Positions 1 to 64,000 of a stretch of 64,000 nt of DNA are shown here, piece by piece (positions within the stretch are counted from its first letter, which is position 1; each line of letters opens with the position of its first letter). The DNA is from Pontibacter sp. G13 (GTDB lineage Bacteria; Bacteroidota; Bacteroidia; J057), in contig NZ_CP134696.1 of NCBI RefSeq assembly GCF_031851795.1, positions 5,518,001-5,582,000 on the forward strand, read 5' to 3'. A model generated the notes under the pieces. That model was not told where the DNA came from, did no database searches, and saw nothing but the letters and a program-made list of their open reading frames with translations. Position numbers and translations under genes: made by a program.

Positions 1-152
1 TCAAAGCGGCGGAAACGGCATTTGTCATTGAACCCTATATCCGTTTTCAGGGGCAGGTGGGCGAACAAGCCACCATGTTTTTCCTAGATCCTTCTGGCAA
101 TGCGCTTGAGTTCAAGGCATTCAAGGACATGTCTCAGCTATTTGCCAAATAA
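1..152 (+). CDS. VOC/glyoxalase-fold protein, C-terminal end (partial)
   Basis: The window opens inside this gene; about 50 codons remain, read from base 3 to a TAA at 150-152. The visible tail contains [15 protein letters not shown], which is typical of the last strand of vicinal-oxygen-chelate (glyoxalase/dioxygenase) proteins, where the Glu of the E-F-K stretch is normally the last metal ligand. The substrate cannot be inferred from the fragment. The stop lies eight bases before the ATG of the next gene, so the two may be co-transcribed. Confidence 0.7.
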
Positions 153-159
153 TGCCACG

Positions 160-621
160 ATGAACAGGATCTTCGCGCTTGGGATAGCCATGATGGGCTG
201 GCTTCATGGTTTGGCTCAGGATGACAATCTGGATGGCTACGTACATGAATCTACCATCAACTTGATGGTGGGCTATCAGGTGTTCTCCAATCATTATCTA
301 GAGTTGGGGGTAGCCAAGCGATCGACGAGTTATGCGGTGATTTCGACGGGGGGATTTTTGGGGGGAGAAGTCCGGCTAGGGGAGGGTTGGCTGCTGGGTC
401 CCAAGATTGGTGTCTGGTATGGAGGCGTCTTGGCGGCAGGTGCTCAGTTGATTGCGTACACGGATCTGGATAAATTTGCTTTTCGGCTGCGACCTGAAAT
501 TGGCTTGGGAGCGGGTCCTGCGAAATTCACCTATGGGTACAACATTCCGCTGAATGCATCGGATTTTCCGGGGATCAATTCACACTGTGTTTCTTTGACC
601 TTTTTCTGGGATTTCCGATAG
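160..621 (+). CDS. Small exported protein of unknown function
   Basis: A 153-residue protein starting at the ATG at 160, chosen over an earlier in-frame ATG at 100 because it begins with a clean signal peptide (MNRIFALGIAMMGWLHGLAQ) and does not overlap the upstream gene. The mature part is rich in Gly and aromatic residues with alternating hydrophobic strands (GGFLGGEVRLGEGWLLGPKIG) and ends in Phe-Trp-Asp-Phe-Arg. This is compatible with a small outer-membrane beta-barrel, an inference from pattern only. I do not recognise a named family. Confidence 0.65.
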   Translation: MNRIFALGIAMMGWLHGLAQDDNLDGYVHESTINLMVGYQVFSNHYLELGVAKRSTSYAVISTGGFLGGEVRLGEGWLLGPKIGVWYGGVLAAGAQLIAYTDLDKFAFRLRPEIGLGAGPAKFTYGYNIPLNASDFPGINSHCVSLTFFWDFR

Positions 622-1043
622 TCGATATTACAATATTTCGTGATTGGCGAGCTCCGAAATACCATCATTTGCCATCATATCTAATCCATCAAAATCAAAA
701 AATCTGAACATTTTGAATGGGGAATTGGTTTGGATATCAGGTTGTCCTAATGATAAGGATTATCGCCTAGTAGGATTATTTGTTAATTCTTGATTATATT
801 TAATCTCTCGGTGTTAGATTTCTGCCCGAGAAATGATTTGGGATTTATTGTTGCTCGTACCTTTCTTCCTGTTGCATACCCTGGGGTAATGGGTATTGTG
901 ACCACCCCTGTTTTACCGAAATCTGGATTCAATCCATATGCTCCTAAGTTGTTAGGGGCTTTCATGCTTTTCATTTTTTTCCCTGTGGGCTCATAGGGAA
1001 CCTACAGATGCTACCTCGGTTTTCAAATTCTCGTTTCAAACAG
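622..1043. other. 422-bp intergenic stretch, no confident gene
   Basis: The first part is AT-rich and featureless. Between about 783 and 996 both strands are open (63 codons on minus, 68 on plus); the plus frame reads TFLPVAYPGVMGIVTTPVLP. Neither has a signal peptide or recognisable domain. It may be a remnant or a dispersed repeat rather than a gene. Confidence 0.4.
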
Positions 1044-1538
1044 ATGAAATTTTCAATTGCTACTTTCGCTGCTATCCTGTTGGTTCCATTTTTTCAAAGC
1101 ACCAACGCAATCCAAGAAGACGATTTCCAGCTTTTGCTCGGAAACAAATGGTACGGCTCGCTGACCTATCTGGACTATCAATCTCAGGAGGAGGTGACAC
1201 TCGCAAGCACCGTTTCTGCCGAAGGATTCGACAAGAACCCTAGAAAAGGCTTGCTGACATTCGAATATCCCGATGAGCCTTCTGCCAATTATCAGGAGGA
1301 TATCCACGTCAATGGGAGCGGTACCAAGCTCAATGGCCAACTGGTGGTCAATCGTCGGCAGTTGTCCGATGGCACCATCCGGATTTACACGGAGGATGAG
1401 GGCAAGGACAATGACAAACGGGCGATTTTCTATTATACCTACGAGTTCAGTGAAACTGAATTTTCCATTATCAAGGAGGTTCAGTACACAGATGGGAGTC
1501 CGCGTTTTATCCGGAATAAATACTCCTTTACTCGCTAG
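1044..1538 (+). CDS. Small exported protein of unknown function
   Basis: A 164-residue protein; the ATG at 1044 is preferred to 1008 because it starts directly with a signal peptide (MKFSIATFAAILLVPFFQS, cleavage near TNA). The mature domain opens with LLGNKWYGSLTYLDY and continues as many short polar beta strands, resembling the lipocalin-like or heme-binding-like small beta-sandwiches common in Bacteroidota periplasm. No catalytic motif is visible and the specific family is not recognised. Confidence 0.65.
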   Translation: MKFSIATFAAILLVPFFQSTNAIQEDDFQLLLGNKWYGSLTYLDYQSQEEVTLASTVSAEGFDKNPRKGLLTFEYPDEPSANYQEDIHVNGSGTKLNGQLVVNRRQLSDGTIRIYTEDEGKDNDKRAIFYYTYEFSETEFSIIKEVQYTDGSPRFIRNKYSFTR

Positions 1539-1812
1539 GCAGGCGATTTCCCCAAACACACGGGCGATTCCATATTGGGGTCGCCCTTTCTTTTTGACTG
1601 GTTCTTGCAAATGGCATTTATGGCTGAGCTTGGTCAAATAAGTAGCTCAAGCCTTTCTGAATGCACATCTATCAGCACCGAGAAATGTGGGTATTAAGGA
1701 TCTGGACGTATGTCCTGCCAATCATTCGGTCAAGATGCTGAATAAATAGCCTGCTCAGAACCCCCTATTTGAGCTTCACGATTTTGGCTGCTACCTTTGA
1801 CGAAACGAATCT

Positions 1813-2196
1813 ATGGCAGCGCACAACGAACTCGGAAAACGCGGCGAGGAGATCGCAGCAGGCTTTCTCGAAGCTAAAGGCTTGAACATTCTTGACCGCA
1901 ACTATCGCTATGAAAAGGCGGAAGTGGACTTGGTAGCCCTTTGCCTCGACCCGGCAGAACTCATCTTTGTGGAAGTCAAAACCCGTAGCTCGGAAGCATT
2001 TGGCTACCCAGAGGAATCTGTCGATGAAGCCAAGAAAAAACTCATTTTTAAGGCGGCTGATAGCTACGTCTATGAAAAGCAGATGAGTACCGTACCGGTT
2101 CGCTTTGACATCATCTCCATCAATATGCAAAATCCGGAACACCCCCTCATTCATCATATTGAGGACGCGTTCCGGATGGATACTCCGCTCTGGTAA
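1813..2196 (+). CDS. UPF0102/YraN-family putative endonuclease
   Basis: A 127-residue cytoplasmic protein with the full pattern of the YraN (UPF0102) family: an N-terminal GKRGEEIAAGFLEAKG helix, then EVDLVAL and FVEVKTRSS, which supply the Asp and the E-x-K of a PD-(D/E)xK nuclease-like active site. Length is normal for the family. Members are related to Holliday-junction resolvases by fold, but their cellular role is not established. It stands alone, converging with the TPR lipoprotein gene eight bases away. Confidence 0.9.
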   Translation: MAAHNELGKRGEEIAAGFLEAKGLNILDRNYRYEKAEVDLVALCLDPAELIFVEVKTRSSEAFGYPEESVDEAKKKLIFKAADSYVYEKQMSTVPVRFDIISINMQNPEHPLIHHIEDAFRMDTPLW

Positions 2197-2204
2197 GCGC
2201 TTTA

Positions 2205-3551
2205 TCAGGTGTAGTGCTTGCGACAGCTCCAGCCGTATGCGCTAGCCACAGCCATCACTACCACCATGAACCACATCCAAGTAGGACGTGGAATTCCACG
2301 CTTGCCAGCAATTCCCAAAATCGAGGAAGCGGCCTCAGCTCCATTGCCCCTTTCGGAAGACCATTGCTTCAGCTGCTCGGCTGATTGGGGTTTCCGATAC
2401 GCATCGACAGGAAATGCTGCCTGTTGATTTTTGATCCAAGTCCGATCCAGTAGTTGCCGCTTGACAGGGGTAAACAGCGTCCGAGTCAATGGTCTTGCAG
2501 CCAAGGTCGGATTGCTTACCCGAGCCACTTGTGTCCGAACGGGCATGGGTTTCAGTACAGTCGCCGGAGCATCTGCGGGATAAGTGAGTTGATAGGCTTC
2601 TTCGGGATGAATGCCTTGCTCGATCCAGGTTCGTTCTTCAAATGCCCAATCTGCTCGGAGCTTACGGGCTTGGGTGAATTCTTTCTTGACGGTAGCGACT
2701 GGATCAAACGTATTTTCCGGGTTCAAATTGATGCTGGCTGCTTGTGCGAGTTGCTGGTATGCCCCCGAAATGTCAGGATCATTGGCATGCATCCCCGCCA
2801 ATACGTATGCCCGAATCGCCATCTGGCTGTAGGCTTCCTCTCCAAGTCCATTCATCAACAATAGATCCGCCAAAGCTTCCAGCAGCACGGGAGAACGGTA
2901 ATTTCCGAAGCGCATCATGCCCGTAATTCCGGTAATGGCTTCCGAACGAACCTCCGGTGTGAAATCATTTCCCAATTTTTGAGAGAGATATCCTGCGAAA
3001 TTCTGATACTCACCCACAGGTTTTGTCCGCATCATCGGAGATTCTGCCAACGGCAATTTCAATTGTCCGTCTGGGCATTTGTCCAGCAAGTATTCTACGA
3101 GCAGGATTTGATATTTTTCGCGGCCGAAGTGTGCTTGGGGGTTGATGTCCACGGCTCGCTTGAGGTATGTGAGCCCTTGTTTCCATTTTCCTGCATGGAC
3201 ATAAAATGTCCCTAAATTGGCCAAAGACTCATAGCGGTCCGCATCCATGGCCAGGGTCTTCTGAGCGATGGAAATGGCTTTGTCATGATCTCCGAGCTTA
3301 TCGTATGAAACTGCGAGATCATCCATCAGCGGCAATTGGTAGGGATCTACCTGAAGGCGAGCCTCTCGGTCCCAGATTCGCCATTGGTAGTATTCAGGGG
3401 TGTGGCTGATGAAAGCGCCATTCATGGTTTCGAGTACGCCGGGCATGGCTCGCTGCTCTTCTTCGATGGTATCGGAATCCCATAGGCAAGCCATAGACAG
3501 GAATCCCAGCAGCACCATGAGCAGGGTGGTGATTCGGGGGGAGTTCAGCAT
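2205..3551 (-). CDS. TPR-repeat lipoprotein with C-terminal membrane segment
   Basis: A 448-residue protein. The start at 3551 is chosen because it gives a lipoprotein signal (MLNSPRITTLLMVLLGFLSM then AC), whereas the longer frame adds 71 implausible residues. The first third holds at least two tetratricopeptide repeats (YDKLGDHDKAISIAQKTLAM; YVHAGKWKQGLTYLKRAVDI). A hydrophobic segment (WMWFMVVVMAVASAYGW) followed by basic residues lies at the extreme C-terminus, so the protein may be anchored at both ends. TPRs suggest a protein-binding role in the envelope; the partner is unknown. Confidence 0.8.
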   Translation of the reverse strand: MLNSPRITTLLMVLLGFLSMACLWDSDTIEEEQRAMPGVLETMNGAFISHTPEYYQWRIWDREARLQVDPYQLPLMDDLAVSYDKLGDHDKAISIAQKTLAMDADRYESLANLGTFYVHAGKWKQGLTYLKRAVDINPQAHFGREKYQILLVEYLLDKCPDGQLKLPLAESPMMRTKPVGEYQNFAGYLSQKLGNDFTPEVRSEAITGITGMMRFGNYRSPVLLEALADLLLMNGLGEEAYSQMAIRAYVLAGMHANDPDISGAYQQLAQAASINLNPENTFDPVATVKKEFTQARKLRADWAFEERTWIEQGIHPEEAYQLTYPADAPATVLKPMPVRTQVARVSNPTLAARPLTRTLFTPVKRQLLDRTWIKNQQAAFPVDAYRKPQSAEQLKQWSSERGNGAEAASSILGIAGKRGIPRPTWMWFMVVVMAVASAYGWSCRKHYT

Positions 3552-3904
3552 GTGAAAAATATTACGAGCGTAGTAAAGTCTATATATACTAGTTTCAAAA
3601 ACCCAAAAAATCAAGCATTTGCCACCAAATGGTTCAATTTTTCGGACAACCTGACGCTGGCACATCCCGAGGAGGATTGTTCCAAAATCGAAGCGGGAAC
3701 CCGAATGAGGATTAGGTGGAAATGCGACAATCAAAAATGACTGCCAGGGTGGGGTTTCATTCAAACAACGAAAGGATAAACACCTGAAAGCAAACTAGCT
3801 GCCAAACTTGACATTACCAGTCAAATTTTACTTGATCTCTTGCCCCGAAATATTTGGATTCAGGGTAAGGATCTGCAGCGAAATAATCATGAGGGGGATA
3901 GGGG
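3552..3904. other. 353-bp intergenic stretch between two leftward genes
   Basis: It is AT-rich near 3580 and presumably contains the promoter of the TPR lipoprotein gene, but I see no clear TAnnTTTG element, repeat, RNA gene or convincing ORF. Confidence 0.4.
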
Positions 3905-4549
3905 CTATTCTAGTCGATAATCGTATGCACGGTAGACGATGTTCCATCCACCTCCTTCCAATTCGGCGACGATATCCTCGATCATCTCGTCTTCTTCGTC
4001 GTCATAATCGCTTTTGAGGTTGATCCCAAACAAGAGGCCAATGGATTGCCAGAAAAAGGCCGAAGCTCCGTTCTTATTTTCCTTGATCAACTCATAGGTA
4101 GTTTTGCCAGTCTGGCGACACACGAGTTTCACTAGGACCTTGCCTTGGGAGCGGGTCATCTTGCGGAGGTCCTTTTCGTACTTCGAAAATAGCGCTTGCT
4201 CTTTGGATTTGACGTACTTCCTGCGCTTGGTGTCTTCGGGCAATTCCGCGAGCTCTTGGTCGATTTCCTGAAGGACTTCTGATACCTTTAGCGCATATGG
4301 GTAAACTTTGTGGATGTTATACCGCAGTCTGGTAAATTTGGCAAGCCGTTTGCGGCCCTTACGTATCTGGCGATCTGTTGGCTTTCGGTCGAGGATATTG
4401 ATCGAATCCAACTGTCCATCCATGAAGGTGACCCCCTCATAGGTATAGACCTTGAACCGGAGATCTTCCGACTCTGGGTTTTCCTGCTGAGCCCAGAGCA
4501 TCTGGAAGCAGATCAGGAAGATGGACAGCAAAAAGAAGCGTGTATTCAT
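3905..4549 (-). CDS. DUF4294 exported protein
   Basis: A 214-residue protein starting at 4549, where a signal peptide begins (MNTRFFLLSIFLICFQMLWA-Q); longer in-frame starts at 4567 and 4591 would precede it. The middle and C-terminal part is DUF4294: RLRYNIHKVYPYALK, a charged helical region, SKYEKDLRKMTRSQGKVLVK, LVCRQTGKTTYELIKE and GLLFGINLKSDYD. DUF4294 proteins are Bacteroidota-specific periplasmic proteins of unknown function. It lies just downstream of the macrodomain gene on the same strand and may be co-transcribed with it. Confidence 0.85.
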   Translation of the reverse strand: MNTRFFLLSIFLICFQMLWAQQENPESEDLRFKVYTYEGVTFMDGQLDSINILDRKPTDRQIRKGRKRLAKFTRLRYNIHKVYPYALKVSEVLQEIDQELAELPEDTKRRKYVKSKEQALFSKYEKDLRKMTRSQGKVLVKLVCRQTGKTTYELIKENKNGASAFFWQSIGLLFGINLKSDYDDEEDEMIEDIVAELEGGGWNIVYRAYDYRLE

Positions 4550-4587
4550 GCGGTTGGATTCGGTCATTCGGCAGTTGCCAAGGGGAA

Positions 4588-5112
4588 TCAACTGAGTAGA
4601 TTGCGATAGATCCGCTCATTTTCTTCGTCAAAACATACGAATAAGATCCGAGAAAAAGTATCCCGATGCGAATGCACATACGTCCTAACAGCCTCAATCG
4701 CTACCTCTGCAGCCAAATCTTTCGGGAATCGATAGATTCCAGTAGAGATATTGGGGAAGGCAATCGTCGTGCATGTCAATTCCTCAGCAATTCTCAAACT
4801 ATTCGTGTAGCAACCAGCAAGACGGGTTTTCATGCCCTCGGGTTGCTTACCCGTCCAAACCGGGCCTACGGTGTGAATGACATATCGGGCAGGCAACTGA
4901 CCAGCCGTCGTGTAGACGGCCTCTCCCACTTGACAGCCCCCCTGACGCGCCCTGATCTTACGACATTCGTCCAGAATCTCAGGACCTCCCGCCCGATGGA
5001 TCGCCCCATCCACTCCGCCGCCTCCCAGCAAAGAGCTGTTGGCGGCATTGACGATTGCGTCGACCTCTATACGCGTAATGTCCCCCCGGATGATTTCTAA
5101 CTGTGTTTCCAT
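4588..5112 (-). CDS. Macrodomain protein, O-acetyl-ADP-ribose deacetylase type
   Basis: A 174-residue single macrodomain of the YmdB/MacroD type. Visible signatures are GDITRIEVDAIVNAANSSL, the glycine-rich LGGGGVDGAIHRAGG ligand loop, YVIHTVGPVW, and FPNISTGIYRFP, which together form the ADP-ribose pocket. Family members hydrolyse O-acetyl-ADP-ribose and mono-ADP-ribosylated proteins in the cytoplasm. Length is that of a stand-alone domain. No toxin, sirtuin or ADP-ribosyltransferase gene is adjacent, so its target here is unknown. Confidence 0.93.
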   Translation of the reverse strand: METQLEIIRGDITRIEVDAIVNAANSSLLGGGGVDGAIHRAGGPEILDECRKIRARQGGCQVGEAVYTTAGQLPARYVIHTVGPVWTGKQPEGMKTRLAGCYTNSLRIAEELTCTTIAFPNISTGIYRFPKDLAAEVAIEAVRTYVHSHRDTFSRILFVCFDEENERIYRNLLS

Positions 5113-5291
5113 GACTTCAAGATAGCCATACTACCCGAATATTTCATTATCCAGTTCCAATGATCCCAAGCTCCATTCGCGCCCTTTCTAGTTCTCCGAC
5201 TGTAAGCATCTTCTCGAATATGCTTATTACCAAATTTAGGAATTTACCATTTTCACGCAGGATAATCCAGATCACCCCAACAGTATTACCG

Positions 5292-7592
5292 ATGAAGCGC
5301 ATCCTAATTGCTCTTCCCTTGCTTCTTCAGCTTGCCTATGGCCAGCCCCCCAATCCAGATACTGAGCTTATTTCAGAATCCAACGAAAACACCTTCGCAG
5401 GGAAGATGTTCTTGCCGGGTGTCAAGGTTCCAACTGCTCGTCAAACATGGGCTATCACATCCGCGGACCTCAATCTGGATGGTGCCCCGGATTTGATTGT
5501 CGCTGATAAGCCTCGGGGAACCATCATCGTGCATCTCAATGATGGAACAGGAGCATTCAAGGAGCATAAGTCCTTCAAAGGCATTCCTCAACATCGGGCT
5601 ATTGCTGCGGCGGACTTCAACCGAGATGGGTATCCAGACCTCGCTACGGTCACCCTCAAGGGCGAAATCTCCATCTACATCAACAACCGTGTAGGGGGCC
5701 TTAGATTTCACCAGAAATTCAAGTCCGCTTCGATGCTTCATGATCTCGTCATTCAGGATCTCAACAACGATGGAAGAATGGATCTTCTGGTAGTGGCAGT
5801 GATGGAGCATCAGGTCAACATCCACTTCCAGACCAATCGTGGAGCATTTGGCCCAGCCAAGGTCATTCCCACAGGTGAAACCCCGAGAGTTGCTGCTTTG
5901 GGGGATTTGGATGGGGATGAAATTCTAGATCTCGTAGTAGGCGCCGACGACGGACGTCTGCATATTCACCGAGGCCTGGGACACGGCAATTTTCAAGAAG
6001 CTAAATCCATTCGTTCGACCAATGCCACATGGGGATTGGGATTGGCGGACTTCAATGGCGATGGATTTCTGGATATTGCCGCGGCTTCCTACGTGGACAA
6101 AAACCTCTTTGTACACCTCAACAACGGCAGAAGTGGGTTTGAGCGGGAAATCGAACTCATCTCTGGCGACCACAATTTCGAGGTGGCAACGGGAGACTTT
6201 GACCTAGACGGAGATACCGACATCGCGACATGCTCTTCTCTCGACAAAAACCTCAATTTCCATATCAACGACGGGCAGGCGGGATTTTCGCCCAAGGAAA
6301 TGGTGGCTTCAGGAGAGTGGAATACCGGGATCACGACCGCGGATTTTGATGGGGATGGCGATCCCGATATCGGGATTTCTTCGGCAAATAGTGGTGGGCT
6401 CTTTGTCCATACCAATGTCGCGGCAGATACCATCCCCGTTCCGGATGACCCGATTTGTATCACAGGAACCGTGTTTCATGGCGAAACGGGAGAAGTCATC
6501 GCCAATGCACCTATCACACTTCACCGAGAAGTAGGTCGGAGTTATTCTCAGAAGACCGACGAAAAAGGCGGATTCAGCATGTGTCCTTCTCCGGGCAATA
6601 CCTACCAGATCATTGTTCGGACTCCGGGCATGCCTGTGCATTCTGAATTTTTCACCATGCCGGAGAAGCAGCTTCACAAGGACATTTACCTATATCCCAA
6701 TCGCGAAGCTCAGGTATACGGCAAGATTTGGGATCAAGAAACAGGGCAGTACATTCCCAAAGCAGTGTTGACCATCTTCAATGAGGAAGGCAATCCCATT
6801 GCTCGCTTCCCTTCCAGCGATCAGGGAGCCTATCGGAGAATGTTGACTTACGACAAGTCCTACCGAATTCAGGCAGAAGTACCCGGTATGCAATCTGCCA
6901 TGGAGCCCTTCAAATTGGAGGCTGAACATACAGAGCAGGGCTTGCGCGTAGATCTCAAATTGGACAAAATGCCTGAAGGTGCCTGTATCGAAGGGATAGT
7001 TCGCGATGAGAAAGATCGTTCCCCGGTGCCATTTGCGACCATTCTGGTCATGGATACTACCGGAAAAAAACTCAAACGGGTCCAAACCGATGGCTTTGGC
7101 TACTATCAGGCTTGCTTGAAATTCGGCAGTTACCAATTCAAAACCGATGCGATTGGATACTTCTTCAATCTTTCGGAAGCTCGATTGGGTACGGAGCATA
7201 TCGACATGGCCGCTCAGCACAACATCAAGCTGATCCCACTAGAGGAAAATGCCAGTATCGTTCTCCAAAATATCTACTTCGACAAGGATGAAGCTACCTT
7301 GACACCGGAATCGGTGGTGGAGCTCGATCGCCTGTATCAGATCATGTCTACCAATCCAAGTCTCGTGATCGAAATCGGCGGACATACGGATAGCGATGCC
7401 TCAGATGCGTATAACCTGGATCTTTCGCAGCGTCGATCAGAATCAGTGATCCAATACCTCCAAGATGCTGGGATCGCCTCGGATCGACTGGAAGCCAAAG
7501 GGTATGGGGAATCCAAGCCGATTGCCTCCAACGATACGGAAGAGGGAAAGCAGCTCAATAGGCGGACTGAATTTAAGGTCCTCTCCTATTGA
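5292..7592 (+). CDS. Exported FG-GAP/VCBS-repeat protein with C-terminal OmpA domain
   Basis: A 766-residue protein. The start at 5292 gives a signal peptide (MKRILIALPLLLQLAYG-Q); the longer open frame from 5160 has no such signal. Residues about 45-370 are a series of FG-GAP/VCBS repeats with calcium-binding-like D-x-N-x-D-G turns (DLNLDGAPD, DFNRDGYPD, DLNNDGRMD, DFDGDGDPD), which normally form a beta-propeller. Carboxypeptidase-regulatory-like beta-sandwich segments follow (about 380-640). The C-terminus is an OmpA peptidoglycan-binding domain (IYFDKDEATLTPES, GGHTDSD, RRSESVIQYL, GYGESKPIASN). The likely role is a peptidoglycan-anchored surface or periplasmic propeller protein. Confidence 0.9.
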   Translation: MKRILIALPLLLQLAYGQPPNPDTELISESNENTFAGKMFLPGVKVPTARQTWAITSADLNLDGAPDLIVADKPRGTIIVHLNDGTGAFKEHKSFKGIPQHRAIAAADFNRDGYPDLATVTLKGEISIYINNRVGGLRFHQKFKSASMLHDLVIQDLNNDGRMDLLVVAVMEHQVNIHFQTNRGAFGPAKVIPTGETPRVAALGDLDGDEILDLVVGADDGRLHIHRGLGHGNFQEAKSIRSTNATWGLGLADFNGDGFLDIAAASYVDKNLFVHLNNGRSGFEREIELISGDHNFEVATGDFDLDGDTDIATCSSLDKNLNFHINDGQAGFSPKEMVASGEWNTGITTADFDGDGDPDIGISSANSGGLFVHTNVAADTIPVPDDPICITGTVFHGETGEVIANAPITLHREVGRSYSQKTDEKGGFSMCPSPGNTYQIIVRTPGMPVHSEFFTMPEKQLHKDIYLYPNREAQVYGKIWDQETGQYIPKAVLTIFNEEGNPIARFPSSDQGAYRRMLTYDKSYRIQAEVPGMQSAMEPFKLEAEHTEQGLRVDLKLDKMPEGACIEGIVRDEKDRSPVPFATILVMDTTGKKLKRVQTDGFGYYQACLKFGSYQFKTDAIGYFFNLSEARLGTEHIDMAAQHNIKLIPLEENASIVLQNIYFDKDEATLTPESVVELDRLYQIMSTNPSLVIEIGGHTDSDASDAYNLDLSQRRSESVIQYLQDAGIASDRLEAKGYGESKPIASNDTEEGKQLNRRTEFKVLSY

Positions 7593-7780
7593 TCGGGTTT
7601 TTTGCTTGATCTCTTGGCCGGACTCGTCGTCAGGCAAAGGCTCACTTGGAAGACCAAGCTCGGTTTGCCTTCCTGGATTCCGGGCAAGATCTCTGCGCAA
7701 AATTCCCCGATCAGCCTATCGGATGGCTATTTGATGGTGTTTTTTGCTGGATCTCTCGGGAGGATTTGTCGTCGTGAAAC
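7588..7780. repeat. Imperfect 45-bp direct repeat downstream of the OmpA-domain gene
   Basis: Two related stretches, about 7592-7636 and 7732-7776, share the order GAT, TTTTTTGCT, GATCTCT, GGA and GTCGTC with scattered mismatches, about 140 bp apart. The first overlaps the T-run just after the stop of the upstream gene. It may be a local duplication of a transcription-end region. Confidence 0.4.
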
Positions 7781-7814
7781 GATTCAATCGGAACCTTCCT
7801 TCATCATTAGATTA

Positions 7815-7851
7815 GCCCCCTGCGTTCATCGAGCGTAGGGGGCGATCTTTT
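7815..7851 (+). terminator. Stem-loop terminator
   Basis: An inverted repeat (GCCCCCTGCG at 7815-7824 with CGTAGGGGGC at 7834-7843) is followed by GATCTTTT, reading rightward. It lies 220 bp after the OmpA-domain gene and beside the 3' end of repeat copy 1. Confidence 0.55.
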
Positions 7852-7908
7852 GGAGGAGCTCATTGGACGCTGGGAAAAAATCGTGGGATGCTTTTAAGCA
7901 TTTGGGGG

Positions 7909-8098
7909 ATTTGGGCGTGCCCCGGCGTGCGGTGAATGGATTGCTCTCCGGGCATGTGGGTCGCCGGGTCGGTCCCTTGCGTGCTCGCTGGCGCTCGGTC
8001 CCAGATCCGTGGGCGAGAGATCGCCCCCCACGGATCTGGGGACTCCGATCGGAGATCGGCCACTCCAGGCACCTCACGCGCACACTTCCCAGCCGCAC
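7909..8098 (-). repeat. Dispersed structured repeat, copy 1 (type A)
   Basis: About 188 bp; in its own orientation (minus) it starts GTGCGGCTGG and ends CACGCCGGGGCACGCCCAAA. It contains a 14-bp perfect hairpin with arms at 8000-8013 and 8027-8040, then the shared motifs ACCGAGCG, AGCGAGCA and GACCCGGCGAC. Its 3' end points at the end of the rightward OmpA-domain gene. It is paired head-to-head with copy 2. Confidence 0.8.
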
Positions 8099-8295
8099 TC
8101 CCACCCACTCAAGGGTTCAAACCCCTCGCCTCTGATAGCTCGCGCCTACAGCGCTCGGATGGTTGCTGGGCATTTCGCCGATAAATGATATCGTCCTTTC
8201 AGCCTGCCGTCAGCTAAGACCTGGGTATAGGCGGCAGAGGTGGAATCTTCTGGGCAAGATGGGACGCAGTATCTAGGCCAAAGATCAGGTAAAAT

Positions 8296-8482
8296 GTGCG
8301 GATGGCCAGTGGCGGTGTGAGCTGTCTGAAATGGCCGAGCTTGCGAGGAGTCTGTGATCTGGAGGTGGCGACCTCTCGCCTCCAGATCGCAGACCGAGCG
8401 TCAGCGAGCATGGAAGGCAGCGACCCGGCGACATGCATGTTCAGCAAGGAACAATTCCCCAAGCTCGCCGGGACACACCCCA
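8296..8482 (+). repeat. Dispersed structured repeat, copy 2 (type A)
   Basis: 187 bp, plus orientation, starting GTGCGGATGG and ending GCCGGGACACACCCCAA. It is nearly identical to copy 4 over its first 150 bases. Hairpin arms are at 8351-8365 and 8379-8393 with one G-U pair; their sequence differs from copies 1 and 8 but pairing is kept. The 3' end faces the end of the leftward oligopeptidase B gene and its terminator. Confidence 0.8.
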
Positions 8483-8498
8483 ATGATGCCCAAAACCC

Positions 8499-8531
8499 AA
8501 GGGCCGAACCTGATGATCAGATTCGGCCCTT
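8499..8531 (-). terminator. Terminator of the oligopeptidase B gene
   Basis: A stem of AAGGGCCGAA (8499-8508) with TTCGGCCCTT (8522-8531); reading leftward it is followed by GGGTTTT. It lies 24 bp after the stop codon of the leftward gene and immediately beside the 3' end of repeat copy 2. Confidence 0.65.
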
Positions 8532-8554
8532 TGGGGATGTCGGATGGAGAAAAT

Positions 8555-10594
8555 CTATGCTTTGCCCGCCAATCTCAGAAAGAATGCATACTCCAAAGCG
8601 GTCTCTCGGTAGGGCTGGAATCGCCCGGAAGCACCGCCGTGACCAGCGTCCATGTTGGTATGGAGCAACAATAGTTTGTCCTTCGGATAGAGGGTACGCA
8701 GTTTGGCGACCCATTTGGTGGGTTCCCAATACTGAACCTGGGAATCGTGCAAGCCGCTCGTCACCAGTAGGTTGGGATAGTCTTGCTTGGAGACATTGTC
8801 ATAGGGGGAGTAGGAGCGAATGTAGGAATAGGCTTCGGCATCGTTGGGGTTGCCCCATTCGTCGTATTCGCCTGTGGTCAACGGAATGGACTCATCCAGC
8901 ATGGTCGAAATGACATCCACAAATGGTACCGCTGCCAGAACGCCTGTATAGAGATCCGGCCGCATGTTCATGACTGCGCCCATCAGCAAGCCACCCGCAC
9001 TACCGCCAGATGCAAAGAGTTTGCCCTTGGAGGTGTAGCCCGCCTGAATGAGATGTTCTCCACATGCGATGAAGTCCTTGAAGGAGTTCTTCTTGTACTG
9101 CATCTTGCCGGTGTCATACCAGTTGCGCCCCAGTTCAGAGCCGCCCCGGATATGTGCAATGGCAAAAATGAATCCACGGTCCAGCAAGCTCAGGCGAGCC
9201 GGGCTGAAATAGGGGTCCATGCTCATCCCGTAGGCACCATAGCCATATTCGAGCAGGGGAGCACTGCCATCTCGTGGGGTGTCCTTGTGGTACACCAGCG
9301 AAATCGGGATCTGTACGCCATCCTCAGCGGTCGCATGTAGCCATTCGGAGCGGTAGTTCTCTGCATCAAATCCTCCCAAGATTTCCTTTTGCTTGAGCTG
9401 GACTTGGGATTGGGTCTTCATATCGAAATCGTACCAAGTCTCAGGCATCGTGAGGGATTCGTAGCCATATCGAAGCTGCTCGGTATCGAAGCTAGGATTG
9501 GTGTCTACCCAAGCTAGATAGGTCGGATCATGGAACGGCAGGTAATAGGACTCGCCTTCCCAAGGTCGTACCTGAATCTGGGACAAACCGCCTTTTCGCT
9601 CAGACAATACCAGAAACTCCTTGAAAATCTCGATATCCTCCAACAGTACATCCGTCCGATGCGGAATCACCTCGGTCCAGTTGGATTTCTCGGTAGCCGT
9701 AATGGGAGTTTTCATCAGCCGGAAATTCAGGGCTTCCCAGTTGGTGAGGATATAGAAATGATCGCCAAAATGTTCGACGCCATACTCGTGTTTGGGACCG
9801 CGGGGTTCGATCACCTGAAAATCGCCTGTGGGATTACCGGCATCGAGGAATCGAACCTCTGAAGACAGCGTACTGTCGCACACGATGAATAGATAGTCCT
9901 TGGACTTACTTTTGGTGATATAGCATCGGAATGTATCGTCCTGCTCCTCATACACCAGCACGTCTTTGGCTGGATCTGTGCCAAGGGTATGGCGGTAGAT
10001 CTGGTAAGGACGGAGGGTCTCGGGATCTTGCTTGGAGTAGAACAGCGTCTTGCCGTCCTTGGCCCAGACTGCATTCCCGGTCATATTGGGGATTTCGTCT
10101 GTGAGGATCTCACCCGTTTCGAGGTTCTTGACCTTGAGGGTATAGATCCTACGGCCCACCGTGTCTTGCGCGTAGGCAAGTAGCGTATGGTCAGGCGTCA
10201 GGGTCAATCCTGCGACCTGCATAAATGCCTGTCCTTTGGCCATCACATTGACGTCGAGCATCACTTGCTCCTCTGCCTCCAGGGATTCCCGCTTGCGGCA
10301 ATGGAGCGGATATTCTTGGCCTTCCTCAAATCGGGCGTAGTAATAGTACTTGTCCAGTCGATAGGGCAGCGTCGAATCATCCTGTTTGATGCGGCCTTTC
10401 ATTTCCTCAAACAAGGTTTCCTGTAGATCGGCTTGGGCAGCCATGGTCTCCTTGGTGTAGGCATTTTCCTCATTGAGGTAATCGATGACGGCGGGATCTT
10501 CCCGGTCGCGCATCCAGAAGAAGGGGTCCTGTCGGACGTCCCCATGCTTCTCCATCTGGTGGGGTCGCTGTGGGGCAATGGGGGGATTGGTCAT
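8555..10594 (-). CDS. Oligopeptidase B-type prolyl oligopeptidase (S9A)
   Basis: A 679-residue serine peptidase. The start at 10594 (MTNPPIAPQRPHQMEKHGD) matches the usual beginning of oligopeptidase B; the 31 residues upstream do not. The N-terminal half is the beta-propeller (DPFFWMRDREDPAVIDYLNEEN). The C-terminal alpha/beta-hydrolase has RGGSELGRNWYD, the nucleophile elbow GGSAGG, and the catalytic His in NMDAGHGG. The family cleaves short peptides after basic residues in the cytoplasm; no signal peptide is seen. Length is normal. It starts 28 bp after the LytTR regulator stop codon on the same strand. Confidence 0.93.
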   Translation of the reverse strand: MTNPPIAPQRPHQMEKHGDVRQDPFFWMRDREDPAVIDYLNEENAYTKETMAAQADLQETLFEEMKGRIKQDDSTLPYRLDKYYYYARFEEGQEYPLHCRKRESLEAEEQVMLDVNVMAKGQAFMQVAGLTLTPDHTLLAYAQDTVGRRIYTLKVKNLETGEILTDEIPNMTGNAVWAKDGKTLFYSKQDPETLRPYQIYRHTLGTDPAKDVLVYEEQDDTFRCYITKSKSKDYLFIVCDSTLSSEVRFLDAGNPTGDFQVIEPRGPKHEYGVEHFGDHFYILTNWEALNFRLMKTPITATEKSNWTEVIPHRTDVLLEDIEIFKEFLVLSERKGGLSQIQVRPWEGESYYLPFHDPTYLAWVDTNPSFDTEQLRYGYESLTMPETWYDFDMKTQSQVQLKQKEILGGFDAENYRSEWLHATAEDGVQIPISLVYHKDTPRDGSAPLLEYGYGAYGMSMDPYFSPARLSLLDRGFIFAIAHIRGGSELGRNWYDTGKMQYKKNSFKDFIACGEHLIQAGYTSKGKLFASGGSAGGLLMGAVMNMRPDLYTGVLAAVPFVDVISTMLDESIPLTTGEYDEWGNPNDAEAYSYIRSYSPYDNVSKQDYPNLLVTSGLHDSQVQYWEPTKWVAKLRTLYPKDKLLLLHTNMDAGHGGASGRFQPYRETALEYAFFLRLAGKA

Positions 10595-10622
10595 GTATGG
10601 TAATTTGACAGCATGTATCAAA

Positions 10623-11390
10623 CTAGCGATTGAGCCAGTTTTTGAAATGCTTGGATTTTTCAATGGAGACAATCGCATCAATTTCACTGACGGGGTCCAA
10701 TTCGATCTTCACCCGACTCTTGGAGTAGGCAAACATGTTGCTGATGGATTTGTAGCCAATGATGAACTGCCGATTGATGCGGTAAAACTGTTCAGGGTCC
10801 AGCAATTCCTCCAATTTGCCCAAGGTAAAATCGACGATGTGCCGACGATTGTCCTTGGTCACGAGGAAGACATACTTTTGCTGGCCGAAGAAATAGGCGA
10901 CCTCTTCAATCGGAATGGATTTGATCTTGTCACCCGAAGTGACCATGAATCGCTTCTGAAAGACAGGTGCCGCAGCCGTTTGCTGAGACTGCATCGCCTG
11001 CATCAGTGCGGAAATATCAAAGGGAGCCGGAGCGGTGTGATTCTGCTTGAACTTGTCGATAGCTTGGGCCAAATCCTCCTGCTCGATCGGCTTCAGGAGA
11101 TAATCCACGCTATTGACCTTGAATGCACGGACGGCATACTGGTCATAGGCAGTCACAAAGATAATGGGTGTGGAAACGTCGATCTTCTCGAAAATGGAGA
11201 AGCTATTACCATCTGCCAAATGAATGTCGAGGAAAATCAGATCCACTTCATGTTCCTGCAACCAGGCGACAGTACCTTGGACGGTATCCAGCGTTTCGCA
11301 GATTTCGACTTGGGAGTCAATCTCCCGGATCAGTCTTTCGAGCCTGCGAGCGGCCAAATGCTCGTCTTCGACAATGAGAATTCGTAACAT
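10623..11390 (-). CDS. LytTR-family response regulator (orphan)
   Basis: A 255-residue regulator: N-terminal receiver with acidic VEDE near residue 8, phospho-acceptor Asp in LIFLDIHLADG, Thr in FVTAYD and Lys in LLKPIE; C-terminal LytTR DNA-binding domain (IKSIPIEEVAYFFGQQKY, FYRINRQFIIGYKSI). It resembles the regulator at 60430-61203 but has no LytS-type kinase beside it, so its partner kinase must be elsewhere. It probably heads a transcript with the oligopeptidase gene 28 bp downstream. Confidence 0.93.
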   Translation of the reverse strand: MLRILIVEDEHLAARRLERLIREIDSQVEICETLDTVQGTVAWLQEHEVDLIFLDIHLADGNSFSIFEKIDVSTPIIFVTAYDQYAVRAFKVNSVDYLLKPIEQEDLAQAIDKFKQNHTAPAPFDISALMQAMQSQQTAAAPVFQKRFMVTSGDKIKSIPIEEVAYFFGQQKYVFLVTKDNRRHIVDFTLGKLEELLDPEQFYRINRQFIIGYKSISNMFAYSKSRVKIELDPVSEIDAIVSIEKSKHFKNWLNR

Positions 11391-12150
11391 AGATGATACG
11401 CGAATGAAAGGAGACGGTCTTGAATCACACAGTACTTCCTAGAATCGGTACCATGTGGGGCAGTCGTTTGTGGTCGACTACTGCGAATATAACCATCCCA
11501 TGCCACATGGCCCTGTTTTCAAGAGCAAAAGTGCAGATGAAGGGAATCAACCCGCGCAGGTCGAAACTAACCCCCCAAAATGCGGAAACCGGCAAAGTCC
11601 CCAAGACTTGGCCGGTATCATGATCTCCATTTGTTCGTATGTGTCCTCTTGGCAAAGTGCTACGCCGCATTTCGCTCGGTCCGCCACAACTCTGGCAACA
11701 TGATCACCAATTTTCCGATGACCACAACCAAAGCAGCTACGATAAACGCAGCGGAGGAAAGTCCTGATTTCTCCCAGAAACGTTTCATCTAATATCCCAA
11801 TCAATAAATATCCCAAGCTGGCCATTTTGCTTCCTGCGACCAACTGGAATGGTATGTACCTGAAAATGTGCAGTGTGAAAATCGCTTATCGCGAAGTGAA
11901 AGAGGTTCGTTAGGAAATCAGCCGTTTGTATCTCCCTAACAGAATTTGAAAGGAGATGGTTGTCTACGGATGCAAAAATTGTTCGAATTGTAGGTTAAAC
12001 CGTTTCCGGAAAATCCCAGCTTCTCAATATGAATAGCAGCAGGAGGAATCTGGATAACAGTCTTGAGCAAATTTTGAGAAGCGTTTGTACGGACCTTTCA
12101 ACATCAGAGGCCTATTCTCCACGAAATCACCGCTCATTTCCCGCAAAAAT
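11391..12150. other. 760-bp region between two leftward genes, mostly non-coding
   Basis: The only candidate gene I support here is the 42-codon membrane peptide at 11660-11788. Other open frames lack a domain, a signal peptide or a plausible start. The part around 11850-12010 is AT-rich and could carry the promoter of that peptide or of the LytTR regulator. Confidence 0.4.
11660..11788 (-). CDS. Possible 42-residue single-span membrane peptide
   Basis: An ATG at 11788 opens a 42-codon frame ending in TAG. It starts MKRFWEKSGLSS, continues with a hydrophobic helix of about 20 residues (AAFIVAALVVVIGKLVIML) and ends with a charged tail PELWRTERNAA. This positive-hydrophobic-polar plan is that of a small inner-membrane protein. 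No strong ribosome-binding site is visible and no homologue is known to me, so the call rests on composition only. Confidence 0.4.
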   Translation of the reverse strand: MKRFWEKSGLSSAAFIVAALVVVIGKLVIMLPELWRTERNAA

Positions 12151-12984
12151 CTACTCGTTATGCTGGAGCTCCTTGGGGACGGTGATTTCTCCCTTGAAAA
12201 CGCGCTCGGCAGGACCTTGCAACCAGACTTGCTCTGCTTCTGTTCCTCGGTTTTGCACGACCACCTGTAGCTGCCCACCTTCGACTTCCAGTTGGACTTC
12301 TTCCGTCTCATCTTCAGGAGATCCCTGACGATTCAGATAGGAATAGGCAGCGGCTGTTACGCCTGTTCCGCAGCTCAAGGTTTCATCCTCGACGCCACGT
12401 TCAAAGGTTCTGACTTTGAGTTGATTGGGCGCTAGTATGTTGACAAAGTTGGCATTGGTTCCTCCGATTTCGGCAAATTGGGGATCGTGACGAACCGCCG
12501 CTCCAACGGTGGGGATATCCAATTCTGAGACGGAGGAGAGCACAAAGCTCACATAATGCGGAGAGCCGGTATCGAGCCAGTCTGCATGCTCAGAGAGCTG
12601 TTTGAGGCCTTCGGGCTGAATCATCTCCAGAGAGACCCAACCTTCCTCGACATTGGCAGCATGGAGTCCATCGATCGCATCGAATACACAAGTATCCGCG
12701 ATCACTCCACGATGATGGGCGAAGGCCACGAGACATCTCCCGCCATTGCCGCACATGGTGCTTTCACGCCCGTCCGAGTTGAAGTACACCATCCGGAAAT
12801 CGGCCTCATCAGAAGGGGCCAACATGATCAATCCATCGGCGCCGATCCCGAATTTGCGATCGCAAAGCCATTCGACATGGGCTTCTGAGAGCACCTCGTC
12901 CCATGATTCTTCCATGCAATCGATCATGATGAAATCGTTGCCGGTCCCTTGGTATTTCCAAAAGTTCAGTTGCCAAGCAGCCAT
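12151..12984 (-). CDS. dapF: Diaminopimelate epimerase
   Basis: A 277-residue enzyme that interconverts LL- and meso-diaminopimelate, the step that supplies lysine precursor and the peptidoglycan cross-linking residue. The two catalytic cysteines are visible in the family motifs STMCGNGGRC (about residue 78) and LSCGTGVTAAA (about residue 205). The N-terminal NFWKYQGTGNDFI, FGIGADGLI and FNSDGRES are also canonical. Length is normal. It lies 16 bp downstream of moaE on the same strand. Confidence 0.96.
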   Translation of the reverse strand: MAAWQLNFWKYQGTGNDFIMIDCMEESWDEVLSEAHVEWLCDRKFGIGADGLIMLAPSDEADFRMVYFNSDGRESTMCGNGGRCLVAFAHHRGVIADTCVFDAIDGLHAANVEEGWVSLEMIQPEGLKQLSEHADWLDTGSPHYVSFVLSSVSELDIPTVGAAVRHDPQFAEIGGTNANFVNILAPNQLKVRTFERGVEDETLSCGTGVTAAAYSYLNRQGSPEDETEEVQLEVEGGQLQVVVQNRGTEAEQVWLQGPAERVFKGEITVPKELQHNE

Positions 12985-13000
12985 GATGGTGTATATGTAA

Positions 13001-13429
13001 TCAAGGATGGGCAGACACCCATACCTCTCCGTTGGTCAAAATTTCCTTTTTCCAGATCGGCACGGTCTCTTTGAGGGTGTCGATCGCAAATTCGCATGCC
13101 TCGAAACTGGCTTTCCGATGGGGGGTGCTGACGCCGATGATTACGGCGATTTCACCCGGTTCCAGACTGCCAACCCGATGATGGATGACCACCGCTTCGG
13201 CAGGCCATTGAGCTTTGACGCGCGCTCCGATCTTGGCCATTTCCTTGACCGCCATCGACTCGTACGCCTCAAATTCTAGTCTCACCACTGATTCCCCTTT
13301 CGTGGCATTTCGGACAGTTCCGACAAACAGGTTCACCGCGCCGCAGGCATGGGATTCCACCAATGTCTGGACGGCTTCGACGGAAAGCGGTTGGTCGGAA
13401 ATGAGGAAAGCACTTGAGGTCAGTTCCAT
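13001..13429 (-). CDS. moaE: Molybdopterin synthase catalytic subunit
   Basis: A 142-residue MoaE homologue. It uses the MoaD thiocarboxylate to insert sulfur into precursor Z, giving molybdopterin. Diagnostic stretches are VNLFVGTVRNATKGE, LEFEAYESMA, IHHRVGSLEPGE, PHRKASFEACEFAID and the catalytic Lys region PIWKKE. It lies 12 bp downstream of moaD on the same strand, so the two synthase subunits are co-produced. The cofactor users are probably the molybdoenzyme and fdhD nearby at 15.4-18.9 kb. Confidence 0.95.
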   Translation of the reverse strand: MELTSSAFLISDQPLSVEAVQTLVESHACGAVNLFVGTVRNATKGESVVRLEFEAYESMAVKEMAKIGARVKAQWPAEAVVIHHRVGSLEPGEIAVIIGVSTPHRKASFEACEFAIDTLKETVPIWKKEILTNGEVWVSAHP

Positions 13430-13441
13430 GCAAAAAGGTTA

Positions 13442-13684
13442 TTAGCCCCCGCTCACAGGGGGAATCAGCACAATTTCGTCCTGTGAAGAAATGCGTTGAT
13501 GTGCGTCGGCATATTCGCCATTTACCGCAATTCTCAAGCTCGCCAATCCCTGTAATTCCGGATAGGCACGCTCCAGTGAAAGCAATAAATCATGCACAGT
13601 TTCTCCCTCGCTCAGGTGGTATTCCACGTGGCGATTTCCAAGGACATCCTTGGTGATTCCATATGCGATCAGGTTCAGTTTCAT
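13442..13684 (-). CDS. moaD: Molybdopterin synthase sulfur carrier subunit
   Basis: An 80-residue ubiquitin-like protein; start at 13684 (MKLNLIAYGITKDVLG) is preferred to 13705, which adds seven unlikely residues. It ends with Gly-Gly (PPVSGG), the tail adenylated and thiocarboxylated by MoeB-type enzymes. ETVHDLLLSLERAYPEL and IAVNGEYAD fit MoaD; the neighbouring moaE rules out ThiS as the better reading. It starts the leftward moaD-moaE-dapF run. Confidence 0.92.
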   Translation of the reverse strand: MKLNLIAYGITKDVLGNRHVEYHLSEGETVHDLLLSLERAYPELQGLASLRIAVNGEYADAHQRISSQDEIVLIPPVSGG

Positions 13685-13747
13685 GATGCACGGCAAAGCT
13701 ACCAAATTTCCTTTGAATCTGCTTGTTTCAATCCTTGGTCTTGCGCG

Positions 13748-15163
13748 CTATTCCACCTTGATCCGAAAGGTTTGGGAACCTTCTTCGTGGGAAATGTGCA
13801 TGAGGTAAATGCCCTGTGCCAAATCGGAGGGAATGCGGTACCTAGTCTGGGGATCCGGTCCGGTCAGTTGATCCATTTTTTTGCCGGAAATATCGGTGAG
13901 GATGACCTGAAGGGGGCCTTGAATCTCAGGTAAGGAAATCTCGGCACCTGCACGAACAGGATTGGGTGCAGGGTGCCAATGGCCAAAAATCGGGTCCTCT
14001 AGCTGGGTTGCATTTTCTGGAATAAACGCCAAAACCCCTTGGGCGAAAAAGCTCTCGGTTGCAGCGCCAATGAGCCAATGCCCCAATCCGGGTTCATAGA
14101 TCAATGCATTGCCTTGGTCGATGCCCGGTCCTCCTGCATAGGTCAAGGATTGTGTTTGGCCCTGAGCATCTGTCTGGAGCAGAAACATGTCAGTGTGTCC
14201 CTCTGATTCATTGATGGCATAACCGGTCACGGAATATCCGCCATCTGGCCGCTGAAGTACCCCAAAACCGGCATCTGCTCCCTCATAGCTTCCATATTTC
14301 TCCTGCCAAATCTGCTGACCTTGGCCATCGAACTTCACCAGCAGGATGTCAAAGGCATTCGCAGCCGAATCGGGAAATGCCTCTCCGACCATCAGATAGT
14401 TTCCATCGGCAGTCCGAATGATGTTTTGTGGGCCGCTATTGGTGGGAACCTGTGCCGGAGTGGACCATACCACTTGACCGGAACTGTCCAGCCGGACCAA
14501 TTGCGGAACATAGGGACCGGAAGCCCTTGCGCGGTCACAGACGACGATCAGTTCGCCTTCTGGGGTCCAAGTGCCTGCATGTCCGACGTCATTGAGTGTA
14601 TCTCGGTAAGCGCCCTCCCACAACAGATTTCCCGCGGAATCTAAGCATACCACATAGGTGTCGTTTCCATCATCGATGGTATCTGAAATAGAACCCACGC
14701 ACGCGAAATATCCATCTGGGTGCAGGGCCACGGTTTTGAAGGAAGAGAACGTATTGGGTTTTCCGAGTTCCTTGCGCCAGATTTCCTCCCCTTGACGATT
14801 GACCTTCATGACAAAGGCGTCCTTGGAGTAGGGGGAAATCTGATTGTAGTTTCCGCAAATGAGGAAATCCCCGCTGGCAGTCTCCGTCATTCCCCAAGCA
14901 TAGTCCAATTGGGGAGTTCCCAGAGCCTTCCGCCACTTGACTGCTCCCTGTGCATCCAGCCGATATAGCAGCAAGTCGCTCATGCCGATACTGTCCACGT
15001 CACTTGTGGCCACCATCCAGAGATCTCCATCGTCGGATCGAGTAATGGCTATGCCCTCTTCATTTTTCTGATCGTCGGAATAGTTCAGGACCCATCCATT
15101 GGATTGTCCCAAGGCGGATTGGGCGGCAAAGACTAGACAGCACGTGAGGATTTTCAGATACAT
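13748..15163 (-). CDS. Secreted T9SS-dependent protein with beta-propeller-like repeats
   Basis: A 471-residue protein with signal peptide MYLKILTCCLVFAAQSALG-Q. The body repeats a G-G-Y-x-x-x-G pattern (DGGYSVTGYAI, SGDFLICGNYN, DGYFACVGSI, DGNYLMVGEA), the motif of bacterial kelch-like or delta-60-type propeller blades. The last 75 residues form a type A T9SS sorting domain (PNPVRAGAEISL, ILTDISGKKM, QGIYLMHI, QTFRIKVE). It is expected to be surface-exposed or released via the type IX system. Function is unknown; it resembles the cargo at 55686-57359 in plan. Confidence 0.85.
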   Translation of the reverse strand: MYLKILTCCLVFAAQSALGQSNGWVLNYSDDQKNEEGIAITRSDDGDLWMVATSDVDSIGMSDLLLYRLDAQGAVKWRKALGTPQLDYAWGMTETASGDFLICGNYNQISPYSKDAFVMKVNRQGEEIWRKELGKPNTFSSFKTVALHPDGYFACVGSISDTIDDGNDTYVVCLDSAGNLLWEGAYRDTLNDVGHAGTWTPEGELIVVCDRARASGPYVPQLVRLDSSGQVVWSTPAQVPTNSGPQNIIRTADGNYLMVGEAFPDSAANAFDILLVKFDGQGQQIWQEKYGSYEGADAGFGVLQRPDGGYSVTGYAINESEGHTDMFLLQTDAQGQTQSLTYAGGPGIDQGNALIYEPGLGHWLIGAATESFFAQGVLAFIPENATQLEDPIFGHWHPAPNPVRAGAEISLPEIQGPLQVILTDISGKKMDQLTGPDPQTRYRIPSDLAQGIYLMHISHEEGSQTFRIKVE

Positions 15164-15370
15164 CGGCTTATGCTAAATGGGAATAAAACGATTCAGGAAA
15201 GATAAACAATCCCATAGACATTCGTGGTAGGCTACAGGCGAAAGTCCGCAATCCTACCACAGAACTGGGAAAATACTGGACAGCCATCTCCTTGGATAGA
15301 AAAATGCCTAAATTTCCGAACTGTATGGTCACGCCCTGATCGGCCCAATTCATCAGATTACCTTGTCCCA

Positions 15371-16243
15371 GTGAAACCTGTGTCCCAACCCAGAGTCCAA
15401 ACCCACAACACCCTCCGAGTAGAAGGTGCCGAATCACATATCCGCCCTGACTTGTTGGCGGTGGAATCTCCATTGATCATCAAGATCGGCTTTGGAGCGA
15501 TGGAGGACCGGAAATTGGAGACTTTGGCCTTGACGATGCGGACCCCGGGACAGGATCTGGAACTTACCTTGGGCTGGTTGATCGGAGAGCGGATCATCCA
15601 ACATCCTGAGCAGGTCCTCCGGATCACCCACTGCGAAGACGTAGACAAACCCGAGCATAGAGGCAATGTTGTGCGTGTCGAGCTGAAGCCAACCGTGAAT
15701 TTTGATCTAGCGCTCCATCGGCGGAATACCCTGACGAGTGCCAGTTGTGGCATTTGTGGAACTACCTCGATTGAGCAATTGAATGAAACCTGTGCACCTG
15801 TAGCTGATCAGCTGCGCGTAGATGCCGGATTGATCCTGAGGCTCCCCGAGATCCAATTGGCTTCACAGCCGATCTTTTCCCATACGGGAGGGCTTCATGC
15901 GGTAGGTTGGTTCAATCCGGAGGGAAGCTGTCTCGCTGTCCGGGAAGACATCGGCCGCCACAACGCCCTCGACAAGGTGATTGGAACGGCGATGCAATCC
16001 GGTCAATTTCCCCTGTCCAATACCTTGCTGCTTCTGAGTGGAAGGGTAGGGTTCGAGCTGGTCCAAAAGGCTTGGCGGGCAGGTTGTGAGATGATCGCGG
16101 CCATTGGGGCGCCTTCGAGCTTGGCGGTGGAGACGGCGAAAGCAGCCAACATGACCTTGGTTGGATTTATCCGTGGAGGCAGGTATAATGTCTATCATGG
16201 TGCGCACCGCATCCTTTCTCAAACTTCAACTTCAAACGTATGA
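15371..16243 (+). CDS. fdhD: FdhD, sulfurtransferase for molybdoenzyme maturation
   Basis: About 290 residues. FdhD proteins transfer sulfur to bis-MGD before insertion into formate dehydrogenase-type enzymes. Signatures are LAVESPLIIKIG, LTLGWLIGERII, the CxxC sulfur-relay motif in SASCGICGTTS, FSHTGGLHA, REDIGRHNALDKVIG and LLLSGRVGFELV. No ATG precedes the conserved core except far upstream at 15224, so GTG at 15371 is proposed; the exact start is uncertain. Its TGA overlaps the ATG of the next gene (ATGA), so they are translationally coupled, and the molybdoenzyme gene follows. Confidence 0.92.
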   Translation: MKPVSQPRVQTHNTLRVEGAESHIRPDLLAVESPLIIKIGFGAMEDRKLETLALTMRTPGQDLELTLGWLIGERIIQHPEQVLRITHCEDVDKPEHRGNVVRVELKPTVNFDLALHRRNTLTSASCGICGTTSIEQLNETCAPVADQLRVDAGLILRLPEIQLASQPIFSHTGGLHAVGWFNPEGSCLAVREDIGRHNALDKVIGTAMQSGQFPLSNTLLLLSGRVGFELVQKAWRAGCEMIAAIGAPSSLAVETAKAANMTLVGFIRGGRYNVYHGAHRILSQTSTSNV

Positions 16244-16608
16244 AGCTCCGAATCAAAGGAAACTCCCTTCGCCTGAGACTCTCACGCCCCGAGATCGATG
16301 AATTCGCAGCAAATGGACGAGTGGAAGCTCGAATCACTTTTTCTGCAATGGCCTCGCTAGTATATGCCCTAGAACAGGACCCTTCGACCCAACATGTATT
16401 TGCCACGATGGGCAATCAGCGCATCACCGTGTATGTGCCTCAGGCAATCGGGGAGGCTTGGGCCCAGACTGAGCAGGTAGGTTTCACGGGGAATATGCAG
16501 GTGACCGAATCAGAAACGCTCTCCATTCTGGTGGAAAAGGACTTCCAGTGTCTCCATCGGGATACCGAAGATGAAAGAGACCTTTACCCCAATCCCAATC
16601 AATCCTAA
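16240..16608 (+). CDS. Small conserved protein between fdhD and the molybdoenzyme
   Basis: A 122-residue soluble protein without signal peptide or membrane segment. It begins MKLRIKGNSLRLRLSRPEID and contains TFSAMASLVYALEQD and ITVYVPQAIGEAWAQTEQVG. The start is fixed by the 4-bp overlap with fdhD, and the stop is 17 bp before the oxidoreductase gene. Similar proteins beginning M-K-(I/L)-R-I-K-G-N-S are, to my knowledge, hypothetical proteins of Bacteroidota. The location suggests a role in maturation or regulation of the molybdoenzyme, which is inference. Confidence 0.75.
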   Translation: MKLRIKGNSLRLRLSRPEIDEFAANGRVEARITFSAMASLVYALEQDPSTQHVFATMGNQRITVYVPQAIGEAWAQTEQVGFTGNMQVTESETLSILVEKDFQCLHRDTEDERDLYPNPNQS

Positions 16609-16625
16609 TATTCAATTCTCCCAAT

Positions 16626-18929
16626 ATGGCTTCTGACAAACTAGTGGCTGGCACTGAGTTCACGCCCGAATCATTTGAAGATCTCAAGCGCAAGGAACCA
16701 TCCGCTTATGCGGGCGGAGTTCCAGCGGTCACTTCCGCCATGCGGCATATTATCTCCGAGATGGGGACGTTGCCGGGCATGGAGGCGTTGATGCAGATGA
16801 ACCAATTCAAGGGATTTGACTGCCCCGGCTGTGCTTGGCCAGACCCAGATGATCGTCGGTCCGTGTTGGGAGAATATTGCGAAAACGGCGCCAAGGCACT
16901 CGCCGAAGAAGCGACCCGCAAGCGCGTAGATCCTGCCTTCTTTGCAACCCATAGCGTTCAGGCTCTCGGAGAGGCCACGGACTTCTGGCTCGGGAAACAA
17001 GGCCGTATCACCCATCCGATGGTACTGAACCCCGATTCAGATCACTACGAACCGATTTCTTGGGAAGATGCTTTCCGGCTTCTTGGGACCACGCTGAATG
17101 GATTGGCACATCCCGACGAAGCCGTTTTCTACACATCTGGCCGTACGAGCAATGAGGCTGCATTTCTGTACCAATTGTTCGTCCGGATGTTTGGAACCAA
17201 CAACCTGCCAGATTGCTCCAACATGTGCCACGAATCCAGTGGTCAAGGACTTTCGCAGACTGTGGGAATCGGCAAAGGTTCGGTCACGCTGGAAGATATT
17301 CACGAGGCTGAAGTGGTCATGGTGGTGGGGCAAAATCCCGGTACCAATCATCCTCGTATGCTTTCGGCGCTTCAGATCTGCAAGCAACGTGGAGGAAAGG
17401 TCGTGACGGTCAATCCACTTCCAGAGGCCGGATTGATTCGATTTAAGCACCCTCAGCATTTGGGAGATCTGATGGGGTCGGGGACTGCGCTGTCGGATCT
17501 GTTCCTACAGGTTCGGGTAAATGGTGATATCGCATTGGCCAAAGCCTTGATGATCCTGTTATTCGAAGCGGAAGAGCAGAATCCCGGGAAGGTGCTGGAC
17601 CTCGAATTTATCGAAACTTATACGGCTGGTTTCGACGCGCTCAAGGTTGATCTACAAGCCTTTGATTTGCATGAACTCGCTGCAGATTCTGGGGTTCCCT
17701 TAGAGCTGATCCGCGAAACTGCTCAACTCCTGATCCAGCACGACAAGATCATCATCTGCTGGGCGATGGGATTGACTCAGCACGAAAATGGAGTCGCCAA
17801 TATTCAGGAAATGGTCAATCTGCTTCTCCTCAAAGGGGCAATCGGGAGACCCGGCGCTGGTACCTGCCCCGTCCGCGGACATTCCAACGTACAGGGAGAT
17901 CGCACCATGGGAATTTGGGAAAAACCCAAAGAAGCTTTCCTCGACAAGTTAGACGCTCAATTCGGCATGGAATCCCCTCGTGAACATGGACACGATGTGG
18001 TAAGCGCCATCAAGGCCATGCATGCTGGGGCTGCGAAAGTGTTTTTCGGAATGGGCGGGAATTTCCTTTCCGCTACACCCGATACGGCCTACACGGCTGA
18101 GGCCCTTCGAAATTGCGAGCTTACCGTGCATGTTTCCACCAAGCTCAACCGAAGCCATCTTGTGCATGGCAAAACAGCCTTGATCCTGCCATGTCTGGCG
18201 AGGTCCGAGCGTGATGAGCAAGCCGGGGGTAATCAGTTTGTATCGGTGGAGAATAGCATGGGCGTCGTTCATGCCTCCGAAGGGAAGCGCAATCCTGCTT
18301 CAGAACACCTGTTGAGCGAGCCTGCCATCGTCGCGGAAATGGCTTTGGCGACTTTGGCACCAAATGCACAGGTACCTTGGAAAGCTTGGCGCGAAAATTA
18401 CGATCTGGTCCGAGATGCCATTGAGGCTGTCATTCCCGGATTTGATTCCTACAATCAGCGTGTGCGGGAATCAGGAGGATTTTATTTGCCCAATGGAGCC
18501 CGAAATCGCCGATTCGATACGCCAGATGGGAAGGCACATTTCACGGTGAATGCCCTCCCGACATTCGAAGTGGCAGATAGCGAATATGTCATGATGACCA
18601 TTCGGAGCCATGACCAATACAACACGACCATCTATGGGATGCACGATCGCTACCGTGGGGTTTTTGATGAGCGCAGGGTCATTTTTATGAATCCGACAGA
18701 TATGGAATCTGCGGGATTGAAGGCAGAAGATCGCGTCCATCTCCAAAGCCATTTCCGGGGAGAAGTGCGTACGGCCAGAAATTTCTTGGTGATTCCCTAC
18801 GACATTCCACCTCGTTGTACAGCCACCTATTTCCCCGAGACCAACGTCTTGGTACCGGTGGACAGCAAGGCCGAAGGGAGTCATACCCCAACCTCCAAAT
18901 TCATCCGAATCACGGTCGAAAAAGCCTAA
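16626..18929 (+). CDS. FdhF/YdeP-family molybdopterin oxidoreductase
   Basis: A 767-residue bis-MGD oxidoreductase of the formate dehydrogenase-like YdeP subgroup. Near residue 60 it has FDCPGCAWPDP, characteristic of YdeP. Cofactor-binding stretches include FYTSGRTSNEAAFLYQ, NNLPDCSNMCHESSGQGL, VVGQNPGTNHPRML, RGHSNVQGDRTMGI and RSHDQYNTTIYG. No in-frame TGA (selenocysteine) is needed; Cys-rich motifs are standard. Homologues are linked to acid resistance in enterobacteria, but the substrate is not established. It follows fdhD and the small conserved gene, and ends with a 3-bp tail-to-tail overlap with ridA. Confidence 0.93.
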   Translation: MASDKLVAGTEFTPESFEDLKRKEPSAYAGGVPAVTSAMRHIISEMGTLPGMEALMQMNQFKGFDCPGCAWPDPDDRRSVLGEYCENGAKALAEEATRKRVDPAFFATHSVQALGEATDFWLGKQGRITHPMVLNPDSDHYEPISWEDAFRLLGTTLNGLAHPDEAVFYTSGRTSNEAAFLYQLFVRMFGTNNLPDCSNMCHESSGQGLSQTVGIGKGSVTLEDIHEAEVVMVVGQNPGTNHPRMLSALQICKQRGGKVVTVNPLPEAGLIRFKHPQHLGDLMGSGTALSDLFLQVRVNGDIALAKALMILLFEAEEQNPGKVLDLEFIETYTAGFDALKVDLQAFDLHELAADSGVPLELIRETAQLLIQHDKIIICWAMGLTQHENGVANIQEMVNLLLLKGAIGRPGAGTCPVRGHSNVQGDRTMGIWEKPKEAFLDKLDAQFGMESPREHGHDVVSAIKAMHAGAAKVFFGMGGNFLSATPDTAYTAEALRNCELTVHVSTKLNRSHLVHGKTALILPCLARSERDEQAGGNQFVSVENSMGVVHASEGKRNPASEHLLSEPAIVAEMALATLAPNAQVPWKAWRENYDLVRDAIEAVIPGFDSYNQRVRESGGFYLPNGARNRRFDTPDGKAHFTVNALPTFEVADSEYVMMTIRSHDQYNTTIYGMHDRYRGVFDERRVIFMNPTDMESAGLKAEDRVHLQSHFRGEVRTARNFLVIPYDIPPRCTATYFPETNVLVPVDSKAEGSHTPTSKFIRITVEKA

Positions 18930-19324
18930 GCTTCATCGGCGATAATGGCGGTCGCCTCAATTTCCACCACGAGTTGTTCATCGATCAAGTCCGACACTTC
19001 CACCATGGTAGCGACGGGCTTGATATCCTTGAATACCTCTTGGTGGGCGCGACCGATTTCTTCCCATTGGAAAATATTGGTGACGTACATTCGGGTCCTG
19101 ACCACGTCCTTCAAGGAGGCTCCAGCATCCTTGAGGGCCTGTTCGATCTTGAGGAGGATGTACTGGGTCTGCTCGTAAGGTTGGTGGGGAAAGAGGATCT
19201 CGCTACCTTCAGTGGCCGTGGTGCCTGCCACCTCGACGATGTTTCCGACTCGTACGGCACGGGAGTATCCCACAAGATCCTCCCAAGCGGTCCCTGAAGC
19301 GATGTTAATTCGTTTAGAAGCCAT
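18926..19324 (-). CDS. RidA/YjgF/UK114-family protein
   Basis: A 132-residue protein; the start at 19324 (MASKRINIASGTAWEDLVGY) is preferred to 19366. Visible family features are SRAVRVGNIVEVAGTTA, QYILLKIEQALKDAGASLKD, RTRMYVTNIFQWEEI and the final VEVSDLIDEQLVVEIEATA. RidA proteins deaminate reactive enamine/imine intermediates from PLP enzymes; the canonical catalytic Arg appears as RTRMYV. Its stop overlaps that of the molybdoenzyme on the other strand by 3 bp. Confidence 0.9.
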   Translation of the reverse strand: MASKRINIASGTAWEDLVGYSRAVRVGNIVEVAGTTATEGSEILFPHQPYEQTQYILLKIEQALKDAGASLKDVVRTRMYVTNIFQWEEIGRAHQEVFKDIKPVATMVEVSDLIDEQLVVEIEATAIIADEA

Positions 19325-19413
19325 GCGGGTAAATATCCTGCAATGAAGCAAAAGATTCATTATCATTGCAAAGATAGGAATCCCAAAATATCCCGCAGAA
19401 ATCTCTCAATCAG

Positions 19414-20001
19414 ATGTTCGAAAAAATCCGCGCTTGGCTCAAGAAATTTTCTTCCACCGAAGGACAACCATATTCCTCTCCCGAAACTACCTCCTCCGAG
19501 CCTTCTGACCAGCAGCAACAATCGCCCAATACCCGACCGCTGGATTTGGCCTTGACCTTAACGAGGACTACCCAAAACGCAGAGGAAATCCATGGCGAAA
19601 TCAAGTGGTTGGGGCATGTGATGGGGGTGACGATCGAGAGTGTGTCTGATCGGATACCTGCCGGGCTTTATCCGATCGAACTACGTCCAGATGGCGGCAA
19701 GCATGCGACCTATCAGATGCGGTATCAGGACCTTCATCAAGGGATGCTGCATATCACGGATGTCCCTGGGGTTCCTTATGTGTATCTCTGTGCGGGTCCC
19801 AACGCCCTTCACGCTGGCAGTGATATCATGGTTGGGACGCAAATCGAGAGCGTGAGTGCCGAAGGAACGGCTTCTTTTGCACCCGGCTACGAGACTGCTT
19901 ATCGATATTTGTACCAAACAGTACTAGATCAATTGGAACTGGGGAATCACATTTCGCTCGAAATCAGAGAGCCTGAATCATTTGGCCCTGCCGGCGTGTA
20001 G
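19414..20001 (+). CDS. DUF5675-like protein
   Basis: A 195-residue cytoplasmic protein. Residues 1-45 are a polar, Ser/Pro/Gln-rich tail; the remainder (LTLTRTTQNAEEIHGEIK, SDRIPAGLYPIELRPDG, VPGVPYVYLCAGPNALHAGSD) matches the DUF5675 pattern, where an I-P-x-G-x-Y-P strand is followed by a conserved loop and D-x-x-G. Function is unknown; some members occur near phage or contractile-injection genes, none of which are seen here. Its last 24 bp overlap the end of the hybrid kinase gene on the opposite strand. Confidence 0.65.
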   Translation: MFEKIRAWLKKFSSTEGQPYSSPETTSSEPSDQQQQSPNTRPLDLALTLTRTTQNAEEIHGEIKWLGHVMGVTIESVSDRIPAGLYPIELRPDGGKHATYQMRYQDLHQGMLHITDVPGVPYVYLCAGPNALHAGSDIMVGTQIESVSAEGTASFAPGYETAYRYLYQTVLDQLELGNHISLEIREPESFGPAGV

Positions 20002-21369
20002 CTCGATAGCTTGAAATAGCTCTATGGGTTTGAAGGGTTTGGACAAATAACCCGAGAAGAGATCATCGCCAGCAGTTTCTCGCATTTCTGATACGGTCGT
20101 GGCTGAAAGTGCCAAAATCGGGAGTTGCTGATAATATTCCCCTTGCAAGCTCCGCACTTTCTGGGTGGCAGCCAATCCGTCCATCACCGGCATGTGGAGG
20201 TCCATGAGCACCACATCGAATTGCTGAATTTCAATTACCTCGACTGCTTCTTGGCCATTTTGGGCCACTTGGAACTCCACTCCCCACTTCTGTAGGAATC
20301 GGGAAACCACCTTGACATTCAAGGCGTTGTCTTCCACGATCAATACTTGGACGCCGGTCAGTCTCCCATGCTCGTTCAAGTCGGAGATCGATAGCTTTTT
20401 GGGAACCTCTCCGGGAGCGACGGTTTTGAGATTCAAGCCAAAGGAGAAGATGCTGCCTTTGCCCAACTCGCTTTCCAGTTGGATCTGGGAATCCATCAGT
20501 TCTACCAATCTTTTGACGATGGCCAGTCCAAGACCCGTCCCGCCAAATTTCCGGGTAGTGTTCGATTCTGCTTGCGAATACCGCTCAAAGACCAATTTCA
20601 CCTTGTCTGCTGCAATTCCAATCCCGGTGTCGATGACCTTGAACTCCCACAGATCTTTTCGCTTGTGGATAGAGACGGTCACGCTCCCCTGTGTGGTGAA
20701 TTTGATGGCATTTCCGACGAGATTGCTCAGAATTTGGAACAATCGCGTGGGGTCACCGATGATCCATTTTTCGTCATCCGCTACTTGGAGGTCCAATTTC
20801 AGACCGATTCCCTTGGCATCTGCTAGTGCCGTAAATGATTTGATGAGATTGTTGCACAGGTCGAGGAGGTCAAAGGGGATTTCCTCCAACGAGATTTTTC
20901 CGGCCTCCATTTTGTGGAAATCCAGAATGTCATTGAGGAGCGAAAGCAAGTTTTGGGCAGAGAAGGAAAGAGATTCAAGGTGCTCGAGTTGGTCGGGTCT
21001 GGGGGATTCCTCCATGAGGATATGTGCCAGCCCTACTACCGCATTCATGGGCGTGCGAATCTCATGGCTCATCAAGGAGAGAAAGTCGGACTTGGCTTTG
21101 GAGGCGGACTCAGCCTTTTCCTTGGCTTTTTGAAGCTCTATGGCATTGTCCTCAAGCTTTTGAATGGCGTCTTTCGCTACGGCAGCTTTGTGGATCAAGT
21201 CTTCATTGAGATACTGAATACCCACTAGAATCTCCTGCATTCCGGGGTCTTCTTCGGATTCCACCATAGCATCGGTCACTTTGCAATCTCCCCGCATGAT
21301 ATCCATGAGGTGAAGCAAAATGTCCTGAACAATGGACCCGTCAACCCGAGATGAGTATGGAGATGACAT
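19978..21369 (-). CDS. Soluble hybrid histidine kinase ending the six-paralogue cluster
   Basis: A 463-residue kinase with no membrane segment. Residues about 1-70 are an acidic helical region without a known sensor domain; a coiled coil (about 65-95) leads into HisKA with phospho-acceptor His in SLMSHEIRTPMNA. HATPase follows (N-box NLVGNAIKFT, DTGIGI, GGTGLGLAIV), then a receiver domain with VEDN and phospho-Asp in VVLMDLHMPVMDG and Lys in LSKPF. No HPt is present, so output must go to another protein. It starts 24 bp after the last of six tandem paralogues on the same strand, so they are likely one operon; the missing sensor may be supplied by those proteins. Confidence 0.92.
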   Translation of the reverse strand: MSSPYSSRVDGSIVQDILLHLMDIMRGDCKVTDAMVESEEDPGMQEILVGIQYLNEDLIHKAAVAKDAIQKLEDNAIELQKAKEKAESASKAKSDFLSLMSHEIRTPMNAVVGLAHILMEESPRPDQLEHLESLSFSAQNLLSLLNDILDFHKMEAGKISLEEIPFDLLDLCNNLIKSFTALADAKGIGLKLDLQVADDEKWIIGDPTRLFQILSNLVGNAIKFTTQGSVTVSIHKRKDLWEFKVIDTGIGIAADKVKLVFERYSQAESNTTRKFGGTGLGLAIVKRLVELMDSQIQLESELGKGSIFSFGLNLKTVAPGEVPKKLSISDLNEHGRLTGVQVLIVEDNALNVKVVSRFLQKWGVEFQVAQNGQEAVEVIEIQQFDVVLMDLHMPVMDGLAATQKVRSLQGEYYQQLPILALSATTVSEMRETAGDDLFSGYLSKPFKPIELFQAIELHAGRAK

Positions 21370-21393
21370 ATAGGCGATTTCAGATTCAGTTGG

Positions 21394-21840
21394 TTATTGT
21401 GCGACGCTAGCTTGCTTGCGCAAAACGTGCTCAAGCTTGTCCTCGGCGTCCTGATAGGTGGTTTCAAGCGAAAAGTTCCAAAGATTCCAGATACTCACGA
21501 CAATTTTGGCCGAGAGGTTGATCAACGGTCCTTTACCCGTCACGATCGCAATGTGATAAAACCGATCATGGATGCTGGTCATATAATCTCTCAGCGCATC
21601 CCGATAGGCAGCATTGGGCCTTCCTACGCCAGTGAGATTGACGATCATTCCGTACTGGCGACCTGGCTCAAGGAGTCGCGAAAATTGTTCATCAAAAAGT
21701 GTGAGATGATAAATACCTCCAACAGGCATTTCATCCCAATGCACAATGCCATCGGGTCGAATCCTAATCCGATCGCGAATTGCCTGCTTTTCTTCCTCCG
21801 TGGAGTCGGGGCCATAGGCCCTCGCCTCAATCTTGACCAT
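21394..21840 (-). CDS. STAS/SpoIIAA-like paralogue 6 of 6
   Basis: A 148-residue protein. Start 21840 (MVKIEARAYGPDSTEEEKQA) aligns with the starts of its paralogues; an ATG at 21882 would add 14 residues. It shares the family pattern: R-I at the end of helix 1, IVHWDEMP, a strand MIVNLTGVGRPNAAYR, IVTGKGPLINLSAKIVV and a C-terminal helix. The beta-alpha alternation and V-x-x-D/N-L strand resemble SpoIIAA/STAS-fold regulators, an inference without search. It is the copy closest to the kinase gene. Confidence 0.75.
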   Translation of the reverse strand: MVKIEARAYGPDSTEEEKQAIRDRIRIRPDGIVHWDEMPVGGIYHLTLFDEQFSRLLEPGRQYGMIVNLTGVGRPNAAYRDALRDYMTSIHDRFYHIAIVTGKGPLINLSAKIVVSIWNLWNFSLETTYQDAEDKLEHVLRKQASVAQ

Positions 21841-22145
21841 GTCCTTCCTCGAATTTTCGTTTGTGGTTTGACGATTCCCCATTTCTTAATTGAGCTTAAA
21901 AACTAGCCACATTTCGTAATATTTACCAATGGAATGATTCACGATCCTAACAATCGCCAAATCGTGGGAGTACAATCTCCGCCTTGGGTCGCTAGGCTCG
22001 CTGACTGGGAGTAAATGACTAAATCCATCATGATTCGAAAATGGTTTCAATGCTAAACGAGATGTGTATTTTGTTTAGGTGCTAGGCGCGCTTGATCCTG
22101 ATGTTTGAATCTCAGTATGCGGCAAACACGGTGATCACAGGCCTC

Positions 22146-22601
22146 CTATACGCCCGCCAAGGGAAGATTAAGCTCGCGAAAACATGCACGTTTGGCATCT
22201 TCCAGAGTCGCATGAAAGCTATATGTTCGATAACCTATCATCGTTATAATGATTTTGGCGGCGATATTGATGAATGGGCTTCGGCCTGTCACCACGGCGC
22301 CTCGAAAAAACATATGCTTGACTTCCATGCCTATTCGTTGGACGGCTTTTCGATAGGCTGCTGTTGGTCTGGGACAATCTGTGAGATCCACAATCAGGAC
22401 CAATTTCTTTCCGAGTGCCTGAATCTCTAGCAATCGTTCGTATGAAACGGCCAAATGGCGAAAATCTCCAGTTGGACTTCCTTCCCAAAGGAGGATCTGA
22501 TCGTGGATAAATCGAATCCTGTGACGACATGCTTCGATTTCAGCAGGCGAGAGCGTTTCTCTCGGGTTGGGTAATTCCATCATGAAAAGGGTCAGTTGCA
22601 A
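22146..22601 (-). CDS. STAS/SpoIIAA-like paralogue 5 of 6
   Basis: A 151-residue protein (start possibly 18-21 bp later at one of two consecutive ATGs). It is the most divergent copy in its N-terminal half (HRIRFIHDQILLWEGSP), but keeps the core LVLIVDLTDCPRPTAAYRKA, AVVTGRSPFINIAAKIIITMIG and the C-terminal A-T-L-E-D-A helix. About 264 bp separate it from paralogue 6, the largest gap in the array; no promoter is evident there. Confidence 0.72.
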   Translation of the reverse strand: MQLTLFMMELPNPRETLSPAEIEACRHRIRFIHDQILLWEGSPTGDFRHLAVSYERLLEIQALGKKLVLIVDLTDCPRPTAAYRKAVQRIGMEVKHMFFRGAVVTGRSPFINIAAKIIITMIGYRTYSFHATLEDAKRACFRELNLPLAGV

Positions 22602-22642
22602 GGTTTAAAAAATGAGCAGTCTTGCGTATTCTATAGCCTGAC

Positions 22643-23170
22643 TCAAGCCAGTTTTCGATTTTGGTGAATGTCTGCATCGCGATAATCAATCGCTATCTCA
22701 ATGGCTTCATCAAGTGTGTGAAGAAATGTGGCATTTTGCACGCCCACAATTTGAAGGATGATTTTCGCAGATGCATTCAATACTCTGCTTCCACCGGTAA
22801 CGACACAGGCATGAATCAACCTTCCTTCGAGTATTTTCAACCATTTGACGAGGGCTTTTCGATACTCATTGTCTGGTTTGCGCGTGCCAGCGGAATTGAC
22901 AATCATGACGAATCTTTGATTCTCAGAGGTCAGTTCTTTCAGGCGCTTTTGGAAAAGGCTCAAGGTGTACAGACTGGGTTGAGGAACTTGATGCGTCAAA
23001 ACGATTTGGGGAGAAAAGACAAACATCCGGTGCGAGATGGACAGTATTTCAGCTGGAGTCGTATTGTGCGATTGGTAGATCCGATTTTGGAGTGGAGGTA
23101 TTGGGGAATGATTCGGAGCGTCTGAGGAGATAGTCTTCATAGCACTGGAAGTCAAGGTGTGAATAGGCAT
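22643..23170 (-). CDS. STAS/SpoIIAA-like paralogue 4 of 6
   Basis: A 175-residue protein. Start 23170 is favoured because the stop of paralogue 3 and this ATG share one base (TAATG), a translational-coupling arrangement; an internal ATG at 23140 is the alternative. It has an N-terminal extension of about 25 residues relative to other copies. The core is RMFVFSPQIVL, LFQKRLKELTSENQRF, VMIVNSAGTRKPDNEYRKAL and VVTGGSRVLNASAKIIL. The W-x-E-M-P motif of the other copies is replaced by THQVPQ. Confidence 0.75.
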   Translation of the reverse strand: MPIHTLTSSAMKTISSDAPNHSPIPPLQNRIYQSHNTTPAEILSISHRMFVFSPQIVLTHQVPQPSLYTLSLFQKRLKELTSENQRFVMIVNSAGTRKPDNEYRKALVKWLKILEGRLIHACVVTGGSRVLNASAKIILQIVGVQNATFLHTLDEAIEIAIDYRDADIHQNRKLA

Positions 23171-23625
23171 TAGGACTTTGGTCGTTTTGCAAGTCTTTGA
23201 GCTTCAAAGGCTCTCGCTTTCTCAAGCGCCTTTTGGTAGGTACTGTAGATTTCCACGTGGTTGACACCTGCAATTTTGGCGATCAGGCTCGTGGAAGCAT
23301 TCTTTAATCGGCTATTGCCGGTTGCCATAAAGAAGCAGTTGACCTGTTGAGTTTCTTTGAGCAAAAAGTGGATGAGGCTGGATCTGTACTCGGACCCGGG
23401 GAATTGGGTTCTTACAATATTTACAACCATAGAGAATCTGTCTTTCCCCACTGTAACTTCAGCATACCGGGCTTTGAATAGCTCTAGTTGAAACAGCGTG
23501 GTCATCGGCATTTCGTTCCAAACCATGATCTGGGGGCTTTCAAAATACATGCGCATCTGAATGGCCCGTTGCTCTTCAGGGGAAGTGTTCTGCGAATGGT
23601 ATGCTTTGCGTTCAAGAATAATCAT
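23170..23625 (-). CDS. STAS/SpoIIAA-like paralogue 3 of 6
   Basis: A 151-residue protein starting at 23625 (MIILERKAYHSQNTSPEEQ), the position that aligns with the other starts; 23679 would add 18 residues. The core reads RMYFESPQIMVWNEMPMTTL, FQLELFKARYAEV, MVVNIVRTQFPGSEYRSSL, FMATGNSRLKNASTSLIAKIAGV. It is closest to paralogues 1 and 2. Its stop overlaps the next start by one base. Confidence 0.77.
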   Translation of the reverse strand: MIILERKAYHSQNTSPEEQRAIQMRMYFESPQIMVWNEMPMTTLFQLELFKARYAEVTVGKDRFSMVVNIVRTQFPGSEYRSSLIHFLLKETQQVNCFFMATGNSRLKNASTSLIAKIAGVNHVEIYSTYQKALEKARAFEAQRLAKRPKS

Positions 23626-23691
23626 CCGATAATCCCAAGTTTGATCTTTGCTAAATTCAGGAGGATATCTCCAGAACACCCACTCACAAGA

Positions 23692-24129
23692 TTATTTCAA
23701 CAAGGCCACAGCTTCATGCCGCTCCGCCCGCTCCAAAGCCTGCTCAAAGGTTCCATGCAGTTCTGCATCATAAATACCCGCTACCTTGGCAACAAGCTCC
23801 ACACAGATGTTGATGATTCTAATGCTCCCCGTTGCCAGATAATATTTGGTGATGACTCCTTTGTTGGATTTGATAAACCTGACCAATTCAGCCCGATAGG
23901 CTGATCCTGCACGATGCGTTTTGGTCAGATTGACCACCATCACATATTGACCTCCAGTCTGAGTAATCTCCCTCAGTTTTGCTTTGAATAGCTGTAGTTG
24001 GAACAAGGTCGTGAAAGGCATTTCATTCCAGACGATCAATTGTGGGCGATAGAGATACATTCGTTCTTGAATCTCCCTGCAAACTTCAGGGGATTCTCCT
24101 TCATAATAGGGTCGATGTTCTAGGTTCAT
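23692..24129 (-). CDS. STAS/SpoIIAA-like paralogue 2 of 6
   Basis: A 145-residue protein; start 24129 (MNLEHRPYYEGESPEVCREI) aligns almost residue for residue with paralogue 1, so the longer frame from 24216 is rejected. The core is RMYLYRPQLIVWNEMPFTTL, FQLQLFKAKLREIT, YVMVVNLTKTHRAGSAYRAE, YLATGSIRIINICVELVAKV. High similarity to paralogue 1 points to recent tandem duplication. Confidence 0.78.
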   Translation of the reverse strand: MNLEHRPYYEGESPEVCREIQERMYLYRPQLIVWNEMPFTTLFQLQLFKAKLREITQTGGQYVMVVNLTKTHRAGSAYRAELVRFIKSNKGVITKYYLATGSIRIINICVELVAKVAGIYDAELHGTFEQALERAERHEAVALLK

Positions 24130-24298
24130 GGGCTGGGAAATGAAGGTTGAAATGAATTCGAAAATCAACTCATTTGCTTCCATACCTCCTTCCACAACCA
24201 TTTCAGGAACTAACACGGGTAGGGTTTATCCGAATTCTGTGATATTCCTTCAAAGGGAGGGTATCGCCAAGGAAATGGGCTGTGCGTTTAAGAATCGG

Positions 24299-24760
24299 CT
24301 AGTTCTGTTTAAGCTTTGATGGATCTGATATTAGGCGGGAGGATGCATAGGATTCACCCTTTCGAATAGCTTGATCAAATGTAGTGAAGGTGGATATGTC
24401 ATGAACTCCCGCAATCTTGGCTGTCAATTCTACACAGATGTTGATCAATCCAATATTGCCCGTGGCCAGAAAATATCTCTTGATCAATCCTCGATTGGCT
24501 TTCAAGAAATTCACCAATTCAGATCGGTAAACTGAATCTGGGCGAGGGGTATTGATCAGATTCACCACCATCACATAGGATTTTCGAGGATGGGTGATGT
24601 CCTTCAATCTTGCTTTGAATAGGTCCAATTGGAAGCAAGTAGGATAGGGCATTTCCTCCCATACGATCACTTTGGGGGATTTCAGGTACATTCGGGATTG
24701 AATCGCCCTACAGACTTCCGGAGGCTCGCCATATTCATATGGTTTGTTTTCAAGTTGCAT
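24299..24760 (-). CDS. STAS/SpoIIAA-like paralogue 1 of 6 (first gene of the cluster)
   Basis: A 153-residue protein, first in the leftward array and presumably next to its promoter in the 24761-25004 divergent region. It reads MQLENKPYEYGEPPEVCRAI, then RMYLKSPKVIVWEEMPYPT, FQLDLFKARLKDIT, YVMVVNLINTPRPDSVYRSE, FLATGNIGLINICVELTAKI. The clustering of six copies upstream of a sensorless hybrid kinase suggests that they are its inputs or phospho-regulated partners; this is inference. Confidence 0.78.
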   Translation of the reverse strand: MQLENKPYEYGEPPEVCRAIQSRMYLKSPKVIVWEEMPYPTCFQLDLFKARLKDITHPRKSYVMVVNLINTPRPDSVYRSELVNFLKANRGLIKRYFLATGNIGLINICVELTAKIAGVHDISTFTTFDQAIRKGESYASSRLISDPSKLKQN

Positions 24761-25004
24761 AGCAGTTCAACAAGCATTCATTCGCATCATTGCAATGAAC
24801 GATTATCCATAGCGGGCCCAAAAATCATCCAATGACTTAGCGTACTTGAGCAAGATTGGTCCACAAAAAGTGTGTTTTGTATAGGGATAGTGGGGCCGTG
24901 AACCTTATGTGAAATTGTCGTGAATTCATCCATTCAGGGCTATGATTCTAGAATTCCTTCCTTAATTTCATGAAGGAATAACCATCCGCCCAATCTGCCC
25001 AGCA

Positions 25005-25979
25005 ATGAGAATATGGTCATTTAGAAATCTGCTTTGCCTTGTCGCAGGATTATGGTTCTGCATGCCGATGGTACATGCTCAGCGAAAATCTGACATTCGG
25101 CCTTTCCATATTCAACATGATTTCCGAAATCCTGATAGCTGGTTTCAGAACGATACCCTTTTCAATAAGCAGCGCCGACGGAAGGTAAATCTCATTGCCG
25201 CCACCGGATATTCTTTGGCCACGCTGTATGTGGGGACCCAATGGTATGCGAAAGAGGATCTGTCCAGTTTTCACTTCTTCGACGACTCACATGAGTGGAA
25301 GCAAATCGACAAGGTCGGTCATGCATTCAGTGCTTACAACGCTACAAGATGGATGATTGGCCTTTACAAATGGTCGGGTGTACCCAAGCGAAAAGCCATC
25401 TTGCACGGAAGTTTGGTAGGATTTATGGCGATGAATACCATAGAGGTATTTGATGGATTCGGTGCGACATGGGGGTTTTCATGGCCCGATGTGGGAGCCA
25501 ATCTGATAGGTACGGGCCTCGCTGCCGGAAATCAGGCGCTTTGGAATGAAAATCGCCTTCAGATGAAGGTTTCCTACGTCCGCTCTCCTTATGCGACCAA
25601 TCCAGACTATCAGGATATTTTCGGGAGCAATCTTGCGGAATGGGTCCTCAAAGACTACAATGGACAGGTGCTTTGGATGAGTTGCAGGGTGCATTCCTTT
25701 TTGCCAGCGGGCAGATTCAAAGACCTGTACCCTCGATGGCTCAACCTTGCAGTGGGTTATGGTGCAGATGGTCTTGTAGGCGGATATGAAGATCCCAATG
25801 GTGAATGGAGAACCAGCGAGTACCGACAGTGGTATTTGAGCCTCGATATTGACGTGGCCAATATCAAAACCCGATCGGGGTTCTTGAATACCCTATTCGA
25901 TGTGGTCAATATCATCCGTATTCCGCTTCCTGCCATCCAATTTGACCGAAACGGTACCAAGCTTCTTCCCCTCCGATAA
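25005..25979 (+). CDS. DUF2279 (YfiM-like) exported protein
   Basis: A 324-residue protein with signal peptide MRIWSFRNLLCLVAGLWFCM through VHA-Q. Central signatures are DKVGHAFSAYNATRW, MAMNTIEVFDGFGATWGFSWPDVGANLIGTGL and RLQMKVSYVRSPYA, the conserved core of DUF2279. The hydrophobic segments of the core suggest membrane association. The family is common in Bacteroidota and has no established function. It diverges from the paralogue cluster. Confidence 0.85.
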   Translation: MRIWSFRNLLCLVAGLWFCMPMVHAQRKSDIRPFHIQHDFRNPDSWFQNDTLFNKQRRRKVNLIAATGYSLATLYVGTQWYAKEDLSSFHFFDDSHEWKQIDKVGHAFSAYNATRWMIGLYKWSGVPKRKAILHGSLVGFMAMNTIEVFDGFGATWGFSWPDVGANLIGTGLAAGNQALWNENRLQMKVSYVRSPYATNPDYQDIFGSNLAEWVLKDYNGQVLWMSCRVHSFLPAGRFKDLYPRWLNLAVGYGADGLVGGYEDPNGEWRTSEYRQWYLSLDIDVANIKTRSGFLNTLFDVVNIIRIPLPAIQFDRNGTKLLPLR

Positions 25980-25990
25980 TCTCGCTTATC

Positions 25991-26021
25991 TTTTGATGCG
26001 AGCCTATTTCTCCTATTTTTG
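25991..26021 (+). promoter_or_regulatory. Putative Bacteroidota-type promoter upstream of rnpB
   Basis: TTTTG at 25991-25995 and TATTTTTG at 26014-26021, 18 bp apart, match the TTTG/TAnnTTTG form. Transcription from here would start about 45 bp before the mature 5' end of RNase P RNA, so a leader would have to be trimmed. Confidence 0.45.
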
Positions 26022-26072
26022 TGCCCACTTCGATATCTTGAGCTGAAAAGCTCCGTAGATACGATCCGAATT

Positions 26073-26452
26073 TGGGCAGGAAGTGGCTTCATCGCTGCCA
26101 GTGGGCTTGCCTACTGGGAGAGGAAAGTCCGGACAACATAGGGCATTCTGCTTCCTAACAGGAAGGGTTCCTTCGGGGATACAGCAAGTGCAGCAGAGAG
26201 TAGACCGCCAGCCTCGGTTGGTAAGGGTGAAAGGGTGGGGTAAGAGCCCACCAGTGGCCTAGGTGACTAGGCTAGCTAGGTAAACCTCAGGAGTTGAAAG
26301 GCCAAATATACCGGCGCTTGAGGGCGGCCCGTCCGATTGCCGGAGGGTAGGTCGATGGAGGTTATCCGCGAGGATAATCCTAGATAAATGATGAAGGCCA
26401 ATCTCCGGATTGGAACAGAATCCGGCTTACAAGCTTCCTGCCTATTCTTTTT
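26073..26452 (+). ncRNA. rnpB: RNase P RNA
   Basis: The catalytic RNA of RNase P, which matures tRNA 5' ends. The universally conserved 5' block GAGGAAAGTCCGGAC is at about 26120 and the matching 3' block ACAGAATCCGGCTTAC near 26415. The terminal P1 helix is visible as GGGCAGGAAG (about 26075) pairing with CTTCCTGCC (about 26434), followed by a T-rich tail that probably terminates transcription. The internal GGGTGAAAGGGTGGGGTAAG and GAGCCCACCAG stretch is the usual P10-P12 region. Ends are approximate by a few bases. Confidence 0.95.
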
Positions 26453-26545
26453 AAGCTGTTGATGTTTTTAGCCGCTGGCTGTAGGTGCCAAGGCTTGAAG
26501 CATGAACAGCTTTTCTGATTTGTGGATGGGTACTCCCAAAAATCA

Positions 26546-26575
26546 AGAACCCCTTCCCGAAAGGGAGGGGCTCCA
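26546..26575 (-). terminator. Terminator of the Ser/Arg-rich exported protein gene
   Basis: Arms CCCCTTCCC (26550-26558) and GGGAGGGG (26563-26570) form a short tight stem-loop; reading leftward it is followed by TTCTTGATTTTT. It lies about 45 bp after the stop codon of the leftward gene. Confidence 0.7.
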
Positions 26576-26617
26576 ATCACACCACCAAAAGACAAATTCT
26601 TCTATGTGTTGGGTTCA

Positions 26618-28045
26618 TCAGCCGCCTCGACGGCTGCTGCTTGAACTGCTGTTTCTTGTAGGACGCACGGAGCTGCTGCTTCGGTTGCTGCTGGAGGATC
26701 GAGTCGCGTTAGGCCGGGAAATCGAAGTACTACGCTGACTGGATCGATTGACAGAACTGGAACGACTGCTAGACCTAGAACTACTGGAGGAAGAACTCCG
26801 GCTGGGGCGACTCCAAGAGCTTGAGCTGGATGAATTTCGGCTGCTAGAGCTGCTGCTTGTCGAAGTGCTTCGGCTCGGACGATTCCAGGTACTTGAGCTG
26901 GAAGAATTCCGACTGCTAGAACTGCTTGAGCTAGCAGAGGAGCTTCGGCTTGGACGGTTCCATGTGCTTGAGCTAGAGGAACTCCGATTGGTAGAGGTCG
27001 AAGGACTTGTGCTCCGGCTACTTCCCCATGTCACACTCCCTGAATTCTGGTCGCTACTTCCGGTCCGGCTTCTATCGATTTCGTTGGAAATCCGGTCTAC
27101 TGTCCGGGAAATTCGGTTGCTTGTACGGCTCAACCAAGACGAGCGGCGAGTCTCAGACGCTGGTTGTGTAGAACCGGTGCGGGCAGTTGAACGACCATTG
27201 TTGCTGATGGTAGATCGCACTACTTGAGACGATCGGCCATTTCGATCGGGATTGGTCGTGGTGCTTCGACTCGTTTGAGTCTGAGTAGCTCCACGGATTG
27301 TGCGGCGAGTATCGTTGTTGGATGCGATCTGCCGGACGTTTCGGCTAGTACCGATTTCCCGAGGGGTCCGTACTGTACGGGTTCCTCCTGCTACTTCGCG
27401 GATGTTGCGACCGGTATTGGATTGGCGGACGATCTCTCTTCCATATCGGCGTTGGTATCCGTAATTGGCGGCAAAATTGCTTCCAGATTGATATCCCACG
27501 CAGTATCCTGAGTTGAATCCATTGTTCCATCCTTGCTGGTAACCCCATGAGTAGGAAGGGTAGGAGTAGCTGTAATAGGTTGGGTAGTTCCAGTTGTTGT
27601 GGTAGGAATAGCTGGAATATCCCCAGTCCCAGTAAGGATCATACCCCCAAGGATTCCATCCCCATGCATAGCAATTGTCCCAGTAGGAGGCCCAATTGAA
27701 GTAGATGTTCACGCGCCATCCACGATTGCGTTTGCGGTAGCGGTTGTTCCAAGTACTCCAATAGGGGGTGCCTGCTACGTAGAAGACATCATCGGAGAAA
27801 TAAGGATCATAGTAATCGAAGTTCACCCGAAATGAGGATGAGGTATGAAACCGGCGGATACGTTTGCTGTAGTAGAAATCGTCGTCGTAGTCGTTGTAAT
27901 ATTCGTCATCCTCCCAAAATCCCGATTCGAGACTTGACGATTCCTGATATGTCCAACTATCGTCTCCTTGAGCGAAAACACTTGTGCTGCTCAGAGATGC
28001 GGTTGTGGTCAAAATCAATGCGAGTATCCAGTTGATCGGTTTCAT
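26618..28045 (-). CDS. Exported low-complexity Tyr/Trp- and Ser/Arg-rich protein
   Basis: A 475-residue protein with signal peptide MKPINWILALILTTTASLSS through VFA-Q. After an acidic Asp/Glu/Tyr stretch (about 30-60), residues about 85-195 are extremely rich in Tyr, Trp, Ser, Asn and Gly (WGWNPWGYDPYWDWGY). Residues about 195-320 are Arg/Thr/Ser-rich. The last 130 residues are almost only Ser with periodic TWNRPSRS or SWSRPSRS units. The repeated Ser codons explain long shadow ORFs on the other strand. Composition suggests an adhesive or structural surface protein; no catalytic domain or T9SS tail is seen. Confidence 0.8.
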   Translation of the reverse strand: MKPINWILALILTTTASLSSTSVFAQGDDSWTYQESSSLESGFWEDDEYYNDYDDDFYYSKRIRRFHTSSSFRVNFDYYDPYFSDDVFYVAGTPYWSTWNNRYRKRNRGWRVNIYFNWASYWDNCYAWGWNPWGYDPYWDWGYSSYSYHNNWNYPTYYSYSYPSYSWGYQQGWNNGFNSGYCVGYQSGSNFAANYGYQRRYGREIVRQSNTGRNIREVAGGTRTVRTPREIGTSRNVRQIASNNDTRRTIRGATQTQTSRSTTTNPDRNGRSSQVVRSTISNNGRSTARTGSTQPASETRRSSWLSRTSNRISRTVDRISNEIDRSRTGSSDQNSGSVTWGSSRSTSPSTSTNRSSSSSSTWNRPSRSSSASSSSSSSRNSSSSSTWNRPSRSTSTSSSSSSRNSSSSSSWSRPSRSSSSSSSRSSSRSSSVNRSSQRSTSISRPNATRSSSSNRSSSSVRPTRNSSSSSSRRGG

Positions 28046-28247
28046 GCGTACATTTCGTTAAAGGTTGGCATTAGGCTTGCTTGAAGAGGTACCCCAATCT
28101 GCACGCGGAAGTTGGGGGATACCAGCCTCAGTTATCAACCGTGTGCGAGCAATCCCAAAACGTGGGGCCATTTGGCGGCAGGAGGATATATATGTAACTT
28201 ATGGCCCATCTGGTCAGGAACATGTTCAACCCTAATTTTCGTTTCTT

Positions 28248-29663
28248 TTGAAGTTTACAGATTTTGCGCTGACGGATACCGTGCTGGACAGCATCGAATC
28301 CCTTGGTTTCGAAGACGCCACACCCATCCAACAAGCCGCGATACCCGAGATTTTGGAGGGGAAGGATCTGATCGCCTGCGCACAAACGGGTACCGGCAAA
28401 ACAGCCGCCTATCTGGTCCCCACCATCAATAGACTTACCCTCTCTGAGAGCGATAAGACCAGAGCCCTGGTGATCTCTCCCACCCGAGAATTGGCCGAGC
28501 AAATCGACCAAAACGTGGAAGCACTGTCGTACTTCACCGGTATCTCTTCTGTCCCAATCATTGGGGGGAAGGATGCTAAGGGGTTTGATCGCCAGAAATA
28601 TGCGCTTACCCACGGTACAGATATCGTCATTGCTACACCCGGTCGCTTGATCACGCATGCGGCTTTGGGCTATGTGAATTTTGACGAAGTGGAAGTCCTC
28701 ATTCTCGATGAGGCCGACAAGATGTTGGACATGGGATTTCATGCCGACATCTTGAAGATTGTGGACATGTTGCCAAAGGAGCGGCAAACCCTGCTGTTTT
28801 CTGCAACTATGCCTGCCAACATCCGGAAGCTTGCCAAGGAGATCATGGCGGAGCCTGCCGAGATCAACCTGAATCTCGCCAAGCCTGCTGAGGGCGTGAC
28901 CCTTTCAGCGTATGTCGTGTATCCTGAGCAAAAAATCCCGCTGTTGGAAGACATTCTCTCTGTCGAGGAGGTGGACAGCATGATCATTTTTGCTTCTTCC
29001 AAGGCGAGTGTGGACGAAATCACCCGAACGCTCAGCAAGCGGAACCACGATGTCCGTGCCATTCACTCGGACAAGGAGCAGGAAGAGCGCGCGCAGACAC
29101 TCCGAGATTTCAAGAACCGGACATTCAATATTCTGGTCGGAACCGATGTCCTTGCCCGAGGGATCGATATCGACAACTTGAGTCACGTACTCAACTTTGA
29201 CTGTCCCAAGGATGCGGAAGATTATGTACACCGTGTAGGTCGTACAGCTCGTGCATCCAGCACGGGGGAGGCTATCACATTCGTATCTCCGATGGATATG
29301 CACCGTCTCGGTCGCATTGAGCGATTGATTGAGCGTGAGGTTCCAAAGATGGATGTTCCCGAGGAATTGGGCGAAACTCCTACCTACAATCCCGGTCGAG
29401 GCAAAGGTGGCCGAGGCAAGGGCGGTGGGGGAAATCGTCGCGGAGGAGGCGGTGGAAATCGCAGAGGTGGTGGCAACCATCGAGGCGGAGGCCGAAGAAA
29501 TGGCAATTCGCAAAATCGCGGAGGCCAAGGTCCGAGAAATTCATCCGAAGGAAACCGCGACGGGAATGCTCAAGGCGGAGGAAACCGCAACAGAAACCGC
29601 AACCGCAATCGCCGCCGGAATCGCAAGCCCGGAGGTTCTCCCAATTCTGCTCCTAAGGAATAA
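28248..29663 (+). CDS. DEAD-box ATP-dependent RNA helicase
   Basis: A 471-residue helicase. The first codon is TTG at 28248: translation must start there to include the Q-motif region FADFAL-like MKFTDFALTDTV and ATPIQQAAIP, and there is no suitable ATG. Motifs in order: AQTGTGKTAAY (I), PTRELAEQ (Ia), ATPGRL (Ib), DEAD (II), SAT (III), IIFASSK (IV), TDVLARGIDI (V), HRVGRTAR (VI). The C-terminal ~90 residues are a Gly/Arg/Asn-rich RGG-type tail that normally binds RNA. The role is probably ribosome assembly or mRNA turnover. Confidence 0.94.
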   Translation: MKFTDFALTDTVLDSIESLGFEDATPIQQAAIPEILEGKDLIACAQTGTGKTAAYLVPTINRLTLSESDKTRALVISPTRELAEQIDQNVEALSYFTGISSVPIIGGKDAKGFDRQKYALTHGTDIVIATPGRLITHAALGYVNFDEVEVLILDEADKMLDMGFHADILKIVDMLPKERQTLLFSATMPANIRKLAKEIMAEPAEINLNLAKPAEGVTLSAYVVYPEQKIPLLEDILSVEEVDSMIIFASSKASVDEITRTLSKRNHDVRAIHSDKEQEERAQTLRDFKNRTFNILVGTDVLARGIDIDNLSHVLNFDCPKDAEDYVHRVGRTARASSTGEAITFVSPMDMHRLGRIERLIEREVPKMDVPEELGETPTYNPGRGKGGRGKGGGGNRRGGGGGNRRGGGNHRGGGRRNGNSQNRGGQGPRNSSEGNRDGNAQGGGNRNRNRNRNRRRNRKPGGSPNSAPKE

Positions 29664-29860
29664 GGGAGGTTTCACGGTCATTTGATTGAATGGGCCTTAA
29701 AAAAGATCCATCCACTAACGAATATCTCAAACGGGTCTTATGGCCTGCCAGCGATCTGTCTGTGAGGGATTTGCTTTTGGGGAGATTGGGGTTTTCCTAA
29801 AAATTCCAAGACTTGTGAAGCCCGAAAGGTGAATATTTTCCAAACTTTTTTCAAAAACGA

Positions 29861-29892
29861 CTTGCATAGTATCAGTGCCTATGATACCTTTG
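29861..29892 (+). promoter_or_regulatory. Promoter of the tRNA-Val cluster
   Basis: CTTG at 29861-29864 (-33 type) and TACCTTTG at 29885-29892 (-7 type) are separated by 20 bp, matching the Bacteroidota primary sigma consensus. The first tRNA starts 48 bp downstream. The same TACCTTTG element precedes tRNA-Asp. Confidence 0.75.
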
Positions 29893-29939
29893 CAACGCGA
29901 TTGACAAAAGGGTCGTTCTTTCACACAGATCGCACGAAT

Positions 29940-30014
29940 GGGAGCTTAGCTCAGTTGGTTCAGAGCACCTGCCTTACAAGCAGGGGGTCACTGGTTCGAG
30001 TCCAGTAGTTCCCA
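29940..30014 (+). tRNA. tRNA-Val (anticodon TAC), copy 1
   Basis: A 75-nt cloverleaf: acceptor GGGAGCT with AGTTCCC, D-arm AGCTCAGTTGGTTCAGAGC, anticodon loop CTTACAA (anticodon TAC, reading Val codons GTN), T-arm loop TTCGAGT. The CCA end is not encoded. It is the first of four identical tandem genes. Confidence 0.97.
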
Positions 30015-30048
30015 CTCATTCATTCCATTTGGAATCCTGTCATTTCAA

Positions 30049-30123
30049 GGGAGCTTAGCTCAGTTGGTTCAGAGCACCTGCCTTACAAGCAGGGGGTCAC
30101 TGGTTCGAGTCCAGTAGTTCCCA
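30049..30123 (+). tRNA. tRNA-Val (anticodon TAC), copy 2
   Basis: This gene is identical in sequence to copy 1; the spacer after copy 1 is 34 bp and differs from the later spacers. Confidence 0.97.
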
Positions 30124-30160
30124 CCCTTCCTTCCCTTTGGGGAACTCCACAGAATTCCTT

Positions 30161-30235
30161 GGGAGCTTAGCTCAGTTGGTTCAGAGCACCTGCCTTACAA
30201 GCAGGGGGTCACTGGTTCGAGTCCAGTAGTTCCCA
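30161..30235 (+). tRNA. tRNA-Val (anticodon TAC), copy 3
   Basis: This gene is identical to copies 1 and 2. The 37-bp spacers before and after it are identical to each other, so copies 3 and 4 are a 112-bp tandem duplication unit. Confidence 0.97.
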
Positions 30236-30272
30236 CCCTTCCTTCCCTTTGGGGAACTCCACAGAATTCCTT

Positions 30273-30347
30273 GGGAGCTTAGCTCAGTTGGTTCAGAGCA
30301 CCTGCCTTACAAGCAGGGGGTCACTGGTTCGAGTCCAGTAGTTCCCA
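30273..30347 (+). tRNA. tRNA-Val (anticodon TAC), copy 4
   Basis: This is the last of the four identical genes; a strong terminator follows within 10 bp. Confidence 0.97.
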
Positions 30348-30355
30348 CAGACCAC

Positions 30356-30387
30356 AAGGCCGCCTATTCGGGTGGCCTTTTTCTTTT
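30356..30387 (+). terminator. Terminator of the tRNA-Val cluster
   Basis: AAGGCCGCC pairs with GGTGGCCTT around a short loop and is followed by TTTCTTTT, a canonical intrinsic terminator. Repeat copy 3 begins 7 bp later. Confidence 0.85.
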
Positions 30388-30393
30388 CTCCAA

Positions 30394-30608
30394 GTGCGGT
30401 TGGCTGGTGTGGCGTGAGGAACCTGAAGGGGTAGTCGGTGAACCTGTGGACATTCTCCGAGGAGATCATGTAATCAGGCTTCTATGGACCTCTTGAGTCA
30501 GAGGCAATATTCACCGACCGGAGCGTCAGCGTAGCCCGAAAGACTCCGACCGGCGACTCGTGGAACCCAGCGAGGAATCCATTCTCCAGCACGCCGGGCA
30601 CGCCCAAA
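30394..30608 (+). repeat. Dispersed structured repeat, copy 3 (type B)
   Basis: 215 bp, plus orientation, starting GTGCGGTTGG and ending CACGCCGGGCACGCCCAAA. It carries GGGGTAGTCGGTGA, later paired by TTCACCGAC, which closes a variable insert of about 65 bases; then GGAGCGTCAGCGTAGCCCG and GACCGGCGA. A terminator-like stem-loop begins 15 bp after its end. Confidence 0.8.
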
Positions 30609-30623
30609 CCTTCCAATATGACA

Positions 30624-30670
30624 AAACCCATCCAGATCTCCCGTGATCTAGATGGGTTTGAAGTTTTTTG
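30624..30670 (+). terminator. Rightward stem-loop terminator after repeat copy 3
   Basis: AAACCCATC (30624-30632) pairs with GATGGGTTT (30651-30659), with a further AGATC/GATCT inner stem, then GAAGTTTTTT. The U-tract follows only in the plus direction, the same direction as repeat copy 3, so it could end a transcript running through the repeat. Confidence 0.65.
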
Positions 30671-30724
30671 GCTATTAAGTTTCTATGTGGTGTTTGGGTT
30701 GAACCGCGTGTGATTCAGGTTCGA

Positions 30725-30925
30725 TTAGCAGAAGAAGCGATGGGATGATGGACGAGGAAGCGGATTGGGCTTGATGGCAGAGGTGGTAGCTACTACCCAT
30801 CGAGCTTCGGCAGGGAATTCCGCTCCTCCGGGTCTCCAGGCATCCTGATCTGCGGACAAGGAAACTTGCTTGACGATCTGGGACAATTTGCTGGAGGTGC
30901 GAGTGAACATCTTGGTCAACTTCAT
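30725..30925 (-). CDS. Possible 66-residue small protein of unknown function
   Basis: Start 30925 (MKLTKMFTRTSSKLSQIVKQ) has an AGAAAG purine stretch just upstream; an earlier ATG at 30970 is the alternative. The peptide has a basic amphipathic N-terminus, the segment DQDAWRPGGAEFPAEARW, and ends in RFFC. There is no domain, signal peptide or membrane segment. It could be a real small gene or chance; no leftward terminator with a U-tract follows it. Confidence 0.35.
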   Translation of the reverse strand: MKLTKMFTRTSSKLSQIVKQVSLSADQDAWRPGGAEFPAEARWVVATTSAIKPNPLPRPSSHRFFC

Positions 30926-30970
30926 CTTTCTGACGTTAAGTAGGTTTGTGTTGCGTTCCTGATGATTCAT

Positions 30971-31217
30971 CCGAACTGCGTCAGGAACACGTCAGAAATG
31001 GCAATCGACACGCCAGATCAATAATTCGCTCATTTGCAATACTTTATCATTTTGGCATGTCGGAAATCCTTCTCTCATTCTGAAACCCCGTCCCGATTTG
31101 AGAAATCAGCGTATTGAAATCCACAGTTCGAAATACATTTCAGAGATGGATAGGCCGAGGGGAATCCGTATCTTTGGGGGCTAGTATCACCTCGTCAGAC
31201 TAAAGACCTTTCGCCGG
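30971..31217. other. Non-coding upstream region of the DUF1684 gene
   Basis: It shows no ORF or RNA gene; it presumably contains promoters for the flanking divergent genes but no clear TAnnTTTG element was found. Confidence 0.35.
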
Positions 31218-31871
31218 ATGAATTGGGAAGAGATCAACAGCCGCAAAACCAGTACTTGGGTCATCTCCATCATTGCCGTGGCCTTTTTGGGCATTTTGCT
31301 CTATGGAGAGATGTCTCAGAACACCAGTTATGAGGGCCAGCAAGTGGAGAAATCTCGCATGAGTCGGAATCTCTGGATGAAAAATTCACCGGAGAGTCCC
31401 ATGACCGACGAGCAAAAGGCGACGTTTGGGGAGCTCTCATACTTCGAATATCAGGATGCTTTCCGAGTCGAGGTCAAGTGGCAAGAGCCTGCCAATCCGG
31501 ATACGGTCACGTTATTCACCACTGGAAAAGATGCTGCCCCCAGTCAGATGCTTGACGCTGGCACCATCGAATTTCAACTTCAGGGGCGGACCCACACCCT
31601 CCATGCCTTCCGATACATCGATGAGCAACCGGGCAATCTATTCATTCCCTTCCGCGATCTCAGCTCTGGCGGCCCTACCTACGGTGGAGGACGGTATCTG
31701 GACGTACCTGTAAGAAATCCGCTGATCGTGGACTTCAACTCCGCCTATAATCCCTATTGTGTCTACAATGATACATACGCCTGTCCGATCCCTCCTCGGG
31801 AAAACAGTCTGCAGATCGAGGTATTGGCTGGTGAAAAGATGTTCGGCAAACCCGCTTCCGAGATCAATTAG
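31218..31871 (+). CDS. DUF1684 protein, N-terminally membrane-anchored
   Basis: A 217-residue protein with one N-terminal hydrophobic segment (TSTWVISIIAVAFLGILLYG). The C-terminal half carries the DUF1684 signature: FIPFRDLSSGGPTYGGGRYL, IVDFNSAYNPYCVYNDTYAC and PIPPRENSLQIEVLAGEK. The family occurs widely in bacteria; its function is not established. Its last 8 bp overlap the end of the convergent TRIC channel gene. Confidence 0.9.
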   Translation: MNWEEINSRKTSTWVISIIAVAFLGILLYGEMSQNTSYEGQQVEKSRMSRNLWMKNSPESPMTDEQKATFGELSYFEYQDAFRVEVKWQEPANPDTVTLFTTGKDAAPSQMLDAGTIEFQLQGRTHTLHAFRYIDEQPGNLFIPFRDLSSGGPTYGGGRYLDVPVRNPLIVDFNSAYNPYCVYNDTYACPIPPRENSLQIEVLAGEKMFGKPASEIN

Positions 31872-32490
31872 ATGGTGAATCTTGGGAAGATGCCGGAACC
31901 GGCAATCCGAGGTGGTATTTGACCGCTACGAAACGGATGATCATGACTACGGCCAAGGTGATCATGGATCGGAATAGCTCTGAAATCTCCCAATTCTCCA
32001 ATAAAAGGAAGATGGCTCCACCTGCCAAACTTGCCAAAGCGTAGACCTCTTTGCGTAAAATGAGGGGGATGGTATTGGTGAGAATATCTCTGACTATTCC
32101 TCCGAATGATGCGGTCACCATTCCCAGCAGCATGGCGATGATGGGGGCGTAGCCCAATCGAATTCCTTCCTTGAGACCCAGAATGGTGAATACGCCCAAG
32201 CCTATGGTGTCGAAAAGAAACCACGCTCTACGCCAAGGAGCAATCCATTTGCCAAAGAGGACGGCCAGTAGATAGCCCACCAAGATGGCCCACATGTATC
32301 GGAGGTCCACCATCCAGGCAATGGGTTGAGTGCCTACGAGGATGGATCTAATGGTCCCGCCCCCCACAGCGGTGAAGAATGCCACAATCAAGATCCCGAA
32401 GAGATCCAGTCGTTTGGATTTGGCGGTCAAGGCCCCGCTGATGGCAAATACTGCGGTCCCGAGTACATCCAAGGTATCGAACAATTCCAT
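31864..32490 (-). CDS. TRIC/UPF0126-family membrane channel protein (YicG-like)
   Basis: A 208-residue integral membrane protein; start 32490 (MELFDTLDVLGTAVFAISGA) is the family start, and the longer frame from 32553 adds 21 non-conserved residues. It has seven hydrophobic segments and two copies of the inverted-repeat motif: GALTAKSKRLD...GGGTIRSIL and MVTASFGGIVRDIL. Bacterial members form trimeric monovalent-cation channels. Length is normal. Confidence 0.92.
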   Translation of the reverse strand: MELFDTLDVLGTAVFAISGALTAKSKRLDLFGILIVAFFTAVGGGTIRSILVGTQPIAWMVDLRYMWAILVGYLLAVLFGKWIAPWRRAWFLFDTIGLGVFTILGLKEGIRLGYAPIIAMLLGMVTASFGGIVRDILTNTIPLILRKEVYALASLAGGAIFLLLENWEISELFRSMITLAVVMIIRFVAVKYHLGLPVPASSQDSPSN

Positions 32491-32654
32491 ACGATAGCCT
32501 GAAATCAAAATTTGGCGAAAGGTACAGATTCCGGCAAACCTTTGCAGACGCAATTATCCACCGATCTTTGGGTTGGTTTTGCAGGGAAATCACGAGATGT
32601 TGCAGGCGTGGATTTTCCCGATTCAGGGAATTACCATAAGCCAACATCTACGCA

Positions 32655-33479
32655 ATGACTGCACGAATCCTCTTGGTGGGTGGAATCCTCTGGCTGATGA
32701 TTCAGCCTACAACAGCCCAGCAAATTCCTTCCAAACCTTGTGCGCTTGAAAATTCCATCCAGTTTACCTCTGACGGTTGTCGACATCAGGGCACCATACA
32801 ATTGACTACTCAGGGTGGAATGGAGCCTTATCGATATCTGTGGAACGCACCCATTCAGCGGAAGGGTCCTCAGCAGACAGGGCTTGACGCCGGCATCTAC
32901 ATCGTGCAGACAACTGATCGAGTCGGTTGCCAGCGATTGGACACGATTCATATCCCCGCAGGATCACCCCCGATCGCAGAGTTCACATGGCATGCCGACA
33001 CCATTGGGGATGACATTCTCGTGTCAATCACCAATATGACCACCGCCGAGGAACCGTGGACCAATGCCTGGCGAACGCTCGGCTCCAATTGGCAAAGCAA
33101 GGAAAGATCCCCGGTATTTACTTATTCGATGGAGGAACCGGTTACTCGGATCATCTTGGAGATTTCGCATGCATGTGGTTCGGACCGACTATCCTTGCCA
33201 TTGGCTACCTTTCAGAAATCCACGCATTTTTTTGAGCATGTGGAATTGGCGACTCCAGAGCCACAGACCCTTCATCTGAGCCTGATTTCCCAACCAGCCC
33301 CAGATATTCAAGTGAAGCTGATCGATCCCGTGGGCGAGGAGGTGAGATCTTGGAATTGGAGTCTTCGAGAAGGGGTATTGGAGGAAGATCTGCCCATCGG
33401 AGATTTGCCGAAAGGTCCCTATCTATTCCTGTTCGATTCCGGCGGCCATCAATTGGTCAAGGCGTGGCATATCGACTAA
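32655..33479 (+). CDS. Exported protein with SprB/PKD-like domain and T9SS-like tail
   Basis: A 274-residue protein with signal peptide MTARILLVGGILWLMIQPTTA-Q. Residues about 40-110 resemble a SprB-type adhesin repeat (GGMEPYRYLWN, LDAGIYIVQTTDRVGC), in which G-x-x-P-Y-x-Y-x-W and G-x-Y-x-V/I-x-T are typical. The C-terminal 70 residues (VKLIDPVGEEVRSWNW, LPKGPYLFLFDSGG, LVKAWHI) resemble a T9SS type A sorting domain, though weakly. A short surface protein is likely; function is unknown. Confidence 0.75.
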   Translation: MTARILLVGGILWLMIQPTTAQQIPSKPCALENSIQFTSDGCRHQGTIQLTTQGGMEPYRYLWNAPIQRKGPQQTGLDAGIYIVQTTDRVGCQRLDTIHIPAGSPPIAEFTWHADTIGDDILVSITNMTTAEEPWTNAWRTLGSNWQSKERSPVFTYSMEEPVTRIILEISHACGSDRLSLPLATFQKSTHFFEHVELATPEPQTLHLSLISQPAPDIQVKLIDPVGEEVRSWNWSLREGVLEEDLPIGDLPKGPYLFLFDSGGHQLVKAWHID

Positions 33480-33517
33480 GTTTTTGATGCGTGTAGGGCT
33501 TTTATGGGCTAAGGAAA

Positions 33518-33785
33518 TTCTCAAGCCGCCATTTTTGCAGGACATCAGGAGTCTGGTTCTGGAATGCGTCATATTTCTAGGTTGATGAAATGAGCGTTTG
33601 GAGCAGACAAAGATGCGGGCGTGGGCAGAAGCTGTTTAGGGGGGGGGGGTAGCGAAAACGAACAGTATGAGGTTCTCAAGCCGCCATTTTTGCAGGGCAT
33701 AGTGGTTCTATGTTCGAAAAAATGGCCAATTGAGGTTCTCATAATGAGCGTTTTCAGCAGAAAAAGATCCCCCCTAAACAGCTTC
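33518..33785. repeat. Local 155-bp direct duplication with nested 17-bp inverted repeat
   Basis: Segment TTCTCAAGCCGCCATTTTTG recurs at 33518 and 33673, and AATGAGCGTTT recurs at 33589 and 33743, giving a constant offset of 154-155 bp. A perfect 17-bp inverted repeat (arms 33628-33644 and 33769-33785, core AGCTGTTTAGGGGGG) encloses the second copy. A run of at least ten G lies at the first arm. No ORF is supported. Confidence 0.7.
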
Positions 33786-33786
33786 C

Positions 33787-33815
33787 ATAAAAAAACCGGC
33801 TACAAAGGCCGGCTA
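33787..33815 (-). terminator. Leftward terminator of the gene at 33839-34384
   Basis: GCCGGCC/GGCCGGCT-type pairing around TTTGTA, read leftward, is followed by a run of seven T. It lies 24 bp after the stop codon. Confidence 0.8.
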
Positions 33816-33838
33816 TCTATACGAGTAAGCTATTTCAT

Positions 33839-34384
33839 TTAGATTAAATCGTGAGCGAGGCTTCTGAAGTCGTCCAATTCTTGAATGGTCAGGGCGATGG
33901 AGCTTTCTTTTCCCATTTGTTCCAAACAGGTCCTACAAGCTTGCATCAGGCGTGAACGAGCGGGGAGTGAGTGCGCGATGAGATAGGCGTGCGCATAGCA
34001 CCCCAAAGCTGTTTCAGGATCAAGTGTCACATACAGGCTCCCGAGGACTTCCCAGAGCTGGCCGGATTCGGGCGTCTCTCCCAAGAAGGGCAAAAGCGCA
34101 TAAATCATTTCCACTCGCGCTTCGTGGTCCTCCATCTCCCAAAATCCTTCCGGTGGGGAATCGGTACGTTGGATAGGTCCATTGGCCAGTGCCGCTACCA
34201 GCCTGCCTTTGAGGATCAGTAGCGGAGCTGTGGACGAATACATGGCGATGGTGCGGTTCAATTCCCCAAGAAAATGTTGCAATTCATCGGGGCCGGGGCC
34301 CGAATCCAGGAGAATCTCCCCGATATTGAGGCAGGTTCCGGGGCTTAGTGCAGGCCTAAACGAAGGGGTAAACAGTACATGCAT
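33839..34384 (-). CDS. Hypothetical protein, mostly helical
   Basis: A 181-residue cytoplasmic protein with no recognised family. The C-terminal half is helical and TPR-like in spacing (LWEVLGSLYVTLDPETALGC, YAHAYLIAHSLPARSRLMQA). No signal peptide or membrane segment is present. It diverges from the hybrid kinase gene with about 146 bp between the starts, and its transcript ends at a strong terminator. Confidence 0.65.
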   Translation of the reverse strand: MHVLFTPSFRPALSPGTCLNIGEILLDSGPGPDELQHFLGELNRTIAMYSSTAPLLILKGRLVAALANGPIQRTDSPPEGFWEMEDHEARVEMIYALLPFLGETPESGQLWEVLGSLYVTLDPETALGCYAHAYLIAHSLPARSRLMQACRTCLEQMGKESSIALTIQELDDFRSLAHDLI

Positions 34385-34530
34385 ACGCGATTAGGTTGAG
34401 AATTCGTTGGAACGCAAAAAAGTAGATTAAGCAACGGACTTTGCGAACGGCGGTTCCTGACAAAATCCATAAAGAATTTACAACAAAATTCCCATTTCCC
34501 GGTACATTTTTTCTTTCGTATCTTACTCCT

Positions 34531-37029
34531 ATGCAACTGTCAAAATTATTTCCCCAACTCAACACCCGCGAATCCCTCCATGCGCTCGTTCTGGTAGGAT
34601 TTGCAGCCATCATTCTGGCAGTAGGGGTCATGGGGTATCTGGTTTATAAAAATGTCAACAATCTCCTTGACTTGTCTCAGCAAGTTTCTGAACCGGAGGA
34701 GTATATCAATAGATTTTCCGACATCCTCGACGATGCCAACCAGGCACAAAACAGCGTCTATAAATACATCATTTCCAGGGACCACAAATATCTGAACGGC
34801 TACTACGTGCATGCCAACATGTTCGAGAAAAAAGCCGAGAAACTGCATGGTTCCCGTGCTGAAGAACTGGCGATTCTACCGCTGACGAAGGAAGTGGAGA
34901 CCTTGCTGCGAAAGCGATATTACCTATTTCGGGATATGATCTCGGCAGTGGCGGATCAAGACGTCAGGGACCTATTCAAGAACCTCAATGAGCGAATCAA
35001 GAAGAACTCCAACCGTTCAGACACTTCACAAGAAGGATCACTGAATACCTTGGTCAATCAGCATGTCCTCTTGAATGGGATCCTCGGAAATGTCGATAGC
35101 TCCAGAGCACGGACGCATGATCATATTGTCAGTTCCATAGGCCTTCCTGAAGATCTCGAATCCAGCGAGGACCCTTCTATCCAAAAGTTGATTTCGCTGA
35201 ATGTGGAGGAATTGACCCGCCTCAAGGTCTTCAAGCGATTGAGTGAGCAGGATGAACAGCTACACAAGGATATCCGGGAATTGATCATCGAGATCGAAAA
35301 GGAGCTGGGAGCCAAGCAGACACAGGCAACCGCCAAAGCCACCCGTCAAGCAACCAGTACTGGGATCACGGTGGGCGTGTTCTCTTTGGCGGTACTGGTC
35401 TTCGCAGGAATTTTGCTGGTATTCATCAGCCGCAGATTGGATGAAAACCGTAGCCTGCAATTGCGTTTGGAGCAGGAAAAGCACCGTGCCCAGAAACTCG
35501 CCAAGGCCAAGGAAGATTTCTTGGCCAATATGAGCCACGAGATTCGGACGCCACTGAATGCCGTCATCGGGTTTTCGGAACAAATGGCAGATACGAAGCT
35601 TTCGGAGCGCCAGTCCCAATATTTGACTCCTATCCGTGATTCGGCAGTATTCCTCCTGGCCCTGATCAACGATATTCTGGATTACTCCAAGATTGAGTCT
35701 GGCAAATTTTCCTTGCATCCGACCGGGTTTGAGCCCGAACCCCTAGCTTCTCGCGTTGTCCAGATGATGGAACCTGCAGCCTCTCAAAAAGGGTTGGAAC
35801 TCGGCTTCAAAGCAGATCCCACCCTGCCCCAAATTCTGATAGGAGATTCGCTGCGCCTCAGACAAATGCTGCTCAATCTGATGGGGAATGCCATCAAATT
35901 CACTGAAAAAGGGGGCGTGAAGCTTTCCATATCGGTGTTGAATCGTTCCGAAACCTCCTGCTTGGTGCGATTTGAGGTGGAAGATAGTGGTATCGGAATC
36001 TCTCAGGAAAAGCTGGATCGGATCTTCGATGAATTCCTTCAGGCGGATTCTAGTATTTCCAAAAAATATGGCGGTACCGGTCTGGGACTGTCCATCACCA
36101 AGAAATTGGCGGAAATGCAGGGAGGCCAAATTGTCCTCGAAAGCGAATCCGGAAAAGGTACAAAAGCGATTTTGACCATTCCGTTTCCGTTGGGAGCAGC
36201 GAAAGATTTGGAGTCTGGCGCCGAAGTCCGCAAGATTGACGAGGCTGCCTTGAAAGGAAAAACCGCACTCGTAGCTGATGACGAACCCTACAACCGAGCC
36301 TTGATCGAAGTGATACTCGAGAAATGGGGGATTCATCCGCTAGTGGTCAATGATGGCAAAGAGGCCGTGGACAAGCTCCGAGCTCATCCCGAAACCGATT
36401 TTGTCCTGATGGACCTGCACATGCCCGAGATGGATGGTATTTCAGCAACGGAGGTGATTCGCAGGGAAATAGCTCCCGATATCCCCATTGTCGCGCTTAC
36501 CGCTACCTCTACTGGACCCGAGATCGTCCGCGCTCTCGAATCGGGGATGGATGCGCATCTCGTCAAGCCCTTCCATGAACAAGACTTATTTAGCTTGGTA
36601 CTGGACCTGCTCCATGTACCTACTCCTGCTAAGCCTGTAGTAACCTCTACCCAACAACATCCAGAAGAACCCATGCGCTACCAATTTGACAATCTTAAGC
36701 GACTCGCCAACAACAACGAAGCCTTCATGGTGAAGATGCTCAATATCTTCCTTCAGTCCGCTGGCGAACATCTCGAGGCCTTCCGTTCAGGATCTGCTTC
36801 GGGTGATTGGGAAAAAGTGGGATTTGCCGCACACAAACTGGTGGTGCCATGTCGTCATTTGGGAATGACTGAGCTGGTGGATCAACTCAAAACCATCGAG
36901 CACGGCGCTACAGAATCTCCAGTTCCTGCCAATCTCCAAGGCGAGGTGGATTCGGTAATCCGCCAATTTGATCAGATCATTCCGGCGATTGAGGCGGATA
37001 TCAGACGATTGGAGACTGCCCAGAGCTAA
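34531..37029 (+). CDS. Membrane hybrid histidine kinase with receiver and HPt domains
   Basis: An 832-residue kinase starting at 34531 (MQLSKLFPQLNTRES); the longer frame from 34441 is rejected because it adds 30 non-helical residues. TM1 (ALVLVGFAAIILAVGVMGYL) and TM2 (TVGVFSLAVLVFAGILLVFI, about 305-330) flank a helical extracytoplasmic sensor of about 260 residues. HisKA has SHEIRTPLNA; HATPase has NLMGNAIKFT, DSGIGI and GGTGLGLSI; the receiver has ADDE and phospho-Asp in VLMDLHMPEMDG; the C-terminal HPt has His in FAAHKLVVPCRHLG. A full phosphorelay is present in one chain. The NtrC-type regulator 130 bp downstream is the likely final acceptor. Confidence 0.93.
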   Translation: MQLSKLFPQLNTRESLHALVLVGFAAIILAVGVMGYLVYKNVNNLLDLSQQVSEPEEYINRFSDILDDANQAQNSVYKYIISRDHKYLNGYYVHANMFEKKAEKLHGSRAEELAILPLTKEVETLLRKRYYLFRDMISAVADQDVRDLFKNLNERIKKNSNRSDTSQEGSLNTLVNQHVLLNGILGNVDSSRARTHDHIVSSIGLPEDLESSEDPSIQKLISLNVEELTRLKVFKRLSEQDEQLHKDIRELIIEIEKELGAKQTQATAKATRQATSTGITVGVFSLAVLVFAGILLVFISRRLDENRSLQLRLEQEKHRAQKLAKAKEDFLANMSHEIRTPLNAVIGFSEQMADTKLSERQSQYLTPIRDSAVFLLALINDILDYSKIESGKFSLHPTGFEPEPLASRVVQMMEPAASQKGLELGFKADPTLPQILIGDSLRLRQMLLNLMGNAIKFTEKGGVKLSISVLNRSETSCLVRFEVEDSGIGISQEKLDRIFDEFLQADSSISKKYGGTGLGLSITKKLAEMQGGQIVLESESGKGTKAILTIPFPLGAAKDLESGAEVRKIDEAALKGKTALVADDEPYNRALIEVILEKWGIHPLVVNDGKEAVDKLRAHPETDFVLMDLHMPEMDGISATEVIRREIAPDIPIVALTATSTGPEIVRALESGMDAHLVKPFHEQDLFSLVLDLLHVPTPAKPVVTSTQQHPEEPMRYQFDNLKRLANNNEAFMVKMLNIFLQSAGEHLEAFRSGSASGDWEKVGFAAHKLVVPCRHLGMTELVDQLKTIEHGATESPVPANLQGEVDSVIRQFDQIIPAIEADIRRLETAQS

Positions 37030-37161
37030 TCATGGCTTCGACTACTCCCAAGTACCGAAGGAATTGGTATCTTTACCGATAGCGCGAAATACGAGGAGTA
37101 CGATTTTTCCTTCCGATCTTTCCGGAGGCAAGCGATATATGACTACCTAACCCTAGTGAAT

Positions 37162-38541
37162 ATGACTGAAAAGGTCAAAATCTTTGTCGTCGAAGATGAT
37201 GACTGGTACCGCGAATTGGTGGGATTCAACCTGGAGCTCAATCCAGATTATGAGGTCACCAAATTTGCCAATGCCACGGATGCCCTCAAGGAGCTAAGCC
37301 AGCTGCCTGAAGTCGTCACCCTCGACTATCGACTCCCAGATATGGAAGGCGAGGAAGCCCTGAAGCGAATCAAGGATTTCGATCCCAATATCGAGGTCAT
37401 TATCGTCTCGGAACAAGACAAGATCGATACTGCGGTCAACCTCCTCAAGCTGGGGGCCTACGACTATATTCCCAAATCGGATGATATCCGCGACCGTCTC
37501 CTCAATACGGTCAACAACATCCGCAAAACCCAAAAACTCCAGTCGCGCATCAAGACCTTGGAGCGGGAAGTCGGGCAGAAATACGAATTTGAAAAGAGCA
37601 TCATCGGACAGAGTCCTGCCATTCGCAGGGTATTCAATATGCTCGAAAAAGCTACCAAGACCAATATCACGGTACTCGTAACGGGAGAAACGGGTACGGG
37701 TAAGGAGCTGGCTGCCAAGGCAATTCACTACAACTCTCGTCGGAAGGACAAGCCATTTGTTCCAGTGAACATGGCGGCCATCCCGAGTGAATTGGTGGAA
37801 AGTGAACTCTTCGGCCATGAGAAAGGAGCCTTTACAGGAGCCCAAAATCGCCGGATCGGAAAATTCGAGGAAGCTCATGGAGGAACGCTTTTCCTCGATG
37901 AGATTGGAGAGATGGAGCAGACCTTCCAGGCGAAACTGCTCCGCGCCCTTCAGGAAAAGGAAATTACCCGTGTGGGTAGCAATAAAATCGTGAAGGTGGA
38001 TTGCCGAATCGTGGTGGCGACCAACCGGAATCTGTTGGAAGAAGTCAAAGCAGGCCGTTTTCGCGAAGATTTGTACTATCGCCTCTATGGCTTGCCGATC
38101 GAGTTGCCGCCGCTTCGAGAGCGCGAGAAAGACATTATCCTGCTGGCCAATTTCTTCCTAGACCGCTTCTGCGAGGAAAATGAAATGGAGCCTTACTCCT
38201 TGTCGGCAGAGACCAAGCGTAAGCTGCTGTCCTATCGTTTTCCGGGGAATATCCGTGAGCTGAAATCCGTCATCGAGTTGGCGGCAGTCATGGCCAATGA
38301 CCCTGTGATCACGCCAGACATTTTGAGCTTTTCGCAGACCGATGCGTTGCCTGAGGTCATGTCAGACGAAATGACGATGCGGGACTATACGTATCGGATC
38401 ATCGACATTTACCTACAGAAATATGACAACAACGTCAAACTGATTGCCGACAAGCTTGATATGGGCGCTTCGACGATCTATCGGATGTTGAAGGAAAGGA
38501 AGGAAGAGAAGACTGGAGCAAGTACTGGCGCGGAATACTAA
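37162..38541 (+). CDS. Sigma-54-dependent response regulator (NtrC family)
   Basis: A 459-residue regulator; ATG at 37162 is used rather than the GTG two codons earlier. The receiver has VEDDD and phospho-Asp in VVTLDYRLPDMEG. The central AAA+ domain has Walker A GETGTGKE, the sigma-54-contacting GAFTGA loop, Walker B GGTLFLDEIGEM and the arginine-finger region FREDLYYRL. A short C-terminal Fis-type helix-turn-helix follows (VKLIADKLDMGASTIYRML). It activates promoters read by RpoN; it probably receives phosphate from the adjacent hybrid kinase. Confidence 0.95.
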   Translation: MTEKVKIFVVEDDDWYRELVGFNLELNPDYEVTKFANATDALKELSQLPEVVTLDYRLPDMEGEEALKRIKDFDPNIEVIIVSEQDKIDTAVNLLKLGAYDYIPKSDDIRDRLLNTVNNIRKTQKLQSRIKTLEREVGQKYEFEKSIIGQSPAIRRVFNMLEKATKTNITVLVTGETGTGKELAAKAIHYNSRRKDKPFVPVNMAAIPSELVESELFGHEKGAFTGAQNRRIGKFEEAHGGTLFLDEIGEMEQTFQAKLLRALQEKEITRVGSNKIVKVDCRIVVATNRNLLEEVKAGRFREDLYYRLYGLPIELPPLREREKDIILLANFFLDRFCEENEMEPYSLSAETKRKLLSYRFPGNIRELKSVIELAAVMANDPVITPDILSFSQTDALPEVMSDEMTMRDYTYRIIDIYLQKYDNNVKLIADKLDMGASTIYRMLKERKEEKTGASTGAEY

Positions 38542-38553
38542 GGGTTTCCCCAC

Positions 38554-39093
38554 ATGCATCTCAATATTGAAATAAAGGCCCGGACTTCCCGGGCCGATTT
38601 CATTCGGGAGTTTCTTGAACAACAAGGGGCCCGATATGAAGGATTGGACCATCAGATCGATACCTATTTCCAGGTCCCAAATGGACGCATGAAATTGCGC
38701 GAAGGCACGATCGAGCGAAATCTCATCCACTATTCCCGTCCTGATCAAGCAGGACCGAAGGCTTCGCATGTGCATCTGTATCGCCCCAATCCGGGCCCTG
38801 CGCTCAAGGAACTATTGACTGAGGCGCTCGGTATTTGGAAAGTTGTCGACAAACAGCGGAAGATCTATTTCATTCAAAATGTGAAATTTCATATCGACGA
38901 GGTTCGAGGTTTGGGGAGTTTTGTCGAAATTGAGGCCATCGATCTAGACGGGTCCATCGGCGAATCCAAGCTGCAGGAGCAGTGCCAACACTATCTGGCG
39001 GCGTTTGAAATTCCCACATCCGATCTCGTTTCGGGGTCATATTCTGACCTGATCCCTCCAATTGGGGAAGGCCCGGGGGAAATTTCGAAGTAG
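38554..39093 (+). CDS. CYTH-domain protein (class IV adenylate cyclase / triphosphatase-like)
   Basis: A 179-residue soluble protein beginning with the CYTH signature (MHLNIEIKART, the E-x-E-x-K-type strand with the first Glu replaced by Asn), followed by QIDTYFQVPNGRMKLREG, VHLYRPNP, VDKQRKIYF and IDEVRGLGSFVEIEAI. CYTH proteins bind triphosphates in a tunnel with divalent metal; members are adenylate cyclases, thiamine triphosphatases or inorganic triphosphatases, and sequence alone does not decide. It starts 12 bp after the NtrC-type gene, so co-transcription is likely. Confidence 0.85.
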   Translation: MHLNIEIKARTSRADFIREFLEQQGARYEGLDHQIDTYFQVPNGRMKLREGTIERNLIHYSRPDQAGPKASHVHLYRPNPGPALKELLTEALGIWKVVDKQRKIYFIQNVKFHIDEVRGLGSFVEIEAIDLDGSIGESKLQEQCQHYLAAFEIPTSDLVSGSYSDLIPPIGEGPGEISK

Positions 39094-39167
39094 GGTAGAA
39101 CCATAGATTGGTACATCTTGATTCGTAACCCCGTCCAAATTTTGGCAAATAATTGTTTTTGATTCAC

Positions 39168-39818
39168 ATGATACGAGCTTTGCTGCTTACCGTAATGCTG
39201 TCTGCCGGGTGGTTTGCCCAGTTGGTCGCGCAAGATTTCTTCGAAGGCACGATCTCTTTTGAGGTCAAGATGGAAGGTGCCAAGTCCGACCTGCTCAAGC
39301 AGAACGAGCCCAATACCAAGCTCACCATGCACTTCAAGGGCGGCGATTATATCGTATTGCTGGCTGGAGGACGCTATCCCAAAACCTTCCTCTATCGCTC
39401 CGAAGAGAATATCCAGTATTCGGTGGACCTCGCCAATCGCATGGCCTTCAAATTCTCGTCCCACAACGACATGAACGCCCAAAAGGAACGGGTTGCGGTC
39501 AAACCTACCGGAAAACAGCAGGAAGTGGCTGGCGTGCTCTGCGATGAGTACTACATGAAAAAGGGCGAATCGGAATTCTATTTCTATGCGAGCCCTGATT
39601 ACACTGTAGATACATCGCTCTATCCAGAAAAGCCTCAGACCAAAGCGACATTCCTCATCAAGGGACTTGAAGGTAGAATCCCGCTCAAGACCGTGAAAAA
39701 AGAAGCAGGATTGACTGTGACCACCCTTGCCAAAAAGGTCGGAAGAGCTGAATTTGATCCTGCTCAGTTCATGATCCCTCCTGATTTCGAAATCAAGAAG
39801 CGCGACTATCGTTTCTAG
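39168..39818 (+). CDS. DUF4412 exported protein
   Basis: A 216-residue protein starting at the ATG at 39168, with signal peptide MIRALLLTVMLSAGWFAQLVA-Q. The DUF4412 pattern is clear: FFEGTISFEVKME, KLTMHFKGGDYIVLLAGGRY, VAGVLCDEYYMKK and FYFYASPDYTVD, ending FEIKKRDYRF. The family is a Bacteroidota periplasmic beta-rich fold without known function. A terminator follows within 25 bp, then repeat copy 4. Confidence 0.85.
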   Translation: MIRALLLTVMLSAGWFAQLVAQDFFEGTISFEVKMEGAKSDLLKQNEPNTKLTMHFKGGDYIVLLAGGRYPKTFLYRSEENIQYSVDLANRMAFKFSSHNDMNAQKERVAVKPTGKQQEVAGVLCDEYYMKKGESEFYFYASPDYTVDTSLYPEKPQTKATFLIKGLEGRIPLKTVKKEAGLTVTTLAKKVGRAEFDPAQFMIPPDFEIKKRDYRF

Positions 39819-39843
39819 CGATCGATCGTCGAAAGCATATTTT

Positions 39844-39877
39844 ACAGCCGTTCCGCTCTGGGGCGGCTGTTTTGTTT
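39844..39877 (+). terminator. Terminator of the DUF4412 gene
   Basis: ACAGCCG (39844-39850) pairs with CGGCTGT (39864-39870), followed by TTTGTTT in the plus direction. The 3' end of repeat copy 4 lies about 9 bp further on. Confidence 0.8.
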
Positions 39878-39885
39878 GAGGAGGA

Positions 39886-40072
39886 TTGGGGTGTGCCCCG
39901 GCGAGCTTGGCACGGGTTTGCTGCTGAACACGGATGTCGCCGGGTCGCTGCCTTCCATGCTCGCTGACGCTCGGTCTGTGATCTGGAGGCGAGAGGTCGC
40001 CACCTCCAGATCACAGACTCCTCGCAAGCTCGGCCATTTCAGTCAGCTCACACCGCCACTGTCCATCCGCAC
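39886..40072 (-). repeat. Dispersed structured repeat, copy 4 (type A)
   Basis: 187 bp in minus orientation; starts GTGCGGATGG and ends GCCGGGGCACACCCCAA in its own direction. A 15-bp perfect hairpin has arms at 39975-39989 and 40003-40017. It is close to copy 2. Its 3' end points into the end of the rightward DUF4412 gene; it is head-to-head with copy 5. Confidence 0.82.
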
Positions 40073-40256
40073 ATGATCCTTCTGATGACCTCTGAGAAGC
40101 CCTCCAACCCCTAGCAGTAAACCACCAACTTGACACAAAAGACCAGCCCCCATATGCCCGCTGCGGGAGGTTCCGCATGTTGTTTGAGGCAGGGGATTCA
40201 TGGAATCGCTGTAAACGAGCGTATCACTTCCGAGCGTTTTGGGTCCTTGAATAGAA

Positions 40257-40424
40257 GTGCGGCTGGCTGGTGCGGGCGTGAAGGATGGGAATGGTGCGAC
40301 CCTTAGGGAGCAGTCCGGAGCCTCAAGCGGAGGACGGAGCGCTAGCGAACCCATGGATCAGCCTGACCCCCGGACTCTATGGCTAGGCGGAAATCGTTGC
40401 CGGAATCCGGGGGGCACGCCCAAA
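40257..40424 (+). repeat. Dispersed structured repeat, copy 5 (short variant)
   Basis: 168 bp, plus orientation. The start GTGCGGCTGGCTGGTGCGG and the end GGGGGGCACGCCCAAA match the family. The interior differs: a shorter stem around CCGGAGCCTC/GGAGGACGG, then GGAGCGCTAGCGAACCC and GACCCCCGGACT in place of GACCCGGCGACT. Its 3' end faces the leftward DUF4197 gene. Confidence 0.7.
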
Positions 40425-40455
40425 TTCTGATTGAGGAAATTCTGCCCAAAACCAG

Positions 40456-40485
40456 AACAGGCCATCTCCCCTGAGACGGCCTGTT
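40456..40485 (-). terminator. Terminator of the DUF4197 gene
   Basis: AACAGGCC (40456-40463) pairs with GGCCTGTT (40478-40485); reading leftward it is followed by CTGGTTTTGGG. It lies about 22 bp after the stop codon. Confidence 0.65.
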
Positions 40486-40507
40486 TATCTTGAGTATGGA
40501 TCGTCAG

Positions 40508-41260
40508 CTATTGCTTTTCGCGGTCGGCGTATTCGAATACCTTTTTGAGGAGTTCAGAGGTCCGGGCGATTGGCTCTTGGCGGATTTTGGCTTCCTCCTC
40601 AGCGACTTTGAGGAAGAGACCGTCCAAAGCCTTTCCGGTCGTGTAGCTCACCAAGTCGGTGTTGACTTGCTTGACGAACGGGATCTTGTTGTAGCGAGTG
40701 GTGATCTCAGTCCACGCCTTGGCGGCGCCTACCTCATCGAGAGACTGCTGAATCACTCCACCATACGTGGTCTGGAGCTGCGCAGAAGTTTTGCCTTTGA
40801 AATACTCGGTAGCGGCATTGTCGCCTCCGAGGAGGATTCCCTTGGCATCGTTGAGGGTCATACCGGTGATCGCTTCCTTGAAAATCGGCAGGGCCAGTTT
40901 GGCGCCTTCTTCCGCACCTTCGTTGAGTTTGCGCTCAAAGTCGTCGACAAGGCTTCCCAGGCCGATCTGTCGCATTTTGGTGGCCACGACTTCTGCCTCT
41001 TCCGGAAATGGAATGCGCACAATCGGGTCATTGAAATATCCTCCTTCGGCACCGAGTGATCCAGTGGCAAACTTGGCTCCATTGGCTAGGGCTTCCTTCA
41101 ATCCCTGAATCATCTCCCCTTGAGTGGGATTGGCATTGGCGTACTGCTCGGCCGCTGTGGTGGCGATCTGATTCAATGTGTCGCAACTCAAGGTGAAAGC
41201 CAAAAGGCCGCAGAGCAGGCCTCGGGAAATCATTCGGGACATGTGGGTGGTGAATTTCAT
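40508..41260 (-). CDS. DUF4197 lipoprotein
   Basis: A 250-residue protein with a lipoprotein-type signal (ISRGLLCGLLAFTLSCD); translation may begin at 41260 or at an internal Met at 41242 or 41233. The remainder is DUF4197: QGLKEALANGAKFATGSLG, GYFNDPIVRIPFPEEAE, MTLNDAKGILLGGDNAATEY and VSYTTGKALDGLFLKVAEEE. DUF4197 is found in Bacteroidota and Proteobacteria; function is unknown, and the mature part is largely alpha-helical. Confidence 0.9.
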   Translation of the reverse strand: MKFTTHMSRMISRGLLCGLLAFTLSCDTLNQIATTAAEQYANANPTQGEMIQGLKEALANGAKFATGSLGAEGGYFNDPIVRIPFPEEAEVVATKMRQIGLGSLVDDFERKLNEGAEEGAKLALPIFKEAITGMTLNDAKGILLGGDNAATEYFKGKTSAQLQTTYGGVIQQSLDEVGAAKAWTEITTRYNKIPFVKQVNTDLVSYTTGKALDGLFLKVAEEEAKIRQEPIARTSELLKKVFEYADREKQ

Positions 41261-41588
41261 AAATCTGGTTCAGAATAACGGGCAACTCATCAGCCCGGAA
41301 GTGAAAATGGCAAACACTCCGAAGGGTTCATGATCTCCTCGGAAATCGGTCCTGCCCCAAAAGTGGAGAATGGAAAGAAACCCGCTTAGAGATTGGATTC
41401 GATGATCGGAAACCCCTGTCAGAATTCCAAGTGTTCTTTTGCGGGTATGTCCAAATTGCGCGAATTGGTGGCATTTGAGGCATCAAAATTGCCTAATACC
41501 GTGAGATTGGAAGCCGCGGAAAATTGGCAATTAGGAAGTCGTTTTGCATAAATCGATTGGTCAATTCTCCCTATCTTGCAACTGGGAT
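41261..41588. other. 328-bp non-coding divergent promoter region
   Basis: It separates the leftward DUF4197 gene and the rightward DUF255 gene. I see no RNA gene, repeat or convincing ORF. Confidence 0.4.
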
Positions 41589-43703
41589 ATGGGTAGGAAG
41601 ATTCGGAACGCAATAAGATTGCTCGCCATGTCGGGCTGGGGATTGGTGGTGGGATGCACTGCCAGCCAGTTGGGGCATTTGGATGATCTTTCCGAACAGC
41701 CTGCCAATCACCTCATCGTTTCCAGCAGTCCCTATCTGCTTTCTCACGCGCATGATCCTGTGGATTGGCTTCCGTATGATCCCTCCATGCTTGAGCGGGC
41801 ACAACGAGAGGATGTCCCCATTTTCCTGCATATTGGTTCGTTTGCACCGGACGCCCCTTCCTCCGAAAAATTTCAAGATACGGTTCTCGCCAACTGGATG
41901 AATTCCCACTACCTCAGTGTGATGGTAGATGTGGATGAACGTCCCGATATCGCGTTGATGTTCCAACATGCCAAGACGATTTTGGCGCCCAATGTCATCG
42001 GCTGGCCTGCAAGCTTCATTTTATTGCCCGACGGAAGACCGATCTATGCAGGGCGAGAGGGCGATCCTGAACCCTTTCGGCAATTGCTTCAGACGTTTTG
42101 GGATCTGTACCGGGATTCTCCGCTGGGCTTGAATCGCATGGCCGAAGATGCGCGGTTGAGCATGATGAAGTTGGACTCGCCTGAGCCGGGAGACTCATCT
42201 TGGGTGATTGGGGAGGATGAGGAACTGTTTGAATATCTGCACGAACAAAATCTGTACAACTGGACGACTATTCCGCAGAAGGCTTGGTCCGTGCATCCAG
42301 TTGTCATTCAATATTTGCTGGAGTATCCCTATTTCAAGGAACAGCATTTCATCCGGAAGCGGGTGCTAAACCAATTGGAGGAGGTCGCTTTTCAGGGGAT
42401 CTACGATCACTTGGGCGGGGGATTTTTCAGGTACAGCCATGATTTGGAGGGGCATTTCCCCCATTTCGAAAAAACCCTGTTGCACAATGCCCAGATGCTG
42501 AAGGTATTTGCCATTGCCAACCAGATCGATCCAAGGCCGATATTTCAACAAGTCATCTATCAGACGACAGACTATCTCACAGACCAACTGCAATCTTCGC
42601 GAGGAGGGTACTACACCAGTCAAAGTGCTGTCAGTGAGGATGAAAACGGCCGATATTACGTATGGCCGATGATCGAATTGGAGTTGGAGCTTGGGGGAAT
42701 GACCGAATTGTTCTCGACCTACTTCAACGCCACCGAGCAAGGCAATTGGCAGGACGGGCAGAATGTTCTGTACAGAAGGATCTCAGACCGGAGCTTGGCG
42801 TATGCTTTCGGTATGTTAGAGGCTGATTTGCAGGAAAATGTCCGCCAGACTTCGGAGCAAATGCTGAAGGTGAGAGATCGGCGAATCACCCCAGATGTGG
42901 ATCTTCGTTCTACCACAGCAGGCAACGCCCTGATGATCGAGGCGTGGCTTGCCTGCTACCAATCTACCGGCGAGGCTCGTTTTCTGGAACTGGCCATGGT
43001 GACAGCGGGATTTGTGATTCAGCACATGTGGGATGAGCCGGGCTATCTGGTCCACAATTGGAAGGACGCGCCACACCCCATTTCTTCGGCATATCTCGAC
43101 GATTATGCACATCTCGCAAGGGCTTTCCTCTCCCTGTACCAAGTGACGCTCGATGCCAAGTGGGCCGATCTTTCCCACGAATTGGTGAAGGAAGTGTTGG
43201 TGGAATTCTATGATTCGCAGAGTGGACGATTCTACTATACCATCGACAAGTCTGGAGGATTGCTGTTTCGTCCGCAGGAATTGGCAGATATTGATGCTGC
43301 TTCTTCGAATGCGGTGATGGCGGAACTGCTGATGGATATTGGGGATTTGTACCAGAAGCCGATTTTCCGACAACTAGGCTTCCAGATTCTTTCAGAGATG
43401 GAATCCGAGATTCGCAGAAATCCCGCCCAATATCCCGCCTGGTGGAATGTCCGCCAGCGAACGGATTCTGGGAGAGATTGGGTGATCATCTCGGGCCCCG
43501 GTGCAGCCGAAGTCCGCCAAGAATTAGCCAGCTCTTTCCTCCCCAACGTCCGATTTGCAGCAGTCACAGCAGATTCAAATATTCCGCTCACGCTACAAGT
43601 GCCCATGTCCGAGCAGTTGGTTTTTTATCATTTTGATGGAGTCAATCTGCAATTGATAGGCGCTGATCTTCAGGATGTACTGCGCGAATTTGCCTTCCCC
43701 TGA
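41589..43703 (+). CDS. DUF255 thioredoxin-like/YyaL-type protein lacking the CxxC motif
   Basis: A 704-residue lipoprotein-like protein; ATG 41589 (alternatively 41628) precedes SGWGLVVGC, a lipobox. The N-terminal domain matches DUF255: NHLIVSSSPYLLSHAHDPVDW, PIFLHIG, VDVDERPDI, GWPASFILLPDGRPIYAG. The redox pair expected right after IG (usually C-H-W-C) is replaced by P-D-A-P in GSFAPDAPSS. The rest is the (alpha/alpha)6-barrel part typical of YyaL/spermatogenesis-associated 20 proteins (GIYDHLGGGFFRYSHD, FEKTLLHNAQML, EDENGRYYVW). It is probably not a thiol oxidoreductase; export plus a sugar-hydrolase-like barrel suggest another role. Confidence 0.88.
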   Translation: MGRKIRNAIRLLAMSGWGLVVGCTASQLGHLDDLSEQPANHLIVSSSPYLLSHAHDPVDWLPYDPSMLERAQREDVPIFLHIGSFAPDAPSSEKFQDTVLANWMNSHYLSVMVDVDERPDIALMFQHAKTILAPNVIGWPASFILLPDGRPIYAGREGDPEPFRQLLQTFWDLYRDSPLGLNRMAEDARLSMMKLDSPEPGDSSWVIGEDEELFEYLHEQNLYNWTTIPQKAWSVHPVVIQYLLEYPYFKEQHFIRKRVLNQLEEVAFQGIYDHLGGGFFRYSHDLEGHFPHFEKTLLHNAQMLKVFAIANQIDPRPIFQQVIYQTTDYLTDQLQSSRGGYYTSQSAVSEDENGRYYVWPMIELELELGGMTELFSTYFNATEQGNWQDGQNVLYRRISDRSLAYAFGMLEADLQENVRQTSEQMLKVRDRRITPDVDLRSTTAGNALMIEAWLACYQSTGEARFLELAMVTAGFVIQHMWDEPGYLVHNWKDAPHPISSAYLDDYAHLARAFLSLYQVTLDAKWADLSHELVKEVLVEFYDSQSGRFYYTIDKSGGLLFRPQELADIDAASSNAVMAELLMDIGDLYQKPIFRQLGFQILSEMESEIRRNPAQYPAWWNVRQRTDSGRDWVIISGPGAAEVRQELASSFLPNVRFAAVTADSNIPLTLQVPMSEQLVFYHFDGVNLQLIGADLQDVLREFAFP

Positions 43704-43861
43704 TTCATGCGGGAAACGGTTTTGTGACGGACATTTTTCTGGGGTTTCGTAGCTGTACCTCCTATCGATTCCGAACGATTGGCCCCGCATTCTCTCGGGA
43801 ATATTCGCTATCTCGTAGCTAGTCGTCTGAAAGTCCAAGACTTCGAATAATCAATCCTACT

Positions 43862-45505
43862 ATGCTACGCTTGCGAATGACTGCCCTAATCCTTCTGATA
43901 GGGGCTTTGACTGCCTGCCAAATTTCCCAACCATCCGAGAACGATCCTTCCTCCCTTTTGTCAGACCGTCCCAATATCCTTTGGTTGGTAGCTGAAGATA
44001 TGGGGCCGTATTTAGCTTCATTTGGCGATTCCACCATCTCCACCCCAAACCTGAGTAGACTAGCTGCCGAGGGAGTTCGATATACCCATGTTTATTCTCC
44101 ATCTGGAGTTTGCGCCCCAAGTAGAGCCGCGATTGCAACGGGTATGTATCCTTCCAGTATCGGGGCCAATTATATGCGGACCACTTCCTACACCGAGGTG
44201 ACGGGGCTTCCGAAATACGAGGCAGTGCCACCACCACCGGTGAGGATGTTTAGCCAGCTATTGCGACAGGCAGGATACTATTGTTCCAATCGTGCCAAAA
44301 AGGATTATCAATTTCGGCCTCCTGTAACTGCTTGGGATGAAAGTGGCGATGAAGCCCATTGGCGCAATCGGGCAACAGGCCAGCCGTTTTTTTCCATCTT
44401 TAATTTTGGCGTCACGCATGAATCGGGACTTTTTGAGCCCTACGAACGAAAGACTGTCATTCCCGAAGATCTGGAACTGCCTATTCCTCCCTACTTGCCA
44501 GACAATGAGATCGGTAAGCGCGATGTATGGAAGATGTACAACAATATCGCATTGCTGGATGAGCAGGTAGGCAAGGTGCTGGACCAATTGGAGGAAGACG
44601 GACTTCTGGAGGAAACCATCGTGATGTTCTATGCGGATCATGGCGGCCCGTTGCCTAGACAGAAGCGATTGATCTATGATGCTGGGCTGCGGGTTCCGAT
44701 GATCATTCGGTTTCCTGACAAGTGGCGGGCAGGTTCGGTAGAGGATCAATTGATCAGCTTCATTGATTTTGCGCCGACGATGTTGGGACTTGCGGGACAA
44801 AATCCTCCAACCTACTTGCAGGGGCAATCATTTTTGGGGACAGCTGATCATCAGCGTGCCTATATCCATGCAGCGGCGGATCGGTTCGATGGATTTACCG
44901 ATCACATTCGCGCGGTGAGAGATGGCCGTTTCAAATACATCCGTAATTACTTGCCCGGACAAGGGTATTATTTGCCGGTGGTCTATCGAGAACGGATTCC
45001 CGTGATGCAAGAGTTGCTGCGTATGCGGGATGCAGGTGAATTGAATGAGATTCAGGCGCAATGGTTTCGGTCGAGCAAGCCTCGGGAGGAGTTGTTTGAC
45101 TGCGAAAATGATCCGCATGAACTCGTCAATCTCGCCGAAGATCCCCAATATGCAGAGAAACTGAAGGAGCTACGCGTAGAGATGGATCGATGGCTTGCAT
45201 ACATTGGAGATCAGCCTGACATGGAGGAACGGGCATTGATCCAGCACCTCTGGAATGGAGAAGCCGAAAAGCCCCAAACGGAAGAGCCCATTCTTACAGA
45301 ATCAGCAGGAAAGCTATCTATCGAATGCAACACTTCTGGAGCATCTATTGGGTATCGCAAGGTGAGTAGTGCCGAAACAGCGGGAACCCCATGGGAGATT
45401 TATTCCGAGCCGATCCAGTTGGAGGAAGGTGTCCAATGGGAAATTCAGGCGCATCGGATCGGATATCGCCCGAGTCGAACGGTGATTCACCCTGCTATCA
45501 GATGA
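43862..45505 (+). CDS. Sulfatase lipoprotein
   Basis: A 547-residue type I sulfatase with a lipoprotein signal (LILLIGALTAC). The N-terminal metal site is in RPNILWLVAEDMG; the formylglycine motif C-x-P-S-R appears as CAPSRAAIATG, so maturation by an anaerobic or FGE-type enzyme is expected. Further family elements are FFSIFNFGVTHESG, VIFY-like MFYADHGG and LRVPMIIRFP. Order and length resemble heparan-N-sulfatase-like (SGSH) enzymes. The last 70 residues are an extra beta-rich domain. It follows the DUF255 gene by 158 bp. The substrate is probably a sulfated polysaccharide, which is inference. Confidence 0.92.
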   Translation: MLRLRMTALILLIGALTACQISQPSENDPSSLLSDRPNILWLVAEDMGPYLASFGDSTISTPNLSRLAAEGVRYTHVYSPSGVCAPSRAAIATGMYPSSIGANYMRTTSYTEVTGLPKYEAVPPPPVRMFSQLLRQAGYYCSNRAKKDYQFRPPVTAWDESGDEAHWRNRATGQPFFSIFNFGVTHESGLFEPYERKTVIPEDLELPIPPYLPDNEIGKRDVWKMYNNIALLDEQVGKVLDQLEEDGLLEETIVMFYADHGGPLPRQKRLIYDAGLRVPMIIRFPDKWRAGSVEDQLISFIDFAPTMLGLAGQNPPTYLQGQSFLGTADHQRAYIHAAADRFDGFTDHIRAVRDGRFKYIRNYLPGQGYYLPVVYRERIPVMQELLRMRDAGELNEIQAQWFRSSKPREELFDCENDPHELVNLAEDPQYAEKLKELRVEMDRWLAYIGDQPDMEERALIQHLWNGEAEKPQTEEPILTESAGKLSIECNTSGASIGYRKVSSAETAGTPWEIYSEPIQLEEGVQWEIQAHRIGYRPSRTVIHPAIR

Positions 45506-45525
45506 TCGCCACGACAGGAATAAGA

Positions 45526-45573
45526 AAAACTCCTCCAACCGCATAGGCGGAAGGAGGAGTTTTGGGTTTTTAC
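45526..45573. terminator. Bidirectional terminator between sulfatase and crotonase genes
   Basis: AAACTCCTCC pairs with GGAGGAGTTT with an inner CCGC/GCGG stem, and T-rich tails lie on both sides, so it can serve both convergent genes. Confidence 0.85.
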
Positions 45574-45577
45574 ATCT

Positions 45578-46369
45578 TTACTTTCCGGAGAAAGCAGGCT
45601 TGCGCTTTTCGAGGAAAGCTGTGGTGCCTTCTTTGCCGTCTTCGGAGACAATCGCTTTTCCGAAGCACTCCGCTTCCACCTCATACCCATTGCGATTGGC
45701 GTAACCGTTGCGGTTCTGGTAGCCAGCATTGATAGCGTTGAGCGTGTGGCGAATGGCGAGTGGAGACTGTTTGCAAGCCTTGGCGAGGATCTCGAGACAT
45801 TTGTCGAGGAGTTCGCCACGGGTCGTAACATAGTTGACCAATCGCAGGCGGTAAGCTTCCTCTGCATTGATCTGGTCACCCGTGATCAACAATTCGGTGG
45901 CTTTGCCTTTGCCGATCAATTGAGCGAGGCGTTGTGTGCCGCCATATCCGGCGAGCAAGCCGAGTTTGACCTCGGGCTGTCCAAATCTTGCTCCTTCAGC
46001 GGCAATCCGCATGTGGCAAGCCATGGCCAATTCACATCCTCCGCCGAGGGCGTACCCATTGATGGCAGCGATGATAGGCTTGTGAGAATTCTCTATGGCA
46101 AAGAATACCTGCTGCCCGAATCGGCTGACTTCAGCAGCTTGCTCTTCGGACAATCCGATGAATTCCTGAATATCCGCACCTGCGGCAAATGCCTTGTCGC
46201 CGGCACCAGTGATGATGGCACCGAGGATATCAGCATCTTCCTGCAGATTGTCGATCACCTCCTTGAGCTCCTTCAACAGGTCCTGATTCAGGGCGTTGAG
46301 TTTGTCGGGGCGATTCAGGGTGATGATCAGCGTATGGTTTCGTTTCTCAGTCGCGAGGGTCGTGTACAT
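45578..46369 (-). CDS. Enoyl-CoA hydratase/isomerase (crotonase family)
   Basis: A 263-residue cytoplasmic enzyme; start 46369 (MYTTLATEKRNHTLIITLNR) is where homology begins. It has the crotonase signatures: LNRPDKLNALNQDL, TGAGDKAFAAGADIQEF, NSHKPIIAAINGYALGGGCE, and PEVKLGLLAGYGGTQRLAQL. Both Glu residues expected for hydration are present (GGGCELA and QPEVKLG). It is most likely an enoyl-CoA hydratase in beta-oxidation. No other beta-oxidation gene is adjacent. Confidence 0.93.
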   Translation of the reverse strand: MYTTLATEKRNHTLIITLNRPDKLNALNQDLLKELKEVIDNLQEDADILGAIITGAGDKAFAAGADIQEFIGLSEEQAAEVSRFGQQVFFAIENSHKPIIAAINGYALGGGCELAMACHMRIAAEGARFGQPEVKLGLLAGYGGTQRLAQLIGKGKATELLITGDQINAEEAYRLRLVNYVTTRGELLDKCLEILAKACKQSPLAIRHTLNAINAGYQNRNGYANRNGYEVEAECFGKAIVSEDGKEGTTAFLEKRKPAFSGK

Positions 46370-46482
46370 TTCGGTCTTTGATTGGATGACTCGATAGATT
46401 GAAAAGTACGTTGTGGTAGGATGGCCAGTAATTGTCCGGTTTCGGTCCAAAATATAAAACCTCCGACAGCTTCAAAAACAAA

Positions 46483-46511
46483 AATCCTGAATCTGGGAAA
46501 GATTCAGGATC
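46483..46511 (-). terminator. Terminator of the coiled-coil membrane protein gene
   Basis: ATCCTGAATCTT pairs with GATTCAGGAT around a short loop, and reading leftward is followed by TTTTTGTTTTT. It lies about 39 bp after the stop codon at 46550. Confidence 0.85.
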
Positions 46512-46549
46512 ATATTTTCTCCGTCCCTTTCGGGGGACAAAATTACCAA

Positions 46550-47470
46550 TTATTCTCTGACTTTGGGGTCGTAGTCGTTGGAATCTAGCGTGGACGTATC
46601 AAAATCATCAACGATTCCGGGGTAGAACTCGCCCTGCATCAGATTCTCGATTTCCTCCATCGTGGCCTGAGTCTGCTCAGTTTCGAACAAGAGGTTGTCG
46701 ATCATGAGGTCTTCGCGCTCGGTGTTCTGTAAAGTCATCGGTTGGTCCTTGATGTATTCGACCATTTCCTCGATCGTCTGAAGTTGTTCTTCAATGATCT
46801 CGCGGTTTTCCTTGACTTTGTAGTAGTTGTCCATGCGCATTTCAAGCAACTTGAGGCGTTTTTCCTTGATTCGCTTCAAGCGGTTGCTAGCGTTCTTGAG
46901 TTCTTGATTGAGTCTATCAATTTCCTGAACGGTACGCTGGATGGCGTTTTCATTGGTCGTTTCGGGGAATTTGTCCTTGAAGTAGAGCAATCGGGCGTAT
47001 GACACCTCGATGGCATTCATCTTTTCAAGGAAGTTGTTGACCAAGGAAGGGACGGTGGTATTCATTTTCCGGAATCCATCGCGAACTTCTTTGACGCGCT
47101 TTCTGAGTTTGTCGAAGCGCTGCTGCGAATCGTGGGAAAGCTCGTTGTAGTAGTCCACCAAGGTTTTGGTTTTCTGGAAGGCATCAATGTCTTTTTGGTA
47201 TTTGGCATTGATTGCGCGAATAAACCGTGGGTTTTGGCTGATTGCGCTCAACAACATCAATTCCAAGCCACCGGCCATCAAGATGATAGAGGACACGGCG
47301 AGCCCATCCGGAAACGATTCCGGCACCAACCCTGGAGCGATGAAAATGCCCAGAGCTGCGATCCCGGTGATCACGGCCATCATGGTAAGATGAACCGGCC
47401 AAAAGAATGCTTCCTTGGTGTAGTTGATGAATTTTTGTACCCGGGACTTGGACTTAGGTTTCTTTGCCAT
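46550..47470 (-). CDS. Membrane-anchored coiled-coil protein of unknown function
   Basis: A 306-residue protein. A basic N-terminus precedes two hydrophobic segments (about residues 24-47 and 57-78, a helical hairpin), followed by about 180 residues of heptad-like charged helix (FRKMNTTVPSLVNNFLEKM, QELKNASNRLKRIKEKRLKL) and an acidic tail (DDFDTSTLDSNDYDPK). This plan suggests a membrane-tethered scaffold facing the cytoplasm. No named family is recognised. Confidence 0.75.
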   Translation of the reverse strand: MAKKPKSKSRVQKFINYTKEAFFWPVHLTMMAVITGIAALGIFIAPGLVPESFPDGLAVSSIILMAGGLELMLLSAISQNPRFIRAINAKYQKDIDAFQKTKTLVDYYNELSHDSQQRFDKLRKRVKEVRDGFRKMNTTVPSLVNNFLEKMNAIEVSYARLLYFKDKFPETTNENAIQRTVQEIDRLNQELKNASNRLKRIKEKRLKLLEMRMDNYYKVKENREIIEEQLQTIEEMVEYIKDQPMTLQNTEREDLMIDNLLFETEQTQATMEEIENLMQGEFYPGIVDDFDTSTLDSNDYDPKVRE

Positions 47471-47708
47471 ACGTAAGCTACTGGATCGATCGCTGGGAAG
47501 TTACAAAATCCAGTGGACATTTGGAAGGTCCGAAGTCGTCCTGATTTTGCCTTTTCCGACACGCATTCGAAGGGTTTTGTGGAAGGATCGCCAGATCGTC
47601 TGAAAGTTGAGGGACCCGATCGCAGGTATACGGAGTCGGAATCTCCTGGTTGATCGATGATATTCTGAGGATGCAGAAATCTAGTGAGAAATCTGTAATT
47701 GGGTAGAT

Positions 47709-47923
47709 GTGCGGCTGTCATGCGCGGCGTGAGGTGAATGAAGGAGTAGTCGGTGAAGACAGGAGCATCTGTCATGTGCTGCATGGATGTGACGATGAAA
47801 TCATCTGCCAAGTCTCCCTTTTATCCACCGACCGAAGCGTCCGCGTAGTCCGGAATCCACCGGCCCAGCGACTCCATTTGCTCATCGACATCTGAATGTC
47901 AGCACGCTGGGACACGCCCAAAT
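47709..47923 (+). repeat. Dispersed structured repeat, copy 6 (type B)
   Basis: 215 bp, plus orientation, starting GTGCGGCTGTC and ending CACGCTGGGACACGCCCAAA. AGTCGGTGA and CCACCGACC enclose a variable insert; GAAGCGTCCGCGTAGTCCG follows. Its 3' end faces the end of the leftward gltX gene, whose terminator starts 19 bp later. Confidence 0.8.
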
Positions 47924-47941
47924 CATCCATCCAATCAATGA

Positions 47942-47976
47942 AAAGGGGCATCTCCATCGTCTGGACATGCCCCTTT
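47942..47976 (-). terminator. Terminator of gltX
   Basis: AAAGGGGCAT pairs with ATGCCCCTTT around a loop of about 15 bases; T-rich sequence follows leftward. It lies about 10 bp after the gltX stop codon. Confidence 0.75.
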
Positions 47977-47984
47977 CTGTATCG

Positions 47985-49529
47985 TTATTCGGCTGAAGGC
48001 AAGACTTCCAATGCCTTGCGCATACGCTCGACTGTCTCGGCCTGACCCATCAAATCCGCGATGTCGAAGATCCCGGGACCAGAGCCCAAGCCTGTCAACG
48101 CCAGTCGGAGGGGAGCCATGACCTTGCCGAGTCCGACTTCTTTGGCTTGTAGGAAAGCCTGAAATTCGTCGTGGGCGGTGGTGCTGTTCCATTCTGCCAA
48201 TCCCTCGAATTTGTCTGCCAATTCGGAGATCAATGCAGGAACTTCCCCTTTCCATTTCTTACGTGTGGTCTTCTCGTCGAATTCCGTCGGAGCATCGAAG
48301 AGATAGGGTGCCATCGTCGCGAAATCGGGGAGCAAGGTCACTCGCTCTTGGAGCAAGGTGATGAGGCCCGCCAGCAATTCCTCCGAAACGGCATCCTTGC
48401 CCACTTTCGCAAGTTCGGCACGTACCAATGGCGCCAATTCCTCAACGCTTTTCTGACGAATGTAGGTTTGGTTGAACCATTTGAGCTTGTCGAGGTCGAA
48501 TTTGGTGCCGGAATTTCCGATACGCTCCAAATCAAACAACTCGATCAAGCGCGCCTCGTCCATGAGCTCCTCATCGTTGCCGGGGTTCCATCCGAGCAAC
48601 GCCAAGAAGTTCATCAGCCCATCTGCTAGATAGCCTTCTTCGCGATAGCCAATGGATTCGTTTCCGGTCTCTGGATCTTGCCAGGTAGTCGGGAACACAG
48701 AGAATCCGAGCTTGTCGCCTTGTCGCTTGGACATTTTGCCTTTGCCGTTGGGGTTGAGGATCAGCGGCAGGTGAACGAATTTCGGCATGGTGTCTTCCCA
48801 GCCCAAGGTGCGATACAGCATGACGTGGAGTGGGGTAGAGGACAGCCATTCCTCTCCGCGGATGACGTGGGTAACCTCCATGAGATGGTCATCCACGACA
48901 TTGGCGAGGTGGTAAGTAGGCATGCCGTCGCTTTTCAGCAGGATCTTGTCGTCGAGCTGTGCACTGTGGAATACCACCCAATCCCGGACGATATCGTGGA
49001 AACGAATCTCCTCCTTGCGAGGCATTTTCATGCGGATCACATACGGATCACCATTGGCGATGCGCTTTTCAACTTCCTCGGCTGAAAGGGTGAGGCTGTT
49101 GGTCATGGTGTTGCGCGTTACATAATTGTATTGCTGCACCTGACTACCTGCCTCTTTGAGGCGCTCGCGCATGGCATCGAGTTCCTCGGGCGTATCGAAT
49201 GCGATATACGCATGTCCAGCCTTCAGCAGTTGTTCGGCATACTGACGGTACAATCCCTCCTTGGCGCGTTCGCTCTGGCGGTAGGGGCCATGTTCGCCAC
49301 CTTCCTGTACGCCGGCATCGAAAGACATTCCGAGCCATTTGAGGGCGTCGTTGATGTATGCTTCAGCGCCTTCTACAAAGCGCGTCTGGTCAGTATCCTC
49401 GATGCGGAGGATGAAGGTTCCCTGATGCTTTTTGGCAAACAGGTAGTTGAACAGGGCAGTTCTCACGCCGCCGATATGTAGGGGCCCAGTGGGGCTGGGC
49501 GCAAATCTCACGACAACTTTGTCACTCAT
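47985..49529 (-). CDS. gltX: Glutamyl-tRNA synthetase
   Basis: A 514-residue class I aminoacyl-tRNA synthetase that charges tRNA-Glu. Start 49529 (MSDKVVVRFAPSPTGPLHIG) matches the conserved beginning, while the open frame extends 20 codons further with no similarity. HIGH-type PLHIGG, FILRIEDTD, the KMSKR loop (KMSKRQGDKLG) and the C-terminal anticodon-binding helical domain (EKTTRKKWKGEVP) are all present. Length is standard. Confidence 0.97.
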   Translation of the reverse strand: MSDKVVVRFAPSPTGPLHIGGVRTALFNYLFAKKHQGTFILRIEDTDQTRFVEGAEAYINDALKWLGMSFDAGVQEGGEHGPYRQSERAKEGLYRQYAEQLLKAGHAYIAFDTPEELDAMRERLKEAGSQVQQYNYVTRNTMTNSLTLSAEEVEKRIANGDPYVIRMKMPRKEEIRFHDIVRDWVVFHSAQLDDKILLKSDGMPTYHLANVVDDHLMEVTHVIRGEEWLSSTPLHVMLYRTLGWEDTMPKFVHLPLILNPNGKGKMSKRQGDKLGFSVFPTTWQDPETGNESIGYREEGYLADGLMNFLALLGWNPGNDEELMDEARLIELFDLERIGNSGTKFDLDKLKWFNQTYIRQKSVEELAPLVRAELAKVGKDAVSEELLAGLITLLQERVTLLPDFATMAPYLFDAPTEFDEKTTRKKWKGEVPALISELADKFEGLAEWNSTTAHDEFQAFLQAKEVGLGKVMAPLRLALTGLGSGPGIFDIADLMGQAETVERMRKALEVLPSAE

Positions 49530-49860
49530 TTTCTTGGTGATGTTGGGATTGCACGCATGACAGTAGGAAGAAAACATCAGGCAAGGCACTAGCAGGAATG
49601 ATGGTCTGGTGCAAGGGCAAAACTTGGCGGGGTTGGGTTCCCAATCTCGCAGTTTTTGCCATGCTTGCGGCCAAAATCTTGTCGCTAGACCTTGGTCAGA
49701 AGTTGTACGCCTACCTTTTGGGAGGGTGAAAGATCAGAAAATCCGAACCTCTGCCTCCCACATGACCGAGCAAATTTAGGGAAATTACTTGGATGCCAAA
49801 CGCGAGTGGGGGCTTTTTCCTATATTCCGATTTGGACCAAAACCGTAAAATTCTCACAAA
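49530..49860. other. 331-bp non-coding divergent region
   Basis: It lies between the starts of gltX and the DUF4440 gene. No RNA gene, repeat or supported ORF was found. Confidence 0.4.
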
Positions 49861-50304
49861 ATGAAGATTCGCCTGTGGATATGGCTGGCCTTGCTGATGC
49901 CTGCCGCGCTCCAAGCCCAAATGAAGCCGCTTCCCAAGGAGACACGTGCCGACATCTTAGCGGTGTTTGCCAAACAGGAGCAAAATTGGAACGATGGGGA
50001 CATCGATGGATTCATGGAAGGGTATTGGAAGTCGGATTCTCTGACCTTTATCGGCTCGAAAGGGATCACCTATGGATGGCAGCAGACCTTGGACAATTAC
50101 CACCAAAGCTATCCAGACAGAGTGGCCATGGGTCGTCTCACCTTCAAGATCCTCAAGATGTACGCGATGGGCGATAACAAGACGGCGTTTGTGATCGGTC
50201 AATGGCATTTGGATCGTGCAGCCGGAGATGTGGGGGGGCATTTCACGCTGATCTGGAAAAAAATCGCCGGCAAGTGGGTGATCGTGAGTGACCACACTTC
50301 CTGA
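49861..50304 (+). CDS. Exported DUF4440/NTF2-like protein
   Basis: A 147-residue protein with signal peptide MKIRLWIWLALLMPAALQA-Q. The mature part is an NTF2-like (SnoaL/DUF4440) domain: ILAVFAKQEQNWNDGDIDGF, YWKSDSLTFIGSKGITYGWQ, FVIGQWHLDR and HFTLIWKKIAGKWVIVSDHTS. Such domains act as ligand-binding folds or small hydrolases; no specific substrate can be inferred. A tRNA-Asp gene follows. Confidence 0.88.
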   Translation: MKIRLWIWLALLMPAALQAQMKPLPKETRADILAVFAKQEQNWNDGDIDGFMEGYWKSDSLTFIGSKGITYGWQQTLDNYHQSYPDRVAMGRLTFKILKMYAMGDNKTAFVIGQWHLDRAAGDVGGHFTLIWKKIAGKWVIVSDHTS

Positions 50305-50373
50305 TGCTCAGGAGCTTGTTGGATGGCGCGAGAAATGAGGCTTGATTTTCTTCATTTTTCCCCGTGCAAATGC

Positions 50374-50403
50374 TTGCATCTGTCTTCAAAATAGCTACCT
50401 TTG
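50374..50403 (+). promoter_or_regulatory. Promoter of tRNA-Asp
   Basis: TTG at 50374-50376 and TACCTTTG at 50396-50403, 19 bp apart, match the Bacteroidota consensus and the element before the tRNA-Val cluster. The tRNA starts 22 bp downstream. Confidence 0.72.
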
Positions 50404-50424
50404 CATCCGCTGTTCACCACAGAT

Positions 50425-50498
50425 GGTCCGGTAGTTCAGTTGGTTAGAATACATGCCTGTCACGCATGGGGTCGCGGGTTCGAGTCCCGTCCGGACCG
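50425..50498 (+). tRNA. tRNA-Asp (anticodon GTC)
   Basis: A 74-nt cloverleaf: acceptor GGTCCGG with CCGGACC, discriminator G, anticodon loop CTGTCAC (anticodon GTC), T-loop TTCGAGT. CCA is not encoded. An AT-rich McrBC-like pair begins about 200 bp downstream. Confidence 0.97.
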
Positions 50499-50509
50499 CA
50501 AGGTATTGC

Positions 50510-50546
50510 AAAAAGCGTCGCTTCTGAGAAGGAGCGGCGCTTTTTG
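50510..50546 (+). terminator. Terminator of tRNA-Asp
   Basis: AAAAAGCG(T)CGC pairs with GCG(G)CGCTTTTT around TTCTGAGAAGGA, a strong intrinsic terminator. Confidence 0.85.
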
Positions 50547-50704
50547 TGGTTTTGGGGGTGGTGTATTGAATGATATTTAATCAAGGGAGCTACTTTGAAG
50601 AAATGAATCTGTTAGGTCGATTCAGGTAAATATTTATCTGAACAGAATTCCTGGACAATCGGAATAGTCGATTATATTAGTTTTGATTTGTTAAATATGT
50701 CAAA

Positions 50705-52084
50705 ATGAATATGATCAAAGAGATCCAAGAATTTGTCGTAAACCAGGCAAGCTTATTTGGAGGAGAAGAGGGAAGAGAGCATAATTCCTTCATTTTTAGG
50801 TCTAATACGGAGATTGGTTCAGGCGAAGCAGGAAAATTCTTCGGCTTGATTAGTCCTTATGAAGAATCTTCAGGGCCTTATCATGACTTTGGATTCACCA
50901 TTTTTCCGGGAGAAGCAGGTGAGCCATGGTTTGTTACTCTAGGCGTCGGGACGCTTGGATTTAAGAATGATATTCATCTAGCAGGCACTCCTGGATTGGT
51001 TCGGATTTTTAAACCGCTTTGTCGAGAGCAAGGATACTGTAAAACCAATTTCCAGAATATCGATCAAAGCCTTCCAGCGGCATTTGTCAATAAATACCTG
51101 CCACACTTAAAAGGAACGCTCAAAAAATATTCGAGACATACATTGGCGGGTGCAGTGATAGATGCCCCCAATTCAGAAGAAGGAAAACGATTGATTAATG
51201 CGTTTCTAGCTGGCTATGCCAAGTTAAGAGATTGGCCTTCAAATGCTTCTCATCGAAAGGCAATTTCTCAGGCATTGAAGTCATATTTGCCAGGGGAAGA
51301 AGGAGAATTCGAAACAGTACTATCACTTATAGAGAATCGAAAATTCATTGTGCTCCAAGGTCCTCCCGGTACGGGGAAAACCAGGATGGCCAATCTAGTA
51401 GCTCAGCATTTGGAAGCAAAGGTTGAGTTTATTCAATTTCATGCCGAGACTTCCTATTCAGATTTTGTTTCGGGAATCCGGCCGAAATTGGAGGGCTCTG
51501 AAACAGGATTTGAATTAACTCATGGAGCACTGGTAAATGTCATCAAATCAGCCATTACAGAACCGGAAGTCAAGCATTTACTTATCATAGATGAGATCAA
51601 TCGCGCAAATTTAGCACAGGTTCTTGGACCCGTTTTTTACCTATTTGAGGCCAATCGGGAAATAACTACCTCTAAAATCGCAATCTCCAAAGACTTGACA
51701 ATTTCTGCCCTGCCTCAAAATCTGTTTGTGGTAGCGACCATGAATACTGCAGATAGAAGTTTGGCGGTAGTGGATTTTGCTTTGAGGAGAAGATTCGCGT
51801 GGTATGATATGAAGCCTAAGAAAATCTCCGACAAGAAATTCCATGATACCTTCTTTTCAGAAATGGACACGATTTTCAAATGGTATGCAAAATCGAACGA
51901 ATTGAATCTCCAACCTGGACAGGCCTATTTTCTGGCTGAATCCAAAGAGGAAATGCACCAGCGACTAGAATTTGAAATCATGCCATTGATTAAGGAGTAT
52001 TTGCTTGAAGGAATGCTTGTGAATGCCACTGACGAATTCGAAAACTATTTCCAGGAGCATTTGAACAAATCTCTTTTCGAATGA
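50705..52084 (+). CDS. McrB-like AAA+ GTPase/ATPase restriction subunit
   Basis: A 459-residue protein. Residues 1-200 are a unique N-terminal region with no family I recognise, probably the DNA-target-recognition part. The C-terminal half is the McrB AAA+ module: Walker A GPPGTGKT at 219-226, FHAETSYSDFVSGIRP, Walker B LLIIDEINRANL and the McrB signature MNTADRSLAVVDFALRRRF. In type IV restriction systems McrB hexamers translocate on DNA with modified bases and recruit McrC. It overlaps the next gene by 4 bp (ATGA). Codon use is visibly more AT-rich than neighbours, pointing to horizontal acquisition. Confidence 0.9.
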   Translation: MNMIKEIQEFVVNQASLFGGEEGREHNSFIFRSNTEIGSGEAGKFFGLISPYEESSGPYHDFGFTIFPGEAGEPWFVTLGVGTLGFKNDIHLAGTPGLVRIFKPLCREQGYCKTNFQNIDQSLPAAFVNKYLPHLKGTLKKYSRHTLAGAVIDAPNSEEGKRLINAFLAGYAKLRDWPSNASHRKAISQALKSYLPGEEGEFETVLSLIENRKFIVLQGPPGTGKTRMANLVAQHLEAKVEFIQFHAETSYSDFVSGIRPKLEGSETGFELTHGALVNVIKSAITEPEVKHLLIIDEINRANLAQVLGPVFYLFEANREITTSKIAISKDLTISALPQNLFVVATMNTADRSLAVVDFALRRRFAWYDMKPKKISDKKFHDTFFSEMDTIFKWYAKSNELNLQPGQAYFLAESKEEMHQRLEFEIMPLIKEYLLEGMLVNATDEFENYFQEHLNKSLFE

Positions 52085-53442
52085 TAAAGGATGTACCACC
52101 GTTTGCGTACTTGACCGCTTTGAATCAAGAACCTCTTGTTTTGGATGCTAAGTCAATCAAAAGGAAGGGATTAAAACCTACTGATACCAGAGCAACAGAC
52201 CAGTTTTTGTGGAATTTCATCACGCTCAATCAAAAGAAATTTGAATTTCTAAACATCTCTGCGACTGTTAACGGGATTGGTAGACGAGCACAATTGTGCC
52301 TAAAAGCAGGTGAATATGTAGGAGCCATTCCCCTCCAACAGGGTGCTAGTGGATCTAGGTTAGGGGATCTGATTGTTCGACCTCGCGAGGGAAATACAGG
52401 AGGAATGGGGGATTTTTCCGAGCTAATTTGGCTGATCGGGGAAGACTATGGAGCCGATTTTCTAGAAGGAAATCCGCTCACCTCAGTCCAGGGAATGAAA
52501 CCGCCACTCTACTTGGAGGCGTTGAAATTTGTTGAAGCCTTTCAGCTTCTTATCAAGAATGGGTGGAATCAGTTTCGGATTACCTCTTCAATCGTGGATC
52601 ATCCATCTGGCAACATACAATGGAATAAGTATGCCGAAACCTATCACCAGGTTGAAAACCGATTTCGATTTCCCCAAAAGCGCAGTGTATTGAGTGCGGA
52701 TCATTCAGAGATGCGACAATTGAAATACGTGTTTGAACTGTGTAAACATGAACTAAGGAGTAATAATACGCCTATCGGTCTGAGAATTAAGATGGAAAGC
52801 CCCTTAGCGATAATAGAATCAAAATTAGCTGCATTAAAATCAGAGGAGGTTTCGCTCATTAAAATGAAAAGAAATGACAATCAAATTGTCCGGATGGTCA
52901 AGGAGATAGCCAATCAAATATTGAGAAAAGGGGCTCCGCATTCCTTCGGTTGGAGGATGGATGTTGCTGAGCTATTCGAACGATATATGCAAAGGATTTT
53001 GAATGAAACAGCCAATGAACTAGGTGCAAAGTTTTCCCGAAATCCCAGGATTACACGCAAAAAACACAGGTCATTTCCTTGGCAACTGAATCACCTTGAG
53101 CCAGATGGGATTCTTCAAGTGGGGAATAATTGGGTCCCGATAGACGCTAAGTACAAAATGCATTTGTATCAGAAGATGGGAACAACTGATTATTTCAAAG
53201 AAACGTTTCGTAGGGATGTTCATCAATTGCTCGCATATATGGCATTTTCAGGAAATACTCCAGCAACTGGTGTTTTGTGTTATCCCAGCTACCAAGCAGA
53301 AAAGCATCAGCTCTCTTTTAGGAATCCTATGAACGATTCAGTATGTACAGTATTCCTCGTCGGACTCGTATTTAAGCCTGAAGGATATTGGGATTCAAAA
53401 AAAATGATGAAACAACTAGTCGAAGAATGTTTTATGTCCTAA
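52081..53442 (+). CDS. McrC-like nuclease subunit
   Basis: A 453-residue partner of the preceding McrB-like gene, overlapping it by 4 bp. The C-terminal third has the McrC plan: a helical MDVAELFERYMQRIL, then a PD-(D/E)xK-type nuclease core with PDGILQV, WVPIDAKYK (the D-x-K pair) and DVHQLLAYM. The N-terminal 270 residues are longer and less familiar than E. coli McrC and may correspond to a DUF2357-type region. It is expected to cut DNA bearing modified bases. Confidence 0.87.
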   Translation: MIKDVPPFAYLTALNQEPLVLDAKSIKRKGLKPTDTRATDQFLWNFITLNQKKFEFLNISATVNGIGRRAQLCLKAGEYVGAIPLQQGASGSRLGDLIVRPREGNTGGMGDFSELIWLIGEDYGADFLEGNPLTSVQGMKPPLYLEALKFVEAFQLLIKNGWNQFRITSSIVDHPSGNIQWNKYAETYHQVENRFRFPQKRSVLSADHSEMRQLKYVFELCKHELRSNNTPIGLRIKMESPLAIIESKLAALKSEEVSLIKMKRNDNQIVRMVKEIANQILRKGAPHSFGWRMDVAELFERYMQRILNETANELGAKFSRNPRITRKKHRSFPWQLNHLEPDGILQVGNNWVPIDAKYKMHLYQKMGTTDYFKETFRRDVHQLLAYMAFSGNTPATGVLCYPSYQAEKHQLSFRNPMNDSVCTVFLVGLVFKPEGYWDSKKMMKQLVEECFMS

Positions 53443-53608
53443 CAGGAAAGTGTTTCTGAATTAGGTATTATTGGTAATAGGTCCCCCCCATTTATGGAAT
53501 CCACCACCCCCCTACATCTCATTACCAAACACTCCCGCACACCAGCACTCCCAAGCACGCTTTTCAGATTGGACGTTTCTCAACTGTTTGACCCTCATAT
53601 TGTGCCTC

Positions 53609-54421
53609 ATGAATTTGTCAAGATTTTTTCCGATTGCTCTGTGCATCATGTTGCTCTCTGCCGCCGCTTGTCAGCAGGCCGATCAGCAGGCTGAAGCATA
53701 TCTGGCTGGTGATGTCGATTTCGAACAGGCGGTGCCACCTCCTCCTAAGGCTCGAGCGGCTTCTTCTACTGAAATCCGCAAATTGATCAAGCAAGGCGAG
53801 CTGGAATTTGCCACGGAGGATTTGGTGGGGACGCGTACGATGATCTTGAAGGCGACCCAGGCTGTGGATGGGTATGTGGCTGAAGACCGCTCTTGGCAAT
53901 CTGGCTATCGTTCTTCGCAGGCGTTGATCGTCAAAGTCCCAGCAGAACGATTTGATGAATTGATGGCCGCGATTGATCATGGAGTCGGAGAATTTGATCG
54001 GAGGTCGGTCAATGTCAAAGATGTGACCACCTCTTATTTCGATCTGGAAGGGAGGCTTCGCGCAAAGAGAGAAATGGAAGCGCGCTATTTGAAACTGCTC
54101 AAACAGGCCAATACCGTTGAGGATATGCTCAAAATCGAGGAACAGATCGGGGAGCTTCGGGCGGATATAGAGTCTTTCGAGGGGAACTTCCGACACCTCA
54201 AGCATCAGGTGGAGCTTGCCACCATCAACATTACCTTTTATCAGAAGTCGAAGGAAGAGTCTAATGATGAACCCGGATTCGGGGCGGAATTTGTGGAGAG
54301 CATCTCGGCCGGCTGGAATGGTGTGGTTACGACTTTTTTGGCGCTGCTGAGAATCTGGCCATTGCTGATCGTCATTGCCTTTATCACTTGGCTGGTCGTG
54401 CGCTACCGTCGCAAAAAATAG
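53609..54421 (+). CDS. DUF4349 lipoprotein
   Basis: A 270-residue protein; start 53609 gives a lipoprotein signal (MNLSRFFPIALCIMLLSAAA then C). DUF4349 features: LIKQGELEFATEDLVGTRTM, IVKVPAERFDELMAAIDH, VTTSYFDLEGRLRAKREMEA, a coiled coil (about 165-195, MLKIEEQIGELRADIESFEG), and a C-terminal membrane helix (LLALLRIWPLLIVIAFITWLVV region) with a basic tail. A two-ended anchor in the envelope is implied. Function is unknown. Confidence 0.88.
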   Translation: MNLSRFFPIALCIMLLSAAACQQADQQAEAYLAGDVDFEQAVPPPPKARAASSTEIRKLIKQGELEFATEDLVGTRTMILKATQAVDGYVAEDRSWQSGYRSSQALIVKVPAERFDELMAAIDHGVGEFDRRSVNVKDVTTSYFDLEGRLRAKREMEARYLKLLKQANTVEDMLKIEEQIGELRADIESFEGNFRHLKHQVELATINITFYQKSKEESNDEPGFGAEFVESISAGWNGVVTTFLALLRIWPLLIVIAFITWLVVRYRRKK

Positions 54422-54445
54422 CCCTCAACTTCCTTTGAATCATCA

Positions 54446-54480
54446 CCCCGAAATCGCTCTGTGCGGTTTCGGGGTTTTGT
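54446..54480 (+). terminator. Terminator of the DUF4349 gene
   Basis: CCCCGAAA pairs with TTTCGGGG around CGCTCTGTGCGG, followed by TTTTGTTTG. Confidence 0.85.
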
Positions 54481-54578
54481 TTGTTGAGCGGGGCGAAGGG
54501 CGTTGATCCTCGGAAGTAGTTGGGTGGGTAGTCCGGCTTTTATCGCTGCTAATTGGTTTGAAAACAAATGACCATCAG

Positions 54579-55352
54579 ATGAAATTCAGCGAACTATTGG
54601 ATCTCAGCGACAAGGTGGCCATCGTCACGGGCGGCGCTGGCGGAATCGGAAAAGCCACTGCTCTGCGACTGGCAGAAGCGGGCGCAAATGTCGTGATCGC
54701 AGATCTGAATGAAGAAGCAGCCCAGTCGACGGTTGGAGAAATTGAGCAATTGGGGGTCCGAGGACTGGCGCAGACCTGCAATATCTTGGAGGATGCGGAT
54801 CTGGTGAAATTGGTAGATGCGACTATCCGCGCTTTTGGGGCGATCCATATCCTGATCAACAATGCGGGCGGTGGTGGTGGAGGCCGTGAAAACCCCTTCA
54901 AAATTTCAGTGGGAGATTTTGAAAGGGATTTCGCACTGAATGTGTTCAGCGCGTGGCGGCTGTGTCAGCTTTGCGCGCCTCACATGAAGGCAGCTGGATA
55001 CGGTTCGATTGTGGTCACCACCTCCATGTCGAGCATCAACAAAAGCCCCAATATGAGCGGATATGCCGCTTCCAAGGCTGCGGTCAATCACATGGTGGCC
55101 AATCTCGCGCATGATTTTGGGCCGGAAATCCGAATCAATGCTGTGGGGCCAGGTGCCACCAGAACTGCCGCCTTGGAATCTGTCCTTACCCCGGAGATTG
55201 AGGCCAAAATGCTCGAACACACGCCCCTCAAGCGTTTGGGAACGGCAGATGATATTGCCGGAGCCATGCTCTACTTTGCAGCGCCGATCTCTAGTTGGGT
55301 GAGTGGGCAGACCATATTTGTGAATGGCGGAGGTATCCAAGTCCTAGATTAA
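54579..55352 (+). CDS. SDR-family oxidoreductase, 7-alpha-hydroxysteroid dehydrogenase-like
   Basis: A 257-residue classical short-chain dehydrogenase; ATG 54579 is used because the TTG at 54558 only adds seven residues. The nucleotide site is VTGGAGGIGKATAL with an acidic ADLN after strand 2 (NAD preference); NNAGGGGGG, catalytic Ser in TSMSS, and YAASK (Tyr-Lys pair) follow. NMSGYAASKAAVNHMV and LTPEIEAKMLEHTPLKRLG closely resemble HdhA, the 7-alpha-hydroxysteroid dehydrogenase; the native substrate here may be another alcohol. Repeat copy 7 begins 25 bp after the stop. Confidence 0.92.
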   Translation: MKFSELLDLSDKVAIVTGGAGGIGKATALRLAEAGANVVIADLNEEAAQSTVGEIEQLGVRGLAQTCNILEDADLVKLVDATIRAFGAIHILINNAGGGGGGRENPFKISVGDFERDFALNVFSAWRLCQLCAPHMKAAGYGSIVVTTSMSSINKSPNMSGYAASKAAVNHMVANLAHDFGPEIRINAVGPGATRTAALESVLTPEIEAKMLEHTPLKRLGTADDIAGAMLYFAAPISSWVSGQTIFVNGGGIQVLD

Positions 55353-55376
55353 GGGGAGGAGCAAAGTCCATGTGAA

Positions 55377-55591
55377 GTGCGGCTGGCTAGTGCGGCGTGA
55401 AGGACTTGAAGGGGTAGTCGGTGATCTTGCTAACCTTTGAGGAGGTGAGCAACAGGCTCCTTGTTTCATGCGGCCAAGAACCATACGATGACCACCGACC
55501 GAAGCGAACGCGGAGCCCGTAAAGGCCTGACCCGGCGAAATCCATGACCGGAAAACACCCACAATTCCCAGCACGCCGGGACACGTCCAAA
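55377..55591 (+). repeat. Dispersed structured repeat, copy 7 (type B)
   Basis: 215 bp, plus orientation, starting GTGCGGCTGGCTAGTGCGG and ending CACGCCGGGACACGTCCAAA. GGGGTAGTCGGTGA and CACCGACCGAAGCG enclose the variable insert; GCGGAGCCCG and GACCCGGCGA follow. It has the same length as copies 3 and 6. Its 3' end faces the end of the leftward T9SS cargo gene. Confidence 0.82.
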
Positions 55592-55636
55592 CCCTCCTTT
55601 CATGTGAATTCCCCGGTTCTACCCCAAAAAGCACAA

Positions 55637-55664
55637 GGGCCGGCCCATTTGCATGAGCCAGCCC
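55637..55664 (-). terminator. Terminator of the T9SS cargo gene
   Basis: GGGCTGGCTC pairs with GGGCCGGCCC over 10 bp (two G-U pairs); reading leftward it is followed by TTGTGCTTTTT. It lies about 22 bp after the stop codon. Confidence 0.8.
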
Positions 55665-55685
55665 CATTCATTCTACGCATCAGAG

Positions 55686-57359
55686 TTAGGGTGCGATCAT
55701 CCGTTTTTCGGTAATAGGCGGCTCGCCGGGGGATTGGATGTGAAGGAGATACATCCCAGGGTTGAGGCGGTCGGTAGGAAGCTGGATCTCTGCATTGGGG
55801 CGATCGCTGGTGAATGCAGCCAATACGCGTCCCTGAATGTCAAACACGGTGCAAGACTTGATGCCTCCGCCTGTGACAAGTCGTGGTGTCAATGATCCTT
55901 GAGGGATTTGACCCACGGGAGTTTCCATCTCGTCGCGGGCGCTGATTGTGCAATAGGAATTGCGGACCACCAAGGAATCCGTCACGAAATGCTCGACAAC
56001 TCCGTCTAGTCCCGGCCCCATCTCACCCGTCACACGCCGCTCGATATCCAGCGGACCTGCGACAAAATTGATGGGATTGGCACAGGCAGTGAATGCCTCG
56101 CCGGAAAGTCCATCGCGGACCCGTAGTCGCGCCAGCCAGATCCGACGGCCCACTGTACCCGTTCGGGCGGAAATGGTCGTTTCCCCGGCAGCGATGAACA
56201 AGTCTTGTTCTGGAAGGAACATCAGATCCTTGACGATCTCGTCTTGTTCCACACGCTGGTCTCCTTCGTCAATGTAGTTCACGGCCCACTCGATATTGCC
56301 TTCGCTATCACCGCGCAGCACAAATGGCTGGCGTAGATTGGGGGTACGTGGGTTGTAAACGTATCCGCCCAGCAAATACCCCGATTCCTCATCTCCGCGC
56401 TGGCGGGTGAATCCTGCAACCGCAGTGGCTCGCGCCTCCATGTTGGAGGTCTTGAACACATAGTGGAATGCTACACGGCCCTCGTCATTGATCGCTAGGA
56501 TAAATGGCTGTCCCGTCGTCTCCTTTTGGTCGAAATATCGAGTACCGGCCAGCATCGTGAGCCCGCTTCCGTCAAGGCTGATGTCCTTGACGACATAGTA
56601 CCCAGTGCCTTCGTAGTAGTAGCCCCAGTTGAGGTTCAGGGAAGGGTCCATGTTGATGGCCACGGCGAACTTCCGGCCGCCCTGTTCGGTGGTTCCGCCT
56701 GCAAAATATCCCTTGCCTCCGGGTAGCGTCACCAATCCAGCAGGATCGTCATTTCCTTTGGTGAGGACACGAGCGCCGGTGATTTCGCCTGACTGGGTGA
56801 AATACTGCTGGATGAGGAAATTGTAGTATCCTCGATCGTCCGCGGCTTTGCTGATAGCCACGAGGGATTCGTCTTCTTGGCGGAAATCCACCGTCACAAA
56901 GGGCGGACCCGATTGCTTGAAGGTCCAAAACTCCCGGCCTTCTGGCGATATGGAAGTCAGGGTCCGTTCTTCTCCCACACCATCCCGAGAAGCACTCGTG
57001 GAGCCCGCGAGATAGGTGAATCCGTAGGTGTCGGAGGCTAGATTGTTGGATACCACCCCGTTGGTCGCCTGAAGCGAATCATCCAACAGGGTCGTGCTGA
57101 ACAGGGGCGTTCCGTCCTTGGCCATTCGCAGAAGGTAGGCAAACGAGGGCGTCTGTTCCCCCTGAATGTCACCCGTGATGAAGTAGTCTGTTCGCCCCGG
57201 AATGAGGGCAATCTCGTTGACTGTGAATGTTTTTGGGGTGCGGACTTTGGGAGCTTGGAGATACACCTTGTAGGTCTGGGCCACCGCCGCGCCGGGAAGC
57301 CCGCCGATCAGCAGGAGGCTCCCCAGTAGCCCGATCATCCATGTGGTTGCTTTGTACAT
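55686..57359 (-). CDS. Secreted T9SS-dependent protein of unknown function
   Basis: A 557-residue protein; start 57359 gives signal peptide MYKATTWMIGLLGSLLLIGG through AVA-Q, and earlier in-frame Met codons at 57383 and 57410 are unlikely. The body resembles a propeller of kelch-like blades with G-G-x-x-x-x-G turns (GGKGYFAGGTTEQGG, GYLLGGYVYNP), and lacks catalytic motifs. The C-terminus has a T9SS type A pattern (CTVFDIQGRVLAAFTS, LNPGMYLLHIQS, KRMIAP). The layout matches the cargo at 13748-15163. Confidence 0.84.
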   Translation of the reverse strand: MYKATTWMIGLLGSLLLIGGLPGAAVAQTYKVYLQAPKVRTPKTFTVNEIALIPGRTDYFITGDIQGEQTPSFAYLLRMAKDGTPLFSTTLLDDSLQATNGVVSNNLASDTYGFTYLAGSTSASRDGVGEERTLTSISPEGREFWTFKQSGPPFVTVDFRQEDESLVAISKAADDRGYYNFLIQQYFTQSGEITGARVLTKGNDDPAGLVTLPGGKGYFAGGTTEQGGRKFAVAINMDPSLNLNWGYYYEGTGYYVVKDISLDGSGLTMLAGTRYFDQKETTGQPFILAINDEGRVAFHYVFKTSNMEARATAVAGFTRQRGDEESGYLLGGYVYNPRTPNLRQPFVLRGDSEGNIEWAVNYIDEGDQRVEQDEIVKDLMFLPEQDLFIAAGETTISARTGTVGRRIWLARLRVRDGLSGEAFTACANPINFVAGPLDIERRVTGEMGPGLDGVVEHFVTDSLVVRNSYCTISARDEMETPVGQIPQGSLTPRLVTGGGIKSCTVFDIQGRVLAAFTSDRPNAEIQLPTDRLNPGMYLLHIQSPGEPPITEKRMIAP

Positions 57360-57565
57360 AGCCAATTTCTGTATGCGTGTCATTTCAATGGCAAATTCAC
57401 ATATAGACAAATTGGCGATTTGGCCTTTTTGTTGATTTTCGAAAAATCAAACATTGGCAAAATTGGGAAATCGAATGAGTCGCGAGAATGGGCTTTTTCG
57501 GAAATATGGGAGCAAGAATCTATGGGTAGCGATTTGGATATCAGTGAGGTATGGTCCAAAAAATA

Positions 57566-57600
57566 AGCCCAACCTTGGACAGGGCTGGGCTCAAACTTTG
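57566..57600 (-). terminator. Leftward stem-loop between repeat copy 8 and the T9SS cargo gene
   Basis: AGCCCA (57566-57571) pairs with TGGGCT (57586-57591); reading leftward it is followed by TATTTTTTGG. No gene ends here, so it may terminate a leftward transcript crossing repeat copy 8. Confidence 0.55.
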
Positions 57601-57727
57601 CTATGAAAAAGGGTTATCCCGATTTCAGCGGCAAATAAATCATTTTACTTGACGAATCATGGGCTTTGCGCAAATTTTCCAATCCCTTGATTTGGGGGAA
57701 ATATGGCATGTTGGACTTTTCTGAGGA

Positions 57728-57913
57728 TTTGGGCGTGCCCCGGCGTGCTGGAGATCGGACCCCTTCTGGACATGATGGTCGCCGGGTCAGGTCCTTGCGT
57801 GCTCGCTACCGCTCGGTCCCGATCCGTGGGCGATAGATCGCCGCCCACGGATCGGGGACTCCGATCGGAGATCGGCCACTTCAGGCCCTTCACGCCTCAC
57901 CAGTCAGCCGCAC
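57728..57913 (-). repeat. Dispersed structured repeat, copy 8 (type A)
   Basis: 186 bp in minus orientation; in its own direction it starts GTGCGGCTGACTGG and ends CACGCCGGGGCACGCCCAAA. A 14-bp perfect hairpin has arms at 57818-57831 and 57843-57856. It is close to copy 1. Unlike the others it lies upstream of a gene rather than tail-to-tail with one. Confidence 0.8.
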
Positions 57914-58124
57914 ACCTATCAGGTTTCGGGCTGGGGAGCTAGCGTGCATTCATGCAGTCCGACGGGCTCCCAACCTTCAAGCTCTCGTAAGGCTGGTAGA
58001 TCCTCATCAGGCATTTCTTGTGCCCAAATCTCGCCCTTGAGGAATCTTCAAGCCTGATTCGAGCTAGGCAGATCCAACCTGATCAAGCCCATTGAAGGAA
58101 TTTCCACCAACAAATGCGATCTTC

Positions 58125-59438
58125 ATGGCCCGAAGATTGAATTTCATGTTGTCCATATTGCGTCCCTTCATGTTTGCTCGTCAATTACCGGTAGGCCTTT
58201 GGCTGTTCCTGACGATGTTCCTGTCAGTGCGCCCCAGCATTGCACAGGATCAATCCGGCCTGATTTACGGGGAGGTGATCACCGTCAATGAGCAGGTTGT
58301 GCGAGGGGTCATCCGATGGGGAGAGGCACAGGCATTCTGGAATGATGTTTTTCACGCCCTCAAAACCGAGAATCCCTATCTGGAATTGCTGAGCGGTGAC
58401 GACATTCACACCCTTCGCCGCCAAACTACCGGAACCGAAATCGACTGGGGCTTCATGTCCCTCTGGGAACGCCGATTGCCAGAGCGCAAGGAGCATTTTC
58501 GATGCCTCTTTGGAGATCTGCTGGAAATCCGTATCGTCGACGAAACTCGCCTCAGATTGACCTTCAAAGATCGATCTACACTGGTGGTCAGTGGAAAAGA
58601 TGCCAATCTCCAGACCCTTCATGTGACAGATTCCGAGGGCTTGCGGAAACGGGTGGATCGCGATCGAATCGCCAGCATTCGTTTTCGCTCCACGCCGGAA
58701 GCCCCCAGCTCCAAACGAATTATGGCCCTCTATGGGACGGTATTTACGCCACAGGGCGCTTTCACGGGATTCATTCAGTGGGATGAAGTCAAGGGCCTTT
58801 CCACGGATTTGCTGCAGGGAAAATCATCTGCGGGCATCGTCTCAATTCCCTTCGGACGCATCGCTGAAATCCGGAAAATGGAGCAAGGCGCTCGCGTGGT
58901 CACCCAGAATGGACGGCGGTACGAGCTGAACGAAACAGATGATGTCTCCCCATCGAATCATGGGATTATTGTGAAGCAATTCGAACTGGGTTGGGTTCGG
59001 ATTCCTTGGGATCAATTCAGCTTCATCCGATTCGAATCGAAGCCCACGGAAACAGGTCCCGCCTATCAGGCATTTGCCCAGCCGCTTCCGATTCATGCCG
59101 ATGTCACCCCGATTGAAGAAGCCGAAATTACCGGAAAGCTCATTTTCAATCTGGATGAATCCCTCGATATGGAGATGATCGACGGTCGCCAACAGGGTAT
59201 TCAATACCGCATCCCGCTGCGAAATATTCAGACCATCGAACGCCGAAATCACAAGGTAGTAGCCATTTCCCTAAAAAATGGCGATAAGCTATTCCTCGGA
59301 GAAACAGCCGAAATGTCCGACAAAAACTGGGGCCTTTTGCTTGCGCCGATTTCCGCTCCTGAAACCTGGAGATATCTCCCCTGGAACCAAATCGAATGGC
59401 TCAATTTGTTCACCCTTCCTCAACCTGAATCCAAGTGA
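58125..59438 (+). CDS. Exported protein of unknown function, first gene of a LytS/LytR operon
   Basis: About 437 residues; ATG codons at 58125, 58146 and 58170 are all possible, and the last gives the most typical signal peptide (ending SVRPSIA-Q). The mature part contains at least two copies of a G-x-V/I-x-x-W-x-E-A/V module (GVIRWGEAQAFWNDVF and GFIQWDEVKGLSTDLL) and R-I-A-S/E-I-R motifs, suggesting repeated beta domains. No known family is recognised. Its stop overlaps the sensor kinase start by 4 bp, so it could be the periplasmic input for that kinase. Confidence 0.75.
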   Translation: MARRLNFMLSILRPFMFARQLPVGLWLFLTMFLSVRPSIAQDQSGLIYGEVITVNEQVVRGVIRWGEAQAFWNDVFHALKTENPYLELLSGDDIHTLRRQTTGTEIDWGFMSLWERRLPERKEHFRCLFGDLLEIRIVDETRLRLTFKDRSTLVVSGKDANLQTLHVTDSEGLRKRVDRDRIASIRFRSTPEAPSSKRIMALYGTVFTPQGAFTGFIQWDEVKGLSTDLLQGKSSAGIVSIPFGRIAEIRKMEQGARVVTQNGRRYELNETDDVSPSNHGIIVKQFELGWVRIPWDQFSFIRFESKPTETGPAYQAFAQPLPIHADVTPIEEAEITGKLIFNLDESLDMEMIDGRQQGIQYRIPLRNIQTIERRNHKVVAISLKNGDKLFLGETAEMSDKNWGLLLAPISAPETWRYLPWNQIEWLNLFTLPQPESK

Positions 59439-60433
59439 AGCAACTCCTCCGAAATATCGCTGTTGGGGCGCTGATTGCTTCCCTCGTCGTAGCCATCCTA
59501 CAGGTGGATATGACCCAAGAACTCCGGATCGTGATGGGCTGGGCTTTGACCGTGATCTTGCTCCTGTGGGTAGGGATTTGGGGTCTTTCACGGCTGCTCG
59601 ATGTACGTCTGCCCTGGAGCGAAAACACCCTGCGCAGATTTTTTATTCAGCTGTTGCTTTCGACGCTCTATTCCTTGCTGGTGATCAACCTCACCTATTG
59701 GATGTTCATGCGCATTTTTCAGGACGTCACGCCCCTCATGGAGCAATTTCTCGTGCTCAATGTCTATGGCCTCATTCTCATGGCGCCGATCTTCTCGGTG
59801 AATGTCGTGATGTTTGTCATGATGAAATGGAAGCAGAGCATGCTGTTGTCTGAGAAGCTGAAGCAGGAAAATATCCAAAGTCGTCTCGAAAGCCTCCGGA
59901 GCCATGTCGATCCGCATTTTCTCTTCAATAGCCTCAATATCTTGAGTTCGCTGATTGACAAAGATGCCGACGCTGCACAAGATTTTTTGAGCTCCTTTTC
60001 GGAAGTGTACCGATACGTCCTCAAAAACAAGCAGGAGGAGCTTGTGCCCTTGAGTCGTGAGCTGCAATTCATCGATGCCTATGTATTCATGCTCAGGCAG
60101 CGATTTCGGGATCAGATGCAGATCGAGATGGATATTCCCCCGGCTGCGAATCGCAAGATGATTCCGCCCATGGCCGTACAGATGCTCGTGGAGAATGCCA
60201 TCAAGCACAACAAAGCTTCGGATAAGCAGCCATTGTTGATCCGCATGTATGTGGAGGATGGCTATTTGATCGTGCAGAATACCTACCGACCATTGGCGAA
60301 AAAACCTGCGGGAGCCAATTCCGGACTGGATAACTTGCGCAAACGATATGGATATCTATCCTCCCGAGACATTGAGATTTTGCCGATAGAAGACTACTTT
60401 ACCGTAAAAATACCGCTACTGGAGATTGAATGA
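59435..60433 (+). CDS. LytS/YpdA-type sensor histidine kinase
   Basis: A 332-residue kinase starting with GTG at 59435, overlapping the upstream stop by 4 bp. Four hydrophobic segments in residues 1-130 form the membrane sensor (IAVGALIASLVVAILQVDM; ALTVILLLWVGIWGL; LLLSTLYSLLVINLTYWMFM; IFSVNVVMFVMMKW). The His-kinase domain (PF06580 type) has SHVDPHFLFNSLNILSSLI with the phospho-His, and a short HATPase (MAVQMLVENAIKHN, GLDNLRKRY). It phosphorylates the LytTR regulator encoded immediately after with a 4-bp overlap. Confidence 0.93.
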   Translation: MKQLLRNIAVGALIASLVVAILQVDMTQELRIVMGWALTVILLLWVGIWGLSRLLDVRLPWSENTLRRFFIQLLLSTLYSLLVINLTYWMFMRIFQDVTPLMEQFLVLNVYGLILMAPIFSVNVVMFVMMKWKQSMLLSEKLKQENIQSRLESLRSHVDPHFLFNSLNILSSLIDKDADAAQDFLSSFSEVYRYVLKNKQEELVPLSRELQFIDAYVFMLRQRFRDQMQIEMDIPPAANRKMIPPMAVQMLVENAIKHNKASDKQPLLIRMYVEDGYLIVQNTYRPLAKKPAGANSGLDNLRKRYGYLSSRDIEILPIEDYFTVKIPLLEIE

Positions 60434-61203
60434 GTATGAAGATCCTGATTATTGAAGACGAGGCCCTCGCTGCCGAAAGACTGGAGACTTTGGTCAAAAA
60501 GTACGACCAGAACATTGAAGTTGCTGGAGTGGCAGCATCGGTGGAGGAAGCCGAGCAATGGTTCCTTGAACACGGGCAGCCTGATCTGGCCTTCATGGAT
60601 ATTCATTTGTCCGATGGACGCTCCTTCGAATTATTTGAAAAGGTGGAGGTGACATGCCCCATCATCTTCACGACCTCCTACGACGAATACGCGCTGGAGG
60701 CATTCGAAGTCAATAGCGTTGATTATCTCCTCAAGCCTCTTCGCTACGAAAAGGTGGAAAAGGCCATGATGAAGCTGGCAGGTATGCGAGAGGCACTTGC
60801 CCAGGAGCAGCCCAAGATGGATCTGACCGCTTTGCTCAATCAACTCAGCCAGCCGGGGCAGACCTACAAGTCTCGTTTCCTCGTCAAAAACGGCCAACAC
60901 ATCCGCTCGATCAAGGTGGAAGATATTGCCTATTTCTATGCTGACAGCAAGATCAGCCTGATGATGACCTTTGAGGGACGCAGGTTTCCGGTCGATTATT
61001 CATTGGACCGAATCAGCGAAATGCTCGATCCTCAGCATTTTTTCAGGGTCAATCGCCGTTACATGGTGCATTTTGACTCGGTGGACGCAATCCATCCATA
61101 TTTCAAGGGCCGCCTCAAGATCGAATTGAGCCCTGCCATCGATGACGATATCGTGGTGAGCAGTGATCGGACGCCCTTGTTCAAACAATGGCTGGACAAA
61201 TAA
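60430..61203 (+). CDS. LytTR-family response regulator
   Basis: A 257-residue partner of the preceding kinase. The receiver has EDEA, phospho-Asp in LAFMDIHLSDG, TTSYDEYALEAF and Lys in LLKPLR; the LytTR domain has VKNGQHIRSIKVEDIAYFYA and FFRVNRRYMVHFDSV. It is a paralogue of the regulator at 10623-11390. Its stop abuts the stop of the convergent pyruvate kinase-like gene. Confidence 0.94.
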   Translation: MSMKILIIEDEALAAERLETLVKKYDQNIEVAGVAASVEEAEQWFLEHGQPDLAFMDIHLSDGRSFELFEKVEVTCPIIFTTSYDEYALEAFEVNSVDYLLKPLRYEKVEKAMMKLAGMREALAQEQPKMDLTALLNQLSQPGQTYKSRFLVKNGQHIRSIKVEDIAYFYADSKISLMMTFEGRRFPVDYSLDRISEMLDPQHFFRVNRRYMVHFDSVDAIHPYFKGRLKIELSPAIDDDIVVSSDRTPLFKQWLDK

Positions 61204-62793
61204 TCACTTTTTCGGTTTGCCTTGTCCGGGGCTAAGCGCTTCGTCGCTTTGGACTTGATTGACAAATCGCTGTGCAATTCGCAGTGGACGCATGACCTGT
61301 CGCTTGGTGTTCATATGGCCGATCATCCGAGTGAGGATATCGTCCAGAATGCGCACCGTGGCAATGATGTTGGGCCCTTTGTTGAGCATCACACAATCGG
61401 CTTTGGCAGCCTGAGAAGCATCACTGACTTCAGATCGACTGGGGAGCCCTTCCTTGGCAAGACGTTCCAATACTTGCGTCGCCCAGATCACGGGTACGTG
61501 CCCCGCTGTGCAGAGCCAGAGGATTTCTTCCTGAATTTCGCTCAATCGCTCGAATCCGATTTCCACCGCTAAATCCCCTCTAGCGATCATCACGCCAAAC
61601 CTTGGGTTCACCATGCCCGCAAGCAACAGATTGGGAAGGTCTTTCACGGCCTTTCCCAGTTCAATTTTGATGACCATCCCAGGAAGCTGCTTTTGCTGAT
61701 GATCCAACAACAATTGATGGAGCTCCCGAATGTCATCTGCTGATCGAACGAATGAATATCCCACAATATCGGCATGCTCGCACACAAAGGGGATGAGCGA
61801 TTTGTCGCGTTCCGTCAAAGAGGGCGTACTTAGAATGGAATCCGGAAGATTGATCCCCTTGTCTGGCTTCAGGCGTGCCCCCATGGGAGGCGTGTGCAGA
61901 ATTTCCACCCGCATGACTTCCCCATCGTTTTGCTGGACGACTCCAGCGAATTTCCCATCGTCCAGAAAGAGTCTTTCACCCGCCATCACATCCTCGAAAA
62001 TTTGATTGAGGGTCGTTCCCAATACCATACATCCAGAGGTATCCGCCAGCTTCTTGGCAGCTTTGGAATCTGGGGATTTGTGGAAATAGATGATATCTCC
62101 CTCCATGAGCCTGAATCCTTTGGCAACCCCCTTTTTGTTGATCTCCATAGGGACATGGGTAGTCCGGAGTTTGGGCCCTGCCAAGTCCATGTAGACCTTG
62201 CAACGTTTGTTGAGTGCCTGCTCAGCTTGCTTGATATGCTGAATCATATTCAACCAGGCGGATTCGTCGTCGTGGGCAAGATTGATTCGAGCCAGATTCA
62301 TCCCGTTTGCCATCAGATTGTGGACCAATTCATAGTCGGTGGCAGCCTCGGAAGGCATCGTCACCATGATCCTGACGATTCCGGTATCCGCCTGAGTTCC
62401 CAAAAGCTCCGCAGCATGTTCAGCCAGTAGGGATTTACCCTTCTCATAATTGACTACCGTGGGATCGCTTTCAGCAGGCCCGAAAGGCCGTTTGCCCATG
62501 AGTTCCTCAATGCGTTGACAGACCGTCTCGATTTGCGATCGGATGTGGATTTCGCAGCCAGACAAGGAAGAAAGCCCCAATTCGTGCAGACCTTCCTGTA
62601 CCACTCGCAGCTCCATGCTCCGAATCGAGAGATAGTCGATCAGGTTGCGCGCAGATTTCTGATAAGTAAGGTGGACTTCTTCGAATTTAGAATGAGTGAA
62701 GGTTTCCAATTGGATCATCTGATTGCGGTAGAGTAGGAGTTGCTCCCGCAATTGAGAAAGTGTCGGCAAGGGATTTTGACGAATGGAGGACAT
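61204..62793 (-). CDS. Divergent pyruvate kinase-like protein with N-terminal extension
   Basis: A 529-residue protein. Residues 1-135 are an extra helical region (LREQLLLYRNQMIQLETF) absent from classical enzymes. The barrel is recognisable: MANGMNLARINLAHDDESAW, YMDLAGPKLRT, DKGINLPD, LTERDKSLIPFVCEHADIVG, VIKIELGKAVKD, MIARGDLAVEIGFERLSEIQ. The beginning of the barrel reads MVTMPSEA where pyruvate kinases have T-x-G-P-S/A. The usual C-terminal regulatory domain is missing; about 70 residues follow the barrel. Phosphotransfer from PEP is possible but not certain. Confidence 0.8.
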   Translation of the reverse strand: MSSIRQNPLPTLSQLREQLLLYRNQMIQLETFTHSKFEEVHLTYQKSARNLIDYLSIRSMELRVVQEGLHELGLSSLSGCEIHIRSQIETVCQRIEELMGKRPFGPAESDPTVVNYEKGKSLLAEHAAELLGTQADTGIVRIMVTMPSEAATDYELVHNLMANGMNLARINLAHDDESAWLNMIQHIKQAEQALNKRCKVYMDLAGPKLRTTHVPMEINKKGVAKGFRLMEGDIIYFHKSPDSKAAKKLADTSGCMVLGTTLNQIFEDVMAGERLFLDDGKFAGVVQQNDGEVMRVEILHTPPMGARLKPDKGINLPDSILSTPSLTERDKSLIPFVCEHADIVGYSFVRSADDIRELHQLLLDHQQKQLPGMVIKIELGKAVKDLPNLLLAGMVNPRFGVMIARGDLAVEIGFERLSEIQEEILWLCTAGHVPVIWATQVLERLAKEGLPSRSEVSDASQAAKADCVMLNKGPNIIATVRILDDILTRMIGHMNTKRQVMRPLRIAQRFVNQVQSDEALSPGQGKPKK

Positions 62794-62947
62794 GGGGAAT
62801 TATTTAAATAGATGACGAATGGAGCCTAGTACGCAATGGCTAACAGTCAATCTCTAGAACCTTCCCCATATTTTTCATTTTTTATGTTAACCATTCCCAC
62901 AACCTAGGGTAATCCCCTCGAACACGCTGCTGAAAGGTGCTTTGCTT

Positions 62948-63520
62948 ATGAACGCGATGTCTGACAATGCTTTGATGCTTAAGGTCAAGGCCGGACAGAT
63001 GGATAAACTGGGACTTCTGTACGAACGGTACAGCCGCGCGCTATTCGGGTATTTCTACCGAATGACGGGCAACCGATCGAATTTGAGTGAAGATCTAGTC
63101 CAGAATGTCTTTTACCGCATGATGAAATACCGCCATACCTTCAAAGAGGATGGCCACTTCCGTGCGTGGATGTATCAAATGGCGAGGAATGTATTCGCAG
63201 ATGAATACCGGAAACCCAATCCTATCCAGCATTCGCAGGACATCGATACCACCCAAATCGAGCCGGATCAAGCCACTGGGATCGAACAACAGATCGCGCA
63301 GCAGGAAGAAGTGGAATTGCTACATGCAGCATTGAAACTCCTCAGTCATGAAAAACGGGAGGTGCTGATTCTGAGCCGCTTTCAGCAGATGAAATATCAC
63401 GAGATCGCTGAAGTGACCAACTCTACAGAAGGTGCTGTCAAAGTGCGAGTATATCGTGCCATGCAAGAATTAAAACGAGTCTATCAAACCCTTCAAAGCA
63501 AAACCGCCCATGAACAATGA
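62948..63520 (+). CDS. ECF-type RNA polymerase sigma factor
   Basis: A 190-residue sigma factor; ATG 62948 is preferred to the TTG six bases earlier (a further ATG lies at 62957). Region 2 is LYERYSRALFGYFYRMTGNR, SEDLVQNVFYRMMKYRHTF and GHFRAWMYQMARNVFADEYR; region 4 is LLSHEKREVLILSRFQQMKY, HEIAEVTNSTEGAVKVRVYR. It directs transcription of a regulon controlled by the anti-sigma factor encoded next, whose start overlaps its end by 11 bp. Confidence 0.95.
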   Translation: MNAMSDNALMLKVKAGQMDKLGLLYERYSRALFGYFYRMTGNRSNLSEDLVQNVFYRMMKYRHTFKEDGHFRAWMYQMARNVFADEYRKPNPIQHSQDIDTTQIEPDQATGIEQQIAQQEEVELLHAALKLLSHEKREVLILSRFQQMKYHEIAEVTNSTEGAVKVRVYRAMQELKRVYQTLQSKTAHEQ

Positions 63521-64000
63521 AGCTGCTATGCTCCGACTCATGGATTTTCTGGAGCAGAACGAACATAAGCCCTCGGAGGCGCAATTGACCGAGTTCTTTC
63601 AAGCCCACCCGGTTTGCAAGCCACTTTGGGAGGAGATGGAGCTTGTGATGGAACCTTTGAGCGAATCTCGAGTGCCGGAGCCTACCGATCAGATGGATAC
63701 CAAATTCTTCGAATCTCTCACTCAGTGGGAACAAGAAGAAGCCAAACCCACTTGGCAGGATCGTCTCCAATCATGGTGGAAGGCCCAGCAATCCTTCAAA
63801 TTGGGATGGGGATGGTTTCTGGCTGCGCTGGTGATCGGAATCTGGATTGGAGGAGGTTTCTCTCCTTCGGAACCGGCATCTGACAATGAGATGGCTTCTC
63901 TTCAATCCGAAGTACAAGATCTACGTGAAATGATGGCCCTTTCATTGCTTCAGCAACCGGCTGCCACCCAGCGTCTTCAAGCAGTGAATATTTCGCAGCA
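63510..64000 (+). CDS. Anti-sigma factor (partial at window end)
   Basis: An ATG at 63510, overlapping the sigma gene by 11 bp, opens a frame that runs off the window after about 163 codons. The N-terminal cytoplasmic part has FLEQNEHKPSEAQLTEFF, and a transmembrane helix is visible (WGWFLAALVIGIWIGGG, about residues 108-125). The start of an extracytoplasmic part rich in Leu/Gln follows (MMALSLLQQPAATQRLQAV), as in Bacteroidota anti-sigma factors with C-terminal HEAT-like helices. It is truncated by the end of the window, not by a mutation. Confidence 0.85.
   Translation, partial: MNNEAAMLRLMDFLEQNEHKPSEAQLTEFFQAHPVCKPLWEEMELVMEPLSESRVPEPTDQMDTKFFESLTQWEQEEAKPTWQDRLQSWWKAQQSFKLGWGWFLAALVIGIWIGGGFSPSEPASDNEMASLQSEVQDLREMMALSLLQQPAATQRLQAVNISQ

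Follow-up and report, generated by a model that had tools for sequence, protein, structure and literature searches.

A tandem array of six STAS/SpoIIAA-like genes beside a soluble hybrid histidine kinase in Pontibacter sp. G13

Closest described systems

Many soluble histidine kinases have no recognisable sensor. CheA is an HPt-type chemotaxis kinase, and RsbT is a Ser/Thr switch kinase. On the minus strand of the window, the 64,000-nucleotide stretch of Pontibacter sp. G13 DNA that we analysed, six homologous small genes (p1–p6) are followed on the same strand by a soluble HisKA-HATPase-REC kinase, and the nearest apparent analogues of this arrangement are CheS-CheA and the stressosomes. According to the available part of a review (PMC12654446), CheS is a STAS-only protein that binds a histidine kinase, and in Sinorhizobium meliloti and its relatives its gene is clustered with that of the soluble kinase, as the STAS-like genes are here. 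However, CheS as presented in that part of the review is single copy, is reported to act on CheY binding and forms no tandem array, and the window kinase is not of the CheA type, being a HisKA-type kinase with His102 and no Hpt. The RsbR/RsbS/RsbT stressosome resembles the locus in that several STAS paralogues are alternative inputs to one kinase (PMC9765535, available text). RsbR can bear an N-terminal sensor (PMC9237108, available text), whereas the window paralogues are of single-domain size without a fused N-terminal sensor, and their neighbour is a HisKA-HATPase_c-REC hybrid kinase rather than an RsbT-type Ser/Thr kinase.

The SpoIIAA-like/DUF3478 family (PF11964; structures 2q3l and 2ook) supplies the top structural match to p1, 2q3l, and a homologue in genome G160 bridges it to the array. 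The SpoIIAA phosphosite is conserved neither in that family, to judge from the available text of PMC2954212, nor among p1–p6 and their homologues in genomes G056 and G091. In contrast, none of these eight members of the array family reaches the PF11964 gathering score, and the term "histidine kinase" is absent from the available text of PMC2954212.

The array and the fold of its products

The tandem order of six minus-strand paralogues upstream of a hybrid kinase, first proposed from the reading frames, is confirmed by BLASTP, in which 15 of 15 pairs match (E 1.6e-58 to 4e-4, database set to 10 million residues) and only p3–p5 is weaker than E 5e-8 (table 1). Chance homology is ruled out by similarity far above chance in every pair. 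Divergence by codon position likewise follows 3 > 1 > 2 in all 15 pairs, which indicates that the genes have been maintained as proteins. These are 145–175 aa long, and the STAS-like region makes up most of each. For the family alignments, later candidate ATG starts were taken for p2 (24129), p3 (23625), p5 (22583) and p6 (21840). The first-pass annotation was correct about the 24-bp gap between p6 and the kinase and about the TAATG in which the p3 stop and the p4 start overlap, but it overstated the common motifs: [AV]-T-G occurs in all six proteins, AKI in five, exact W-x-E-M-P in four, S-x-Y-R in three and VMVVNL in two.

Table 1. Features of the locus, in positions of the window
Feature	Position	Strand	Basis
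p1, STAS/SpoIIAA-like protein, 153 aa	24299..24760	-	AlphaFold2 pLDDT 89.2; VIA-align Z 11.5 to 2q3l
p2, STAS-like paralogue	ORF 23692-24216 (GTG at 24216); used 23692..24129	-	56% identity to p1, 144 residues, E 1.6e-58
p3, STAS-like paralogue	ORF 23170-23679 (GTG at 23679); used 23170..23625	-	43% identity to p1, E 9e-39
p4, STAS-like paralogue, N-terminal extension	22643..23170	-	37% identity to p3, E 1e-23
p5, STAS-like paralogue	ORF 22146-22601 (TTG at 22601); used 22146..22583	-	35% identity to p6, E 1e-20
263-bp gap, p5 to open frame of p6; possible operon break	21883..22145	-	coordinates and signal scan
p6, STAS-like paralogue adjoining kinase	ORF 21394-21882 (ATG at 21882); used 21394..21840	-	best match to single-copy partners
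Soluble hybrid histidine kinase, 463 aa	19978..21369	-	Pfam
N-terminal module, residues ~10-60 (helix, linker, helix)	21190..21342	-	common to G056 (two copies) and G091 kinases; model
HisKA with His102, residues 92-157	20899..21096	-	Pfam E 2.8e-16
HATPase_c, residues 205-314	20428..20757	-	Pfam E 6.5e-31
Response_reg (receiver), residues 342-456	20002..20346	-	Pfam E 1.6e-24

Among the paralogues p1 alone has a structural model (AlphaFold2, pLDDT 89.2). Its top match in VIA-align is the SpoIIAA-like protein 2q3l (Z 11.5; 2.6 A over 117 residues), and the STAS protein 4xs5 (Z 10.7) differs from it by less than one Z unit, so that the two count as tied; RsbS (6jhk, Z 10.3) and stressosome chains lie together at Z 8.7–10.3, and in Foldseek the best E is only 0.018. 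The model supports a STAS/SpoIIAA-like fold of the STAS/SEC14 type for p1, as the first reading had guessed, and so does the bridging G160 sequence, which scores 33.1 bits against the PF11964 gathering score of 25; p2–p6 would belong to the same fold superfamily through their homology to p1. The family profile found nothing significant among PDB sequences (best E 0.061), nor did an NCBIfam search (best E 0.11). The additional idea of a phosphorylatable switch fared badly. At the start of helix 2, taken as the SpoIIAA phosphosite from the p1 model and the available text of PMC2954212, Ser stands in four of the eight members (p1, p2, p3 and G056), Asn in p4 and Ala in p5, p6 and G091. As Ser/Thr is not conserved there, membership of the phospho-switch group (SpoIIAA/RsbV/RsbS) is rejected.

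The kinase module and its partners in other genomes

Pfam finds HisKA, HATPase_c and a receiver within one chain, as in hybrid histidine kinases, and names neither a sensor family nor an Hpt. The original description of a soluble hybrid kinase without sensor or HPt stands to that extent but misses that the N-terminus is a conserved module: an unnamed segment of about 50 residues is common to the kinases of the window, G056 and G091, and is doubled in G056. The window kinase therefore does have an input module, and the view that it has no input domain at all is rejected. In a model of the kinase, the second helix of the module is predicted to run unbroken (residues 42–120) into the phospho-acceptor helix with His102. 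This path, helix-linker-helix straight into the phospho-acceptor helix, resembles the HAMP linker of membrane kinases, and the hhalign alignment of the two is colinear with a 3-residue longer linker, but at a probability of at most 2.8%; against three HAMPs P is 0.016 with six module rows and 0.094 with four, while the decoy DHp gives 0.097 and 0.87. Unlike that linker, the window module has no preceding membrane segment as the sequence is read, and none of four module sequences matches a Pfam HAMP. Foldseek of the kinase N-terminus gave GacS (7z8n, E 0.0032) as its best match; matches to the DHp hairpin (residues 59–165) take up the VIA-align list, which therefore says little on the module.

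Distant homologues of the small genes occur in two other orders of the class (G056 and G091), each as a single gene directly upstream of a same-strand kinase and overlapping its start, by 20 bp in G056 and 17 bp in G091; in the window, p6 and the kinase are 24 bp apart. The STAS-like gene of G091 has a further overlap, of 4 bp, with a receiver gene. The kinases otherwise differ in architecture, with REC and no PAS in the window, PAS and REC in G056 and neither in G091. A detached STAS-like gene paired with a module-bearing kinase thus recurs in three orders, a new observation; no description of the pairing was recognised in searches of the PMC open-licence literature, judged by titles, abstract openings and passages. 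It rests on three loci; the G056 genome is 69% complete, and one genome represents the searched family and order of G056 and two represent those of G091. The functional link to the kinase proposed in the first-pass annotation is strengthened by these overlaps with kinases that carry the same N-terminal module, and its expectation for the wider neighbourhood held in part: a kinase adjoins each clear homologue (G056, G091), while the six-gene array was seen in this genome only, none being found elsewhere by homologue searches of up to 395 genomes.

One search of 395 genomes gave 14 with a match at E <=0.1, of which only G000, G056 and G091 reached 1e-3; another gave 51, with G000, G056, G091 and G160 at <=1e-3 and G239 nearest below the cut-off (E 0.0011). 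A further search gave three matches outside the own genome (E 0.002–0.006). Examination covered the top matches and those in L007, L008 and L050; more distant relatives may lie among the rest. Matches in two same-family genomes, L007 and L008 (E 0.067 and 0.080), are put down to chance, their ORFs of 546 and 440 aa being without the family layout, and a recurring short match in L050 is covered by only one ORF of at least 100 aa, an unrelated-looking 725-aa frame. No match was found to p6 among plasmids by tblastn, to the module among the viral contigs searched, or to p1–p3 in a genome contig collection; in the last, the module found one locus, on the Bacteroidia MAG contig JAESSM010000221.1, taken as the G056 locus. 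At 1e-3 a module profile matched four of 295 class genomes, namely the three STAS carriers and G118 (1.1e-4); since these kinases went into the profile, finding it in them is no independent evidence, but the scarcity of matches is informative. In G056 another kinase with the module is truncated by the contig end. Among the points against the account that we favour below, no STAS-like gene was seen alongside the G118 module (ORFs read by eye), and the SpoIIAA-like homologue of G160 has no kinase within the 5 kb read.

Explanations of the locus

We propose, at about even chances, a two-component module with a detached sensor, in which STAS-like proteins dock on the kinase module and set its activity. 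A small cytoplasmic STAS/SpoIIAA-like protein would be the input subunit of the soluble histidine kinase, presumably binding it directly on the helix-linker-helix module and perhaps answering to a ligand. The second helix of the module being continuous with the phospho-acceptor helix, docking may set autophosphorylation, control probably running from the small protein to the kinase. As the original partner, p6 would have given rise to p1–p5 through tandem duplications, each step leading further from the kinase, and these may supply other inputs, competing for its one module or acting on it in combination. In distant relatives the pair is present in single copy, which points to the small proteins being exchangeable inputs of the kinase. 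The tree (p1,p2/p3/p4/p5,p6/outgroup) matches gene order. Scores against the two single-copy partners are 134 and 140 for p6 and 89–106 and 68–91 for p1–p5, and the AU test rejects roots on p1, p2, p3 or (p1,p2) (p at most 4e-4) but not roots on p4, p5, p6 or the branch p1p2p3|p4p5p6 (p 0.066–0.19). On these sequence comparisons we propose p6 as the ancestral kinase partner. A bolder version, possible but doubtful, is a kinase with plug-in sensors, in which detached SpoIIAA/SEC14-like proteins would sense and a cytoplasmic HAMP-like module of the kinase would receive them, a pairing that would be new. Tandem duplication would have made six competing plugs in this lineage (the two other carriers found have one), and through these interchangeable subunits one kinase would read several intracellular small molecules. 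The locus offers a concrete and small case for experiment: a separate STAS-like protein may be the sensor, and the kinase has a delimited stretch on which it would dock. With its six copies in apparent duplication order beside the kinase, the array would show a two-component system gaining inputs with its kinase unchanged. Short genes, overlapping in two of the genomes, make binding and activity directly testable.

The 263-bp gap between p5 and p6, to which the first-pass annotation does not refer, makes a single operon uncertain and could separate p1–p5 from the kinase, which counts against the detached-sensor module. Only p6 might serve the kinase, with p1–p5 a separate operon of p6-derived SEC14/CRAL-TRIO-like carriers or binders of small hydrophobic compounds that have lost the kinase link. 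In favour of this, the gap contains a single relaxed -7-like octamer (TAGCATTG), of the six proteins only p6 is clearly close to the single-copy partners of kinases, and the relative 2q3l has a hydrophobic cavity of 1743 cubic angstroms and is a proposed carrier (PMC2954212, available text). However, sigma-70-like and terminator-like sites were looked for on the minus strand of the gap and none was found, the tandem series remains beside the kinase, and no further copy of p1–p6 was found elsewhere in the own genome; we consider the carrier explanation unlikely.

It is quite unlikely that the six proteins form a stressosome-like scaffold, hetero-oligomerising to sequester or release the kinase in a composition set by the expression of each paralogue. 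STAS paralogues do co-assemble in stressosomes (PMC6760441 and PMC9765535, available text), and the structural matches of p1 include RsbS and stressosome chains, but the window kinase is not RsbT-like, p1–p6 leave no room in their length for a fused sensor domain, and the single-copy form in G056 and G091 needs no hetero-assembly. Action after the kinase, as CheS-like phosphotransfer modulators steering phosphate between kinase and receivers, would accord with the effect of CheS on CheA-CheY binding (PMC12654446, available part) and with the receiver gene overlapping the STAS-like gene in G091. Beyond the catalytic core, though, the three kinases have in common the N-terminal module and not a receiver, which the G091 kinase lacks, and we hold this to be very unlikely. 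Partner switching through serine phosphorylation could draw on the helix 2 serines of p1, p2, p3 and G056; set against the Asn of p4, the Ala of p5, p6 and G091 and the HisKA-type kinase with His102, it seems highly improbable.

No convincing remnant of an extra copy lies between or before p1–p6, in a tblastn search whose database was these gaps only; its best matches had E 0.13 in the p5–p6 gap and E 0.031 upstream of p1 (38 residues, 34%). A Bacteroidetes-type promoter pattern had no match within the array. Over the region, terminator-like sites number 9 against 5.6 in shuffles, and promoter-like sites 4 against 7.8.

The array and its fold

On the minus strand, six homologous genes (p1 to p6) are followed after a gap of 24 bp by a soluble hybrid histidine kinase of 463 residues (the window kinase), in a genome of 7.67 Mb on 3 contigs. 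The first-pass annotation had read them as tandem paralogues, and all-vs-all BLASTP bears this out: 15 of 15 pairs match (E 1.6e-58 to 4e-4), with aligned identity falling from 55% for p1 and p2 to 20-30% in distant pairs. Among the motifs it listed as common to the six, [AV]TG does occur in 6/6 and most others in part of the set only. Codon divergence is highest at position 3 and lowest at position 2 in every pair (15/15). The window genome gave these 6 matches at 1e-3 and no further copy, and a search with the gaps alone as database gave no convincing remnant (lowest E 0.13 between p5 and p6, and 0.031 upstream of p1). The GC content of p1-p5 (43-48%) lies below the window's 50.4%, a composition that could reflect acquisition but is no proof of it. 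A 263-bp gap separates p5 from the open frame of p6 (ATG at 21882; the table gives p6 from a later ATG), and a single operon spanning it is uncertain.

Features of the window
Feature	Positions	Strand	Remark
Macro-domain ORF	4588-5112	-	end overlaps DUF4294 ORF start by 4 bp
DUF5675 ORF	19414-20001	+	convergent with the kinase gene, overlaps its 3' end by 24 bp
Window kinase	19978-21369	-	463 aa
p6	21394-21840	-	
p1	24299-24760	-	153 aa
Ser/Arg-rich protein	26618-28045	-	475 aa
Hybrid kinase with Hpt	34441-37029	+	about 10 kb from the array
AAA_5 ATPase, then McrBC-family protein	50705-53442	+	ORFs overlap by 4 bp

No member of the STAS-like family is above the cut-off of any Pfam family. An AlphaFold2 model of p1, built from eight family rows (pLDDT 89.2), orders its strands and helices as in the SpoIIAA fold. 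Among PDB chains compared by VIA-align its top match is 2q3l, a SpoIIAA-like protein of the DUF3478 family (Z 11.5, 2.6 A over 117 residues). A Dyadobacter STAS protein comes next at Z 10.7, which the tool counts as a tie with 2q3l, and then RsbS at 10.3; Foldseek returned the same families with E never better than 0.018. A 120-aa protein of genome G160 is matched by the family profile (E 1.1e-4), keeps all four invariant family positions (R79, T100, G101 and A131) and is above the cut-off for PF11964 (SpoIIAA-like). Because the p1 model and this homologue point the same way, structure and sequence agree on a predicted STAS/SpoIIAA-like fold, as had been guessed, with p1 as the modelled member. 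R79 stands where helix 2 begins and T100-G101 where strand 4 ends, and in such a fold they are likely to be neighbours in space.

The accompanying proposal of a phosphorylatable switch was not supported. In SpoIIAA the Ser that can be phosphorylated is the one with which helix 2 opens (PMC2954212, available part), and in the p1 model this helix begins at residue 76. As placed by model and alignment, without residue-level superposition, this site is Ser in p1, p2, p3 and the G056 homologue, Asn in p4, and Ala in p5, p6 and the G091 homologue. We thus reject a conserved phospho-switch, since the Ser is not kept.

Partner kinases and the probable growth of the array

We searched 395 sampled genomes of the class with a profile built from the six, at a threshold of E 1e-3. 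Besides the window genome it matched G056 (6.6e-19) and G091 (1.6e-14), which belong to other orders; no member was found in the 12 other genomes of the same taxonomic family, and a sample of 395 genomes of the phylum, which may share genomes with the class sample, gave no other match at 1e-3. The array of six was found in one genome only. In G056 and G091 the STAS-like gene is single and runs into the beginning of a histidine kinase gene, with an overlap of 20 bp and 17 bp respectively, and in G091 a receiver gene overlaps the front of the STAS-like gene by 4 bp. The kinase bodies differ: HisKA-HATPase-REC in the window, PAS regions with HisKA-HATPase-REC in G056, and HisKA-HATPase alone in G091. 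All three begin with the same module of about 50 residues, present in G056 as a tandem pair, with L21, I24, G27, E37, L48, G50, L54, E56, D57 and L58 invariant (window kinase numbering). At 1e-3 a module profile matches 4/295 class genomes, namely these three and, more weakly, G118, where ORFs read by eye include no STAS-like gene beside the kinase. In three orders, a STAS-like gene picked up by its own profile is followed by a gene with this rare module. Of all the observations this speaks most strongly for a functional pair, a pairing suggested by three loci, one from an incomplete genome.

G056 has three module matches, one on another contig (G056:C71, 3-869 of the fragment read), where a second module kinase with a HisKA_2 body is cut at the contig start. 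Signalling genes lie densely around the STAS-like gene of G056 (G056:C176, 1-12342), among them several PAS kinases, a HAMP protein and receivers. No kinase was seen in the 5 kb read near the G160 homologue, which is distant and close to a contig end.

A maximum likelihood tree (LG+G4) of p1-p6 and the two single-copy partners forms a ladder, p1,p2 / p3 / p4 / p5,p6 / partners (ultrafast bootstrap 78-99), in which branching order equals gene order. Nine placements of the partners were tested on the fixed tree of six. The AU test rejects p1, p2, p3 and (p1,p2) as attachment points (p at most 4e-4) and does not reject p4, p5, p6 or the branch p1p2p3|p4p5p6 (p 0.066 to 0.19). The best match to both partners is p6 (134 and 140, against 89-106 and 68-91 for the others). 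On these sequence comparisons the simplest reading would be that the array grew outward from p6 as the original partner, with p1 and p2 added latest.

A candidate detached sensor

In the model of the kinase N-terminus (residues 1-165, six rows; pLDDT 85.5, pTM 0.48), residues 11-25 form a helix, the linker after it includes a short helix at 33-38, and a single helix, 42-120, bears His102. HAMP linkers have this helix-linker-helix layout, but the module has no membrane segment. Pfam HAMP does not match the module sequences. When profiles are compared, the module aligns colinearly with three HAMP sequences apart from a linker 3 residues longer, but the match is weak (P 0.016, probability 2.8% for six module rows; P 0.094, 0.6% for four rows from partnered kinases), a decoy DHp profile giving P 0.097 and 0.87, respectively.

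Most likely, the STAS-like protein would act as a detached sensor that binds the module, twisting or stabilising the long helix with His102 and so presumably setting autophosphorylation. The signal would pass on through a receiver in the same chain (window, G056) or a separate one (G091). The input may be a protein or a small hydrophobic compound, the latter a ligand proposed from the cavity for the 2q3l family (PMC2954212, available part); the extra paralogues would then offer alternative inputs, perhaps in competition. As the first-pass annotation stated, the window kinase has no Hpt by Pfam. The hybrid kinase about 10 kb away combines HisKA, HATPase_c, a receiver and a C-terminal Hpt, with a CHASE3 match just below cut-off (23.9 vs 28 bits); that it supplies the missing Hpt is speculation.

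As far as the available text of the sources extends, the principle has precedents. CheS, a STAS-only protein, binds the histidine kinase CheA (PMC12654446), an arrangement like the one considered here, where binding is our inference. In the stressosome several STAS paralogues feed one kinase (PMC9765535), although that kinase is RsbT, and some stressosome loci have a downstream sensor kinase proposed as an RsbT target (PMC9237108). The available portion of a STAS-only review uses 'histidine' or 'sensor kinase' only for the HptB partner-switching pathway and does not contain 'two-component' (PMC8256260). The literature searched yielded no locus in which STAS-like genes stand immediately upstream of a module kinase and are expanded six-fold in tandem.

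Elsewhere in the window, the 475-aa protein has a C-terminal half that by eye is very Ser/Arg-rich, and no Pfam match at 0.01. The AAA_5 and McrBC-family genes look like a McrBC restriction pair and lie where the GC content of the window is lowest (43.6-44.0%).
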